This document shows positions 1-64,000 of a stretch of 64,000 nucleotides of DNA, in pieces. The translations under genes and the position numbers were made by a program. The DNA comes from Hyaloraphidium curvatum (Eukaryota > Monoblepharomycota > Hyaloraphidiomycetes > Hyaloraphidiales > Hyaloraphidiaceae). Each line of letters begins with the position of its first letter. The first letter of the stretch is position 1. The notes beneath the pieces were generated by a model. The model searched no databases and was not told where the DNA came from. It saw only the letters and a program-made list of their open reading frames with translations. The stretch spans positions 558,001 through 622,000 of the forward strand of contig JAIVFI010000002.1 of NCBI GenBank assembly GCA_025558095.1. Direction: 5' to 3'.

Positions 1-1
1 T

Positions 2-3000
2 GCTGCGGGCCCCGTCGCCGCCGCCGGCGCCCTGCAGAGCCCCCCGAAGCGTCGGATCGCCGCGGCCAAGCCCCCGTCGGCCAAGGCGCCCGGCAAACCG
101 GGGCGCAAGCCGCCGGCAGGCATACGCAAGATGGATCTGGCATCGGCCGGTGCTCCGGCAGCCCGCGGAGGTGCGACGGGCGCCCCGGACGCGGCAGGCT
201 CGGGAGGCAGCGGAGCGACGCGCAGGAGCAAGGTTGGCGGCACCTCCGCCCGGCACGAGGCGTCTCCGGGCGGGAATGATGCCGCTGCATCCGGTGCCGG
301 GGCTCGCGCTCGCGGAGGAGGTGCTGGGGGCGACGGCGACGGCGCGCGGACCGGAGCTCCGGCTGGAGGGGCGCCGCTCGAAGCGGGAACCCCTCCCGGC
401 GGTCAGGAAGCGCAAGAGCAGGGCGGACGGGGATCGGACGGATCCGCTCCCGCGGCAACGGCTGCCTCGGGCCCTCCGGCGCAGGCTCCGGCTCGACCGA
501 CGGCGCGGAAGCCGAAGAGGAAGCGCGCCGCCGAAGACGACGGGGACGCGGAGCGAGCCGGTGCCGAGCCCGGTGCAGACGGAGCGGACGGAGGTTTGGG
601 CCCCGCCGAGCGCAGCAAGCTCGAGGAGGCGCTCCGTGCCGGCCCCGCCGTGTCGGACGACCTGGAGCGCCGGGCCGCCCTCGCCGCGGACGAGGCCTGG
701 AAGAACACGGAGAACAGCGGGACCACGGACAGCATCTACGCCTCGCACTTCGTGCATCACAAGCTCTGGTGCCGCGGGAACGGCGTGGAGCCCTTCCCCG
801 TCCTGCCGGCCAAGGCGGTGCTGTTCGCCGACTGGACGATGAAGCGGCCGCGCCTCAAGTCCGGCGTGCGGAATGGCTCGAAGAAGGAGCGCACGGCGGA
901 CCAGGGCCCGGCAACCCTGGCGGCTTTGGAAGAGCTGTTCATCACGGGCACTCGGATCGGGCCGAGTGTGGTCGGGGGCGTCCTCAACGCCCTCGAGTTC
1001 TTGCGCAAGGCCACGGCCATCGACTTCCCCGAGGCCGACTTCCCGCAGGCCCACCGCCCGCTCCGAAGCGATCCACGGGTGACGCGGATCGAGAAGCTAT
1101 CGAAGCAGAACAATGCGTCGCGGCAGGAAAACTCGGAGGAGATCAAGTCGGCCGGCGGCGCGTCCAAGACCTACAACCCGCAGCAGTACCGCGACGTCGC
1201 GAACTACCATCTGCTGCAAACGGCGAACGGCAAGAAGGCTGCTGCCACGCCGCAGGAGGCCGCCGCGGGGGTGCGCAATCGGGCACTGCACTTGATCTCG
1301 GGATCCTTCGCGGATCGGTCGTCGGACGTGCGCCCGACCGCCCTTTCGGACGTGCAGCTACGAGAGGAGACTCTCCCGAAGACTGATCGCACTGTGGAGG
1401 TGGGCAGTGACTCCCTGTGGGTCGCGTGGAGCTTCCTGACGCCCGTTTGCCCGCCCAGCTCGGCGTCATCCTCGACAACAGCTCGAAAACCAACAAGGAG
1501 GGCGAGATTTTCGAGAAGGCGATGCTGCGGAACCCGGACGTTCGGATCTGCCCGATCAACTCGCTCGCCCTGCACAGCTACGCAACGTACCACGTCCTGC
1601 AGGAGCGGCCCCCGGGGTTTGCCCCCGTTTTTGACGCCAAGAGCCCGCCGTACGGCCGCAGGGACTGGTACAAGATCCCGCTGTTTCCCGGGAACGGAGA
1701 GAAGGGGGAGATCGCGTACAAGAGTGGGTGGGCGCGGACTTCCCGCCTCTCCGTGAACTCAGGGGCGCTTCTCCGCCGCAGCACACTGGAAAGCCGTCAC
1801 GGGAGCACACACGGCGCTCGGGCTCTTCGACGTCACGAAGAAGACCCACGCTGGGCGCTCGTACGCTCCGCGTCGCGCACATGCCAAGGACTGTCCCGAC
1901 GAGGACATGATGGCCCTGGGGCGGTGGAGCAACGGCAAGGTCTTCCGGGAGCGATATCTGACGTCGATGCCGTGGCCGGCGATCATCGCGACCGCCGACT
2001 CCGACGCCTCCAACCCGGCGGCCTACTACGTCCCGCGTGCGCAGCTCGGTGGGTGCCGTCGGATTGACACCTGGCAAGGCGCCACTGACGCAGCACTCCG
2101 CGATCGATCGCGTCGATCCTGCAGAGCCGCCTGCGGAGCTCCAGTGACGTATCATGCCTTGGGCGGACGCCTCGCTCGCTGTGTACAAGGAGCGCCTCGA
2201 ACTGGACCCGTCCAAGTACCGCGACCCGTGCTGCGAGATGACCTGCAAGAGGTTCATTTTGGAGCGGAAGGTGCGGGGCGTCCCTTTTCCTCGGTCGTGC
2301 GAGCGTGCGTGGCGGTTGCTGACCACCCTGCATTACGCTCGCAGATCCTCCTTCAAGACGCCCCGGAGCTCATCAACCATTTCGCCCCCGAGTTCGGCAA
2401 GGAGGGCTACGATGCGCGCGCGGACGACGGCCTCCCCTTCGTCTTCAAGACCGAACTCTTCCTCTCCACCGAGTACCTGGTATGGCACCGCGAAGCGCTC
2501 GCCAAGATCGGCGAGCTGCGCGAGGCCGTGCGCCACGTGGCTGGGCCGAAGGAGTTTGTGAACGCGATCGTGCCGCTCTTTCAGCAGCAGAACCTACTCT
2601 TCGGGCGGCTCGAGGAGGCTGTCTCGCGCAAGCCGGACGGGGCTTCGGCAGACCAGCGCACCGCGGTGCGGGAGGACGTGCACGAGGACATGACCGTCCT
2701 CTACAACACGCTCGTGGAGACCCTCGACTCCACGATGGAGCAGGCCATGGAGCATCTGACCGAGACGGTCACGGACGTGGTGCAGGACGTTTTCCGCAAG
2801 GCCGTGCCTTCCTTGGCGGCGGCGCTGCAGGCCCAGGTGCCGGCCGTCTCGGCCGGAAGCCCGGGCGCCTCCACCTCCTCCCCTTCGGCCCCGGCCCTGG
2901 CCAATCCCTCGGCAACGGAGCTCCCGATGCTCCTTCCCCGCTCGCAGCCCGTTTCCCGGGACGGTGGTGCCGGCCTGGGTGGTCCCCGACCCCTGCTTTC

Positions 3001-3410
3001 CTTCCCTCGGCCTCCGAGCTTTTCCCCCTCCCAAGCCCCGGCCTCCGCCCTGGCTCCGCAGCCCAGCACCTCTGCAGCTCCCTCGGAACCTGCCCAGGGG
3101 CCTGCAGCTGCCCCCTCGGCCGGCGCTGCGGCGGCAACGGGCCTCGACGCGGCCCAGGCGGAAAAGCGGGCGCTGGAGGCGTCGCGACTGCGGCAAAAGT
3201 ACGGAGCCAAGCTCCAGGGCATCGACATTGTTTTCCACAACGGGCAGATGGTACCGGCGTACGAGCTCGCCGCCGGGAAGCTGTCGATCGAGGACGCCTA
3301 CAACGAGATCTACGTCGGGCACGATGGCAAGATCTCGCTGGAGGAGCTGGACAGGGACTTTGGGCCCAAGTGGCGGCGGAACAACAACCGCATCCAAACC
3401 GAATACGGAA
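2..3410 (+). pseudogene. Crypton copy A, tyrosine-recombinase gene, 5' cut by window, broken
   Basis: Near-identical to copy B at 10783-14597 (position p here equals p+10970 there at the left edge). Exons by comparison: 2-1399, 1459-1723, 1782-2048, 2125-about 2296, 2345-3410. The recombinase core is present: the HxxR motif (THAGR), the GRW motif and the ERYLTSMP tyrosine box all lie in exon 3. The copy looks dead. In exon 4 the codon that is CAA in copy B reads TGA (2145-2147). The next donor, GTGCAT in copy B, is changed to GAGCGT. Homology stops abruptly at 3410, inside the GCR1_C-like DNA-binding domain, after which the frame runs 50 residues into unrelated sequence. It keeps five residues (VLNAL) that copy B lacks. 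N-terminal region is Ala/Gly/Pro-rich. Product and family are firm; loss of function is inferred. Confidence 0.85.
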
Positions 3411-4752
3411 AAAATCGTACCAGGAACAGCGCGGGGCCAACAAGGGTTTTATTCCTGGCCGGAGTGGCCTTACCCTCCCGTATTCGCGACGATGCCATTG
3501 CCTCCATCTGGTTTGGCAAACTTGCCTCGCGGTCGCTTCATGATTCGTCCCACCGAACTCGGTAGAAGTTGCCGTATCGGCGTCCGCGCCTTCGGTATCG
3601 ATGGCGGCTCCTCATTCAAACAGCTTCGCATCCATGTGTACAATCCAATACATGCAGCTTCTTCCTATCCTAGGCCCCAACTCCGGCATCGTTCCGTCGG
3701 CCTTGCCCAACTGCGTCATGTGGCTCAACGAACGCCTATCGCGGAACGGTGCTTCTTCCACAACCCCGTCCAAATCACGGCGTACCATGCAACGACGCCT
3801 CTGTCAGTCTTCCTGAGGCCTAGTAGACAGTTCTGGGGAGTTTTCGCTCAGTCTGCATTGGTCAGTAACCCGCTGCCGGGGGTTCGCCCCGAATCGCACC
3901 CCCGGCATGCAGCTGACGAACCGTTCCTTTTGCCTTAGGTTACAGTTGAGCTATCTGATTTGCATCAGTTGCACCGGGATCGGCGCCTTGGCTGCTGCTC
4001 CTAGCGACAACATGGATCTGGATCCGTGGGGCCGCCGACTTGAAGCCTGTGGAGCGAGAAGAACCAATACAAAGCATCCAATAACTCATCGAGACGCTAT
4101 GGGAGAGCTCTGCCAAAACTGAATTGCTGCGGCAGCTGACCGGGTTTGGTCTTATGATTGATCAGGGAGCGACACGGCGGAACTGAACACGGCAACCTTG
4201 GCGGCGCTCAACGTCGCGTCGCGGGATTACAACCCCCACTCTGGAAGTTCATGCTGCCGGACTTCACAAAGGGCATCAACGAGGCTTTCGCGACGACGAA
4301 AGCGAAACAAGCCGCTTTGCGCGTGATTGGCCCAACTTCGGAGCCCTTGACCGTCGTCGGCGAATCCAACCCGAGGCAGCCTGCTTCAAGGACCGGAAGT
4401 TCAGGCTCGGCCCCGAAAACCGCGCGAGCGACGCCGACGTCGTCTTCATCGCAACAACCGACATCTTCGGCGGCAGCAGATCGAGGCCGGCGTGCTCCGA
4501 ACGCCACCAGCGCGGGTCTTGGTGCTCATGAAACAATGCGTTGACTTGCGCAACGCTCCAATGCTCAATCTTTAGCAACCTGCTCAGAGTGAACGCGACA
4601 AAGGAGAAAATGATTGTGACAAACACCAGGGATCGATGGATGGACTTTTTTTGCTGAATTGCACATCCAAGCAAGCAGAAATCTGGAGCGTGTTCCAGCA
4701 ATCCCGCGTTGACTCTGAAGGAAATGCAGAAAGAAGCTTGTGCCACATTGTC
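3411..4752. other. no convincing gene
   Basis: Begins exactly where homology between the two Crypton copies ends. Only short open frames are present and none matches a family I recognise. The stretch at 4158-4544 is open on both strands with Ser/Ala/Thr-rich predicted sequence, which I read as compositional. Confidence 0.5.
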
Positions 4753-5823
4753 CTATTGGAGATAATGATATACTACTATGCTGAACACAACCAGTGCAGC
4801 ACCAGTCCACCAGATCCGGCTATCCTGGTGCTCAGGCTGTTCACAAAGCAGGCCTGACAGAACAATAGACAAAGTCATAGCAAAAGTCTTCACAATGTTG
4901 TCCAAGTGCTTGATGACCAGTGCTACGAGAACACCACCAACGGCACTGTTGAGCACCACAAAGTAGACCCAAGAATGCCAACCCTTGAAGAGTCGCTGCG
5001 GATCTGAAGAGATCTCATATGCAAGTACCAAACAGGATACACAGAGAGAAATGAAGGCAAGCCGCAAATTATTAGCAGTCAAACCACTGATGCCTTCGGA
5101 CTGCTTGTGTGTACTAGCCAAACCCGAATCACTTGTCTCCAATGGCTTTGAAACAGTTTCTTGCTCTGGCAGCGGTCGGAGCTCTCTCGAGACAGGTGGG
5201 CTTTTGCTGCCCCCCTTGAAGACCTTTTCCAAGTAGACGCCTGAAAAGCCGGACGTTGTCGCTGCAAGGAGGACTGCGATCATCCCCAAAGCAGTACTGT
5301 GATGCTTAGAGTCGCTCCATTTGTGTGACTGACTTGAATACTGTACCATGCAAATTCCTCCCATAAGCAAAATTAAGCTGGACCATTGAAGCAGAGAAAG
5401 TCGGCGACCCAGAATGAGCACCATGAACACTGCCGTTGTTAGAATCTTGGATTGGCTAGTAAGCTGGTAGGTTACCGGGTCCAAATGCGTTAACGCAAAA
5501 TAGAGCAAGTTGCTCTGTACGACGTAGAGCCCAGAAGGAAGTATCATCCGCACGGTTGCCAGGCGTTCTGCTCCCACACGGAACTGGGCCTTGACAAAAG
5601 AGATAAGTACGTGATATCCAGAACCCATGCATGCTATTGCGATCCATGCAAAAAGTTTCAGGAGCTCTGCAATGACAACTGCAGCAGACGCCAAGTAAAC
5701 TTCTCCTTTCCCATTCCGAGTTTCATGAAGCACGACAATCAGGGAGACATTTTGAGCGACAAGGAGACCAACTAGGGCAGGCTTGAGCCACACAGAGATT
5801 CGGAACTCCATGAAGACGGGCAA
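4753..5823 (-). CDS. SLC35A-type nucleotide-sugar transporter
   Basis: 356 residues in one uninterrupted frame with about ten hydrophobic segments. It reads as a Golgi UDP-sugar/CMP-sugar antiporter of the SLC35A (Nuc_sug_transp) family, which brings activated sugars from the cytosol into the Golgi lumen in exchange for the nucleoside monophosphate. Family hallmarks seen: VVIAELLKLF early, the stretch YVVQSNLLYFALTHLDPVTYQ, QSKILTTAVFMVLILGRRLS, SGVYLEKVFKG, the NNLRL segment in place of the usual RNIQL, GGVLVALVIKHLDNIVKTFA, and a short polar tail. A hydrophilic loop of about 50 residues (after YLEKVFKG) is longer than usual. Length matches the family (320-400). It would supply substrate to the Golgi glycosyltransferases elsewhere in the window. 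The exact sugar cannot be told from sequence; UDP-galactose or UDP-GlcNAc are the usual substrates. Confidence 0.9.
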   Translation of the reverse strand: MPVFMEFRISVWLKPALVGLLVAQNVSLIVVLHETRNGKGEVYLASAAVVIAELLKLFAWIAIACMGSGYHVLISFVKAQFRVGAERLATVRMILPSGLYVVQSNLLYFALTHLDPVTYQLTSQSKILTTAVFMVLILGRRLSLLQWSSLILLMGGICMVQYSSQSHKWSDSKHHSTALGMIAVLLAATTSGFSGVYLEKVFKGGSKSPPVSRELRPLPEQETVSKPLETSDSGLASTHKQSEGISGLTANNLRLAFISLCVSCLVLAYEISSDPQRLFKGWHSWVYFVVLNSAVGGVLVALVIKHLDNIVKTFAMTLSIVLSGLLCEQPEHQDSRIWWTGAALVVFSIVVYHYLQ

Positions 5824-6001
5824 TGCCTAATCCGCTTTTTCACAAGCTTTAGCTAAGAAAGCAGAAACCTGTAAAGTGGTGCAGAAACCTGTCTCGCCGG
5901 GCTAGATCTTTCAACTGCAGGGGGTTGGGCGCTGACCAGTTCGACATTAAGCACTTGAATTAGGCGAATTGGTTAGGCGCGACAAAAGCCAACCAACATC
6001 G

Positions 6002-6575
6002 AGATCGCAACATCGCGACACTGAAGCAGCAGAAGAAGCGGAGGGAAACTGGTGGAGGTGCAGCACCTCTAGAAGGTGAACCATTGGTCCGAGGAACAGG
6101 CTCTCCAAAGCTGGGCAACCGCTTCTATCACAATGGGAAGTCGACGGCAATCACCACGTGTACACTTTCTTGACCGAGGAGCGCAAGGCACGCGGAGAAG
6201 CTGAGGCAGCGGAGTAGGGAAGCGGGCAGGATGGCGCGGACGGCTTTGGGTGGGATTCTTGGTCGTGGCCTCTTGGCAATCTTGAAGATCGCAACATCGC
6301 GACACTGAAGCAGCAGAAGAAGCGGAGGGAAACTGGTGGAGGTGCAGCACCTCTAGAAGGTGAACCATTGGTCCGAGGAACAGGCTCTCCAAAGCTGGGC
6401 AACCGCTTCTATCACAATGGGAAGTCGACGGCAATCACCACGTGTACACTTTCTTGACCGAGGAGCGCAAGGCACGCGGAGAAGCTGAGGCAGCGGAGTA
6501 GGGAAGCGGGCAGGATGGCGCGGACGGCTTTGGGTGGGATTCTTGGTCGTGGCCTCTTGGCAATCTTGAAGATCG
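6002..6575. repeat. 284-bp tandem duplication
   Basis: Two head-to-tail copies, 6002-6285 and 6286-6569, followed by the first six bases of a third. I found no difference between the copies by eye, so the duplication is recent or homogenised. The second copy runs into an open frame starting at 6515; the first copy carries the same ATG at 6231 but meets a stop shortly after the junction. It lies between the 5' end of the transporter gene (minus strand) and the 3' end of the SGNH gene (minus strand). Confidence 0.9.
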
Positions 6576-7018
6576 TTGATATTTCTTTTGCAATTTTGTT
6601 TGGTTTCTTAATGATGATCTTCATCAACCAAAAGACTCAGATCATCGGCCAGTCTCTCTTACCTAGCTTAGATTACGTGCAGCAGTGCACAGTCTTGATG
6701 GAGAAGGCGAAGACCCTGCGCCTGCAGGGGCGTAAAGGGCCGACGGTCGTCTACGTATACGAAATGATCACGAGGTGTGGCCTCACCTCGCCCAGGACCT
6801 CATCCACCGCCCGCGCATCTCCTAAGAAGTTTGCCGAAGCTAGGCTGCCGAAACCGCCGCCTAACGCGGTGTTCGAGAAAGAGTTTGTCGACATATGCAA
6901 CCAAATAACGACTCATCTCGCGGCCAAACCCCCCTACAAGCGGATGATCGGCTTAGGCGCACTTTATTCAACCGCATGGGCGAATGCGCATCTCATATCT
7001 TCCCGTTCAACATGTTGA
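6515..7018 (+). CDS. weak hypothetical ORF with one membrane segment
   Basis: 167 residues. The start ATG lies inside the duplicated unit; residues 18-40 (LKIVDISFAILFGFLMMIFI) are strongly hydrophobic and would form one transmembrane helix. The rest is unremarkable and basic. It overlaps the 3' end of the SGNH gene on the other strand by 12 bases. No family recognised. It may be a chance frame created by the duplication. Confidence 0.2.
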   Translation: MARTALGGILGRGLLAILKIVDISFAILFGFLMMIFINQKTQIIGQSLLPSLDYVQQCTVLMEKAKTLRLQGRKGPTVVYVYEMITRCGLTSPRTSSTARASPKKFAEARLPKPPPNAVFEKEFVDICNQITTHLAAKPPYKRMIGLGALYSTAWANAHLISSRSTC

Positions 7019-8985
7019 CAAGGATATAATCTTGAATTTGCTTGATCTCACTTGTGACCCATTAACTCCCACCACATCCGCCTCAATGGCCCGAAATTGA
7101 ACATGTGTTGCCAATCCTGGTGGAATCCCAAACCCCAGGAGCCCGTTTAAGGTAGGTGAGGGTTGAAATGTAGGACGCTTGACATCCATTGCAATCATGA
7201 AGGATTGGGAGACCCTGCTTCCATATCCTGTCTCTCCAGGCTGATAAGTGCCGTAGAGAGGGAGCTGTTTTGAGGGGTCATGGGAGAAGGACATCATTGC
7301 ATTGCCAAGGTTGGCGTACGAACGCAGATAAGTTAGGATCAACCTGGGATTCTCACCGAACCGCACAGGAAACGAGAGTGTGGCATTGGCTTTGCTTGAT
7401 ATCCAGCCAGGCTTGTCAGCGCGCTCGTACACAAGCGAGAATCCAGATTCACTAAGTGGAGGAAGGCCACTTGTGTTGGTTCCCGATGGCTGCATCCCCG
7501 TCATGGCAGCATACATGACCACCGGATGATCACACACTTTCAGTTTATCGAGGAGCCCGGGGTTGATTGGCGGTGGGAGTCCACGGTGGCCTGGCCGACT
7601 GTAAATGCGACAGTAGGGTTGCCACTGGGACACCAGACATGACTTCAGTGTGTCCGCTATGGCAACATGCACTTCCCATCGGGGATGAGTGCCTGTGCCC
7701 CAGTACACATGCGGGATGTTGGGGTCCGAAGCGGAATCGCGGACGGCAGTGGCGACGTCGGTGAAGCTGACCCAGGGAACCCCATACTGTGTAGCCACCA
7801 GCTTTATGATCTGATTGACGTTGGCACACTTGTCAAGGTAAGCACAGGTGTTGACAAAAACGATTGGCAGGTCCGGTTTCATTTTCTTTATCAGCAAGAC
7901 CAGCGCTTCATATGCTGCCATGAACGAAGGCCTGGAAGATAGCCCCGCCAGGCTGTCCTGGACCTCCCAAGAATCGTTGACAATGAAGTCCACTAGTAGT
8001 AGATCAATCTGGAAGTCTGCCGCCAACCATATTGGGAACAACGGGAGCGCAGCAGTCACGGTTGTCCCGCCGGAGGCATAATTGTGAACGAACACTTTGC
8101 GAGATGCCCATTCACTATCATTCGAATTATGAAAGACAGCGCCTAGCCACCCTCCAAATCGTGCGGACCAGGCGCATGCCTTTCCGGAAACGACGCCCTT
8201 CTGGTTGCACCCAAGGCCACCGGTTTCACTCCCGCCGACAACTGCTACGTTGAATTGCTCAGGTCCATCCTCCGTTAGCCGAAGTAGAATCTGTTGCCGT
8301 GGTGGCCCCAGTTTTCGAGATAACAGCTATGTGGCTCGAACATCCAGCCCCAGCGCAAGCATTCCGCAGGGTTCGCCAAATTTGCATCGAAACACCTGAG
8401 CCACTTGCCTTCGCCTTCGAGTTCGTTACTACAGCGCCGCTTTGGTGCCCTGGTGTTGGGAGGCCCAACCACTTTCGCCTGTACGTTTCGTACAACAGGC
8501 ACGAATCCCTCCTCAACTACGACATCGATAACTAAACAATATACGACAACCAGCAGAGGGGTGTATGAGAATTCATAATAGATTCCGGAGCACTTCACGA
8601 AATGAAGACGCCTTCCAAAGGAACCAATGACTGTTTCGTTACTCTGCAGCGTAGCATAGGCGTGTATAATATCGTTCAAGAGAACAGTGGAATTAGTTTT
8701 GATGCACAATCCAAAAGAGGTTTGTTCTCCAACCCAGACAGAAGTGCTCACTCCCCATCCAGAAACGGATGCTTCGATGGGGAGTTTCGCAAGGTGAGGC
8801 AAGTATTTTTCTAAAGGGTAAACGAACGGCTGCAGTAGTTGTTTCCCCTCATAGCCTGCTGATGACACCTTAGGTGTAGGAGAGGGCGACGACGCAACCT
8901 TTTCGGGACGAGGCAGAACCATAGACAACAATAATGTCGCTACCACTCCGACTGCAAGTGGAACGAGGAGTGACGCGCGGTACAT
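7007..8985 (-). pseudogene. SGNH/TBL-like Golgi esterase or O-acyltransferase, one frameshift
   Basis: Two adjoining minus-strand frames (8985-8275 and about 8279-7007) read as one protein of about 650 residues. The first has a type II signal anchor (residues 7-25, VPLAVGVVATLLLSMVLPR) and ends with a Cys/Trp-rich segment (GKWLRCFD, WMFEPHSCYL) reminiscent of the domain before the catalytic part of plant TBL/PMR5 proteins. The second, read from just upstream of its first ATG, gives the SGNH block I (VAVVGGSETGGLG), the block with NYASGGTTVTAALP, DLLLVDFIVND (block III Asn) and a C-terminal THPRWEVH His block. Known members add or remove acyl groups on glycans in the secretory pathway. The frames differ by one base near 8280 with no GT-AG intron to explain it, so this is either a recent pseudogene or a base error. 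Confidence 0.6.
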
Positions 8986-9072
8986 TGTCCCGTTTGGCGA
9001 AGTATTAGCCTAAGGGTTCGCACGTTAACTTAGGGCCCTGTACCCATAGACTTTGAATAATTTTCGGGGGGT

Positions 9073-9093
9073 CCGGGGGGCGGAGCCCCCCGG
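9073..9093. other. GC hairpin, 8-bp stem
   Basis: CCGGGGGG, a five-base loop CGGAG, then CCCCCCGG: a perfect 8-bp inverted repeat. It lies just upstream of the SGNH gene start (minus strand). Possible transcription pause or dispersed repeat end; no function shown. Confidence 0.6.
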
Positions 9094-10206
9094 GATTCTT
9101 CATTTCCAGCTATGTTTCGAGCTTTGACAACTTTGATTTATCGCCGCGGTCCGTGGGGGAGGTGGGCGGCGCACAGATGTCTCGGGTCGGAGCCGCTGCG
9201 GTAGACCGTCACGGGCACTCATTCTACATCAGGTAGAGCCAGAACCGACTAGGGACGATGCATGGCGGGCGCAATGGACCCCAAAGCTTGCCTGCGGCGC
9301 CCGGAACCGAAATCCCAACGTATTTCGCGATCGATCTCGCGATTGCTGCCCCGAATGTAGGCAGCAGCCTCCTTTGTTGCCCGATCGTCCGTCCCACGGA
9401 TTCAGTGGAAGCTTCCTTGGGTTACCATCCTTTCGTGGAGGCATTGGAGGCCGCTCGCCCAGATCCCTGGCAGCACCGAAGTTTCCCGCCGAAGTCCTCC
9501 ACTGTGGTCCATCCGAGCCGGTTTGTCATCACACGACCGACGCAGAATCAAGCGTGAGCGAAGCTGTTGACGAAATGCAGCGACAAGAGAAGCGCCGCGC
9601 TCGATACCCCACCTGAAATGGGGCCGACGGGCCCAGTGATGCTGGCATCGACCCATGCTCGCGAGCACTTCAAAAAGGAAGCTCCTGGAAGCAAAAAGCA
9701 GCGTCCGAAGATGAAGAGAATGGGGACAAGCGCGTCCGCGATGTCTGGTCGACAGGTGCTGTATCGGCGGGCCGCCCACGAGGGTACGACGACGCGAGGT
9801 GCCCGTCCGAGTAGCAAATCACGACGACGATTGACAAAAGCGTCTCCGATCCAACTTTTACGGCCTTTCCTGGCCAAACCGACGGGTTCGGCGCGCCCGT
9901 TGGTCACCCGGATCCCTCCTCGTCCGGTCCAGCACGAAGTCTTCCGGAAAGCCGACACGCCGTTCAGCGGCAGTCCATAGACCACCAAAAGTGCTCGTCG
10001 CGTCGGAGCCCCCAGTCTCCTCAATTGAGAGCGGTGCCCCGATGTCCCGATGACCCCTCCGGCGGGAGGCTCTTCAACGCGCTCCAGCAGCCTCAAACGA
10101 GCTCCGCGCCCCCGGACCGCCGGCCCAGCGACTCTCCCGAGTACTATGGCGCACTATGCGGCCGGCAATCGGGCCTCCAAGTCCAATTGCGCCGCGGGGA
10201 AGGGGT

Positions 10207-10278
10207 GTCCGCACGACCCGTTAGGCGTTCGGTCGCCTAAGTCCGCACGACCCGCCAGCCCTATGTCCGCGCGACCCG
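10207..10278. repeat. three copies of a 14-base motif
   Basis: GTCCGCRCGACCCG occurs at 10207-10220, 10241-10254 and 10265-10278, all on the plus strand, 200-280 bases before the proposed left end of Crypton copy B. Purpose unknown. Confidence 0.6.
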
Positions 10279-10782
10279 CTAAGGCCGCTCGGCCTATGAG
10301 GACACTACCTAACTTGGCGCCCACTAACGAAGGCGACATAGGAGCCCTTTGCCAAGCCCCGTTACGATGTCAGACAGTTTCTATGAATTTCTTTGCGACA
10401 CTGCTACTGTTCTACTCTCAATCTACTCTGCATGAAAAGTCCCGTTTGCCCTGCCTGATTTACAGAACATAATAATCACGGGCTTAGGCGGACGGTCAGG
10501 TCCGCGGCCAGGCTAACCGGGCGGGCGGCCAGCTCTAACGCGCTGACCGCACAAACGCTACCCCGAAGCAACCGCCCGAACGCGGGCAAACACCCCCGCG
10601 CGGGCCCCGCCGACAGCGCAGAGCCGGACAGCTGTCGCGCGCCGAGCTCCCCGGGCCGGCGCTTCGCGCCGCGGAGGCCCGGTGCGCGAGCGGCGCCGCG
10701 TCGCCCGCGGGCAAACGCTGACAGGTCGCGCGCGCGGGTTCCCCCGCGGTCCTCCCGCGCCGCGGACCCCATAGATTCGCGC

Positions 10783-13700
10783 ATGGACACCATCGCCGCC
10801 GCGGCGGCCGCGCTGGAGCCCGTCGCGGGCCCAGGTGCCGGCGGTGACGTCGACTCGACCCCCGCCCCGCGCGCCGCGCCCAAGCCGCGCAGGCCCGCCG
10901 CCGGAGCCGCCCCCGCCCGGGAGACGGGAGAAAGGAAGCGGAAGAGCGCGGGGGAGGGCGAGGGCGGCGCCGCTGCGGGCCCCGTCGCCTCCGCCGGCGG
11001 CCTGCAGGGCCCACAGAAGCGTCGGATCGCCGCGACCAAGCCCCCGTCGGCCAAGGCGCCCGGCGAACCGGGGCGCAAGCAGCCGGCAGGCATACGCAAG
11101 AAGGATCTGGCATCGGCCGGTGCTCCGGCAGCCCGCGGAGGTGCGGCGGGCGCCCCGGACGCGGCGGGGTCGGGAGGCAGCGGAGCGACGCGCAGGAGCA
11201 AGGTTGGCGACGCCGTCGTCCGGCACGAGGCGTCCCCGGGCGGGAATGATGCCGCTGCATCCGGTGCCGGGGCTCGCGCTCGCGGAGGAGGTGCTGGGGG
11301 CGACGGCGACGGCGCGCGGACCGGAGCTCCGGCTGGAGGGGCGCCGCTCAAGGCAGGAACCCCTCCCGGCGGTCAGGAAGCGCAGAATCCTGGCGGCCAG
11401 GGATCAGATGGATCCGCTCCCGCGGCAACGGCTGCCTCGGTCCCTCCGGCGGAGGCTCCGGCTCGACCGACGGCGCGGAAGCCAAAGAGGAAGCGCGCCG
11501 CCGAAGACGACGGGGATGCGGAGCGAGCCGGTGCCGAGCCCGGTGCAGACGGCGCGGACGGAGGCTTGGGCCCCGCCGAGCGCAGCGAGCTCGAGGAGGC
11601 GCTCCGTTCCGGCCCCGCCGTGTCGGACGACCTGGAGCGCCGGGCCGCCCTCGCCGCGGACGAGGCCTGGAAGAACAGGGAGAACAGCGGGACCACGGAC
11701 AGCATCTACGCCTCGCACTTTGAGCACTACAAGCTCTGGTGCGGCGGGAACGGCGTGGAGCCCTTCCCCGTCCTGCCGGCCAAGGCGGTGCTGTTCGCCG
11801 ACTGGACGATGAAGCGGCCGCGCCTCAAGTCCGGCGTGAGGAAGGGCTCGAAGAAGGGGCGCACGGCGGACCAGGGCCCAGCAACCCTGGCGGCTTTGGA
11901 AGAGCTGTTCGTCACGGGCACTCGGATTGGGCCGGGTGTGGTCGGGGGCGAGTTCTTGCGCAAGGCCACGGCCATCGACTTCCCCGAGGCCGATTTCCCG
12001 CAGGCCCACCGCCCGCTCCGAAGCGATCCTCGGGTGACGCGGATCGAGAAGCTCTCGAAGCAGAACAGCGCGTCGCGGCAGGCAAACTCGGAGGAGATCA
12101 AGTCGGCCGGCGGCGCGTCCAAGACCTACAACCAGCAGCAGTACCGCGACGTCGCGGACTACCATCTGCTGCGAGCGGCGAACGGCAAGAAGGCTGCTGT
12201 CACGCCGCAGGAGGCCGCCGCGGGGGTGCGCAACCGGGCACTGCACTTGATCTCGGGATCCTTGGCGGATCGGTCGTCGGACGTGCGCCCGACCGCGCTC
12301 TCGGACGTGCAGTTGCGCGAGGTGACTCTCCCAAAGACTGATCGCATTGTGGAGGTGGGCAGTCAATCTCCGTGGGTCGCGTGAAGCTTCCTAACGCTTG
12401 TTTGCCCGCCCAGCTCGGCGTCATCCTCGACAACAGCTCGAAAACAAACAAGGAAGGGGAGATCTTCGAGAAGGCGATGTTGCGGAACCCGGACGTCCGG
12501 ATCTGCCCCATCAACTCGCTCGCCCTGCACAGCTATGCAACGTACCACATCCTACAGGAGCGGCCCCCGGAGCTTGCCCCCGTTTTTGACGCCAAGAGCC
12601 CGCCGTACGGCCGCAGGGACTGGTACAAGATCCCGCTGTTTCCTGGGAACGGAGAGAAGGGGGAGATCGCGTACAAGAGTGGGTGGCCGCGGACTTCCCG
12701 CCTCTCCGTGAACTCACGGGCCCTTCTCCGCCGCAGCGCACTGGAAAGCAGTCACGGGAGCACACACGGCGCTCGGGCTCTTCGACGTCACGAAGAAGAC
12801 CCACGCTGGGCGCTCGTACGCTCCGCGTTGCGCGCATGCCAAGGACTGTCCCGACGAGGACATGATGGCCCTGGGGCGGTGGAGCAACGGCAAGATCTTC
12901 CGGGAGCGATACTTAACGTCGATGCCGTGGCCGGCGGTCATCGCGACCGCCGACTCCGACGCCTCCAACCCGGCGGCCTACTACGTCCCGCGTGCGCAGC
13001 TCGGTGGGTGCCGTCGAATTGACACCTGGCGAGGCGCCACTGACGCAGCACTCCGCGATCGATCGCGTCGATCCTGCAGAGCCGCCTGCGGAGCTCCAGC
13101 AACGCATCATGCCTTGGGCAGACGCCTCGCTCGCTGCGTACAAGGAGCGCCTCGGACTGGACCCGTCCAAGTACCGCGACCCGTGCTGTGAGATGACCTG
13201 TAAGAGGTTCATTTTGGAGCGGAAGGTGCGGGGCGTCCCTTTTCCTCGGTCGTGCGTGCATGCGGGCGGTTGCTGACCACCCTGCTTTACTCTTGCAGAT
13301 CCTCCTTCAAGACGCCCCGGAGCTCATCAACCATTTCGCCCCCGAGTTCAGCAAGGACGGCTACGATGCGCACGCGGACGACGGCCTCCCCTTCGTCTTC
13401 AAGACCGAGCTCTTCCTCTCCACCGAGTACCTGGTATGGCACCGCGAAGCGCTCGCCAAGATCGGCGAGCTGCGCGAGGCCGTGCGCCACGTGGCTGGGC
13501 CGAAGGAGTTTGTGAACGCGATCGTGCCGCTCTTTCAGCAGCAGAACCTACTCTTCGGGCGCCTCGAGGAGGCTGTCTCGCGCAAGCCGGACGGGGCGTC
13601 GGCAGACCTGCGCACCGCGGTGCGCGAGGACGTGCGCGAGGACATGACCGTCCTCTACAACACGCTCGTGGAGACCCTCGACTCCACCATGGAGCAGGCC

Positions 13701-14597
13701 ATGGAGCATCTGACCGAGACGGTCACGGACGTGGTGCAGGACGTGTTCCGCAAGGCTGTGCCTTCCTTGGCGGCGGCCCTGCAGGCCCAGGTGCCGGCCG
13801 TCTCGGCCGGAAGCCCGGGCGTCTCCACCTCCTCCCCTTCGGCCCCGGCCCTCGCCAATCCATCGGCAACGGAGCTCCCGGTGCTCCTTCCCCGCCCGCA
13901 GCCCGTTTCCCAGGACGGTGGCGCCGGCCTGGGTGTTCCCCGCCCCCTGCTTTGCTTCCCCCGGCCTCCGAGCTTTCCCCCCTCCGGAAGCCCGGTCTCC
14001 GCCCTTGCTCCGCAGCCCAGCACCTCTGCAGCTCCCTCAGAACCTGCCCAGGGACCGGCAGCTGCCCCCTCGGCCGGCGCTGCGGCGGCAACGGGCCTCG
14101 ACGCCGCCCAGGCGGAGAAGCGGGCGCTGGAGGCGTCGCGGCTGCGGCAAAAGTACGGAGCCAAGCTCCAGGGCATCGACATTGTTTTCCACAACGGGCA
14201 GATGGTACCGGCGTACGAGCTTGCCGCCGGGAAGCTGTCGATCGAGGACGCCTACAACGAGATCTACGTCGGGCGCGATGGCAAGATCTCGGTGGAGGAG
14301 CTGGACAGGGACTTTGGGCCCAAGTGGCGGCGGAACAACAACCGCATCCAAACCGAATACGGAAGGCGGAAAGCGATCAAGGAGGAGCTGGAGAAGATCC
14401 GGCGCGGCCCGCCCGCAAAGTCGCCGACGGCGGCGCTCCGGGCCCTCAAGGACAGGTTCACGGACAATGGGGCGGAGCTGACGGCGCGGCAGGTGAGCGA
14501 CCGGCTCCAGAAGGCGGCGCGGGACGCCGCCAAGGCTGCGAAGGAGGCGGCGGGCGGGGCGGGGACGGGTGCGGCCGCGCAGGGGGCTGCGGCGTGA
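10783..14597 (+). CDS. Crypton tyrosine recombinase with GCR1_C DNA-binding domain, intact
   Basis: Five exons, 10783-12354, 12414-12678, 12737-13003, 13080-13255 and 13299-14597, join in frame to 1192 residues. Introns of 59, 58, 76 and 43 nt are GT-AG; the first contains an in-frame TGA in this copy, which supports splicing. Residues 1-260 are Ala/Gly/Pro-rich with Lys/Arg clusters. The recombinase domain has a candidate Arg at 497 or 502, HxxR at H635-R638, the W of GRW at 661 and the nucleophile Y671. Near the C terminus (about 1065-1130) KLSIEDAYNEIYVG, then DFGPKWRRNNN and a basic helix fit the GCR1_C domain of Cryptons. Between these lie a helical segment and a Pro/Ser/Ala linker. Such proteins cut and rejoin DNA as site-specific recombinases. 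Compared with copy A it lacks five residues (VLNAL) but all frames are open. Confidence 0.85.
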
Positions 14598-15955
14598 CGG
14601 AAGGCGGGTCTTCTTGGGACATGGGGCAGTAGCGAGGTAGCGGAGGATCTTTTCGTTCTTTTCCCTGTGTTTGGTTCGGTTCAAGAATTGTAGGCCTCGG
14701 AAATCCGGTCAATCCAGTCCAGTCTGCCAGCGGGCGGCGCCCGCGGGCTCGCAAAACCTCCAGGAGGCCGGCAAGGCCGCCAGTCGCGGGCACCCTGCGC
14801 TGGCAAGAGCCGCGCTGGGCTCGTTGTCCGATTTTGCGGTCCGTTGCCGCGCTGTATCGCGGGGGTAGAGGGGTGGCGGCGAACCCACGGCACTGCCCCC
14901 ACACATCCCCCTCCCGCCGGCGGGAACCCCCGGAAAATCCCAACGGCCAGCGAGTTCAATACCGCGGGCACCTCGAACGGGGATTTGTCCGGCCCTTCGA
15001 CCCATCCATCCCGTGTTTCGCCTCCGGAAGAACCGGCGCCCGACCGACGGTCCCCCACATCCCCCCTCCCGCCGGCGACAGCTCCCGGAAAACCCCAACG
15101 GCCAGCGAGCCCAATGCCGTGGGCACCTCGAACGGCGATTTGTCGAGGCTTCGACCCGTCCGCCCGGTGTTTCGCCTCGAAGAGCCGGCTTCCGCCAGAC
15201 GGCCCTCCCCATCCCCCCTCCCGCCGCCCTCCGGTCCCTCTGGGAGCTGGTCCAAACCGGTGCAGCAACGGTGCCCGGCCTCGGCGCGACGCACGCCGGC
15301 CGGCGGACCCGGCGGCGCCGCGGGAACACGGCACCTCCCGCGGGGGGTTCCCGCCCGCGGCCGCAATTGCGGGCTCCCCCACCGCCACGCCCGCCGCCGC
15401 GGGCCCGCACGCCGGGGCGCCGCACGGCCCGACCGGTGCCGGAGTCGCAGCGCCGCGCGGCGGCCCGGGGGGAGCGGCGGTGCGGCGCGCGGGAGCGCGG
15501 CCGGCTTCGCCCCTCCGCGGTCGGGGCCAAACACCGCCGCCGCCGCGGCCGCCGCCGACCACGGCGCCGCGCAGGCGGATCCCGCGGCCGCGCTGCAGGC
15601 CGGGCGGGCGGGGGGCGGCGGCCGTGGGGCAGCGGGGGAAAGGCGGTCCGGCTCCGGGGGAATGTTACACGCCCTGGGTGGGTTCGAGTCTGGCGGGGCC
15701 AATTAGAGCTGACCGCGGAACTGGCCGGGGAATGTTATGCGCATAACATTCCCTGCGGTCAGGGCGGCTAACGATCGGGCGGTCAGGTCTAGTTCAATTA
15801 GGCGGCGGTCAGGGGTTTGGGGGGCTGACCACGGTGCACACACACATATGTTTTATCCCGCTTGCCCGCACTGTCTGATTTACATCTTTATGCTTTATTT
15901 GGCGAAGAATGGAGCCGAGGAAAGTTTGACGCCCTCAAGGGCACTGTGAAGGAAG
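14598..15955. other. GC-rich 3' region of Crypton B, no clear gene
   Basis: Very GC-rich, so long frames are open on both strands (for example 14681-15746), with Arg/Pro/Gly-rich predicted sequences and no motifs. I treat them as compositional. Holds the tandem repeat at 14895-15235. Confidence 0.55.
14895..15235. repeat. tandem repeat, about 154-bp period, 2.2 copies
   Basis: The segment CACATCCCCCCTCCCGCCGG recurs near 14902, 15056 and 15207, each followed by conserved text including CAACGGCCAGCGAG and, in the first two, GGGCACCTCGAACGG and a GTGTTTCGCCTC stretch. Copies differ at many positions. Located 300 bases after the recombinase stop codon, so it may be the 3' non-coding part of the Crypton. 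Confidence 0.75.
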
Positions 15956-17399
15956 ATGAATAGGCTGAAGGAGCACGATCCCGGTGCTGGTCGCCGCGAG
16001 TTCGAGTTCCCGCCAGTTCTGGACCCTGAAGCACCGCGCAGATCCTTGATCGAGTTCATCGACTCCTCGACCACGGCCATGCTTCTGCGCGTGGCATGCT
16101 GTGTCTGTGGACAGAGGCATCTGGAGCGCGCGTCAAACTCGACGTCGTTTGCTACACTTGCCGCAACGGGACATCTGGGAATCCCGGCTCGAATCGCCGC
16201 TTTGCGCTACTTCGAGGAATGCGGACTGGTTGAGCGGCGACGACAAGGGCTCATAGATGGCCTTCTCTTGGAGCCTTTGGGTATCACGCAGGAGGGCACG
16301 CACCAAGCAGTGCTGTCGGTTCGAGGAAACGCTTCCCTCAGTGCCATAAGCTCACATTCCTTCCAGAGTCAGCATCTTTACATTGACTCCAAAGCGTCCG
16401 GGCCCGCAAAATCGCGCCGTGTGGGGAAACCTGGCCATCTTCCAAGATGTCGTGCGCCTTCTGCCGAGGACCGCCGCGAGCATTCGGGACGAGATCCAGG
16501 TCTTCCTCGTCGGCAGTGACCGGGTGCGGGTCAAGCCGGCCCTCGTGCACCTTTTCGGTGTCCGGCGGGCCTACCTCTTGGAGGCGCTGGAGTGGCTCAT
16601 CAAGTACAACGTGCACTTTGTTGACGTCGAAATCAGAATGGATGCCGCCGATCTGCCGGAGGACGGCGTACCCGAAGAGTTCGCGATCGCAACCGGCTCG
16701 AGGCCGCGCCTGGAATCCGCTCACGGGTCGTCTTACACCTCGGGAATGACCTTGAACGAAGAGCTGCGGGGCCCCGAGTACAGTGTGGGAGCGGGCACCG
16801 GACAAGACGCGCAGGATGACGACGACGTGGTCGTTTTGGACACAACGGGACTCGTCGACTTTGCTGCGAATGCCACCGGATCCGGCAGTTCTGAGGAGGA
16901 ACACCAGCGTGCCATCTTGCGCGAACTACTTGCCCGCACCGCTCGAGTCCAGCGCGAGGCGGGGGTCCCTGCTTCCGCATTTCCCTTGGGGCACGGCTCG
17001 GAGCCTGTGAACATTTGGGCCGAGGACAGGGCCTCTGTGTTCGAGCTGAGCATTGTTGCCGCCTTTCCGTTCGGTGTTGGCGGTCCTTCGGCTACGGAGT
17101 CTCGCCAGAACTGCGCAGCTTTGATGAAGCAGGTCGCGGATGACAACTTGGCCGGAAGGAGCTACGCCTTCATCTTCACGGCTCTGCAGCTCGAACGGCG
17201 GAGCCAGGCAGGCTTCCAGACAAAGGTACGCTGGACGAGGCTGACCCACGCTGGCGAAACCTTGGACAAGCCCCGGGTCAGACCTGCCGACGATCGCGGT
17301 TCTGCCGCCTTAGCTTGTCTGTACATCAAACTCCTCACGAAAAAGGTGATCGCCCATAAAGAATGGCGACAATATACATTTCTTGAGAGATTTGGATGA
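15956..17399 (+). pseudogene. Helitron-type protein, N-terminal part (DUF6570 region), truncated
   Basis: Two frames. At 15956-16382 is a Cys pair (CCVCGQR) followed by helices and a YFEECGLVERRRQGLI-type segment. At 16383-17399 is the part that is most diagnostic: GNLAIFQDVVRLLP, a VFLVGS segment, FGVRRAYLLEALEWLIKYNV and LPEDGVPEEF, matching the DUF6570 region that precedes the Rep/helicase parts of eukaryotic Helitrons. Then AAFPFGVGG resembles the FPxLFPxGxGG segment just before the Rep domain. The HuH nuclease and the helicase are absent, and the block between the zinc-like part and GNLAIF seems deleted. So this is a non-functional 5' remnant of a rolling-circle transposon. Confidence 0.65.
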
Positions 17400-17496
17400 T
17401 CTACAAACGAGTGGGTTCAGGAAATGTGGAGAATGAGGGGCCCACCAAAAGCCATCTAGAAACCCCCGACCGCGTTCGCACCACCCGCAAAGCACG

Positions 17497-19291
17497 ATGG
17501 AGGCCGCCCAGACCCACGTGTGCCATGCTTGTGGTCTCTGCTTTGGCTGCAAGAAAGATCCGGTCAGCTGCGAGTGCACAGACGATGCGGCGGAGCGGTT
17601 CTACCGGGGAGTCGGCGAGGGGCCCGCTCAGGCGTGGTTCCGCTTTCGGCGAGGGAAGAAGCTACCGAGAGAGGCCATACCGGCTCTTCCCAACGACATG
17701 GCCGAGCTCTGCGGAACCTGCAATAACCACCGGCGCACCTGGGTGAGGGAGCATCCGGACGCGGGGAAGCGCGCGTCGAGCGCCTCGCCCGCGCCGCCCG
17801 CGAAGAGGGCGAGGGCAAAGAAGGGTGCTTTGCGTTCGCCCGCGGAAGACGAGGACAGCGGGGAAGATCGGCGTTCGCGGTCGGGTTCGGTGCGGTCCGG
17901 GTCGGTCACGGGGTACAGGGCGGCGGCGCACACGCTCTCCAGCGACTTTGCGAACGAGGAAGAGGCCATGAAGGATCTTTCCAACCCGCAGGAGGAAGAG
18001 CCCGACGGGGAGGATGGCGAGGACGAGCACGAGGAGGACGAGGACGGCGAGGAAAACGAGATCGGCTACAAGCGTGAGTTCGAAGCGTCCGCGTCCTCCT
18101 CTGCGGATCCTGACGCGTTCCCATCCTCGCAGTACGCGTCTACAACATCGATGAGCAGCTGACTGGGTTCCCGGACACCTTTGCGACCCTGAAGGTCGCG
18201 CTCAACGTCGAAACGATCACGGTCGCGTCCCTGCTCGCGAAACTGGCTCTGGCTCGCGATCCCGGCGGCGTTCTCGAAGAGTTCTTCGTCGGCTCGATAC
18301 CTGGCATGCAGTCGGCGCTCTGGATGTCGTCGAAGAAGCCCAAGAACGGCGGCGGACGCGCTTCGGAGATCGAGCCGATCAAGGACAGCGCGGCCCTGCG
18401 TCAGGCGATTAGCAACGGGTGCAAGAACGCGCAAGAAGGTCGCAAGGCCGCGAAAGACGCGTTCAACCTCTACGTTGTGACCAAGAACGCGATTGAACCG
18501 GCATTCCGCTCAGATAGACGGTGGCGCGGACATCGAGCCGACGGACGAAGCCATTGGCGAGGCGGCAAGGTACCAGGCCTTTGCGAAGCAGATCTGCTGT
18601 GGCGACGTCAAGCACGGGGCCGGCGACCCCATCAAGCCGGTGTGCGTCATAGCGGGCACCAAGCACATCAAGCTCAAGGCTGATCGGGTCTCGAGGTGGA
18701 TGAAGGAAGCGGTGGGCCGGCTTTTGGCGATGCTGGGCGCCGCTCACCGCCGCTCCCGCACAGGCCGATCCCGAGAAGCCGGCGGTCAACGAGCGCAACC
18801 CTCCGAGGAACATCGCGCTCTTTCATGAGTACTGGGCCGCTCGGGACTCGACGGAGGCGGACCTGGGGCTCGGCAGGCCGGTCCACGCGCACGCCGGCCC
18901 GGTCTTCTCCACCTCCGCGCCCGGCAGCGGCGAAGGGGCCCAAAACAAGCGCGCTGGCTCGCAACCACCTCCCCTCGCTCCTGCGTCGGTCCCTTACATC
19001 CTCATTGCAGCCAAGAACGGCAAGCGCGGCCGCGTCGGATCGGCCCAAGGCGATACCACCCTGTTCGACGCCCTACGGACCACCGAGATGCCCCAGAACA
19101 TGGTCGAGCAGATCACGGCCCGTAGAGGCGACCGCGGCGTGCGCTTCTTCCTGGACGGCACAAAGCAAGCGGCGGACCAGCTGACCTACGACGGCGACAC
19201 CCCGATCATCGACCTTCCGAGGCCCCCGAGCGTCAGCCTGTTGAAGATCTACTTCGAATCGTACGCCATCGAGAAAAACTTCGATTTCTAG
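17497..19291 (+). CDS. four-exon gene of unknown function, Cys-rich N terminus
   Basis: Exons 17497-18073, 18133-18476, 18514-18711 and 18764-19291 join in frame to 548 residues. The first and third introns (59 and 52 nt) have good donors and an upstream CTGAC or CTCACC site; the second (37 nt) is unusually short and could be placed otherwise. N-terminal Cys arrangement CHACGLCFGCKK, CECTDD, then LCGTCNNHRR suggests a zinc-binding module. Next come a basic segment (KRARAKKG), a Ser/Arg stretch and a long acidic stretch of Glu/Asp, then a mostly helical region (LKVALNVETITVASLLAKLA, EEFFVGSIPG) and a C terminus ending KNFDF. The layout resembles a nuclear protein. I recognise no family. It sits between a Helitron remnant and a Tc1 element, so it might be transposon-borne. 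Confidence 0.6.
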
Positions 19292-19315
19292 GCGTATCTC
19301 TACAGGATGTGACGA

Positions 19316-20166
19316 TCAAATGAGATACCCGCTTCCCCGATAGCATGCCCGAGCCTGTCGGTCGGTCACACTGCGGCAGGCCAAATCAATCGGCCCCATC
19401 AGGTCCGCTTGCCGCCCTGCCCACTCGTTGTTGCGCCTCAGCCACTGCTTGACGAAGAAGAAGCAATGCTCGATCTGTGAGAGGGCGTGAATTGGCGAAT
19501 CAAGCGCCATTGGGCCGCCGAGTACCCACCGGATCAAGGTCAGGCGAGTACGGAGGAAGGTATACGAGGCGAATGCCGGCGTTCTGCAGTATCTGGCGAA
19601 CGCGAGGGTCGTGATGGAACCTCACGTTGTCCGTCACCACGACCGAGTTCGGCCCGGGGTAAGCGTGGAGCACAGGGTTCTGAGGATCCAACTGCACGTT
19701 GATCAGAACAAGCAGCCACGTCGGCGGCCGCGGCACCTACCAGGCGCTCCTGGAGGAGCGCGACAAACTCGTCGGCGTTGTAGGACCCCTCCAGCATCCT
19801 CCAAGCCTCCAGCCCCTGAACCGACATGGCTGCCAGAAGCGAGATCTTCTTGCCACGAATGAATGGGACCGCGGCAGGCGCCCGGAATCCCCGAGGGGAG
19901 TATCCGTACCGCCGAGACAACGTCCGGTCGTCCGCCGCGGATTCGTCCATGAAGACAAGCTGCCACGGCTCGTATTGGCTCATGCGGACGCGAAAGGCGA
20001 GCCGCTCGTCCTCATTCCGCTCCCGTGCCGAGGTTTCCAGCTTCTTGCGGGTGAAGCCGAGTCGGTGGAGGTAGTTCCAAACCGACGACATGGAAATCCT
20101 GGTCCCGAGCTCCTCCTCGATCCGGTCCTGGATCTCCGACAGGTACCAGTCGCGTCTTTCGTTCAA
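19316..20166 (-). CDS. Tc1/mariner (IS630-type) DD34E transposase with two introns
   Basis: Minus-strand exons 20166-19741, 19691-19530 and 19474-19316 join to about 248 residues. Catalytic motifs: VFMDES (first Asp), VVTDNVRFHH (second Asp) and YSPDLDP joined across the second intron to IEHCFFFVKQWLRRN, giving SPDLDPIE with 34 residues between the second Asp and the Glu. The first part has SMSSVWNYLHRLGFTRKKL, the end of the helix-turn-helix region. Introns are 49 nt (19692-19740) and 55 nt (19475-19529), GT-AG with CTGATC and CTTGATTC branch-like sites. The usual N-terminal 80-100 residues are missing or lie in an upstream exon I could not find. Transposases of this family cut DNA at TA. 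No terminal inverted repeats were identified with certainty. Confidence 0.8.
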
Positions 20167-20482
20167 AAAAGCGCGCAGCCGCTGTCGGACGCGTCAGGAG
20201 CGTCGGAAAAACAGGGCCGCGGACGCGTCTCCGACCTGAACCTGCACCGCGGTCAGCGCCCAGTGCCGCTCTATAGGTACTTCCCCGATGGAATCCCTGA
20301 TTGATCGTCCACGAAACGCGGTTCGGGCTCCGGGGTTGGCTGACCCGGGTCAAAATGCGCCGGGACCTGGCGCCGGGAAGAGCCTGACCCAGGGTAAGCA
20401 AAGTTGGGATGACCCGGGTTTGGCTGGGTGGGGGAGGGGTGCCGCCCTGGGAAGTTGTAGCTTTTTGTATCAACGGAACTCC
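20167..20482. other. degenerate repeat, no gene
   Basis: Holds 20337-20433, which recurs as an imperfect inverted copy at about 25325-25432 (shared blocks include TGGCGCCGGGA, CCTGACCCAGGGT and AAGTTGGGATG), and the motif AGTTGYAGCTTTTTGTATCA at 20453-20472, which recurs at 22166. Confidence 0.6.
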
Positions 20483-21058
20483 ATCAATTTCTATGCCGGT
20501 CCCCTCGGGCCGGCGGTGCGCTTTTCGCAAGGAACCGCATTTCAATGGAATCTTTCAATACATCCAGCATGATCTAGTCTCTCTGCCGTTCTCGCTCGAT
20601 CAAGCTCGGCTCTTCGTGCTGGTAGCTACTTGCTCCATTTGGCTTCCGTGATTCATTAAAGAAGGTCCAGACCGTGCAGGACAAGGGCATCCGTGTTGCT
20701 GAAGAGGTCTCGAGTACGGTCAAATGCGGATCGAAGCATTGTAGGCCGCGTCCTCATCAACGACGTAGTGCGACCGTCCGGTTTGCGGCGACGAAAAAGA
20801 GCGAGACCCTTGAGCTTAGTGCTGCCCGCACCTAGCGCGGTCCGTAGCAGCGTCGGCACCAATTTGCGCGTGGCATTGCCCATGCTGCCGATCCTTAGCC
20901 CCAAACTAACTACCCGAAGAGGAGCTTCAGTGAAGCGTGCAGTCCGACTGGTCAAGTTCGAAAGCTTGCCATCTTCCTGCGGTTCAATGTGATCAAGCCT
21001 CAAGACTCCACCCCGGCACGATTCCGGCGGTGCTCAAACATCGGGTTGGGTCTGCGCG
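20483..21058. repeat. left arm of long inverted repeat
   Basis: About 576 bp, matching 28421-29007 in reverse complement at roughly 85 percent by eye, with scattered substitutions and small indels. Well-conserved blocks include TCTATGCCGGTCCCCTCGGG at the outer end and GATTCCGGCGGTGCTCAAAC at the inner end. On the minus strand it contains a 115-residue open frame (21003-20656, MRLDHIEPQEDGKLSNL) that is interrupted in the other arm, so coding is doubtful. The arms enclose an FkbM methyltransferase and a glycosyltransferase fusion. Confidence 0.85.
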
Positions 21059-22165
21059 CCATCGTCCCAGTCGCGTGATAGTCCGAAACACCTCTGCCAT
21101 CATATGATTAGTTCCGAGTTGTTCCCCTCCCTTTGCATCGCGAGTTGGTCCAATCCTGGTCAAGTGCCTCCACTGGTGCGACGAACGTGACGATCCAAAG
21201 CGTCTGCGCCGCAACAGGTCGAATTGTCCTCGAGGAGTGCCTTCACGGCGACATCCGTCCGCGCGGGCGTCCGGTCCGGGCAGACTCGAAAGCATTAGGC
21301 CCACTCGGAGTCCGCGACGCCTCGCTCTGCCGTCCCGTGGCCTAAGCACATCGGTACAGCTCTTCAAGAACTCTCTGAGCCACGTCCATTTCCCTCATGA
21401 CCCCGTCAGTGACACGGAGTATCGAGCTGCACTGCGGCGCCGACCGCAGTCTGGCAGAGGGAGATACGATAGCGTCTTCCACTCGGCCGAGTCCCCGACG
21501 AGGGACGTTCTGCCGCCCAGAACGCCATGCTGGCGGCCTTTGCGATTGGAGTCTTCGTGGAACGTTTTTGGACCAACTCCGGCCCCATCTGGCCCACGAA
21601 GGGAGTGAGGGACGGTTGACGAGCGTATTCTCCTCGTCGTCACCCACAAAGACGCGTCCGTTGGCACCGATGACCCTCCACTTGCGCTCTATTGGACTTC
21701 CGAAGCGCGTCCGGATCCCATACTCTCTCGAGTGCCGGCCCTGCGCGGTCCCGTTATCCGCAGCCAACGCGAAGTCTGCCCGACTCTCCGGCGCGTTCCC
21801 ACCGACCACCGCGTCGGTAAGCGACAATTTCATCGCTGAACGCGTCGTAACTCGCTCTCCTGTCGCTTACGACGCGTCCTTCGAGGGCGACCGCGGGGCT
21901 GCACACCGAACGTCAAACGTCACTCAATGGACGCGTCACGATTCGCTCTCGGTCGCCCGACCGCGCGGCCGCTTCCAGCGTCATTCAATGGACGCGTCTC
22001 GACTCGATCCTGGTCGCCGCTGCGCGCTTGACGCGCTCCGAAGCGATGCGCTATCTTTTCCAATCCGAGATCACGTGCCGGTCAATTTCACATAGGCATC
22101 ACGTGACTGCAAAAAGAAAAAGAATCCGGTAGTCGACAGGTCTCTGCACCACTTTTCTCAGCTAA
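21059..22165. other. no gene; degenerate short repeats
   Basis: Three related stretches near 21830-22020 share CAATGGACGCGTC or AACGCGTCG followed by a CGCTCTC/GTCGC context at about 60-base spacing. Open frames at 21397-22095 look compositional. I see no promoter I can defend. Confidence 0.45.
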
Positions 22166-22260
22166 AGTTGCAGCTTTTTGTATCAACAGCCGTATCTGTA
22201 CAAAAAAGGACATCCATCATCCCGCGCCGGCCGGTGGCGCTTTCCGGACCATAAAGTTCC
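22166..22260. repeat. third, short copy of the inverted-repeat outer end
   Basis: AGTTGCAGCTTTTTGTATCA at 22166-22185 matches 20453-20472 with one difference. It is followed, as on the left, by CCATCA and a GCCGGCCGGTGGCGCTTTCC-like stretch that resembles CGGGCCGGCGGTGCGCTTTT of the left arm. It lies directly upstream of the FkbM gene, so it marks a boundary of repeat-derived sequence and argues against the more upstream start codon at 22178. Confidence 0.6.
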
Positions 22261-22360
22261 CGTTGGTTTAAGAAGACCCCGCTCTTGGCACCACTTTTCT
22301 CTCCACAGCGGACGCGAAAAGCAGAACGCACCCCAAAGGAGCGGCTCAGTCCTACGAGGA

Positions 22361-23368
22361 ATGCGCTGGAGACCATATTTTTATGTGATACTTGCCTCGC
22401 TATGCTGTATTGCCGCTTGGGGCCACCGGCCGGGCTGGTTTCAAGGCTACTCTGGAAGAAATGAAACAGCTTTTCTTTGCAGCCTTGAAGACTTGCCGCT
22501 TCTTATCGTCAAGACGGCTTATGAGCCCCCGTTTTATATTTCAATGTATCATCCCAATGACGATGCTCCTCGGGCCTCACTGCTCACAACTGGTCAGTAC
22601 TATGAGACTCCGGATCTGCATTCTATGGCCACCGTGATTAGAAGGTTCCCGCAGGGAATTGTGTTAGATGTGGGAGCCAACATAGGCGTATTCAGTTTGT
22701 TCGCAGCATCACGAGGGGCTCCTCGGGTGATAGCCTTTGAGCCAAACCCAAGGAACGCCGCCAAGTTACGCCAGTCAATTTCTGCGAATGCTGGCTTTAA
22801 GAATATCATTACAGTATTGGAAGCTGGTGTCAGCAATGTTACTGGCACTGCAGAATTTTCAGCACCTGTCGGCAATTCCGGTATGGGACGCATTTCTCAT
22901 GATAAGATCCAGCCCAATAAAAGACATGCAAAGGGCTTCGTAAGTAAGGTTCGAATGGTTTCTATCGATAGCAGTGTTCCAAAAAATGCAGAAGTTTCTT
23001 TCATGAAGATTGATGTTGAAGGAAACGAGTTGTTTGCTTTGCGCTCTGCCACTGCTCTGATACAGTCGCAACGAGTTCATGTGATGGTGATGGAAATCAC
23101 GCAAGGTGGAGGCTTTGAAACAGTTGGGATTATCGAATTGTTTGAATTTCTGTACCAGCATGGCTATTCAGCTGCTGTTGTGAAGAGCACCGGAGATCCT
23201 TTCGATGGCAAGCTACAAACTTTGCAGGACTTAAAAGAGAGTTTGCAGAGCTTCGGACAGGTTAGAATGCATCGTGAAGTCCTTTGTCAGCTGCTAACCC
23301 ACAACCAGGCACGAAATGTCTTTTTCGTATCTTCAACTCTGATGAAGCAACAATCTTCGAATGCTTGA
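22361..23368 (+). CDS. FkbM-family SAM-dependent methyltransferase, type II membrane protein
   Basis: 335 residues from the ATG at 22361; an in-frame ATG at 22178 adds 61 residues that are repeat-derived, so the later start is preferred. It begins MRWRPYFYVILASLCCIAAW, a short basic tail plus a membrane anchor, so the catalytic domain would face the Golgi lumen. Motif I is VLDVGANIG (residues 101-109), followed by FEPNPRNA (motif II acidic residue Glu 127) and, later, SFMKIDVEGNE, the FkbM post-motif signature. Methyltransf_21/FkbM enzymes O-methylate sugars, so a glycan is the likely substrate. No introns and lower GC than the Crypton copies. It shares the space inside the long inverted repeat with the glycosyltransferase fusion at 26287. 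A broken relative lies at 43305-43595. Confidence 0.85.
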   Translation: MRWRPYFYVILASLCCIAAWGHRPGWFQGYSGRNETAFLCSLEDLPLLIVKTAYEPPFYISMYHPNDDAPRASLLTTGQYYETPDLHSMATVIRRFPQGIVLDVGANIGVFSLFAASRGAPRVIAFEPNPRNAAKLRQSISANAGFKNIITVLEAGVSNVTGTAEFSAPVGNSGMGRISHDKIQPNKRHAKGFVSKVRMVSIDSSVPKNAEVSFMKIDVEGNELFALRSATALIQSQRVHVMVMEITQGGGFETVGIIELFEFLYQHGYSAAVVKSTGDPFDGKLQTLQDLKESLQSFGQVRMHREVLCQLLTHNQARNVFFVSSTLMKQQSSNA

Positions 23369-26286
23369 GTAACGCAACGCCATCAGACTTATTTGAGCCG
23401 GAACAGATGTGCCACTGGGTAGGCACACTACGTTACGTGGAGTTTGCCGGCGCTTCCGGTGGAAAGGGGATGGGGAAGCGCGTGACGGGCGGTCCGAGAA
23501 AAACTGAGCTCTATTGGCCTTCCGTAGCGTCTCCCAGACCGCTGTTCTCCTTCGTGTTCAGCACGCCCGCATGGTCACGATTTCTTCCAAAGCCCAATGA
23601 ACGCGTCACAAGCCTACGTTTTGTGCCTCCGTCCGAACTTCGTGGCATTCCAGATGAGCTGTATCTTGGACCGCTTCTCGAGGGCCTGGACGAGCTCGTT
23701 GCCTCATGTGACCTCGCTGACTGGCGAATACTCTGCTCGGACCGACATGGCGTGGGAGAGTACCCCACCACGTGAGGCTTGATCCAATCCGACTCAGAAC
23801 GCGGGGAGAGACATCCAAAGCGATTGCCACACCGTCCCTCTGCTCCAGGACGAGAAGGGAGAATTCCCCGCCTCAAGGACCATCCCAGGCGAGAATGGAG
23901 CCTCAGTCAAAGCGAGGCGATTCCATTCGGAACGCAATCCCAAAACCAAGTAAAGACTGCCGTTGCCTCCTGAGTACGGCAACAGGCCGGCTCCAAACTA
24001 GCCAGTCCGGTCGGAATCGTCGTCCTTGGATGTCAGTGCCTCCCAACGGCACCTCGCGTCTACGCGCCCGCAAATTCCACAAGGAAGCCCGCATCGCGTC
24101 CGCACTGCTGAGGCCAGGGTGGTCCCATGTAGCGAGGAGCAATCGGAACAGGACAAAGGTCCCAAAAGGGGAGGAAAAGGGAGATGCCCCCCGCGCAACG
24201 CGCCGCACGCCGCAGATCCACCATTCGCGGGCTGGGGTCGCTAGTGTCGAGCCCAAGAGGGCAGTCGGTGGGCAACTCGGACCGCGGCCACGCAGTATCG
24301 CGGCCACGGAGCGGAGAAAGGGGTTTGCCGGTGAGACATTTCTCCGTCCTCGGCGGATAGGGAAAACGCAGCGGGACGCGTCCGAACGCGCAGAACGCAG
24401 GGAACGCTAACCCCCCCTGTTCGAACGCGCCGGAACTGCGCCGGAACACACGCCTGGTGCCGCAATCCCACGCGTAATTTCCCGCGCGACCGTCCGTGCC
24501 CCACGCGCGCGGCCGTCCGCGCGCGCCAGGGGTTGCCCGGATACTCGTCGGTCTGCCCGCGCCGCACCGCGCGCCGATACCCGCGCTGGACCACCCGTAC
24601 GATTGCGTTTTTCCGCGCGCGAGGCTGCAGCCGGACCGCTCGTCCGGACCTGGGAAACGGCGCGCTCGTACACCCGTGCGAACGGGAGCTCTCCCATCGG
24701 ACCCCCGGTTTACGCTGCCGCCCGGGCGGGCCGGAGGGCGAGGGAAGAAGGGCGAATGCCATGGGGAGCCGGAGGCGTTAGTCGAAGCTTGCGGAGCGCT
24801 AAGGGCGGAGGCGGGGGGGGAGGGTGGAGGTGTGGGAGACCGAGATCGTGAGAGTTCTGTCGCGAAAGCACGGTGGAATGAGAAAAGCGCTGGAGCGAAG
24901 CGAGCCAACCTGAAGTAACGTGGTTGATCGGCGCGGGTCAACGGAAAGAGAGGCAAACAAGTCAGAGGAGCACGGAACGACCACCCACGAGGCCCCGGGG
25001 AGCGCCAACAGCACCTGGCGGTGAACATGGAGCGAGGCAAAGGCGAAAGGCCGAGGGCAGGAAGGGGGTACGAAAAGCGAACCAGCGGGTTACATGAGGA
25101 GACGGCGGTCTCCCATCATCCAGTCAGCACAACGCTTAGGCTATGGCCGCGGGCCATAACTGTACGGTAGTAGATCCATCCGCTTTGGCTAGCGGCAAAG
25201 TCTTCCTGTTCTCGATCGGCTCCCGCTTAGCGGACACGAATTTCTGCGGCTTGCTTTGGCATCGTTCCTCAGCCGCCGCTCGCCGAAGTTGCTTCCTCAT
25301 CATGGACTTGTCAAGTCCAGGGCGCACCCACCCGGGCCATCCCAACTTTCTGGACCCTGGGTCAGGCCGATCCCGGCGCCAGATCCCAGCGGATTTGGAC
25401 CTGGGTCAGCCCATCCCGGGGCAGAACCCTTGGTCAAGCTGGCATCAGAGTAGGAGGCGGCAGCGGCAGCTGACCCAAATGTATGCTACCCGGAAGCAAT
25501 GTACATCAGTTAGGCGGCCGATGGACGCGAAGCGGCTATGGACGGGGCGTAATTCTGATCTATATCTGGGAGCATTCACTTGAAATCACGTTTTTTCTCG
25601 GGGGAAACAAGGGAAAGATTGGATGATTTAGGGCAGCCATGGCAGCGTCTCCATCGTCTGCAGTGCCTTGCAGCTTTGGAGCTGCTGCGTGCCTGATCTT
25701 CTACGTTCGACGACGTTGATGTATTGGCTTCGGGCTTCTCTGGCCCTGAGAATGCGGCAAGGAACGCAGAATAGCCATCTGTTGATTGACATGTACAATG
25801 CGGGACGATTTCAAGAGTATCGGGCCGCGGAGGGACCAACCAGGGTCGAGTCGTCGCCGACGTGGGCACCGTCGGTGCTGATTTGAACGGACACGATGGT
25901 CGCGTCCGAAAAAGCGATACCATGCGTCCCCACTCAGTTGCCAAAGCTGTTTGTTGTTTGAACGTCGACCCTCGTGCCCAATCTGCCCTCTGTCGAGGAA
26001 GAGGCGTTCGCGCGGGATCGCATGTGGCGAGTCTCACGGATTGGCCGTCAGAGCCTTCTCACCGCCAGGTGGGCTTCGGCCCTATGTGAAATTCATTTAA
26101 ACTTCTTCTTCCTGGGGTTTGAAACCGCCGAATCAGCGGAGATCCCGAGTCGTGAAGTTGGCAGCACTGAGCAGTGACGCCCATCGCGTGCTCCAAAGCC
26201 GACCGACGCTGCCAACGCGACCAAGCCCTTAAGGCCAAACCTCATTGCGCCCTAAGGGATCGACCGCGCAAAATCAACACCCCCTC
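23369..26286. other. 2.9 kb without a recognisable gene
   Basis: Frames open at 23284-23775, 23772-24410 and 24060-25040 are Arg/Pro/Ser-rich or run on both strands and lack motifs. The end of 23284-23775 (FSFVFSTPAWSRFLPKPNER and on) is more protein-like and could be a decayed exon. Contains the inverted copy (about 25325-25432) of the degenerate repeat at 20337-20433. Confidence 0.45.
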
Positions 26287-28391
26287 ATGCGCATGAGATG
26301 GCGACGAATGCTCACCTTGTTCGTGATATTCGCAACAATAACGTTGTCAGATTCGTTGCTTCCAAAGCGCCTCGAACACGTATGGCCCCAGGCGAAACTC
26401 ACCTCCAGTATGACCGACGGTGCAAACACGTCCGTCTATAGCCACGACGGCATCTTCGCAAACATGCAACATACTTCATTTCATCGAGGCACTCAATCCC
26501 TTCGCTTGGATGATGAAGGACCTGTGCTGGCTGACCAACTTAATGCCTCGCTGTTTCCCTTTCTGGAGGCCTCGAACACCGGCGGGAATGTCATGGTTTC
26601 TTTTGCCTCTGCCAGCTACTGGGATATGACCCTTAACTTTGTGAAGTCCGTGCAACAAGCTGGGATTCCCAATCTCCTTATCGTGACTATGGATAATGCG
26701 TCTTCTTTGTTCGCGAGTGAGGTTGGGATACCCTTCTTCCCATACCATGCTCACCTCAATTCCTCCGATGGCGGTACCGACGAGTTCGGAACGGACATCT
26801 TTCGAGATATGGTGAACCGTCGATGTTCGTTGATTGCGGTGGCTTTGAGAGCCGGTTTCAATATCCTGCTCAGCGACGTCGACGTCGTGTGGAAACGGAA
26901 CCCTTTCCCGTTTTTTTCTCAAGGGGACTACGACCTTGAAATTCAATCAGATTCTCGAAGGGCTTTCACCGAACGCATGCCACAGACTCCATTCAGCGAT
27001 TTCGTAAATGCGGGGCTGTTTTATGCCAGGGGCATACCCAAAGTGACAGACCTTTTCCAGACTCTTGCGGATCGGCTTCGTGAGGATCCGACGCGGGATG
27101 ATCAGACAGAGCTCAATCGTCTCTTGAATGACAATGCGTTCAACATTAGGTACAGGGTGCTCGATCCTGTTCTGTTTCCGAATGGATTCCAGCACTTTTC
27201 CCGATCTATTTCGGCTCGCGCTGGCGTCGATCCTTTCTGCATTCATAATAACTGGGTCATTGGTCAGACCACCAAAATATACAGGTTTCGAGAGGCTGGA
27301 GTTTGGCTTCAAGATCCCCCTGAGCGCTTGGATGGAACAGGACGCTATCTCGCGATTTATGAGCCTTCCATTGGCAACAACGGATGGAACAACGTGCGCA
27401 ACAGCCTGCGTGCAGGGCTTGCCATCGCCCAAGTCTTGAACCGGACATTGATTCTCCCCAAGACCTATAGTCACCACATGCATCCAACGACGGTGACGTT
27501 AGACTACTACTTAAGTTACCAGGATTTCGTTTCTCAATTTCCGGTACGTATTTCGTGATTGTGGTCTTATTGTTGCTGACAAAGGGACAACAGAACATTC
27601 GTGAAGCTGCTTTTGTCGAGAGGGTGTTTTCAGAGAAACCGGACCAGATCTTTCACATCGACATTGGTCCTTCCAGCCATGGAAATCTGCCCACTGGAGT
27701 ACCTTTGGTGAACGTCACCGCTGCTGGGCGCTTTAGGGGAGCCTCCGACGACGAGCTTTCCACTTGGTTTGCTCCCTACGCTCACCAACGAGTACTTCAC
27801 CTGACAAGTTCGTTCCGGCGGTTTCACAAGTTCTTGAACCGCTCAAGAAACTCCGAATTCGATGACAAACTTGCAAAGGCTCTGAAGCCTTCATCAGACG
27901 TTCGCTATGCTGCGGGCCTTGTGTATAATCTTCTCAAGGAGAGAGCAAACGCTTCAACGGGGAACGGGATCTTCAACTGCGTCCACATCCGCAGGGGCGA
28001 TTTCTTAAAAGTGCATGAAGCAGAAAGGCCGCTGGAAGAGATTGCAAGTCTTCTGGCATCAATGCTCGATCCAACGACCGCTCTCTACGTGGCGAGCGAT
28101 GCCAGCCCTGATCCTGACTTCCAAAAAACTCTATTGCGTCGATTTCCGCACGCATTTTTCTGGGGTAACTTCATGCAACCCGCATTCCAACATCTCTACG
28201 ACGCGGAACTCGGTCCTTCAATGCTGATTGGAGCAATTGAGCAGAGGCTCTGTTCCTGGGGAGCAAAGTTCGTGGGCAACATCTACTCGACCTTCACGAC
28301 ACACGTTTGCTTCCTTCGTGGTCGGATGGGAAAGTCCGAGTGCCCTGACATCTACGGGAGGGAGCAACCAAGCGATTGGCCGTTCTTCTAG
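26287..28391 (+). CDS. bifunctional glycosyltransferase: nucleotide-sugar transferase plus O-fucosyltransferase-like domain
   Basis: Two exons, 26287-27543 and 27594-28391, joined in phase 0 across a 50-nt intron, give 684 residues. An in-frame ATG at 26245 would add 14. A basic tail and anchor (RRMLTLFVIFATITLSDSLL) mark a type II Golgi protein. The first domain (about 100-340, counted from 26245) is of the Nucleotid_trans (PF03407, GT77-like) type: LNFVKSVQQAGIPNLLIVTM, then AGFNILLSDVDVVWKRNPF with the metal-binding D211-D213, and FVNAGLFYARG. The second domain, from about 350, starts NNVRNSLRAGLAIAQVLNRT LILP and in exon 2 has NCVHIRRGDF and a terminal block AIEQRLCSWGAKF then STFTTHVCFLRG, as in GDP-fucose O-fucosyltransferases. 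So it may add two sugars in turn. The domains are well supported; the combined activity is inference. Confidence 0.85.
27544..27593 (+). other. spliceosomal intron, 50 nt
   Basis: Donor GTACGT, branch-like TTGCTGAC, acceptor ACAACAG. The intron has an in-frame TGA, and removing it links QFP to NIREAAFVERV with no frame change, within the fucosyltransferase-like domain. This is the clearest intron of a non-mobile gene in the window. Confidence 0.85.
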
Positions 28392-28420
28392 CCCGTTTGA
28401 GCGTTTTACGCCGGCTAAAC

Positions 28421-29007
28421 GTGCAGACGCAACCGACGTTTGAGCACCGCCGGAATCGTGCCCAAGTGTAGTGTTGAGGCTTAGTCACATTGAACCGCAG
28501 CAAGATGGCAAGCTTTCGAACTTGATCAGTTGGACTGCACGCTTCACTGAAGCTCCTTTTCGGTCATGGGTTTGGGCTAAGGATCAGCAGCATGGGCAAC
28601 GCCACGTGCAACTTGTTTCCGATGCTGCTTCGAACCGAGCTAGGCGCGTGCATCACTAAGCTCAACGGTCTCGCTCTGTTTCGTCGCCGCAAACTGGACG
28701 GTCGCATCATCGACTGGGACGGCCGACAATGCTGGCGCAGCGTTCCCCACTCTGACCGTACTTAAGACCTCTAGATCTCTTCAGCAACGCGGATGCCCTT
28801 GTCCTGCACGTTTTGGACCTTCTTGAATCAATCCCGGAAGCTAGATTGGAACGAGTAGCTACCAGCACGAAGAGCCGAGCCAGCTGGATCCAGCGAGAAC
28901 CGCAGAGAGACTAGATCATGCTGGATTTATTGAAAGGAATTCAGTTGAAACGCAGTTCCTTGCGAAAAGCGCACCGCCGGCCCGAGGGGACCGGCATAGA
29001 AATTGAT
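28421..29007. repeat. right arm of long inverted repeat
   Basis: Reverse complement of 20483-21058 at roughly 85 percent. It starts 29 bases after the stop codon of the glycosyltransferase fusion, so no room is left for a long 3' UTR outside the repeat. Compared with the left arm it has small indels that break the minus-strand frame found there. Confidence 0.85.
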
Positions 29008-29015
29008 ACCGGAAT

Positions 29016-29195
29016 GCCTACAGATACTGGACAAGGAAAGATGATGACCTGCTGTGGCGCAGTGTGCACGAGAATTTGGTCACTGACAAGCTGATCACTG
29101 AGCTGGCCACGAAGTTCCAGCGGGGAGAAGGCGCGATTTCGTCTCGAATTAAGCGCTTATTGCGCAAGCGGAGTATGGAAGATGGCAGATTGTAG
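29016..29195 (+). pseudogene. Myb/SANT-like helix-turn-helix fragment
   Basis: A 59-codon open stretch ending in TAG at 29193, without a start codon. It reads YWTRKDDDLLWRSVHENL, then an ITELATKFQRGEGAIS segment and SRIKRLLRKR, which fits a Myb-like DNA-binding helix-turn-helix ending in the pattern R(S/G)xxAIxSRxxRL. It begins nine bases after the right arm of the inverted repeat. A TACAG acceptor-like site lies at its start, so it could be a 3' exon left behind by a rearrangement. Confidence 0.45.
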
Positions 29196-30997
29196 ACATA
29201 CACTACACTAGAAACGACCTCATGCTCCTGTCTGTGTGCATCTTTTCTATAGCCACTGCGCCTCGCTTAGCTCGACATTGTTTCCTCACATCAGTGTGTT
29301 CCGGCAGACACTCGCTTCGCTCGCTGTTCCATCACCCACGCACGTGACTGTCCCACGATTGTTGAACAGGACGTTGACAATCCATGGCCTGCCAGACTCT
29401 TACTACTCTTGCGTCCCCTCCAGACACCTGTAGCGCGTCTGTCCGCTTTCCTGGGCCATCCAACGACCGCCACTAAGGATCCACTCGGAAAAGGACCGCG
29501 TCGACAGCAGCAGCGAATGTCCAGAGCAAAGGCACCCTCTGCACATTGATCGATGACGCTGCTATATTATGCACAAGCTCCGAAGCCCAGAGCTGCGCTA
29601 AGAGCTTCAAAAACTTGAGCAATGTCCTAAATCAATGGTCCGTCATTCAGCACCGACTGTGGTCCTCATTCGCGAGATGATGCGAACCTCCAATAAATCT
29701 ATCTCGACTCCTTCCTGCTTTCGGACCCCAAGAAAATGCCTAACGTGGCGGCACATATGTTCTTCTGGCAAACATGGCCGCAAACCGCCGTTGAGCTTCC
29801 ATATCGCCGAGCAGTGCACCCAAGCTCCTTCCCGCTCGAACTCGTGCAGTCTGCTCTGGTACGCCTCGTCGCCAGATCCGTGGTGCCTCCCCGGGCGGCC
29901 TGCTGACGCGTGCTCGATGCCCTCAGAAAGGCTCCTGGATTGCAATGTCGGGCGGTGCGGGTGGGGTCCCCTGGAATACTAACTTCGACGCCTCCGCCCC
30001 CACAGCCCTCCCCACAGGACGCTTGAAGTTCGCATGCGCGGGCTCCTTGTCGCGTCTGTCCAATGGTGGTCATGGTCACGCACCGCCCGATCTTCGAAGT
30101 CGACTTGCCCACCAAAGTCTGCAGCATCAACCACTAGACCCGCGATTCTCCCCGTCACAGCACCGCCCGAGACGGTGGGCGCCACAGCTTGAGGACAGAA
30201 AGGCGGCCGGCCCTCAGCAACCTGAATCGAGGAGTCCAAAGTCTGGAAGCAGGCACCGGCCATGAACGTCCTCCTAAGTCCTCGCAAACACCGACGATCC
30301 CGAGCGTTTGGGCTGGGACTGTCCAGCTTCAGCTCCTACAGACAGGGGCTGCGCTACGTGAGCATTTCTAACCCGGATTCGTGCCGGGGCTGCAGCTCAC
30401 GCGTTCCACCTCGGCAGGCGTGCGACAAGGGGTCCCACGCCAACATCTTCGAGGACCCGGAAGCGGATAGCGACCTAGTAAACTTTCTCGAGGACGTCTA
30501 CCGGCGGCTCACGGCCAAGAGGCCGGAACCGAAGCGGGCGGCGACGTTCAAGATCTTCGACGACCTCGACAGGATCAGGGAGACGTGTCTTGCCGAACAC
30601 ACGGTCGTTTGGGGTCGGGAAGGCCGTTAGGTTTTGGCGGGTAAAACCGCGCAGAGAGTCACATGCGGGGGTTCGTTTTTCGAACCTCCATCACCGGTGC
30701 GGGGCCGCGTCGGAGCACGCCCCCGGCCTTTTGGTGGTAGGCAGCTGCGGAGCAGCTTTCGGACAGATTTCTCACCCACCCGCCTCAGTTGTACGGATAT
30801 GCTAGCGGGTCGGGATTATGTACTTCGGTTCCCCATAATATATGGAGCCCACGGGCGGGGCGCCGGAGACCGCTTAGGCGGCCCGGGGCCTCGTTCTACA
30901 GCAAGGTTTTCCGCGTTTTTGTCTAGTGCCTTGTCGCCGCCACCACCGTCCTCATTATTTGCGACTGCAGTGACATGGGTTCGAAGCGAGGACGAAC
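29196..30997. other. no firm gene; one protein-like frame
   Basis: The frame at 30262-30630 (122 codons, starting MNVLLSPRKHRRSRAFG) ends with a plausible helical acidic/basic segment (FEDPEADSDLVNFLEDVYRR) and two CxxC-like pairs, but matches nothing I know. 30708-30732 shares a 25-base block with 49938-49962 (one mismatch). Nothing else is supported. Confidence 0.4.
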
Positions 30998-31916
30998 ATG
31001 GGACAAGGGGTCGGACAACGCGATCCCGGAGAAGGGTCTTCGGCAAACCCACCTGCTCCCCAGAATCGCGCCAACCAAGGCCAAGTCGGCGAGTCCGGGG
31101 TCGTCGATGCTGCAGCTCAGCTTGCCGTGGCCGTGGCCGTGCCGCCCAACTCCGAGCCCGACGACACGGAGCTCGCATCGTCGCTGGTGGCAGCGGGTGG
31201 CAGAACGACACCGAGTCGGACGACTCACGGCCCAACGAGTCGATTCCCCAGAAGCGGCCCCGCAAGGACATCGGCAAGGGAAAAGATCAGGCTGAGCCCG
31301 TCCCGTCGTCTCCGAAAGGCTCCAAGCCCAAGAAGCCGAAGAAGAAGGGCTACGATGCTGCCGCCGCCGCCGCCCAGGCAGCCCTGCCGCTGGAGTACTC
31401 TGCCCACCTCGAGCAGGCCAACGTGCCCACCGGTTGCCCCGCCCTGCTTCGCGGAAACACTGATCATTGGGATGCCGGTCACGGCGACGGGAGCGGCTGC
31501 CAGTTATTACGACGAAGATTTCCAACGGTCTGCGGCACGTGCGGCGAGCTTGACCATGGCAACATTGCCCACGTGCATCCTTGCGACGCCCTCGTGTGTA
31601 CCGGGAGGATCTGGGCGTCGCGTTCAAAGGAGGAACTGTGGGAGATGATCGCAAATGGCTTCCTGTCCGAGAACTAGCTGTACTCGTGGTTCCCCCTGAT
31701 CTCGTACGAGGACCACGTGCTCGAGCACAACTACATGTCTGCGTGCCACACCAGCGCCAAAGGCTGCGGACAAAGGGGTCACTCGAAGGTTACCGCCGGG
31801 GCCTGCGTGTTCAACATCAACGATCTGAAGAAGCTCACGCCCAAGGAGGCGCTGGACGAGCTCATGGGCCCGCAGTCTGCCCAGAGGACCGTTGTCATGG
31901 CGTTCCAAAGTTCCTG
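30998..31916 (+). pseudogene. probable 5' part of the Fanzor gene, broken
   Basis: Shifting frames give an Ala/Gly-rich start (MGQGVGQRDPGEG at 30998), then a strongly basic region (RPRKDIGKGK and SKPKKPKKKG near 31255-31350) that looks like a nuclear localisation signal, as eukaryotic Fanzor proteins carry near the N terminus. Further on, HVLEHNYMSACHTSAKGCGQ and NINDLKKLTPKEALDEL lie in a frame that stops at 31914, one base off the frame of the next segment. Linked to the nuclease segment by position only. Confidence 0.4.
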
Positions 31917-31931
31917 AGGTATGCGGACCGG

Positions 31932-33865
31932 ATGGCGAGCAAGCCTGGGAGCCCGGAGGAAGCTCTGGCTGCCGCGCTCCACGAAGTCATCGAGGATGCC
32001 GTCGGGCGGTTCACGAAGCTCTCGGTCGAGATGTCTCTCTTCATGGACTCTTTCTTCAAGAACGTGCGCGACTTGCGGATGGCGGGAAGGGACCTTCGGT
32101 ACCCGCACCTGGACATGAGCCTCGGCCAGAACGGCTTTTTCGCCGTGGCGGCGCCACTCGACGGCGACGAAGACCACGCCGATACTCTGGTGCCGCTTTT
32201 GAACACGTTCCGCGACACGGAAGGGCTGGACTGCGTCAAACGAGCTGCTCTTCACGGCTACAAGCGGACGTCTCGCGTTGGCCTCGGCCAGATCATGCGG
32301 ACCGCTTCGCAAGGCTACGTGACGGCTGCCATGAACTCGGTGAAGGAAAATCTGCACGATCGGGTGCGCGCGTGGACGATCTGCAGGCTTCGCATCCGGC
32401 TGCACGAGCACGGACGGTTTGGTCCCCAGCAACCAAACCAGGGCCGTACGCTCACCAAGGGTGAAGCCACGGCCATCGCAACCCACTTTGTCAACAGCCT
32501 GAAGTTCTGGGATTCGAGGGAGCACCCCGCCGACACGAGCCGGCCCTTCACGCTGCCGAAAAACGAGCTCTACGACAAGGTCGCGACCGACCCGCTGCTC
32601 CTGGAGATCTGCCGCGACGTTTACACGCGACGACCTGCTCAAGGGTCTCTACCTCAATTCGTATTGGGTCGCGTACCACTGGCAGAGGTTCTTCGACGTC
32701 CTGTTCCGAATCCAGCGGGAGCACGAGGAGCTGCGCAAGAAGCTGGTGCAGTGGACGAAGAACTTGAGCAAGAGCGAGAGGAAGTTCGCCCTCCGCGACT
32801 TCCCCTACAACCACAAGCTCGTCAAGCCCTTCAACGTCCTCCCCCGCTTCTCGACCGAAGCCAAGCACATCCTCATCGACCGCATTGCTCTTCAAGAGCT
32901 CATCCAGGTGGCACAGAAGCGGCTCGGTGAGGAAACAACCTGATGGCGGACTACCTCGCTGCGGAAGCCGAGGATTGGGAGCACTGGTGGCTCATGTTCT
33001 TCCGGCCAGAGAAGGTCAACACCGGCGGCGCCAAGAACCCGTCGAGGCACTTCGACTACTCCTTCTCCACCAACGCCGTGGAGGCCTCGATCACGGTTCG
33101 CGTGCGGAAGCCTTCGGAGGAGCTGCCCGGCACGTCGTTCTCCGACATCAAGATCCCCGGCATGTCCGTTCCCGGGCCTCGACCCCGGCAGCATAGCCAT
33201 CCTCACGGTTTCGACGGGCCTCTCGACGCCGGGGGACGGCAAGCACCACGGCCACAGCAAGGCCGTCAGCGTCTCCGCGGTCGAGTACTACCACCTCGCC
33301 CGGTACAAGAACAACACGTGGAAAGCAAAGCAGCGCAAGAAGCAGCGCCCGTCCATCCTCTAGATCGAGCGCGACACGCCATTGACCAAGGCCTCCACGG
33401 TCGCGGACACCAAGCTGTACATCCACCACTATCTCAAGCGCATATCCACGATCGTCGGCTTCTACGGGCGCTCTCGGTTTGACCGGTACATCGGCAAGCA
33501 CACCGCGCAGGAAGCCGTTGCCGAGAAGGTCATCAAGGGCTGCGGCGTCGCCGCGGAGCGCCTTGTACCTTGTACTTGCGCTCGGCAAGGCCAGGTTCCG
33601 TCACAACATGCGCGGCGGCGTAACTACGCCAGGGTCGGCACTGGCGTGGCTGAAGCGCATCCTGCGCCGCCGCGGCGTCACGGTCACTGAGGACGTGGAG
33701 GAAGACATGACGTCGCAGATCTGCGCGGCGTGCCGGGAAAAGGTCGGCAAACAAAACCCGAAGAACGGGCGCTACCAGATCAAGGATTGCAGAAATCCGG
33801 ATTGTTTGATCAAGTGCTGGAATCAGTTCGTTGTCTTGGTTCTCTGCACGCCGTTCCTGACTTAG
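31932..33865 (+). pseudogene. Fanzor (eukaryotic TnpB-like, OMEGA-type) nuclease, decayed
   Basis: Fanzors are RNA-guided DNA nucleases with a split RuvC fold that travel with eukaryotic transposons. The first segment (31932 to about 32630) is helical; after a one-base shift it continues as KGLYLNSYWVAYHWQRFF to a stop at 32941. A second segment from 32943 leads to the RuvC-I motif GLDPGSIAILTV (Asp codon 33181-33183), an SAVEYYHLARY segment and, after a TAG at 33361, KLYIHHYLKRISTIVGFYGR. A further shift gives ALGKARFRHNMRGG, then TEDVEEDMTSQICAAC and KDCRNPDC, a four-Cys zinc ribbon. The final RuvC-III motif, normally WNRDxNAA, reads WNQF and is lost. At least two frameshifts and one stop, so no active enzyme is expected. 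No guide-RNA end was identified. Confidence 0.7.
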
Positions 33866-34286
33866 AGCTGGCAGTTGGCTGGCAGGCACCCGCGCAACTT
33901 TGGGCCCGAAAGTTGCCCATCACGTCCTGTGACTTCAGTCGCCCCCGTGGGGCCGCCGGAAGGAGCAATCAGCGTACGGACATACAGGATTCGTTTTCTG
34001 GCGCGCCGGAAGCGCTCGTTTGGGGTCAGCCCCTTCCCCCGAGCTCGTCGCTCGAGCCGCACGTAGCGCCCTTCTTGCTTCCATCGCCAGCGTTACCATG
34101 AAGCGCGGAGGTGGTAGGCGCGGCTAAGGAAGATGGACAGGCGAGAGGAGGGCGCAGGAGGAGGCGCGGAAGAAGCGAGAAAAAGACGCCCATGATGCCT
34201 GTTGGGGCGCGCTACGGAACTCGGTACCCGGCGATGCACCGGCTCCAGAGCCAATCCAAGGCGGAACTAGCAATGATGCGCCTTCC

Positions 34287-35260
34287 TTGGAGCGCGTGGC
34301 TAGCCCCGTTGCCCCCGATCACGATGCGGAAGGTCACGGAGATGCGAGGGCAGCCGGAGCGTCTCGTATGCCTCGGACACACGACCTTGTCGAAGGAATT
34401 GGAGTCAATGGCATTGCGAACAACGACGTGGACATGCAGAGCACTCGGAATCGCGAGCTGGAGGACTTCATTCGTGCCGTGGAAGGGGACGGTATTGATG
34501 CGAGCGCCAATCCGGACAAGGTGTACGGGACCGGCGACGTTGGAGACGACAGCGACGACGAAGATGCCGTGCACAGTGACGAGGAAGACGGAGACGACGA
34601 GGAGCTCCATCTGCCGGACGACGGACTGGACAACGAGGATCCGTCTGAGCCAGATCAACAAGGTGCTGAGCCGCCTGCGCCACCAAAGGAGCCGAGTCCG
34701 GCGGAGAAGCGGCGGCAAGAGCTTCGGAAGAAACGAGCTGAATCTGTACTTGGATTGGTGAGTCGCAGAGTCTCTTGCTTTCTGGATCCCCACTGACCGT
34801 GGTCCAGCAAATGAGAGAGCTTCGGAAGGATTTTCGCGCCGGTCGGGCCAAGTTCCAGAAAAGGCAGCACCTCAGCAGATACGAGCTCTATCAGCAGATC
34901 CGCGAGGGGAAGATCGAGTTCCATCGTCCCGATCCAATCCTGGAGGTCATGAAGATGGGCTCAAATCCAAGCCCAACGCCGTTTTTCAAGCAGAACTGGT
35001 TGTTCTTCGACCCATCCATGTGGGATCTCGTGCCGGGGGCCCCAAAGACCTTGCCGTGCCCCAAGTGTCGCTCCTTGAGCACCCGGTGAAATGGTCTCCC
35101 GACCAACCCATTCTCAAGGACCGTTGGATCGGTATCGGGCGATGCACAGCTCACGGGATATCGTCATAAGTGCACGGCTTGTGGCATTACTTTCACCAGG
35201 CACTGACGAGGCCGTGCTCGTCCAGTTGCCTTACTGGGTGCAGCTCCGGCTCGGTCAGTC
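34287..35260 (+). pseudogene. transposase N terminus: acidic region and zinc module
   Basis: Exon 34287-34757 encodes an acidic tract (DDSDDEDAVHSDEEDGDDEE) and a basic helix (EKRRQELRKKRAESVLGL). A 50-nt intron (34758-34807, GTGAGT donor, CACTGACC branch) leads to QMRELRKDFRAGRAKF. Then FKQNWLFFDPSMWDLVPG and CPKCRS, and in a shifted frame GYRHKCTACGITFTRH, form paired CxxC motifs like the DUF6729 zinc module. LVQLPYWVQLRLGQ follows in a third frame, as in relatives with a LPxxV segment before the catalytic part. Confidence 0.55.
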
Positions 35261-36097
35261 TTGACGGTGACACATAGGCGCGGGCTGCGGACCGTGGACA
35301 AGCTCATTCTCGATTCTCTGGCGCGATCGAACTCGCTTCGGGCCTGCTCACAGCTTTTCACGGCCGTTTACGCGACATTTCGTTCGCTGGAGGAGATCCA
35401 GTACCTGTCCGCGGCGGCCACCCTCAAAGCCCTCTCGGAGATGTCGCACCAAGCGACGTTGGAGAGCCTGGAGCAATCGTCGAAGAAGTCCGAGAGGGAT
35501 TGGCGCGACCTGCCCGCCTTTCCAAGGGATCCCGGGGACATGAAGTTTGGAGGTTGGTGGGCTTCAGGTGCAGTTCTGCAGTAAAGGGCTCATTTCGCCT
35601 TCAGCTGGATTTCTGAAGACTATCAAGGAGAACGGCATGTTGTCGCACCGCTCCTACTACACTGTGTCGATCCAGCAAACACCGATGGACATACTTGCCG
35701 CAGACACGACGTTTAAAACGGCAAACCGGCGATTCAAACCTAATGGAATTGCAAACGTCGTCGGCAAGTTCAACATCAACGACCATTTTGGTCACATGGT
35801 CCATGCGTCAATGATTTCGGGGCAAAGCCATGATGACTACCTTCCAATGCTGCTAGGTCTGCGCCAGAGGATGGAGCTCAACAACATGCCGCCGCCGCGG
35901 CTAGTGAACATTGACAGTGTTGCGGCAGAAGCTTCGCTCTGGGTTCTTGCTTTCCCCGAGCTTGAAGGTCTGGACCCACCACCGCGGATCTTGACCACCG
36001 GGCTTCCGACGCTGAAGGTCGAGGAGAAGAACATTGTGGTCATTGCTGATGCGGAGCATGCCATCGACACGTCCAATTTCCTGTTGACGGTGTGCTG
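35261..36097 (+). pseudogene. transposase RNase H-like (DDE) domain
   Basis: 35261-35552 encodes helices (LILDSLARSNSLRACSQLF) and, after a 52-nt intron (35553-35604), exon 35605 gives YYTVSIQQTPMDILAADTTF with a candidate first Asp, then FGHMVHASMISGQSHDDYLP and RLVNIDSVAAEASLWVLAFP with a candidate second Asp. The pattern (iDxTfk ... DnxxxE) is that of transposase catalytic cores. The frame stops at 36096-36098, just before the exonuclease frame begins. Confidence 0.55.
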
Positions 36098-36640
36098 AAA
36101 AAGGGGTACGCGGGTGTCGATTCCGAGTGGGACGTGCGCCTGTCCCATGTGAAGGGCGAGAAACCCTACATCGGACCCACAGGCGTCGTTGGAGTGGGGC
36201 CTCCGAAGGATGAACACATCTACGTGTTCGCTCCGCATTGCTGGAAGTACATACCCGAGGCTTTTCGATTGCTGATAGAGAATCGGAGCTGGAAGAAAAC
36301 AGGGCGAGGAATCGCGGGTGATCTTGCAAAAATGAACCGGGACTTTGGTTTTGATGTTTCCCTCGACGACGCTCTTGATTTGGGAAAGCTGGCCAAGTCC
36401 AAAGGTTTCGTGACCAACGCAAGAGCGGGCCTCCAGAAGCTGGCGGCGCTGACGATCAAGCAGCACGTGCCAAAGTCTGCCGTGCGGCTCTCCGTGGGCT
36501 GGGCGTCGAATCCCTCCCAAAGGACAAGGAACGGCTGGCCTACGTTGCCGCGGACGTGCGTGCTTCGGAGTCTGTGGCGACCTTTCTTCTAGAACAAAGG
36601 ATATGGACGTTATCCTGGGGCATCTGCCACTGGAGAAACG
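36092..36640 (+). pseudogene. WRN-type DEDDy 3'-5' exonuclease domain
   Basis: GYAGVDSEWDVRL supplies the DxE of motif Exo I. Then come IYVFAPHCW, KTGRGIAGDLAKMNRDFG (Exo II Asp), LGKLAKSKGFVTNARAGLQK, KSAVRLSVGWAS and, one frame over, ERLAYVAADVRASESV (Exo III Tyr and Asp). All four acidic residues and the tyrosine are still recognisable, across one frameshift near 36510. A fused exonuclease suggests that the transposase processed DNA ends or RNA. Decay makes activity unlikely now. Confidence 0.65.
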
Positions 36641-36984
36641 AGAGCAGCACGTTAACAAGCTCGTTGACGTGCTGGTTCGCCAAAGCTCTGCTAAAGTGGC
36701 GGTTGCACGTGGAGAGCTCAAGGAACTGGGTGCTGCGGCGCGCGAAAGGAAAGCGCGGTGCCAACGAAGCGGCTCTAACCGCGACCAGAGGCCAGGTTGC
36801 GATCCAAACCTGCGTCTCGAATGCGAAGCTCCCTCTCTTGAATGTTGAACGGCAAGGCGACCGGAAGGTTCTCTTCGGAGACCTTAACATCGGCGATTGA
36901 GATCGTCGTCGATCTGCGAAACTTGCGACTGGTCCCGGACGTGATTGACTCGTCTAGGCAGCCAAAACGTGAGCCATTGCGCTT

Positions 36985-37735
36985 GTGAACGATCAGGTTC
37001 GGCTGACACGAATTTCAGCTGGCTCACCCACCGGTTCCACCACCACGGCACGCGCAACGCAGCTGGCGGACCCGAGCCCAGAACCAGCGAGCGGATCATC
37101 CACGAAGCCCGCAGGGGCGGCATCGACATCGTCTGCCGAGAGCCCATCAGCGCCCACTCCCCTTGCGAAGGGACAGGCCGTGCCGCCGAAGGAAGCCCAG
37201 CCTCGGGTTGCGGCCCCAACGTGTTGCGCGGGCACGCACTGCCACAAGCGAAGTTTGATCCTCCTCGAGGGAATGCAGACTGTGAAGTGCGTGAGCTGCG
37301 ATGGCCGCATGCACTACGAGTGCGGTGTTCCAAACATGGACGACAAAGACGGCGTGCACACGATGGACTACTCCGACAACTGGCGGTGCTCTAACTGCGT
37401 GGACTGGATGGGCGATCTTCTGGAGCGTGTTCTGGGCGAGACGAGGGAGACGGACGACTGGGCGAAGAAACGCTACACGAAGATCAAGCAGGACCTTTGG
37501 CACGCATTGCACCGGCTCCGAATCAAACGGAATCACCCGTTCGCTCTTGAACTGTTTCGTCGGCTGCGTGATGCTATACTTCTGTACCACAAAGGCATTT
37601 GGGAGGAAGTCGACGCTGTTACCCAGAAAAAGCTCGGGGTTCCGCTTCAACTGCTCCTGAGGGCTAATCCGCGTTGGGTAAACGCCGAGTGCCGCGCATT
37701 GCTCCGCCGCCGGCAATCATGGTGCGGAACCTTCA
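36985..37735 (+). pseudogene. PHD-like zinc finger and helical transposase segment
   Basis: After a Ser/Pro/Ala linker, CCAGTHCHKRS, KCVSCDGRMHYECGVP and NWRCSNCVDW make a Cys4-His-Cys3 pattern of PHD type, the kind that reads histone tails. Directly behind it KQDLWHALHRLRIKRNHPFA then LFRRLRDAILLYHKGIWEEV matches the DxxHAxxRL...H...F...LrxA segment that follows the exonuclease in related transposases. So the finger appears to sit between these two parts. The frame then decays at about 37720. Confidence 0.6.
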
Positions 37736-37794
37736 GCTCGTCCGGGAGGAATTCCGGACGAACAATAGGACCCGCTCACAGGGGAGGAGCTTCT

Positions 37795-39055
37795 GACGCC
37801 GCAGGGGCTCGAGGACTTCGAACGCCTTATCCGGCTGGCTGCGACCGGCTACCTCTCGGACAATCCAGATGTACTGCTGTACCAGGAGATGGGGCGCGAC
37901 CGACAGACTTTTTGATGCGGTACCGCTGCTTCTGCGGAACGAACTTCACGGAAGGCGGCAGGCACCGCAAAAAAAACCAGCGCGAATCGTCGTGGAACAT
38001 GGGCATCATGTTCGCCGACCTCTTGGATTTGGAGTCGACATTCATACACAACATTGAAGCGAGCATCCGGACCGTTGAGGGCTTCAAGGACGTCGGCCAT
38101 CGAGCTTATTACCTTCTGGACCTCACTAACGCGCTTTCGGAGGATGTATGCGGCGTTACACCGTTTCCGTGGTATTCGGGATGCCGAGCATTTGGAGATA
38201 CCGGCGAAGTCTTTGGAATCTAACCTGTTGTGGTTCCTCCTGGCTTCCCAAGGGAGCCCGTCTCGTGGGAGCACTCTCAGGAGCTCGTGAAAGCGAAGAA
38301 GATGACGAAGGACATGGCGTATCTCGCATTCAAGCAGCAGATCATCCAGCTTCGACAGTTCCCATGATGGCACGCTTAAGAAGCTCATCGGAGACGTTGC
38401 TTTCCTCAAGAAGGACCGATGTGGCCGCTCTGTTCCTGATAATGAGGCCATTGCCAAGGCGATGTGTTTGCCAGAGGCGGCCGCCGACAAGCCCGACGGC
38501 CGCAATGTGTTCCGCATGACTCCTTCCATGGTTGAAGCCCACCGCACCGGACCGTATGCCCGTGCACGGAATCGGGGAGCGGCCGCTGCAGGGCAGCAGG
38601 AGAAGCTCGCGGGCCTGGAGACATTTTTGTTGCAACAGCGGACCGATGATCTGCCGGAGCTGTTGAAGTGTTACGACGATTTGGTCTCTCAGACCACTGG
38701 TGCGAAGCAAGCGACGGACGATGCAGCATCCGATGTCGAGGACCCGGTTGAGTACGATCCATGGCCCGATCTCGACACGGACGTCTCGGTGCAAGCACCA
38801 GCGCTGGTGGCCCCTGCGGCACCGGTGCAGACTGGCCAGGAACCTGCTTATCCATCAAGCACGGCACTGGACTCGTTGCCTGAGACCGGGACGCCGACGG
38901 ATTCTGCCGCGGGTGGAGCTGTGCTGAAGATCAAGCCACTGGGCCTTACTTCGACCGGCGCGCTTGACGGCGTGAGCAACGCTGGCTTCGACCACCCCAA
39001 ACCGCTTGCACACCGGGCAGACGTTCGCTGCGGAACCTGCAATCATCCTCGCTGA
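37795..39055 (+). pseudogene. transposase C-terminal part with GTNxxEGG motif
   Basis: LTPQGLEDFERLIRLAATGY and LSDNPDVLLYQEMGRDRQT run into a TGA; one base over, RYRCFCGTNFTEGGRHRK carries the GTN-EGG-H motif of the family, followed by FADLLDLESTFIHNIEASIR. Further on, 38462-39055 encodes MTPSMVEAHRTGPYARARNR and RCGTCNHPR, and 39100-39190 FVDTCPGYDGKTRC, which could be a last zinc module. Each piece is in a different frame. Confidence 0.5.
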
Positions 39056-39594
39056 CCCGGAACGGCCGATCCTTTGCGATGCGTCCTCGTGACGGGCAAC
39101 TACAGACCACGGAACTCTAGGACATGCTTTGTGGACACGTGCCCTGGATACGACGGCAAGACACGCTGCACGACACCCGAAACGGATCGTCTGAGCTCAA
39201 ACCCGTACTTCAGACGCACGCAACGGCGCGATGCCTTTCTGCGGCGCGACACGCTGAAGCGCAAGGCTGATGATTTGACATCTTCCGTAGACTCTGCTGT
39301 ACCCGGATCCGTACAAGCCATGGACTCCGCGATCGGTGGAAAGTTCTCGCAAAGAATTGGCGATCATTCTCACGGCTTGCGAGCGGATGCAGCAGTGGCC
39401 ATGGACGTGGACATTCGGCGAGCAACGCCTCCTCGGAAGCTGTTTTCTTGGGGCCACGGAATAACCGCAAACTGTCTTGTTGGGCCGACGCCCCTGTCGC
39501 CATTCTTCTCTTCTGGATTGCTCATTCCAACGCTGATTTTGAGCAACTCCTCGAGCACCATTCAGTCTTGCAGTTTCTTCTTCAGCCAACTGGA

Positions 39595-40489
39595 TTGAGA
39601 CCACCGCCGTGGGATCCAAACGTTGTCACTGCGGTCCGCGATTCGTGGTTTGAGGTTCTGCAGGCCAGCGTTCCCGATTTCTTTCAGGTGAACCGGATGG
39701 CATCTGCTGGAGACGGCCTGCAGGACATCTTGAAGCCCACAACTTTGGGTGATGCTCAGATTCAGTGCTACATGATGCCCGTCTGCGAAGCCTGCACCCT
39801 TGGCACTGTGGGACGTTACCAAGTGCTCCCTGTTCCTGGACCCGTCATTCTTTGCGGTGTTTCTCAGCTAACCAAACAGCTTTGATACGGGAGGCGGATG
39901 GCACCGTCCCTCTGTGGCCTTGGGCTTTGGCATCTGTGGCGGGATTCAACCCCATTCAACGCAAGCGTCCGTGGCGGCTCGGCTGCAACAGCGCATTGGT
40001 TGAAACCAATGTGGTCGTCGCTGGCGAGCTTCCCTTTGGATTGATTGCTGTCGCGTTGTTCCAACGGAGCATGCGATTACGCTGTCCAGCATACCCTATG
40101 CTATGTCGCTGCCGGCACTTGATCACGATGGAGAGATGTTCATGGAGCAGAGGTTCCGCTTGATTGGCTGCATATACGGCGGCGACGGACACTTTGTTGT
40201 TCGTGTTGTGAGGAGTTCGGACCTTCAGGTGTTCGAGCATAATGGTCTGGGGTCAACTCCAGGCTCGTACGTGCCGATGAACACGAGATGGACAGATATG
40301 ACAGCGCGTGACAGAGGCTGGGCCGGCTCGAGAAAGATTAACGTTGTAATCTATGCTCGGGATCCACCTTGGCCTGTCAAATTTCCAACGCTTGTACCCT
40401 GGTCAAACACCTTTGCTCGCCATCGGAAAGAGGCAGAGGCAGAGGGCACCTACTCGGGGATCCCTCTTCGGTGTTTCTGCATCCTTTGA
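39595..40489 (+). pseudogene. fragment resembling a UCH/USP-type cysteine protease
   Basis: 40103-40489 reads MEQRFRLIGCIYGGDGHFVV, then RSSDLQVFEHNGLGSTPG, like the YxLxGVIYYGxxHFTxR...WxYDG block around the active-site His in ubiquitin-hydrolase-like proteins found in repetitive fungal gene families. Upstream, 39600-39885 (WFEVLQASVPDFFQ, VCEACTLG) may be the first half in another frame. A catalytic Cys cannot be assigned. It may belong to the preceding transposon or to a separate element. Confidence 0.35.
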
Positions 40490-40584
40490 TTCATGTTCCC
40501 CTAAATCGCGGCGTTTGGACCCCTTTCCTCCGCTCCTCCGCCGCCCGTCCGCGTAAGCCCGGGATTATTATTGTCTCTATATGA

Positions 40585-42258
40585 ATGCGGTGTTCGCGTG
40601 ACTGGCGGCTCGCTTTTGTGGTGGGCGCGCTCGCGGGGTTCCTCCTGTCGCCCGACAGCCCCGCGTGCGCAGTGGGCCCTGCCGGCCACTTGGCCGCGTC
40701 GACGCACACCGCTAGTATCGCGGCCCGCGTGGCGACCGCCGCCCAGGCGAAGGCCGCGGTGGCGAACGCTGTGCGCCGTTTTGAGGAGGACGGAGAGATC
40801 CTCGCGCCGCTCGCGGTCATCGAGTCCGCCGCCGCCTTCAGCGTCGGCCAGGCCTGGCATCGGGAACGGCTCGCGCGCCTGGCCGGCCTGCTAAGCTACG
40901 GCTGGGTCGAGCTGCCCAACCGCGGCCCGCGCCCGAGATACCCGCGCTCGCGTGGTGTGCTCTATTGCCTTATCGCGTCAATGCCCTGGCAGACCGATGG
41001 CTACTCGACGCGGTCGCAGCATGTCGCCGCTGGCCTGCGTGCCCACGGCTGGAACTTGACCGCCGTCACCCTACCCGGCTTCCCTTTCAATTTCGCTGGG
41101 CCGATCGTCGACATCCCCTTCGACCGGACAGCCGCCACCTTTTCGCATGAAGTCGAGGGCGTGCCCTACCGCGCCTCCGACGGCCCACTCCCCGGCTCGC
41201 TGTTCGCCGACTCGCTACTGGCGTCGCACGCAGACCACTTCTATCGCGAGGCCAAGCGCGTCCGCGCATCTCTGATCGTCGCCACCTCGCCTCAGGAGGT
41301 CGCGCTGCCCGCCCTGGCAGCAGCCCGTAGGCTCGGCGTGCCGTTCGTTTACGAGGTGCGCTACTTTGCCGAGATCACGCGCGGGTCGCTGGAACCCCGC
41401 TGGATGGACTCGGACGAACGTCGGATGGCCACAGTTCTGGAAACGCAGGTCTCGAGGGGCGCGGATCTCGTCGGCACGCTGACCTCCGAGATGGCCTCGG
41501 AGCTCTCCAAGCGCGGCGTAGCCCGCGAGAGGCTGGTGCTGGTACCCAACGCTGCAGACGCTTCGCGCTTCCAGCCCCGCCCGCAGGACCCGGCGATTCA
41601 CGCCCGCCTGGACTTGTCCACCGACGCTGCGGTTGTCGGCTTCGCAGGAACCGTCACGGGCTACGAAGGGCTTGAACTGCTCGTTGAAGCCGTCGCGCAG
41701 CTCGCCAAGGACGGCGTCCCCCTCTTCCTCCTTGTCGTCGGCGACGGCATTCTTCTCCCTGCTGTCCGCGCCCGCGCCGAAGCGCTCGGCATTGCCGACC
41801 GGTGCCGCTTCCCCGGCCGCGTGCCCCACGACTTAGTCCCGGATTACCTGGCCGTCATGGATGTGGTCGCCGTCGTCCGCCCGTCGATGCCCGTGACGGA
41901 GCTCGTCTCGGCAGTCAAGCCGCTTGAGGCCATGGCGATGGGGCGCGCACTCCTCCTATCAGACGTGGCGCCGCACAGGACGATGGCGGAAGGGGGAAGG
42001 GCGGCTCTGTTCCGGAAGGGAGATGCAACATCGCTCGTGGAGGAGCTGAAAAGGCTGGTGGAGGACCCGGACGAAAGGGAGCGGATGGGGAGAAAGGCCA
42101 GGGAGTGGGTGGAGAGGGAGAGGAACTGGGCAGCCGTAACCGGGCGGTATTCCGACGCGCTTAAAGCGCTGCTTGACAAGGATGCTACCGGAGAAGGCCG
42201 ACGGGATCAATTGCCCACGGATGTTTCAGGACAAGCTCTTGACCGTCGGCGCTGGTAA
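40585..42258 (+). CDS. GT4-family glycosyltransferase, bacterial-like
   Basis: 557 residues, one exon. An N-terminal hydrophobic stretch ([14 protein letters not shown]) could be a signal or anchor. The GT-B fold is clear: the N-terminal half has [17 protein letters not shown] (gripping a glycine-rich acceptor loop), [13 protein letters not shown] and [12 protein letters not shown]; the C-terminal half has [37 protein letters not shown] and the EX7E-type donor site around [20 protein letters not shown], followed by [14 protein letters not shown]-like helices. These retaining enzymes transfer a sugar from a nucleotide-sugar onto growing polysaccharides. It most resembles enzymes of bacterial capsule or exopolysaccharide clusters, and its neighbour is a ruined wecC, so transfer from bacteria is likely. 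An ATG four bases upstream (40581) is out of frame. Confidence 0.85.
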
Positions 42259-42840
42259 AGCTGCTTGGTGAGCACGCAAGGCACGTCGGCGGCGGCGGCG
42301 GCATCCGCCATAAAACACAGTCACACGGACCCCGCCAGCTTGCCAGGCAGCATGGCGAGGTTGGGCTCCACAGCCAAACCAGGCAGCCCAGGCCAGCAGC
42401 TTTCATCGCAACCTCGACAGTGGGGCTGACGCGCCCGGATCCGCCTTGTAAGCAAGGCCCAACACGGCGACAGACACATCGGACATGCCCCTGGAGGGGT
42501 CCAAGGAGAGCACCTGCAAAACGGCCTCGCGGACCTGCGCAAAGACCCCATTCCGTCTTGGCGTCGTTGACTTCCCGCGCGGTACGGATGAGCCTGGCCT
42601 CATCCGGGCAGCTCTCCAACTGGAACCACGGATCCACAGGAAGACAACGGCCCCCCACACCCGGGCCGCGGCTGAGGATGTCGACCGGCGGATGCAGGTT
42701 GGCCAGCCGGATCGCCTCCGACGCGTCGACGCCGAGCTTGTCCGCCACGAGCGCAAGCTCGTTGGCAAGCGCGATGTTGACGTCCCGGTACTGTTTTCCG
42801 CGAGCGCTGCACCCCAAAGGAGAGCTTGTTAGCGACACCT
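42230..42840 (-). pseudogene. UDP-ManNAc dehydrogenase (WecC-like) remnant
   Basis: The first frame reads [40 protein letters not shown] and [12 protein letters not shown], then [10 protein letters not shown]: the middle of UDP-N-acetylmannosamine dehydrogenase, including the region around GxGVGGxCxxxDPwF. Shifted frames continue as [24 protein letters not shown] and [16 protein letters not shown], the C-terminal NAD/UDP domain. At least two frameshifts and loss of the N-terminal NAD domain (the catalytic Cys lies in CLPVDP-type context of other members and is not certain here) make it a pseudogene. The active enzyme oxidises UDP-ManNAc to the uronic acid for surface polysaccharides. Confidence 0.75.
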
Positions 42841-43284
42841 TTCAGGAGCATCGTACATTCGACCTCGGGGGTGGAATGCTCATGCTTCGTCAAGCGTGGA
42901 AGAGTCTCGCATCTGTATGGACTGTCCTCCTGGACTTCTCCCCTTTCACATTTACCCAGAGCCCAACATGACATGCCACAGTGGAGTCATAGGTGACAGA
43001 ACGAACATATCGGTTGGTCAGCATGTTCATGCCGCCCCGAAATGCCCGGAATCTTGCATGCAAAGGCGTCCCACCCACAATGTAGCCACACAATCCGGTG
43101 TTGTTGAAGGAAGAATATGTCACGCAGAAGTTATGCCTTGAGGGTATCCAGCGGTTAACAAACTACCAGTTACCGACGTTCGCCCTAAGTGGCGCGAGTT
43201 TCTTATGGCGCCGACTCAAAGGTTGAGCTGAGTAGCGACATGGTTCAGGAGCATGGTGCACTCGACCTCGGGGGCGGCATTCTT
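42834..43284. repeat. direct repeat of about 59 bp
   Basis: 42834-42893 and 43226-43284 share TTCAGGAGCATSGTRCAYTCG-type text followed by ACCTCGGGGGYGG and TMTTATGCT. The second copy runs into the FkbM remnant. The 330 bases between them carry a minus-strand open frame (43123-42890, starting MTYSSFNNTGLCGYIVGG) that looks protein-like but is not recognised. Confidence 0.65.
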
Positions 43285-43304
43285 ATGCTGAAGTACATAT
43301 AAAC

Positions 43305-43595
43305 AGTACCCAGGAGATGTCGTTCTGGACTGTGCAGCAAACATCCGGTCACCCGGGTTACTCTTTGCTGCTGCCGGTTACGAAACACATGCGTGCGAGC
43401 CGTAATCAGCCAAGTTCGAGCAATTCAATTGCAGCAGTCGCTTGAATGGGTTCCACGGGAAGACTATGTTTCTCTACAATCAGGTGGTTGTGGCCGAGTC
43501 AGGCTCGCACATGGTCAAGATCAACTGCCACCCCGCGGAAGATTGCAAAAAAACAGGTGTAATCAGTCTGGATGACTTTGTCACGTTAAGGTGAG
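43305..43595 (+). pseudogene. FkbM methyltransferase remnant
   Basis: A plus-strand frame reads GDVVLDCAANIRSPGLLFAA and AGYETHACEP, equal to the SAM-binding motif I (usually LDVGANIG) and the acidic motif II, then a stop, then FLYNQVVVAESG and GVISLDDFVTLR. It stops at a TGA just after CACGTTAAG, where GTGAGC could be a splice donor. Cys replaces the motif-I Val-Gly pair and an in-frame TAA follows CEP. So the sequence is dead or part of a rearranged gene. It differs from the intact FkbM gene at 22361 and is not a recent copy. Confidence 0.65.
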
Positions 43596-43685
43596 CCCAG
43601 TCTTCTCAGGATGCTGGGCAATCCCTTGTTCCAGCCGCGGGTGATATCCATCGAGTTGTCGTGTACCCGCTGGGAAGCACGGTTT

Positions 43686-45065
43686 TCAATGGAGTGCATC
43701 GATGTGCTGGCGCTCATAACCGACACTGGATAAAAACTCGTGTCTCCTGAATCTGCGGTGCGGAACCTTACGTGTTTCATTGTAGACCACTACAGAGGTG
43801 TGCCTGTACATCCTACTAAGTTTTCCGAGGCTTTGAAGAGCGATTTCATGTTGCATCGAAGAAGGTTTAGCAGCCGGCGAGTCCGCGGTGCCTGAGGTAG
43901 GTGTCGTCGCTGCGAAGTGCCCCGCCAACCCCATCACGACCCTCTCGGGAAGCGCCGCCAGTTCCGTCCTGACGCCCCCAAGCTCGGTAGCGACGTTGCC
44001 AACGGCACCAGCAAGGCCGGAGACAGGGGCAGCCAGGACCTGCCCGGCAATGGCGGGAAGCCGGGCGTTGCGCTCGCGCTGGGTGGTCTGATCCTCGATC
44101 CCCTCCCAATGGTCGCGCACCTGCAGCATCCCCGGCAGCGGAAGGTCCGTTGTAGGATCCGCGACAAAGTACTGCCGCTGCACCGCCTGAAGGACTGTCC
44201 TGGCCACGCTTCCGACGTTCTTTGTTCGAGATGTGCGTGCCGAATCGCTGCACGACCGTCAGTCCGCTTGGGGACAAGCAACAAGGCCACCCACCGAAAT
44301 AACATTGTCTCCGTCAATGGTGCTGGTCTATGCCGTCGCGTACGTGAGCGTCCAGCTGCCCCACCGTGTTCGCAAGTTGTCGACGATGCTCTTGACGACC
44401 AGCGGGCGGAAATGGTTCTCCGGGGCGGCGATGCTGTCCTTCTCGTCGCCCTCGTCATCGGACGACGAGTCCGCAATGCCAAGTGTCCCCTTCAGCTGCG
44501 CCGCCGCCTGGCGCTTCGAATGGCCGTACCTTCTCGGTGCGCGGCCCTTCGCCGAGGGTTCGGGGCTCGGCGGCTTCGAGTTCTCGTCGTCCCGCCTGAA
44601 CTCCTCCTCGTCGTCAAAAGTGAGCCCGAGACTATCATCTAGCCCGGCCAGAAGGCCTCCCAAGTCCATATGAGCGGTCGGCGGGTTCGGTTCCGGTTCG
44701 GGCCCGGGGTCCCCACTTCCGCCCGCCGCGCCGGCGACGCGGTCTGTTCCGGCCCAGTATTCTGCATCCGGCCCCGCTTCCTGGCCGGGGCGGACATCGT
44801 ACGTATATGTGCCGACGGAATTGCGGCCCACAAGACTCGGAAGACTGGTCTTCGCGCGCCGATCGGTCGGATTGGTATGGGGAATGGGGATGAGCACCCG
44901 GCCATCGCCGGTCGTAACTCCGGCGGGCCCGGGTCTGGAGGCACGCGAGAAGATCGCGGTTGTCCTGCGCGATTTCGACGTCGCCATGTCGGCGGCAGTC
45001 ACTTGCAACCAGCTTGCCGAGATCAAGAAGGGGCACCAGGGCGGGAAGAGGGCATTGGTGTTCAA
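43686..45065 (-). CDS. two exons linked to Crypton C, accessory or C-terminal region
   Basis: Exons 45065-44365 (5' limit uncertain) and 44247-43686 join in frame across a 117-nt GT-AG intron with a GACTGACGG branch-like site. The first encodes an acidic and Pro/Glu-rich region (GDPGPEPEPNPPTAH, DDEEEFRRDD) and a basic patch (RAPRRYGHSKRQAAAQ). The second encodes a helical segment (ARTVLQAVQRQYFV, GAVGNVATELGGVRTELAAL) that parallels the helical linker of Crypton B. It lies downstream of the recombinase exons at 45230-45843 on the same strand, whose C terminus contains a GTAGGTTAG donor, so the two could form one gene. No GCR1_C domain is visible here. Confidence 0.4.
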
Positions 45066-45229
45066 TCAGGAGCGGCTCTGGAAGATGTGGAAGGAGTCTG
45101 GGATGGAGCTCGACGATTCCTTGGCGCAGGAGAAGTTTTGCGAATCTGAAGACCGTGAACGCCTTAAACAACGTGGACAGGCAAAAGCGGTCATATAAGG
45201 AGGAACAGGGAGAGTAGAATGTTACTGTG

Positions 45230-45843
45230 CTAGCGAATGGGGAACCAATACACTCGTTTCAAAGTCTTGTCGAAGTTGTTTAGGAGCCTGTTCCGCAGCA
45301 CTTCTAACCTACCCTCGTTGACGTAGATGTGGTAGACCTCCGATGCCCAGCGCCCGGCGCGCTTAACCTCGGTGTCGGGGGCATTCAAGATTGCTGCGAG
45401 CTTGGCCGCAGTGCCGCGCGGCGTGTGGGTCGTGCGCCGCTCCGCTCCTTCGGCACCGAAGGTGGCGATCATCGTCTGCGGCGATCAGAATCAGCAAGTG
45501 CGGAAGCAAGCAGGCTAGGCTTACGATAGAGAAGTCCGCGCTTACGTTCTCCTTGGTCATGCGCTGCCCGGTCGACGTGCCATCCGTCGAGAAGTGAGGA
45601 AAGAGCGGCCCCGACTGCAAGTTGGCCACGGAGATGTAGAACTGCAACCAGAAGACAGGGCAGAGCCGAACGTCACGGAAGTTGCGGATGACGCTGAAGA
45701 TGCAAGGACCGGGCTCGCCCTTTGACTTCCAGAGGAAGATCCGGAGCATGCGCGGGATGCCGTCCTCGTCCACGCACGGCTGGCCGTCGTTGCTCTCCGC
45801 CACCCCAATATCCGAGACGTCCGGCCGCGTGACATCGATGCGC
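45230..45843 (-). pseudogene. Crypton C: tyrosine recombinase catalytic half
   Basis: Exons 45843-45525 and 45475-45230 join in phase 0 across a 49-nt intron (GTAAGC donor, CTGATTCTGATC, CGCAG). The first enters in phase from an upstream intron ending CCTATTGCAG. It encodes RRIDVTRPDVSDIG, LRIFLWKSKGEPG (box II-like Lys) and CPVFWLQFYIS; the second has RRTTHTPRGTAAKLA with HxxR, RAGRWASE and YHIYVNEG with the candidate Tyr. This matches the catalytic core of tyrosine recombinases of Crypton type but is clearly a different lineage from copies A and B. The N-terminal half is not recognised upstream, where a Harbinger element is inserted, so integrity is doubtful. Confidence 0.65.
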
Positions 45844-46215
45844 CTGCAATAGGAAGCTCGTTCAGGGCGCGCGGAGGATGGGGAACGGGCCGCGGACTTG
45901 CCTCGCAAAAATGGTCTGCATCAGCAAAACCATTGGATGACTTCCAAAACCCTATTTGGTGTCCGCTAGCGCGTGGGGCAAACACCAAACCAAACGTCGG
46001 GGCAACCGCCCAATTTGCGCAGACACCAAACCCGTCTGGACAACCGGTCCGCCGGGCAAAACACAAACACCAAATCACTTCGACGTCCTCTCCACGCGCG
46101 CTGTGGGCCGGGATCGGCTCGAGACTTCGCAGGGACCAGCAGGTCGCGTCGCCGAATGCTCTATGAGCTTCCATGCCCCGTCCTGAATTCTGGCGATCCA
46201 CCCTGTCAGCACACC

Positions 46216-46716
46216 ATGGCGCGGACCAAGGAGGGCGAGAGAAAGAAAAGGAAGGCTAGGAAAGAGGCCAAGAAGAAGGTGGAAGCGAGCAAGAAGACGC
46301 GGGGGAAGACCATGAAGGACTACGAGATCAGCAGTAAGTTGGTCTAGCCTTTCCCCCGCAGGACAGCATCTGACCCTTCTCCCCAAGTCATGCTTGATTG
46401 TATCGAAGAAGAGTTACCTTCTGGCATCGAAGAATGGAAAATTGCTCTCGCAAAGCACAATGCTCGGATGGGGGAAGGCTATGAGCGCCAAGTGGAGACA
46501 ATCCGGCGCAAGTACAACGAACTCAAAGGCGCGAAGAAGCCGACCGGTAAGCGTCTTTTTGCCGTTGCTTTTGGCACCGATCTGATGTGGGTTACCATGG
46601 CAGGAAATAAGCCGATGCCGCCCAACGTGGAGCGGGCCAAGCGGATCCACTCAAGCTGCTGCGCCTTTGAAGGCCACGTGATTGCAGCGGATTCAACGTG
46701 CTCCAGGGCCTCGTAA
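46216..46716 (+). CDS. Harbinger second protein, Myb/DUF6818-like DNA-binding
   Basis: Exons 46216-46333, 46388-46546 and 46604-46716 join in frame to about 129 residues. Introns are 54 nt (GTAAGT, branch CATCTGAC) and 57 nt (GTAAGC). A Lys/Arg-rich start (MARTKEGERKKRKARKEAKK) is followed by ELPSGIEEWKIALAKHN, RQVETIRRKYNELKGAKKPT, then GNKPMPPNVERAKRIH. This matches the pattern of the trihelix/Myb-like proteins (DUF6818) of transposons: LPxGxxxWxxV, RKFxxL, KPTG, and PPxVxxAKxI. It would help the transposase enter the nucleus or bind the ends. The last 20 residues (after RIHSS) are read through the deletion junction. Confidence 0.7.
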
Positions 46717-47174
46717 AGAGCGCGCTCAGCATTGTCCAGGACCCGGGAATTGGTGGCCGGGGGAACGCCGAACTTCGTGCACAACTCCTTCCGCTCCCCC
46801 CGGCTCGAGTAGAAGCAGAGCAAAAGAGCCAAAACTGCCGCTTTGTCCGGTAGCTTCGGAGGCCGGCCCGGCTTCCCGTCTCCAGACTTTACGACGTACG
46901 CGCCGTCGAACGCAACAAGAAGCTCCTCGAACGCGGCTCGGTTGAGACCGAGCTCGCTAACGAAGGCCGAATCCGACGCGTCGCGATAGAACTTCGGCCA
47001 CCACGAATGCGCCGGGTCCTCCAGGTCCGCTACCATCACGTAATTCCGGGTGCGGAGTGTCTGCCGCAGTCGGTACGCGAGCAGCACGCGCCGGGCCCGT
47101 TCGACTGCGCGTTGCTTCTCTTCCTCCTCCGCAACCGCGGCAAGCAATAGAAACACGCTGAAGTCGTCCTCCAT
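46650..47174 (-). pseudogene. PIF/Harbinger transposase, 5' half only
   Basis: From MEDDFSVFLLLAAVAEEEEK (ATG 47174) it encodes YRDASDSAFVSELGLNRAAF, EELLVAFDGAYVVKSGDGKP, GRPPKLPDKAAVLALLLCFY, CTKFGVPPATNSRVLDNAER and AITWPSKAQQLEW, the N-terminal helix-turn-helix part of HARBI1-type transposases. The next expected block (a GFxGxIDGT segment with the first catalytic Asp) is missing; the frame instead runs into the antisense of the Myb-like gene. An in-frame ATG at 47309 lies in the terminal repeat and is not the likely start. Confidence 0.75.
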
Positions 47175-47314
47175 GGCTGTACGGCGTCCGGGACGGGACG
47201 GGGCAAACAGGTTTCGGAAGTCAACTGTTTGGTGCGCGGTCAAAGTTGGGGTTAAACGCCGGGGCAAACTAAATTGGTTAGCGCACCAAAATGCGCTTTT
47301 GGAAGTCATCCATT

Positions 47315-48159
47315 ACCTAGCAAGGGGTGGGCACTCGCAAAACATCAACCCGCTCCCGGCGCTCACCACACGCGCAAAACACGTCCACTCCCCTCAGAAC
47401 CTCGTCGATGGCAGCGCATAATGGCCTTGAAACCGCTCTGGGGGCGGTTGGTTTGATGCCGTCGCGGACGGCGGCGCTATGGGATGAAAACCCTGCGTGA
47501 CCGGCCCTCGGCCCGAAACGTGCAAGATTGGGGATTGGAGCCGGATTGGAGCCGGATTGGGCCGGATTGCCAGATTGCCGGATTGCCGGCCGATTTGGCC
47601 TGGATTAAAGGACTGGAGCGGGACTGGAGACCCGCGGCGTGTTTGAAAGCTTCTACTTTCTGGCCTACTGCTTCAAGGTCTTCCAGGTGGGTACCCACGT
47701 GACATCGGCCCTTGCCGGAGCCGCTCTCCAGCCTCTGAACAGCGTCTCGATCTCCTTCTTCAGCTCCGCATTGAGTTGCACGTAATCTTCGAGACCGACG
47801 CATCTCGGGGCCCCACCTTCTTCTTCCCTTTCCCCTTTCTCTTGCGCGGTGCTGGGGCATCCGCCGGCGCAAGCTCCTTGACCACGGCGGTCTCAAGAAC
47901 GCAGATCAAAGATGATGACTTGGCCCTGAGAAGTGTCTTCTGGAACCGGTGGCGATACGACTTGCCCGTCGGTGGGTCCGTAAACACGGCCCGGAACTGC
48001 GCGTCCCGGTCGCTTTTGGATCCTGCTTCGGGGTATTCTCCTTCCCGTTGCCCATGGTTTCGGGCGATTCAGAGAGGAGCAATGTTTGGTCGGGCGCGAC
48101 TCCTGCGCGACTCTGACCATTAGCGATCTCTTTGGTCCTTCACGGCGTGCAAACGCGCC
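47315..48159. other. no gene; Trp/Gly-type tandem text
   Basis: Contains the GGATTGG repeats at 47527-47640. On the minus strand near 47790-47690 a protein-like segment (GLEDYVQLNAELKKEIETLF) could be an exon of the Crypton C gene interrupted by the Harbinger element; there is no independent support. Confidence 0.4.
47527..47640. repeat. degenerate GGATTGG(A)GCC tandem repeat
   Basis: GATTGG or GATTGCC units recur at least eight times (GGATTGGAGCC twice in a row, GGATTGGGCC, then GATTGCC three times) followed by GGACTGGAGC and GGACTGGAGA. A short simple-repeat tract of unknown origin. Confidence 0.7.
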
Positions 48160-48370
48160 ATGCTGTCTCATTTGGAATCAATCTCCACGGTTCATGATGG
48201 CAGCGACACCGTGACCGGGGACTGGGACCCCCTGGAGAGCTCGCTGGGGATCCGCGATCCGACGCGCGGACCTCCGACCGATTCCCTATTCGAGCCGGGC
48301 CCGCCGACGCCACCACCGTGGAGGTGCATGGACGAGTTCAACAGGATTCGGATGCAGCTCTTACAACGCG

Positions 48371-49183
48371 ATGGAGCGAGAAGGAGCCATTGCGGACGAG
48401 GAGGAGCTCTGGGACGAGGCCCACTTGGCGACGCGTCCCATGATGGAGGATTCCATGGACACGGAGGATGAGCTGTCTTTGCCGCTGAGTCTGGACAATG
48501 AGGAAGAGCAGTCTTTGGCGCTGAGTCCGTCAGCGACGCTCCTGCGGGTCTCTCCGAAGGCTCGCTCGCCTTCGCCCTCTGGTCAGCGTGCCCGGTCTTT
48601 GTCGCCTACGGAAGATCCCATGCATGAGGAATGGCGATCTGGTGGCCAGAGGAGTCGCTCATTCTCGCCGTTGGGAAACCCGGAGAACACTGCAGAGTGC
48701 CAGAGTTTCCACTGGAAGGTGGATCGCATGTTCGACGGCACCGATACGCCCAAGGAGCTCCACTATTTCGAATCTCCGTCGGCCTCGCCTTCCTCTCGAT
48801 CCCCAACGTTGACTCCCGAGATGCGGGATGGCCTTCCGCTGAGCTGGGTGACGTACTCCCAGGTAACACCGGTCTCCAGAGTGGTTCGTTCCTCCGCGGT
48901 TTCAAGCGCCGGCAAGACGGAACCCTGGAAAGAACCGGAGGAGGTTGATGCTAGAGAGCTGTACGATTGGATTGCTCCGAACGGAAAAGACCGCCTGGCG
49001 CCGTCGGGCACACCGCGAAGCTGCTCCAACGCGCTGGAGAGATGTCTGCCAAGCGATGCCGGATTGCTTCCTAGCTCGACCATCCACGTGGCCTTCGATG
49101 CGGTCTCTCGCTGGACTGGACTCTATGGTGTTTGGTCGATACTGGATGCTGCGAAGCCGGTCATTCGCACTGAAGGTGTCTGA
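48371..49183 (+). CDS. Ser/Pro-rich hypothetical protein
   Basis: 270 residues. Acidic N terminus (MEREGAIADEEELWDEAHLA), then repeated SP motifs (RSPSPSGQRARSLSPTED, QRSRSFSPLG) of the kind phosphorylated by SR or proline-directed kinases, then a Ser/Thr-rich middle. The last 30 residues (AFDAVSRWTGLYGVWSILDA) come from an arm of the 109-bp inverted repeat, so the original C terminus may be lost. An upstream frame (48160-48468, MLSHLESISTVHDG) could be a first exon, but the only intron that fits is 34 nt, too short to trust. No family recognised. Confidence 0.4.
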   Translation: MEREGAIADEEELWDEAHLATRPMMEDSMDTEDELSLPLSLDNEEEQSLALSPSATLLRVSPKARSPSPSGQRARSLSPTEDPMHEEWRSGGQRSRSFSPLGNPENTAECQSFHWKVDRMFDGTDTPKELHYFESPSASPSSRSPTLTPEMRDGLPLSWVTYSQVTPVSRVVRSSAVSSAGKTEPWKEPEEVDARELYDWIAPNGKDRLAPSGTPRSCSNALERCLPSDAGLLPSSTIHVAFDAVSRWTGLYGVWSILDAAKPVIRTEGV

Positions 49184-49201
49184 CAGATTGCGGAGGAGAG
49201 G
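49093..49201. repeat. left arm of 109-bp inverted repeat
   Basis: Reverse complement of 49679-49787 with a single mismatch seen by eye. Outer end TTCGATGCGG, inner end GGAGGAGAGG. The arms lie 477 bases apart. No target duplication is obvious on the outer sides (GTGGC versus TGCGG), so it is either a foldback element or an inverted duplication. Confidence 0.85.
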
Positions 49202-49206
49202 AACCT

Positions 49207-49678
49207 TCAGCGTCCCGTTCGTCCCACTGCTTGCGGGACTCCTTCAACCCTCTGACCCCACTCTCCAACAGCGGGTCGACCGCCGCCGTATCCAGCACGA
49301 CCGTCAGACTCCACAGAATTCTTCGTCCACATCGCCAAAACGCTGATCCAGTACGTCACCAGGCCCGCAAACACCCTGGCCGCGTTCTCGGCCATCAGCA
49401 GCACCAATGCGGACTGGAACAGCATGCAAACGGGGCCGGCGAAGCCGAGGACGCGCATGAGCATGAGGAGGTCGATGTTCAACGTCTGGTTCGTCGTCCG
49501 CAGTGGGTAGCAAAGGCAGGAGCAGGTTGGGCGGGGTTGCTGGTTCGGGAGGTGAGCGGCGGGAGGGTGAAAGGTGGGCAGCGGGGGATGCTGCGTGGCC
49601 GGGTGATCCTGGCCCACGGGTTCCTCGTCCGCCCAGCGGGTTGCTCGACGGGCGACGGGTTGCCGCTGTTCGGGTGCC
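49207..49678 (-). other. spacer of the inverted repeat with a membrane-protein-like frame
   Basis: Between the arms a minus-strand frame encodes NQTLNIDLLMLMRVLGFAGP, then two more hydrophobic stretches (CMLFQSALVLLMAENAARVF and AGLVTYWISVLAMWTKN), about 49300-49500. That is two to three membrane helices of an unrecognised protein, probably an exon caught in a duplication. The upstream part is Pro/Gln/Arg-rich and begins in the right arm. Confidence 0.4.
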
Positions 49679-49787
49679 CCTCTCCTACGCAATCTGTCAG
49701 ACACCTTCAGTGCGAATGACCGGCTTCGCAGCATCCAGTATCGACCAAACACCATAGAGTCCAGTCCAGCGAGAGACCGCATCGAAG
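49679..49787. repeat. right arm of 109-bp inverted repeat
   Basis: Mate of 49093-49201. A duplicated fragment of the GT2-like gene begins 18 bases beyond its outer end. Confidence 0.85.
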
Positions 49788-49804
49788 TGCGGAACCGGGG
49801 CCAA

Positions 49805-49937
49805 CCCCAAATGGACTGTGGTCCAAGCTTCTGCTGTGCGTTGCCGGGGCGGGCTTCCGATGCCGAGCGCCTTTTGAGGCCTTTTTCTGGGACACCAGCG
49901 GTGTGGGCAATCGTCGGCGACTTGTTGCTGCAAGGAT
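49805..49937 (+). pseudogene. duplicated 5' fragment of the GT2-like gene
   Basis: Matches 50677-50823 (start of the lumenal part of the gene at 50554) as a direct repeat at about 75-80 percent, sharing CTGTGYGT, GATGCCGAGCG, TTTTTCTGG and GCAAGGATTC. Several indels destroy the frame. It shows that the GT gene or a close relative was partly copied just upstream. Confidence 0.7.
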
Positions 49938-49964
49938 TCGCGTCGGAGCACGCCCCTGGCCTTC

Positions 49965-50395
49965 GTGATGGAGCTGCGGGTCCCGCTTGAGGATGTGGGC
50001 ATCCGCTCCGTGTCGGACCCGACCTTCCCCAAGGGCCTCGATGCCGGTGCGCCGCGCGTGCTCAAAACCGACGGCGTCCTCGGCTTCTACGCCGGTCTCG
50101 GCCCCATCCTGCTCAAGCAGGTCCCCTATACGATGGCCAAGTTCGCCGTCCAGGGCAAGGCCGCCGAGGCGATCTACAAGTCTATGGGCACCACCCCCGA
50201 CAAATGCTCCCAGGGCACAACGTTTCGCTCGGCTCCGGTGTCGTTGCCGGTGTCGTTGCCGCCATCGTGTCGCATCCTGCCGATACCCTGTTGTCCAAGA
50301 TCAACAAGAAGGGCGCCGGCAGCGAGGGCTCGACCATGACCCGTCTTGGCCGCATCGCCAGGGACATTTCTTCCCCACCCACCCGCACCTGATCA
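49965..50395 (+). pseudogene. mitochondrial phosphate carrier fragment (SLC25A3/Mir1 family)
   Basis: Two frames, split by a shift near 50208. First: GIRSVSDPTFPKGLDAG, LKTDGVLGFYAGLGPILLKQ and VPYTMAKFAVQGKAAEAIYK. Second: NVSLGSGVVAGVVAAIVSHP then ADTLLSKINKKGAGSEG and TMTRLGRIARDI. These are the second and third repeats of the phosphate carrier, which imports phosphate into mitochondria, including the PXD-type SHPADT signature of repeat 3. No introns, no N-terminal third, no C terminus, so a gene fragment (possibly retro-copied). The sequence is wedged between the GT fragment and the full GT gene. Confidence 0.85.
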
Positions 50396-50553
50396 GTCTC
50401 CTGGTCTGTGGTTGTACCGGACAGTAGTGGTGTACTCCGCAGGCTGGAAGCAAAAGCACGGCGCGCAATCCCTTGGACTGTCCTAGATCGGTTCTTGTCG
50501 GTCCTTCCGGGTTTTTGCCAACTGGCCGCGCCATAGGATGCAGCATTACCCGA

Positions 50554-53244
50554 ATGCTGATGACATCCCGGCGTCTTCGGCGCTTGGTACGCCGCACACT
50601 GCTTTTCGCAGCCATAGTCACGACGGCATTGGGTGCGCACCGGCTTCTGACGCCGCGCGGCGGCCACGACGGCCACCCCAAACTCGACCGAGCCCCGAGC
50701 TTTACGCTGTGTGTAGCTGGTGCGGGGGCATCTGCTGGGGATGCCGAGCGTTTTTTGAGACTTTTTCCTGGCACGCCGGCCGCGTGGGCAATGACCGACG
50801 ACTTCCTGCAGCAAGGATTCAGCGTGACAGCGAAGCTGCCAGCACGCGGCCACATTGTGATCAGAGCTCCTAATAGCACGTGGAGTGCAGGCGTTCAGGC
50901 CAGTGTTGATACGATCCACAAGAATCTTGCGTGCGAGTACGTGCTTTTGACCGGCGGAGACGTCACTCTGTCCGTCAATGGCGCACCATCTGCATTACCC
51001 GATGCCGTCGGTCTAGAGCTCCTCGAACTTCTGCACGCAAACCCGGCCGCTGTAGGGTTCCCAATTGTTCAGGGACAAAATGGAACCAAACACGTTGCGT
51101 CTCGGGTTCTCGGCGGCGCCTTGGTGCTTCACAACTCGCTGTTGGACTTTTTCCTCCCTTTGAACTCCACCTCGGAAATGTTAATGGCATTGCAGCCCAT
51201 GTACACGAACGATGTGGTCCTGGCTGCGCGAGTAGACGCAATTCCCGTTCCTGGGATGGAAAAGGATGGCTTGCAGGAGAGAACGTCTACTGGGTCGCTC
51301 TGTTCCGCACTTCGGCGAATCGGGTCTGAAGCCGATGTGGACGCTGGTGATGCCTGCCGTCGACTTTGGCAATCCATTACCATGCCAGCCACAGCGGGTC
51401 CCCCAAGATTGCAAGGCTATACGTATGGAGATTTCCTCAAACGGCTGCTTCCGTTCTTTGACCCGCTACACCCATCAATTGCCTCCCATCCCTGGCTTGC
51501 CGCTCGATACCCGACATCCTCCTCGCTTGCTGCTCTGCGGACGGTCCACGCGAGTTTCTCTTTCTCTCTCATTGTTCTCGTTCGCGATCGGCTTCTCTCA
51601 TTGCGCCGTCTTCTTGGATCCTTGCTTGCGACAGACTACTCTCCGGCTCAGGGACAAGTGCACCTTGTTTTCCACGTCGACTACTCTCCCATTCAGCGCA
51701 AAATTCGTGCATTCCTGGATTCGCTTTCGTGGCCACACGGCACACTCACCGCGTTTTATCGGAGCACGCAGGCGGGGATCCGAAAGGCGCTAACAGAGGC
51801 CTGGACACCTTTGTCAGATGACGAATTTGCTGTCTTGCTTGAAGATGATGTCGAGGTGTCTCCTTCCTTTATGCACTGGGCAGTTCGAGCAGTGATGAAG
51901 TACTACTACTCGCGCACCGTTCCACTAGCAGAAGTGACTTTAGCTGCAATTGCTCTATATTCTCCAGGGTACTCAGAGGTCCACCACAGATCCTTCACAC
52001 CGCCGCCAAGTCCAGCGTACGCAATGCAAGTACCTTGTTCTTGGGGGGCGGTGTTTCTGCCACGAGCGTGGCGACGCTTCCAAGCATGGTTTGCCCATCA
52101 TTCGGAGGAGGATCCAGTGTTGCCCTACCACGAGGCCTCAGCTTGGTCTATGCACAAAAGCTGGAAGAAATACCACTGGAGATTCCTGGCAGAGAAGGGG
52201 CTAAGCGTGGTGTATCCAAATCTGGGCAGTAACGCAAGCTTTTCCACCAACCATGTTGAGCAGGGTACCAATCTTTTGAATGTTGCATCTGCCGAAAGAG
52301 CGAGGAAACTTTTGCGAGTCCCTCTTGCTCCAGGTAGTTGGCGACCTAGAAAGCTCCCGGCATGGGAGATGATACCATCACTTGACATTTACGAGGCGCC
52401 CATCGCGGGAGGACCGTCATCGAGACCGCCACATCCCAATTGGGACGCGCTCACGGGATACAATGTGCTCATCTCTTCGCGGGACGGAAATCTTACCGAG
52501 CTTGCAGGTTCCGTGCGTTACTGGATGGGCATCGGAGGCGTCCGGAACATTGTAGCGCGCGCATTTGGCATCACCGAGGGACCGTCGCTTTCCGTCTGCC
52601 CGGCAAAAGGTGCTGTTCCCTGCGACTTTCAACGTGTGAACAGTGCGCAGGACCTCTTGAGGCCCTTGGGCAACAGTCTCCACGTGTTTCTCGCCGATGC
52701 TTCAGTTGGCATCGCACCGAGAGACATGGATTGGGCGTTTTACACGCACCTCTTGTGGCCCAAAGTTGGGATCGGCTTTTCCTCGTGCGCTGCGGCTTTC
52801 AGATTGGGTCCCGGAAGGCACCCAACATTATACTTGGCACCGCCGGTTCCCCATCCCATGAAAGGGTTTTTCCCTGTAGCAGCACCCCGAGCGGCATTCG
52901 TGGCCCCGCAGGTGCTGGGAGCTTACTGGACGGACAAGTGGGGTCCAGCTCGAAATGCCATTGACGTTGAGGGCGGTGGGGAGGACTTTCTTTTGCTCGT
53001 TGTGAGAGCCGCACTGGGAGTGGGCTATGCGGGCGAGTTCAGGGACGTCCTTGTTGACGGGCCTGTGGAGGGGTGCACTCCAACGGCAAGGGAAGCTACA
53101 GTTGGACAAGGCCTCCTGAGCTGGGTTACAAAGGAGGTGAAGTGGGTGGTGGAGCAGGCAATACTGTTCCCAGATCCTTCAGATCCCGAGTGGCATGGAG
53201 TCCCCAGGGTTCCGAGAACTGTGGTTATGCCAGGAATGCGCTAG
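50554..53244 (+). CDS. large type II membrane GT2-like glycosyltransferase, plant/algal type
   Basis: 896 residues from ATG 50554, one exon; the ATG at 50473 adds 27 residues ahead of the basic tail, so the later start is preferred. TSRRLRRLVRRTLLFAAIVT gives a basic tail and an anchor. The central GT-A domain has SLIVLVRDRLLSLRRLLGSL (nucleotide-binding start), a VLLEDDVEVSPSFMHWAVRA block with the DxD-type acidic residues, CSWGAVFLPRAWRRF, then KSWKKYHWRFLAEKGLSVVY and SNASFSTNHVEQG. This series matches the plant family 2-like glycosyltransferases (At5g60700-type). Residues before and after it are less conserved; the C-terminal third (from DALTGYNVLISSRDGNL) may be a second domain. Several N-x-S/T sites fit a lumenal location. 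Substrate unknown. Converges on the Clr2-like gene with 58 bases between stop codons. Confidence 0.8.
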   Translation: MLMTSRRLRRLVRRTLLFAAIVTTALGAHRLLTPRGGHDGHPKLDRAPSFTLCVAGAGASAGDAERFLRLFPGTPAAWAMTDDFLQQGFSVTAKLPARGHIVIRAPNSTWSAGVQASVDTIHKNLACEYVLLTGGDVTLSVNGAPSALPDAVGLELLELLHANPAAVGFPIVQGQNGTKHVASRVLGGALVLHNSLLDFFLPLNSTSEMLMALQPMYTNDVVLAARVDAIPVPGMEKDGLQERTSTGSLCSALRRIGSEADVDAGDACRRLWQSITMPATAGPPRLQGYTYGDFLKRLLPFFDPLHPSIASHPWLAARYPTSSSLAALRTVHASFSFSLIVLVRDRLLSLRRLLGSLLATDYSPAQGQVHLVFHVDYSPIQRKIRAFLDSLSWPHGTLTAFYRSTQAGIRKALTEAWTPLSDDEFAVLLEDDVEVSPSFMHWAVRAVMKYYYSRTVPLAEVTLAAIALYSPGYSEVHHRSFTPPPSPAYAMQVPCSWGAVFLPRAWRRFQAWFAHHSEEDPVLPYHEASAWSMHKSWKKYHWRFLAEKGLSVVYPNLGSNASFSTNHVEQGTNLLNVASAERARKLLRVPLAPGSWRPRKLPAWEMIPSLDIYEAPIAGGPSSRPPHPNWDALTGYNVLISSRDGNLTELAGSVRYWMGIGGVRNIVARAFGITEGPSLSVCPAKGAVPCDFQRVNSAQDLLRPLGNSLHVFLADASVGIAPRDMDWAFYTHLLWPKVGIGFSSCAAAFRLGPGRHPTLYLAPPVPHPMKGFFPVAAPRAAFVAPQVLGAYWTDKWGPARNAIDVEGGGEDFLLLVVRAALGVGYAGEFRDVLVDGPVEGCTPTAREATVGQGLLSWVTKEVKWVVEQAILFPDPSDPEWHGVPRVPRTVVMPGMR

Positions 53245-53302
53245 CACATCGTTGTAATCGCCTCCTTGTGCGTGGGGTTCAAAACATGGAAGACGAACAG
53301 TG

Positions 53303-55627
53303 CTACTCAACCGCGACGCGAACAAACGATGCGGTCGCAGAGATCTCGTCGAGCAGTGCCGCACCCTCATCTTCCAGTTCTTCTGGGCTCGTTTCTACGC
53401 CGTCGAAAGTCACAAACCGGAGCTTCAAATGCTCCGGCTGTACCTGCAACCCCATCTGCAGCCGTGCCGTCAGCAGAGGCGTTTCTACGCCAGCATCGTT
53501 CAAAGTCCGCACGATGCTGTCGGTGAATGTGTATATCGACGCGCTAACAGCCGCGTCGGTAAGGTCGAGCACGACCGGGGTGCGACCTTGCTCGACCGTC
53601 ACGCTTATGCGGCCATCCAAAGGCGACAGACGGATGTGCGGCAGGGGAAGTGGCGCTGTGTCACCGAGCGAGTCAAGCTGTGCGACCGCGTCCAGCAGTG
53701 ACAGATCCGGAGGCGATGCCATCGGCTCTGCAGTCTCCGGCGGAGTATGCTCCTCAACGATCCCGTCCAGAACCGTCTCCACCGCCTTCTCAGCAGTTAC
53801 CTGCGCGCAACCTTCCCCTGGCTCCTCCTTAACCCGGATTGAGGCGACCGCTGTGATGTCATGTGTACTGCCTTCTCCCACACCCGCACCGGTTTCGGTC
53901 AGATCGACGGTCTCTGTCGACCCAGAAGCAGGGAGATAAGACGCAAAACGATCCATCCTGCCGGAAAACCTCCAGTAGAAGCGCCCAAGGCAGTCACGAG
54001 AGGGTATGCCGAGCTCCGTGTCCCGGATCTTTTGCCAACGCTGCTTTCCAAACGCAGAGGGAGTTCTCGCCCAAACCGGGCCCGTGAGCTTTCCATTCCT
54101 CAGCGCCCCTGAAGCAGTACTTCTAGCCTTGATGCTGGTGACCACAAGCACCTCCCCATTGGGCAACCGAATGGCTGAACCCTTGCGAATCGATTCGTGG
54201 CCCCATCGGAGCACGAGATCTTGGTCAATAACCGTGGAGCTGAACGAGGTAACATCGTCACCGGCGGCCTCTTTGGCTTTCTTCACCGCAGCAAGGTTCA
54301 CGAGCCGCCAAGGTTGTTGGCCGTCGAACGCGGCTAGGGCATCCCGATAACGGCGCCGTGCATCGTTTTCCGGAGGCCCAAAAAGAGAGCTGGTAACTGC
54401 TCCATCAATTGGGTCAGCCGGACCGTAGAGCGCCGGACGGATGCACCGTTCCGCATAGACAGGGAGCGTACTCTGACGAACGTCCTGTAGCTCCACGGCC
54501 CACGAAAGATCGGCCTTGTTGTGCTTTTTCAGAATGGCAGGCCACCACACGTGCTCGTCTGCACCGTCGTCCAGTGCATCAATGTCCAAAGGTTCCCATA
54601 TCGGTCCCGTGCAATCCACGACGCGTACGGGTACCCGGACGAAATCGCCGCGGTAAAACATGCTCGGAGAATCGAGGCCCATCTTTTCCCAAAGCTTTCG
54701 CGCCTTGCCGTGCGTTTTTGTCTTTCCAGCGTTCGGTGCGGGCTCCTCCGCGCGGTCACCTGTTGGGACCACGTCCTGTACTTTGATCTCGGTCCGAACG
54801 AGGCGTTTCGCTAGTGGAACATTGTCCTGGTCATCTTCATCTTCATCCATGGTTGCCGAATACGGAACCCGTTTGCGCTTCACCGGCTGCCCGCCTGCGT
54901 CACCTGCACCGGCAACGGAGTCGACAACCTCCCCGGCCCGGACGGGATCAGGTTCTCCCCGGGCAGGTTTTGGTGAGCGGCGCGCCGCCTTTGCTTCACG
55001 ATTTCTGAGTTCGCAAGACGCCACTGAAACTAACGGAGTAACTGCCTTGTCCTTGGCAGTAAGCTTCGGAACGACCGACCCGCTGGTACCCGGTGACGAG
55101 GAGCAGAGACGACACGGACACCGGCTGTCCCTGCCCGCCTTGCCGGTCGAGACGTCCTCGAGCCAGATTAGATGCGGAGCAAACTCTGCCGGGCTTCGAA
55201 AGCGAGCAGAGGGGCCATTGGGATGTCCGAATAAGTAGGGATCGCGCCGCACGTTGGGCAGGCCGCTGACGGAGTCGAGATGAACCGACTGCGGGTTACC
55301 ATTCCTGCCGACGGAAGTGAACAGCTGCGTGTACAGTGCGTAGCCCCGCGGCAGAGCTGAAAGTCGGGTGCCGTCGTCCGGTTTTTTCCGCGGGACATCG
55401 AGCGCGCCTTCCGCGGTTCGCACAGAGCGCGGGTCGGCCCTGTAACGCGCGAGCAACGAGCCGAGCTTCTCGAGCCAGCCGGCCAGCGCGTCGCCGTCGC
55501 CGCGCTGAAGTTCGTAGCAGTTCAGGCGTCCGTCCGGCGTGCCGCCGCGGGGCGTCTCGGAGCGCGGTGCGCTATCCGTGCCGTCGGAAAATGACGGCGG
55601 TACGACGAGCTTCGTTCCGGCGCTCAT
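53303..55627 (-). CDS. Clr2-like heterochromatin silencing protein
   Basis: 774 residues from ATG 55627; an in-frame ATG at 55729 would add 34. The first part (PPSFSDGTD, AGWLEKLGSLLARYRADP, RGYALYTQLF, DPYLFGHPNGPSARFRSP, EFAPHLIWLEDV, CPCRLC) follows the N-terminal domain of cryptic loci regulator 2, a subunit of the SHREC deacetylase/remodeller complex known in fission yeast. A basic linker (KRKRVPYSATMDEDEDDQDN) leads to a BAH-like domain (FYRGDFVRVPVRVV, HVWWPAILKKHNK, LRWGHESIRKGSAIRLPNGE). The last 180 residues are acidic and end in a predicted helix. It would act in the nucleus in gene silencing. In a region so full of transposons, a silencing factor is a notable neighbour. No introns. 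Confidence 0.75.
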   Translation of the reverse strand: MSAGTKLVVPPSFSDGTDSAPRSETPRGGTPDGRLNCYELQRGDGDALAGWLEKLGSLLARYRADPRSVRTAEGALDVPRKKPDDGTRLSALPRGYALYTQLFTSVGRNGNPQSVHLDSVSGLPNVRRDPYLFGHPNGPSARFRSPAEFAPHLIWLEDVSTGKAGRDSRCPCRLCSSSPGTSGSVVPKLTAKDKAVTPLVSVASCELRNREAKAARRSPKPARGEPDPVRAGEVVDSVAGAGDAGGQPVKRKRVPYSATMDEDEDDQDNVPLAKRLVRTEIKVQDVVPTGDRAEEPAPNAGKTKTHGKARKLWEKMGLDSPSMFYRGDFVRVPVRVVDCTGPIWEPLDIDALDDGADEHVWWPAILKKHNKADLSWAVELQDVRQSTLPVYAERCIRPALYGPADPIDGAVTSSLFGPPENDARRRYRDALAAFDGQQPWRLVNLAAVKKAKEAAGDDVTSFSSTVIDQDLVLRWGHESIRKGSAIRLPNGEVLVVTSIKARSTASGALRNGKLTGPVWARTPSAFGKQRWQKIRDTELGIPSRDCLGRFYWRFSGRMDRFASYLPASGSTETVDLTETGAGVGEGSTHDITAVASIRVKEEPGEGCAQVTAEKAVETVLDGIVEEHTPPETAEPMASPPDLSLLDAVAQLDSLGDTAPLPLPHIRLSPLDGRISVTVEQGRTPVVLDLTDAAVSASIYTFTDSIVRTLNDAGVETPLLTARLQMGLQVQPEHLKLRFVTFDGVETSPEELEDEGAALLDEISATASFVRVAVE

Positions 55628-55897
55628 CTCGGTTGCCGGGCGAGTTGCGCGTGGGGAAGACCGTGATGGGCACGATCTCGGCGGGAGCTCCCCGCCTTCC
55701 GAGGGCAGGGAAGATCTCGGACCATTCAATCACCCTCTCCATGAATGTACTTCCACTCTCTTAGGATCAGTTATCGTATCTACTGCGGCAGAGAGAGAGC
55801 TGAACAGCTAGCTTCCATGTCCGGACGAAGATCGATTGCGGGGGCGATCTGCATACAACCCTCAATCAATCTCCGAAGCCACCAACGCATCACGTTC
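55628..55897. other. intergenic, promoter of the Clr2-like gene
   Basis: 270 bases between the 3' end of the small nuclear-type ORF and the Clr2-like start. No TATA box stands out. The two genes run in the same direction. Confidence 0.3.
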
Positions 55898-56725
55898 TCA
55901 ATCCAAGTCCATCGACGTTTCCGCGACATCCATCCCGTCGTCATCGCCGGGCCAAGTCCTTGCAGGATTCTCCTCCAACCCCTCCCGAAGAGCGGTCGCG
56001 AACGTATCCATCGGACGATAAAGGATGAGCGCGCCTTCGTTGCTCGCCGGGCGTTGCCGCAAATCGGGCAGAAATGTAAGGGAGCGAGGAACGTCGGGGA
56101 GCACAACCCGGTTGGGGAGCACGGGCATGCCAGTCGCGGGGTCAGGTTGATAAGAGGGCGTCGAGGTCGGCGGGCTGTAAAGGATCAGAGCGTGGGACGG
56201 CGTCATTGGCAGCATGGAATCCGGGGGAGGTGGTGGCGCCGAGGGACGCGGCGGCGAGCCCCCCAGAAGCCGTTCTGCGCTGCCGTCCATGGGAAGCCCG
56301 TCGGCGCCGAACTCGTCCGTACTAAACTCTTCAGACTCGCAGTCATCGTCGAGTCCCGTCCAGTAGCTCGGTGCATCGTTGTCCGAGTCGAAGAACTGGG
56401 AATCGGAGTCGAGGAACTGGGCCGGAGCCCGCGGTGTGGGACTCGGAGCGGCGATCGGCGGGGCGGCGTGTGCGAGACGCGGAGCCGCTGGGTTTCCGGC
56501 GTCCGCGCGAACCCTTTTCGTCCGGTGCAATGGCGGTGCGCGGGAGGCAGAAGCGTTGTCGGGGGCGGCGACTTCGTCCAGCGAGCGCTTCAAAGGCCGC
56601 AGCTCAAAGGGCTCGGCCCGGCGGAAGCGTTTGCCGCCGGGCGCATCGGCATCGTCCGCCTCGCGCGCGTGCTTGTGGCCGCCGAATGCCGCCGTCCAGC
56701 GCGGGATGCTGGGCGCGGCGGTCAT
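55898..56725 (-). CDS. hypothetical nuclear-type protein, low complexity
   Basis: 275 residues. Basic clusters GKRFRRAEPFELRPLKRS and HRTKRVRADAG could be nuclear localisation signals; an acidic tract (DSDSQFFDSDNDAPSYWTGL) and Pro-rich stretches (SPPRPSAPPPPPDS) follow. Short repeats ALILYSPP and ALILYRPM occur twice. It ends in an acidic tail (DDDGMDVAETSMDLD). It shares direction with the Clr2-like gene downstream. No family recognised; coding is supported by composition unlike its reverse strand. Confidence 0.45.
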   Translation of the reverse strand: MTAAPSIPRWTAAFGGHKHAREADDADAPGGKRFRRAEPFELRPLKRSLDEVAAPDNASASRAPPLHRTKRVRADAGNPAAPRLAHAAPPIAAPSPTPRAPAQFLDSDSQFFDSDNDAPSYWTGLDDDCESEEFSTDEFGADGLPMDGSAERLLGGSPPRPSAPPPPPDSMLPMTPSHALILYSPPTSTPSYQPDPATGMPVLPNRVVLPDVPRSLTFLPDLRQRPASNEGALILYRPMDTFATALREGLEENPARTWPGDDDGMDVAETSMDLD

Positions 56726-56844
56726 CGTGTGTGTGTTGGGGGAGAGAAGGCGGTGGAATGCCGGCGGACGGGGTGGGGCGCCTACGGGTGATCAATCACT
56801 GGTTGAGGGATCCGGGTGCCAAAATCCCCCTTAACGTATATTTT

Positions 56845-56918
56845 GGCCGTGTAGCTCAGAGGACTAGAGTATCTGACTTCGGATCAGAGGGTCGCAGGTT
56901 CGATCCCTGCCTCGGTCG
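56845..56918 (+). tRNA. tRNA-Arg (anticodon TCG)
   Basis: 74 nt cloverleaf: acceptor GGCCGTG with CTCGGTC (one T-T mismatch, one G-T), D stem GCTC/GAGT, anticodon stem TCTGA/TCAGA with loop CTTCGGA, variable GGGTC, and T arm GCAGG-TTCGATC-CCTGC. Anticodon TCG reads CGA. The B box GGTTCGATCC is perfect and an A box (TAGCTCAGAGGACTAGAG) is present, so polymerase III would transcribe it. No intron and no encoded CCA, as usual for nuclear tRNAs. TATATTTT just upstream may serve as a TATA element. Confidence 0.95.
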
Positions 56919-56949
56919 AGTTTCCGCATCGCCGTGCAGGCGGACGCCC

Positions 56950-56953
56950 TTTT
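56950..56953 (+). terminator. polymerase III terminator for tRNA-Arg
   Basis: First run of four T residues on the plus strand after the tRNA, 32 bases beyond its 3' end. The same CGGACGCCCTTTTG text recurs near 56982. Confidence 0.5.
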
Positions 56954-59900
56954 GTCTCGATCGGCCTCGGTTCCAGTCGTGCGGACGCCCTTTTGCCAGG
57001 GCGAGTCCGCATCCGTGCTCTGGCTGTACGTTCCAGCTGTATCCCTGACGCCTCCAAAACGGGCTAGCTGCGACGACTCTCGGCCGCCTCCCTCGGGATC
57101 ATGGGTCGGCAGGCTCGATCAGTTCGATCCGTACGCCTCCGTCGCTCCAGGTTGGACCGCTTTCGAGCGCTGGATGCATCTTACTGGATCGGCGTATCTG
57201 GGCAGCAGTGTGGTCCCCTAGTCTCGTGGCCCGCCATCCGCCAACGGTGCACGCCGCCATTCCGAAGCAGGTTCCGAGGAGAATTTCCTGCAGCAAACAA
57301 ATCCAGCCTCACGCAATCAATGGATCAATCAATCATGTGTTCGAACGCCCATTGATGCTGGCAGGCGCTGGACGAGTGCGACCGCCAGATAACATGGGAC
57401 TCCAAGTGCAGGAAGTGCCTACTAGGACTCCACTGCTTCCCATCCCCATCCGTCGCGGTCTTGGTTTCATTCGCTCCCGCACAAAATCTCCGACACCGCC
57501 CAATCGACACTCCTCATCCGCCGCTTCGGCTTCGGAGAGTCGGAGCCCGTCGAACCATGCTCCTCCTTCCCGCGACCGTCGCCGACTCGGATTGTCCAAT
57601 CTTTCGATGGCCAACGGCCCCCGAGCCCGGTGCAGAGCTTAATGCCATTTCGATTAACCTTAGTCACCCGGCCGAGGCGCGATTGGCCCAACAGCGGCGG
57701 TTAGGCAGGCTCCCTACCGCGGAGTCGGGCTCCGACGTTGCCAAGCACGGTCCTCGCGACCGACCGCTGCCAGCGTCGTCGATATGAACCAGGAGCATGA
57801 ACGGCATCATAATCAATCGTTTCTGGACACGGAGCGACCTTGTCGGCGAGATTCGCTCGAAGGTCTGAGCAACTCGCCGGCCCCCGTTCAGCCATGCGAT
57901 GAGTGTGCGCCCGGGTGACGGTGGTCGAACCGCCAGCGCAGCCGAACCGCCAGCGCAGGCCAAAAAGCAGCTTCAAATGATGTCAAGTCCTATGGCGTGG
58001 CCGTTTGAAAGTCTCGCCTGGCCCGTAGCGGCGCGTGGCCCGGCCTGGCGGGGCGCGAGGACGCGTCGCACCAAGGTCGCCCGAGCGCGCAAGTCGGCCC
58101 CAATCCTGGGGCCGGCAGCCGTTGCACCGGCTCGTGATCGGTGGTTCAGGCCCGCAGATGGCCAGCACCGCCGGATTGCGGGTGCAGGCGGGCGCGATTG
58201 CGGTCGGGTGTGTGCGATCGCGCGGCAATCGAGCGACGAGCTGCGAGGCCGACTCTCGCAGAGCCCGCCCGCGCTCCGCCGTCACCTCGCGCTAGAAAAC
58301 GGCGGGGACGCGTTTGGCGAACCGTAGCTCGTTTTCCAGCCCTCGACGCGGGCAGGGGAGGCGAAGGGGACCGCAGGCACGTGCAATGTCGCGCGGGACT
58401 GCCCTGCCCCTTGCGCCGCCGGTGGCAGGCTGCTTGCGCGCCAGAACGATGGTAGAAGAGCGGGATTCGGGCGGACCGGACGTCCTGCGGCCCGCTGCCG
58501 AGACCAAGGCGGCGAAGGATGCCCAGGAAGCCGCCCTCCGGGCCAAGGCGCTCGAGGTCGCCCGCGACGTCGCCGTCGCGCGGGGACTTCCCAAGGAAGC
58601 CGCGTATGCGGCGCAAACGATCAACTTCCTACGCGAACTGGTCAGGTCGTGCCCCAAGTGCGATCGGGAAAGGGATGATTGGGCCGTCTTGGTGGGTCTT
58701 GCCCTCTTCCATTAACCCGCTTGAGGTTCTGATCTTTTGCCGCGGCTCATAATGTGAGAAGGGTGCCTACGCTGACGTGAAGAGGGCGGCCGCTGGAGTG
58801 ATCGACGAGAGGACGACATCGAAGGAGCGCGCTCGGGCAATGAAGAGAAACGGGGTGGGTTTAGCCCGTTCAAATGCCGTTGACACTGATTCGGAGTTGG
58901 CTGCAGGAGGAGTGGGCTAAGACGGAAACGCGGAGGATGGGGAGGTGTGCGCACAGGGAGGCCCTGCGCATCATGCGCGTCTACCGAGCTATCGACGGTA
59001 GGTAGAGAGGCACGCCTCGGGCTTCCATGGAATCAACTTTTTCGCCCATCCCGTGCCGCTTTCTCCATCAGAGGAAAGCTGGTACGCGGGTCCCGCAACG
59101 CCTCAAGGTACGTGTGCGTTTGAACGGTGCACCTGAAGTTTCGATGATCGCCAACCTTCCACACGAGCAGCCACAGAACGAACCAGCCACGGCCCGCCTG
59201 CGCCTCCTACATCGGTCTCTGCAACCAAATCGGTGGCCCAGACCAGGATTGTGGACCAAGGCAAGCGTAACGTGGTGGTTCCACGATCAGGAAATGGGTG
59301 TTAAGCACGAACCATCATTTGCCCGTTCCTTAGCAGCGCAGCGCTCGCAGACCCCTCAGGATCGTACGCTCGACTCGGAATCGATGGATCACGAGGTTCT
59401 CCGCCTGCGCGGTGGTCGTGGCAAGCACCTCGGTGAGCATAACCCGATGATCTACTTCCCGGCATCTAGCTGACGCGAAGACTCGGTCCCGCCAGGCTCG
59501 TTTGATCTGTCGGGATTTCGGACGACGACGCGGTTCGTTGCCCGATCATGTGCTTTTCCGCCTGATTCAATTGCTGATCCATGCCTACAAAGCCCTCAGC
59601 AGCTGCCGGACCAGCTTAGGAAACGAACGGTTCTCACCTGCATTACTCCCGCCGTGCAAAGCTGACTTGGAATCGCACGTTACTCCTCAGTTACCGTGAC
59701 CGATCTGACGCTCGACGACGATGTTGACGACGCAGCTGGTGTCGTCGCTGGCGGTGGGTTTGGTGTTGGCAACTGTTGCTTAAGGCCGGCTCTCAATTCG
59801 CCAACCATTGCAGACCGATCGCAGAACGCTTCGCCAAAAGGGACGGGAGCCGGTGTACCAATCGCAATCGGCTATTCGCCAGCTGGCCAGGTACAAATCG

Positions 59901-60674
59901 TGCTGTTGGTTCTCGCATGCTGACGGTTTGCTTACTACAGATGTTCGCCAGTCAAGCAGAAGGGAAACCCTCGGAACCCTCGGAACCCTCGGTCGGTTAC
60001 AGCTCCTTTCCAGTCCCTCGCCCCTCGCCGAGCATGCTAGGCGTAAGATCTTTACGTGCGTGCCGCAAGGCTCGCTATTAAGCTCGCCGTAATTCCCATT
60101 TCAGGCCGGCCGAGACAACGAATCTAGCGCAGCGTTCCCACGTCTCGGATTATGGCGTTCATCTAGGCCCCGGCGACGGAGCGCCTCCTGGCGGCTCCGC
60201 TGAACGTGGTGACGTTGGAGGTGGCAGGGCAACGTTGGATACTGTTGTCGGACACGTCTCCGTCAAGGCGCAGGAAGCTCATATCCCGGAAGCTCTGTAT
60301 CAGATCGGCTTTTGGAAGCTCTACAACGGGCGGCATCGAGTCCATCGCCTTTGTCAAGAAGGAGATTGCGATCAGAATCGGCCCCAAGTATGCCCACGCG
60401 CCGGCGAGCAAGGGGTGACAGCCCGCCACGTATCTCAAACTCGTCCTAGAAAAGGGCGTCTGGGCGGACAAGAACACGATGGTCAAGACCGGCGAGCTGC
60501 TCATCGTTCGCCCGTGCACCGGCGAGCGCGTTTATGGCGGCCTCACCGTCGACACCAAGAAGCGGAATGAGATGGCCCGCCACGGAGAGCTCCAGCGCTG
60601 GGCAACATGTCTTCGGAGGTCTGCCTGGGGCACGGACACCCTGATCACGAGGGCAGAGCCGTCGATTTGACTGG
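56954..60674. other. 3.7 kb with no recognisable gene
   Basis: Many frames are open on several strands with no motif. The best protein-like segments are 58449-58715 (88 codons; KALEVARDVAVARGLPKEAA then AAQTINFLRELVRSCPKC, an amphipathic helical pair and a CxxC) and 60433-60600 (LVLEKGVWADKNTMVKTGEL). Neither matches a family I know. A GGAACCCTC triplet repeat lies at 59964-59990. Confidence 0.4.
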
Positions 60675-60981
60675 CATCGCAGTGCCGCAATCGTTGTCGA
60701 AGACAAGACCTTTGGGCGGACTCCGAGCTGAACTGGAAATTGGTTTTTCCCCAACAGGAAGCTCGACCAGCTCGAGCACGAGCGTTTTCCGCGAGAAAGA
60801 ATGAACTAATGCTGGAATAACCCTTGCCGACCTAGCGAGGATAACCTCACAATTGTGCGCGAAACAATGTTTGCAATGTGCTCCCGTGAGAGACGAACAC
60901 CAGCAGGCCTAATGTTGAGTGTCATTTGCGAACTGTTCGCCGCCTGAGTAGGGTATGGTTCCAGATGTTCATGTTCGACGT
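60675..60981. repeat. left arm of inverted duplication (3' end of GT61 and its neighbour)
   Basis: Matches 63122-63405 in reverse complement at about 85 percent. Contains the last 50 codons of GT61 on minus and, on plus, a broken version of the C-terminal tail of the gene at 63278-63487. Protein similarity extends beyond both limits (LWQWYYVEHEHL versus TWQKGCFVEHEHL). Confidence 0.85.
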
Positions 60982-61891
60982 AATACCATTGCCATAGTAT
61001 CGTTTCGGGAAGGCCACGAATGCTCCCAGCATTGGTCCGCCACAAGGTCGTAGAATTAGGAGCGTGCAATCGCGATTCCTTGAAGGTTACAACCTCGATG
61101 ATGAGTGCCCATGGCCATGAAAACAGTGCGTGAACTAATCCAGCTCCATGAACGCCAATAACTACACATGCCGATGCGAAAGTCTGGACAGTTTCATCGA
61201 GCGTTTCGTTACCCCTAAAGACCACAAACGACGTTCTGTACCGCTTGAGCGACGTTTTCAACTGATCTTGTAGTATGTCTTCATCAAGAATGTGCCGCCC
61301 CCGGTTGGGCTTCCTCACTATAAGGACAACATGCCGGCAAGAATGCCGGACATTGGCTGATGCATTGGACGCCAAAAGCGCCAACTCTCTGAGGCAGTTT
61401 GGACATTGGGGTGTGCTTACATCGTACGAAAGAACATGAGACGCAGTGATCGCTGTTTGGTTCTGCCACGGTGTTCGATGGTCAAGGAAAAGAAGAGACA
61501 CGTTTGCCGGCGACAAGAATGGTTCCAGCCACGCCGTGAAGAAACGCTGCAGATACAAAGGAACAACAGCTAGGACGTCGCTCTTTTGCCTAGACAGACT
61601 TCGCAATGGCGGCAGTAGCCTCACGGCACGAGTCAAACAATCCAAGATCAAGTGAAAGTACGCGAAGGGGTACGGATGTCCGTAACAATTAAAATCAACG
61701 ACAGTAAGTCCGCTCTCCCGTCTGACACTCGGCATCGAAGATTTATCACATTCCCGGCACGAATCTGGAATACCCAAGCCCTCAACCTCTGAAGACCTTT
61801 GGAACTCAACGCTGTAGCCGACCAAGTACGACAATATAAGTAGCATTCCGATGGCACTTCCCCAGAAAGCGATGACTTTGCCAGACACCAT
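60806..61891 (-). CDS. GT61-family glycosyltransferase
   Basis: 361 residues, one exon. A type II anchor (VIAFWGSAIGMLLILSYLVG) starts it. The DUF563/GT61 pattern follows: NCYGHPYPFAYFHLILDCLT (start of the catalytic domain), VVLIVRKPNRGRHILDED, VQTFASACVVIGVHGAGLVH with the GVHGAGL signature, and ALFSWPWALIIEVVTFKE (the acidic E-V position). Members add beta-1,2-xylose, arabinose or O-GlcNAc in the Golgi or ER. The length is typical. Several N-x-S/T sites are present. The last 60 residues are duplicated in inverted orientation at 63060-63281. Substrate cannot be told. Confidence 0.85.
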   Translation of the reverse strand: MVSGKVIAFWGSAIGMLLILSYLVGYSVEFQRSSEVEGLGIPDSCRECDKSSMPSVRRESGLTVVDFNCYGHPYPFAYFHLILDCLTRAVRLLPPLRSLSRQKSDVLAVVPLYLQRFFTAWLEPFLSPANVSLLFLDHRTPWQNQTAITASHVLSYDVSTPQCPNCLRELALLASNASANVRHSCRHVVLIVRKPNRGRHILDEDILQDQLKTSLKRYRTSFVVFRGNETLDETVQTFASACVVIGVHGAGLVHALFSWPWALIIEVVTFKESRLHAPNSTTLWRTNAGSIRGLPETILWQWYYVEHEHLEPYPTQAANSSQMTLNIRPAGVRLSREHIANIVSRTIVRLSSLGRQGLFQH

Positions 61892-62582
61892 GGCCGGCTT
61901 TCCTGCGCAAGTTCTTCAGAGCGGAAGTGATCGCATTCGTCTATGGCGGAGGTCGCGACAAATCAATCCCCGCCTAACATACCGTACACACATTCTGTGT
62001 CCGTCCACGAACACGTCGCGGTGCCTAGAGCACTCATCCGGGCAATGATTGGAACTTTTTGCGTGGCCGACAAGCGCAGGGCTCGAAGCTGGAGCTCTTG
62101 GCGCGAAGTCAAGCCTTCGGAACAGGTACACGTATCCCTGTCACAACGCTCCCAGTGTGTGCCTACGTGTTCTGTTAGGATCTCCAGCATTCGCGATGGG
62201 CGCAGGACTTGTCTGCGCGGGTCTACGGCTCTGCATCCGGAGCGATGGCTCGTCGCCCCATTCTGGGTGCACACCATGCCCTTCGCTCCCAACCTGGGCT
62301 CCAACGGCCAAACGTCGTTTCTGGCATAGCGTAAGCAGCTCATTAAGCACACTGGTGGGCTTGAAGATCGTCCTGTCCCGAAAGCAGATAAGTGATAGCG
62401 GGATGTCAACCGGACGTCAAGACCATAGGTCCGCCGTTTCGCTCCGAAACGGCCCTTCAGCCATTCTATTCCATTCGGTCTCCATGGGTGGCCATTGCTG
62501 CGCCAGTGCTGCGCCAGTAGCTGTTTTTAACTCGACTTTGTACCAGAATAGAAGCTGTGGCTTACTTTCGGTGTCCCATCTC
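61892..62582. other. no gene assigned
   Basis: Frames open on both strands (61963-62409 minus, 62049-62618 plus) are Arg/Ser-rich or Cys-containing without recognisable motifs. Could hold decayed exons of the gene at 62583-63209. Confidence 0.4.
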
Positions 62583-63209
62583 CTACGTTCGAACGATGTA
62601 GTCCTCCATGGGGTTTAGCGTCCTACGCGCGACATTTGAAGGCTCGAGACCGGATCTGCGAAGTTCATGGTAGAGGGGAGTGCTAACACCTTGACTGTAT
62701 GACCCTATGACCCAAGGTGGCAGGCTGCCGGCCCTGATTTCTTGCACGCATATCGTCCCAATGTCCTTCAACGCATCGATGCCTATCTTGAAGTTCATCA
62801 ATCTGGCCCGCTTAACCTATCAACTACCGCCTTCTCCGCCTTTCCCTTGTCTTTTATGGCACATAATATATTGAGCCGAGTACGCGCGTCAGCAGTCTCA
62901 AAAATGGGGCGGATAATTCTACGTCTGCACCCTGCCGTTCCATATCTTTCCGCATGCCCGCGATAGGGTTCCCTGTCCAGAAGAGGTCGAGATCCGACCA
63001 AAGCACGTTGTAGCCCAACTCCAGAGCGCGAAGAACCTTTGTGACTTCAACTTGACCTTGTGGCGGACCGATGCTGGGAGCATTCGGGGCCTTCCCCAAA
63101 CAAAACATGGCAAAAAGGGTGTTTCGTCGAACATGAACATCTTGAGCCATACTGCTCGCAAATGAACCTCAACATTAGGCCTGCTGGTGTTCGCCTCACA
63201 GGGGAGCAC
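62583..63209 (-). pseudogene. nucleotide-sugar transferase (Nucleotid_trans-like) remnant
   Basis: The minus-strand frame around 63060-62960 reads EVTKVLRALELGYNVLWSDL then DLFWTGNPIAGMRKDME: the Kxxxxxx-iLxxGyxVLwsDxDxxWxxnP block of PF03407 glycosyltransferases, with the DLD metal site. A later frame (FKIGIDALKDIGTICVQE and LPPWVIGSYSQGVSTPLYHE) is compatible with the downstream part. Frames change at least twice. It is a relative of the N-terminal domain of the fusion gene at 26287, not a close copy. Confidence 0.6.
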
Positions 63210-63281
63210 ATTCCAAACATTGTTTCGCGCACAACAGTGAGGTTATCCTCGCTAGGTCAGCAAGGGTTATTCCAGCATTAG
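63060..63281 (+). pseudogene. duplicated C-terminal tail of GT61
   Basis: 73 codons ending FVEHEHLEPYCSQMNLNIRP, AGVRLTGEHIPNIVSRTTVR and LSSLGQQGLFQH, equal to the end of the GT61 gene at 60806 apart from a few changes and a short deletion. No catalytic part. It is part of the inverted duplication. Confidence 0.85.
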
Positions 63282-63405
63282 TTCATTCTTTCTCGCGGAA
63301 AAACGCTCGTGCTCGATAGGCGGAGCTTCCGGTTGGGGAACGACGCATTCCAGTAAAGCTCGGGGTCCGCCCAGAGGTCCTCGACAGAGATTGCGGGACT
63401 GCGAT
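63122..63405. repeat. right arm of inverted duplication
   Basis: Mate of 60675-60981. The shared core GAGGTTATCCTCGCTAGGTC and AAGGGTTATTCCAGCATTAG is nearly identical; flanks are more diverged. Confidence 0.85.
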
Positions 63406-63487
63406 ACCAGTCAACTCGACGGCTGTTTGCTCCCGCCTCATGGCCATGGTGCCATGGTGCCATATTCATGCACGCGCTTGGCCGCAA
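63278..63487 (-). pseudogene. C-terminal tail of an unidentified gene, converging on the GT61 tail
   Basis: 69 codons ending DWYRSPAISVEDLWADPELY then RLSSTSVFPRERMN and a stop that overlaps the GT61-tail stop by four bases. The left arm holds a shifted version of the same tail. Upstream on minus (to 64000) broken frames such as RPKIVLCFPDEIDKSIRQKV and KVETVPRGLRFAAKRVHEYG may be earlier parts. Family unknown; a glycosyltransferase would fit the setting. Confidence 0.4.
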
Positions 63488-64000
63488 AGCGGAGTCCCCG
63501 AGGAACCGTCTCGACTTTGCGCGACTGCACAGATACAGGTTTCACGCAGAGGGAACGGTCAACCCCGACGTACGGCCATCGGAATAAGGTAGCACTGCTT
63601 CATCGGGCTCTGTGGCTCTATCCTGATGTCGAGTAGTTCTTCATGAGCGACATTGACTCCATCGTTTTGCATCCCCATGTACTGATCCCGGTGGCCCACC
63701 CAAGACACGGGACGAGGTTGTTTCGAACATCAGCCTTCTTCGGTGGAGCGGTAAGAGCCAAGTGGATCCAAGCCCAAACCGCCTTGAGGTACCTTCTGAA
63801 CCAATTGCAAACCGAAGACGCGGCAAGATCTACTGGGAGAGCCAGGCTTTCAACTCTCCGGACATGTGTATTGGGAAACGCTCGATATCGGCCCCAACTT
63901 TCTGACGGATACTTTTGTCAATTTCATCAGGAAAGCAAAGGACAATTTTCGGGCGATCGGGGAGTTTTCAGATGCACAGGATCTTGTTTGCCCGCCTAGA
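63488..64000. other. window end, no complete gene
   Basis: Only short frames. The minus strand keeps protein-like pieces noted for the gene tail at 63278-63487. A plus frame (63643-63999) has no motif. Confidence 0.35.

Follow-up and report, generated by a model that had tools for sequence, protein, structure and literature searches.

A single gene in the window (the whole stretch of DNA analysed, 64,000 nucleotides) carries a GT77-type nucleotide-diphospho-sugar transferase domain (PF03407) fused to an O-fucosyltransferase domain (O-FucT, PF10250). The gene begins with an ATG at 26287 and ends with a TAG stop at 28391, its spliced product is 684 residues long, and both domains exceed the Pfam curated cut-off in that product. 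An earlier sequence-only reading of this DNA had proposed two unrelated transferase families in one chain, interrupted by a 50-nt intron, and had named these two profiles as the search to run; we recovered the same start, exons, intron and stop, and the profile search returned both families (PF03407, E 6.6e-36; PF10250, E 1.8e-11). The features of the gene and its downstream flank, in window coordinates, are:

26287..27543, + strand: exon 1, residues 1-419, containing the predicted N-terminal anchor, the entire PF03407 domain and the start of the O-FucT domain.
26308..26364, + strand: predicted N-terminal signal anchor MLTLFVIFATITLSDSLLP, residues 8-26, after the basic MRMRWRR start.
26665..27288, + strand: PF03407 nucleotide-diphospho-sugar transferase domain (GT77 type), residues 127-334, E 6.6e-36.
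26875..26883, + strand: DxD motif Asp197-Val-Asp199, in the context LLSDVDVVW.
27373..27393, + strand: GNNGWNN, residues 363-369, with Asn369 aligning with POFUT1 Asn43 in a distant alignment where the pairing depends on a two-residue gap.
27379..28307, + strand, intron-interrupted: PF10250 O-FucT domain, residues 365-657, E 1.8e-11.
27544..27593, + strand: 50-nt intron, GTACGT...CAACAG, with the PF10250 match collinear across it.
27594..28391, + strand: exon 2, residues 420-684 and the stop, containing the remainder of the O-FucT domain.
27984..28004, + strand: HIRRGDF, residues 550-556, with His550 and Arg552 aligning with POFUT1 His238 and Arg240.
28287..28295, + strand: Ser651-Thr652-Phe653, aligning with POFUT1 Ser355-Thr356-Phe357, the beta-phosphate-binding segment.
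28420..29007, + strand: repeat just downstream of the fusion, with an inverted copy at 20483-21058 (84% identical).

The two enzymes join at about residues 335-357 (roughly nucleotides 27289-27357), across a short inter-domain linker of about 25-30 residues; this join lies within exon 1, and the fusion is therefore independent of splicing. The sequence-only reading had linked the halves through an exon and an intron: the in-frame exon 1 does join them, but the intron sits inside the O-FucT domain, which begins in exon 1. A transcript ending before 27543, which had been offered as grounds for rejecting the fusion, would only truncate the O-FucT half and leave the fusion in place, since the join is in exon 1. 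None of 2000 shuffles of exon 1 by base kept an open frame. Enumeration of the in-frame GT-AG pairs near the junction found many that leave an open frame as far as the stop; the donor of 27544/27593 stands well ahead of the others, being the closest to consensus, and its acceptor is a good CAG. If this intron is retained the frame closes four codons on. Scored apart, exon 1 matches PF10250 with 23.8 bits (profile 8-62) and exon 2 with 23.1 bits (profile 152-319), and the spliced protein gives one collinear match of 44.7 bits, about the sum of the two, which supports the intron. A gmd gene on contig C24 likewise has a short intron (GTGAGC...CAG) at the expected place. Repeats lie close to the gene and might point to a mis-joined gene model or an assembly artefact, yet we consider this very improbable, as PF03407 and the O-FucT start share one uninterrupted open exon, the profile match continues collinearly across a good intron, and the stretch contains zero N.

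The earlier description of a type II Golgi protein is borne out as far as a predicted type II secretory protein. The basic start followed by hydrophobic residues 8-26, the most hydrophobic 19-residue segment of the protein (mean Kyte-Doolittle 1.72), suggests a signal anchor, and the eight N-glycosylation sequons are consistent with a position in the lumen. With two transferase domains and an anchor, the latter predicted from hydropathy alone, in one chain, the product would have the make-up of a bi-domain Golgi-type enzyme.

The GT77-type half matches PF03407 over profile positions 3-208 of 208, at 124.7 bits against a cut-off of 22. Asp197 and Asp199 of its DxD motif are invariant among the aligned PF03407 proteins of the genome, the nearest PF03407 relative there is 22% identical, and no solved structure was matched by the sequence of this half. 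An AlphaFold prediction of exon 1, run without relatives, reached a pLDDT of 37 and was discarded as structural evidence.

The O-FucT half covers profile positions 8-319 of 326 in PF10250, its 44.7 bits standing against a cut-off of 31.5, and among solved structures its best match is POFUT2 (E 2.4e-4), with POFUT1 next. In alignments with the solved relatives and with the genome's own O-FucT proteins, HIRRGDF matches the HxRR-D-F of POFUT2, and the residue correspondences to POFUT1 listed above, which come from a distant alignment, are good but not certain. In C. elegans POFUT1, activity is lost when Arg240 is changed and falls 25-fold with N43A, whilst R40A lowers the hydrolase activity only slightly (PMC3180450). 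POFUT1 Arg40 is not kept in the fusion, where GNNG replaces GRFG, and because the effect of R40A is slight we did not count it as a defining residue. A POFUT1-like gene on C44 is a better O-FucT match (135.9 bits), which makes it unlikely that the fusion is the POFUT1 orthologue. The PF10250 family also takes in enzymes with other donors, as in the plant GT106 rhamnosyltransferases.

A duplicate of the C-terminus, 40 codons including the stop, lies as an orphan 75 kb off at C2:510282-510401 (L013, 4280-4402, - strand). Between the copies there are 27 base differences, distributed 3/5/19 over codon positions 1/2/3 (P = 9e-5 against equal rates). This third-position excess is the pattern that selection on a gene would leave, and it indicates that, for at least some of the time since the copies diverged, the O-FucT C-terminus was under constraint at the protein level. 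Besides this duplicate, no close copy of either half turned up in the genome, and a close-relative search of viral contigs and GTDB genomes returned no relatives of either half.

For the function, we infer the Golgi location, both activities, the donors, the transfer order and the acceptor. The gene product would be a bi-domain, membrane-anchored Golgi-type glycosyltransferase in which the C-terminal O-FucT half (GT-B type) would fucosylate a secreted protein or glycan, with GDP-fucose as the probable donor, and the N-terminal GT77-type half (GT-A, DxD, metal-dependent) would add, preferably onto that fucose, a second sugar, for which a UDP-sugar-derived pentose or hexose is the likeliest choice. 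One polypeptide would then make a sugar-Fuc disaccharide by relay, fucose first and cap second. Both domains are near full profile length and the catalytic motifs of both halves are present, and we think it reasonably probable that two working halves, fucosylation included, are combined in one Golgi-type protein; the order of fucose then cap is less certain. Alternatively, only one half may be active, the other serving as a scaffold or to bind the acceptor, for which EXTL3 sets a precedent: its GT47 half binds no UDP (PMC9178029). Of the two halves, O-FucT has moved further from its profile, at 44.7 bits and with the Arg40 counterpart lost, but both active sites retain their key residues, and the codon differences from the duplicate indicate constraint on the O-FucT half for at least some of the time since the copies diverged; a single active half is plausible to us, though unlikely. 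As to the fucose donor, two strong matches to gmd (GDP-mannose 4,6-dehydratase) suggest that the genome can probably make GDP-fucose or a relative of it.

The second sugar is placed on fucose in this proposal because characterised GT77 enzymes (RGXT, AgtA) act on fucose. The plant GT77 enzymes RGXT1-4, of rhamnogalacturonan II, add alpha-1,3-xylose to fucose (PMC6646851, PMC12168206); they are Golgi GT77-type enzymes, as the fusion is predicted to be, with L-fucose as the acceptor, but they have a single transferase domain without an O-FucT half. Dictyostelium AgtA (GT77) is an alpha-galactosyltransferase acting on the Skp1 glycan, which it extends beyond the fucose, and protists often have fusions between consecutive enzymes of this pathway (PMC8724618). 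The Dictyostelium pathway resembles our case in having a GT77 enzyme on a fucose-containing glycan, and in the beta3GalT/alpha2FucT (GT2 + GT74) that performs consecutive steps in one protein, but its enzymes are cytoplasmic, its fucosyltransferase belongs to family GT74, and the partner of AgtA is a WD40 propeller, not a transferase. Animal POFUT1 and POFUT2 share the O-FucT domain with its HxRR-D and Ser-Thr-Phe motifs, but have a single catalytic domain, target EGF or TSR repeats and lack a GT77 half. The exostosins EXT1, EXT2 and EXTL3 (GT47 + GT64) also place a GT-B-type and a GT-A-type domain in one Golgi protein (PMC9178029), but the families are different, the domain order is opposite and the role is heparan sulphate polymerisation. 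Bi-domain glycosyltransferases are already known as a kind; for the PF10250/PF03407 pairing, we found no description in the open-licence papers searched, and none of them names both accessions. The joining of a fucose-placing enzyme to a member of a family that extends fucose suggests a relay. Should both halves act on a single acceptor, the disaccharide, fucose plus a GT77 cap, would be predictable from sequence alone, and the gene would be a further case of evolution joining consecutive glycosylation steps.

Other transferase fusions occur in this genome. A 722-residue frame (C5; L017, 2925-5090, + strand) carries a GT34/GT77-type and a GT32-type (Gly_transf_sug) domain, both above cut-off. 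A 675-residue frame (C6; L018, 3268-5292, + strand) has an O-FucT domain above cut-off at residues 63-337, followed by a segment with the motif VLYMDGDAVVLRR, over which lies a sub-threshold GT8 match (E 0.14); this is a probable second fusion of O-FucT with a GT-A domain, in reversed order. We do not count a 1061-residue GT77 protein (L014) as a triple enzyme: its N- and C-terminal flanks looked transferase-like by eye but yielded no convincing Pfam match. GT77 acceptors are diverse, spanning arabinans, fucose and protein glycans, and the halves of our fusion might accordingly act independently on different glycans, paired merely for co-localisation. We regard this as distinctly improbable, as the short linker and the probable reversed fusion suggest that the pairing itself matters.

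On contig C2 the fusion belongs to a repeat-rich region of low GC3, at about 506-640 kb as sampled in pieces. Together with the fusion itself (window 26287-28391), this region holds other glycan genes (window 4756-8326, 22166-23365 and 60809-61915; loci L013, L014, L025 and L047), with reverse-transcriptase and hAT-like frames interspersed. GC3 is 0.57 in the fusion, 0.52 and 0.57 in nucleotide-sugar transporters, 0.46 and 0.51 in FkbM methyltransferases, 0.52 in a GT61 gene, 0.55 in the 1061-residue GT77 protein and 0.57 in a sulfotransferase-like gene with a weak Pfam match. The values for comparable genes on other contigs are 0.80-0.96, and a GT4 gene inside the window has 0.80. Overall GC is mostly 0.63-0.73 in more distant C2 samples, against about 0.50-0.58 around the glycan genes; the low-GC stretch is patchy, and low GC recurs in a sample from 472-478 kb (0.56). 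The 506-640 kb stretch is thus a possible low-GC glycan island with transposon-like frames. The small outlier chromosome of Ostreococcus has low GC, an abundance of glycosyltransferase, methyltransferase and sugar-transporter genes, and a link to virus resistance (PMC5082852); the C2 stretch recalls it, which we offer as a lead only. The fusion is tied to a region of odd composition carrying surface-glycan genes. In its fullest form, the proposal would be that one chain, with a previously undescribed domain pair, makes a capped fucose disaccharide (Xyl- or Gal-alpha-Fuc), and that it evolves in a region of low GC, repeats and glycan genes which behaves like the Ostreococcus outlier chromosome and diversifies the cell surface against viruses or predators; we hold this proposal as a whole to be unlikely.

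The window contains further duplications. A direct duplication of 3.4 kb (2-3410 and 10972-14364) is 94.8% identical, and between 60657 and 63424 copies of a GT61 gene are inverted and partly decayed, with a GT77-like fragment at 62962-63027. As for the organism, LHC and PsbO genes were not detectable in the genome, which makes an ordinary alga unlikely, and it is apparently non-photosynthetic; PUFA synthase gave no match over cut-off in the genome, and an 18S pattern matched nothing there. Fonticula (70.3% GC) was weighed as a possible candidate. Zn(II)2Cys6 domains (Zn_clus) are common in fungi, though not proof of a fungus, and here they have at least 96 matches genome-wide, often two close together per frame.
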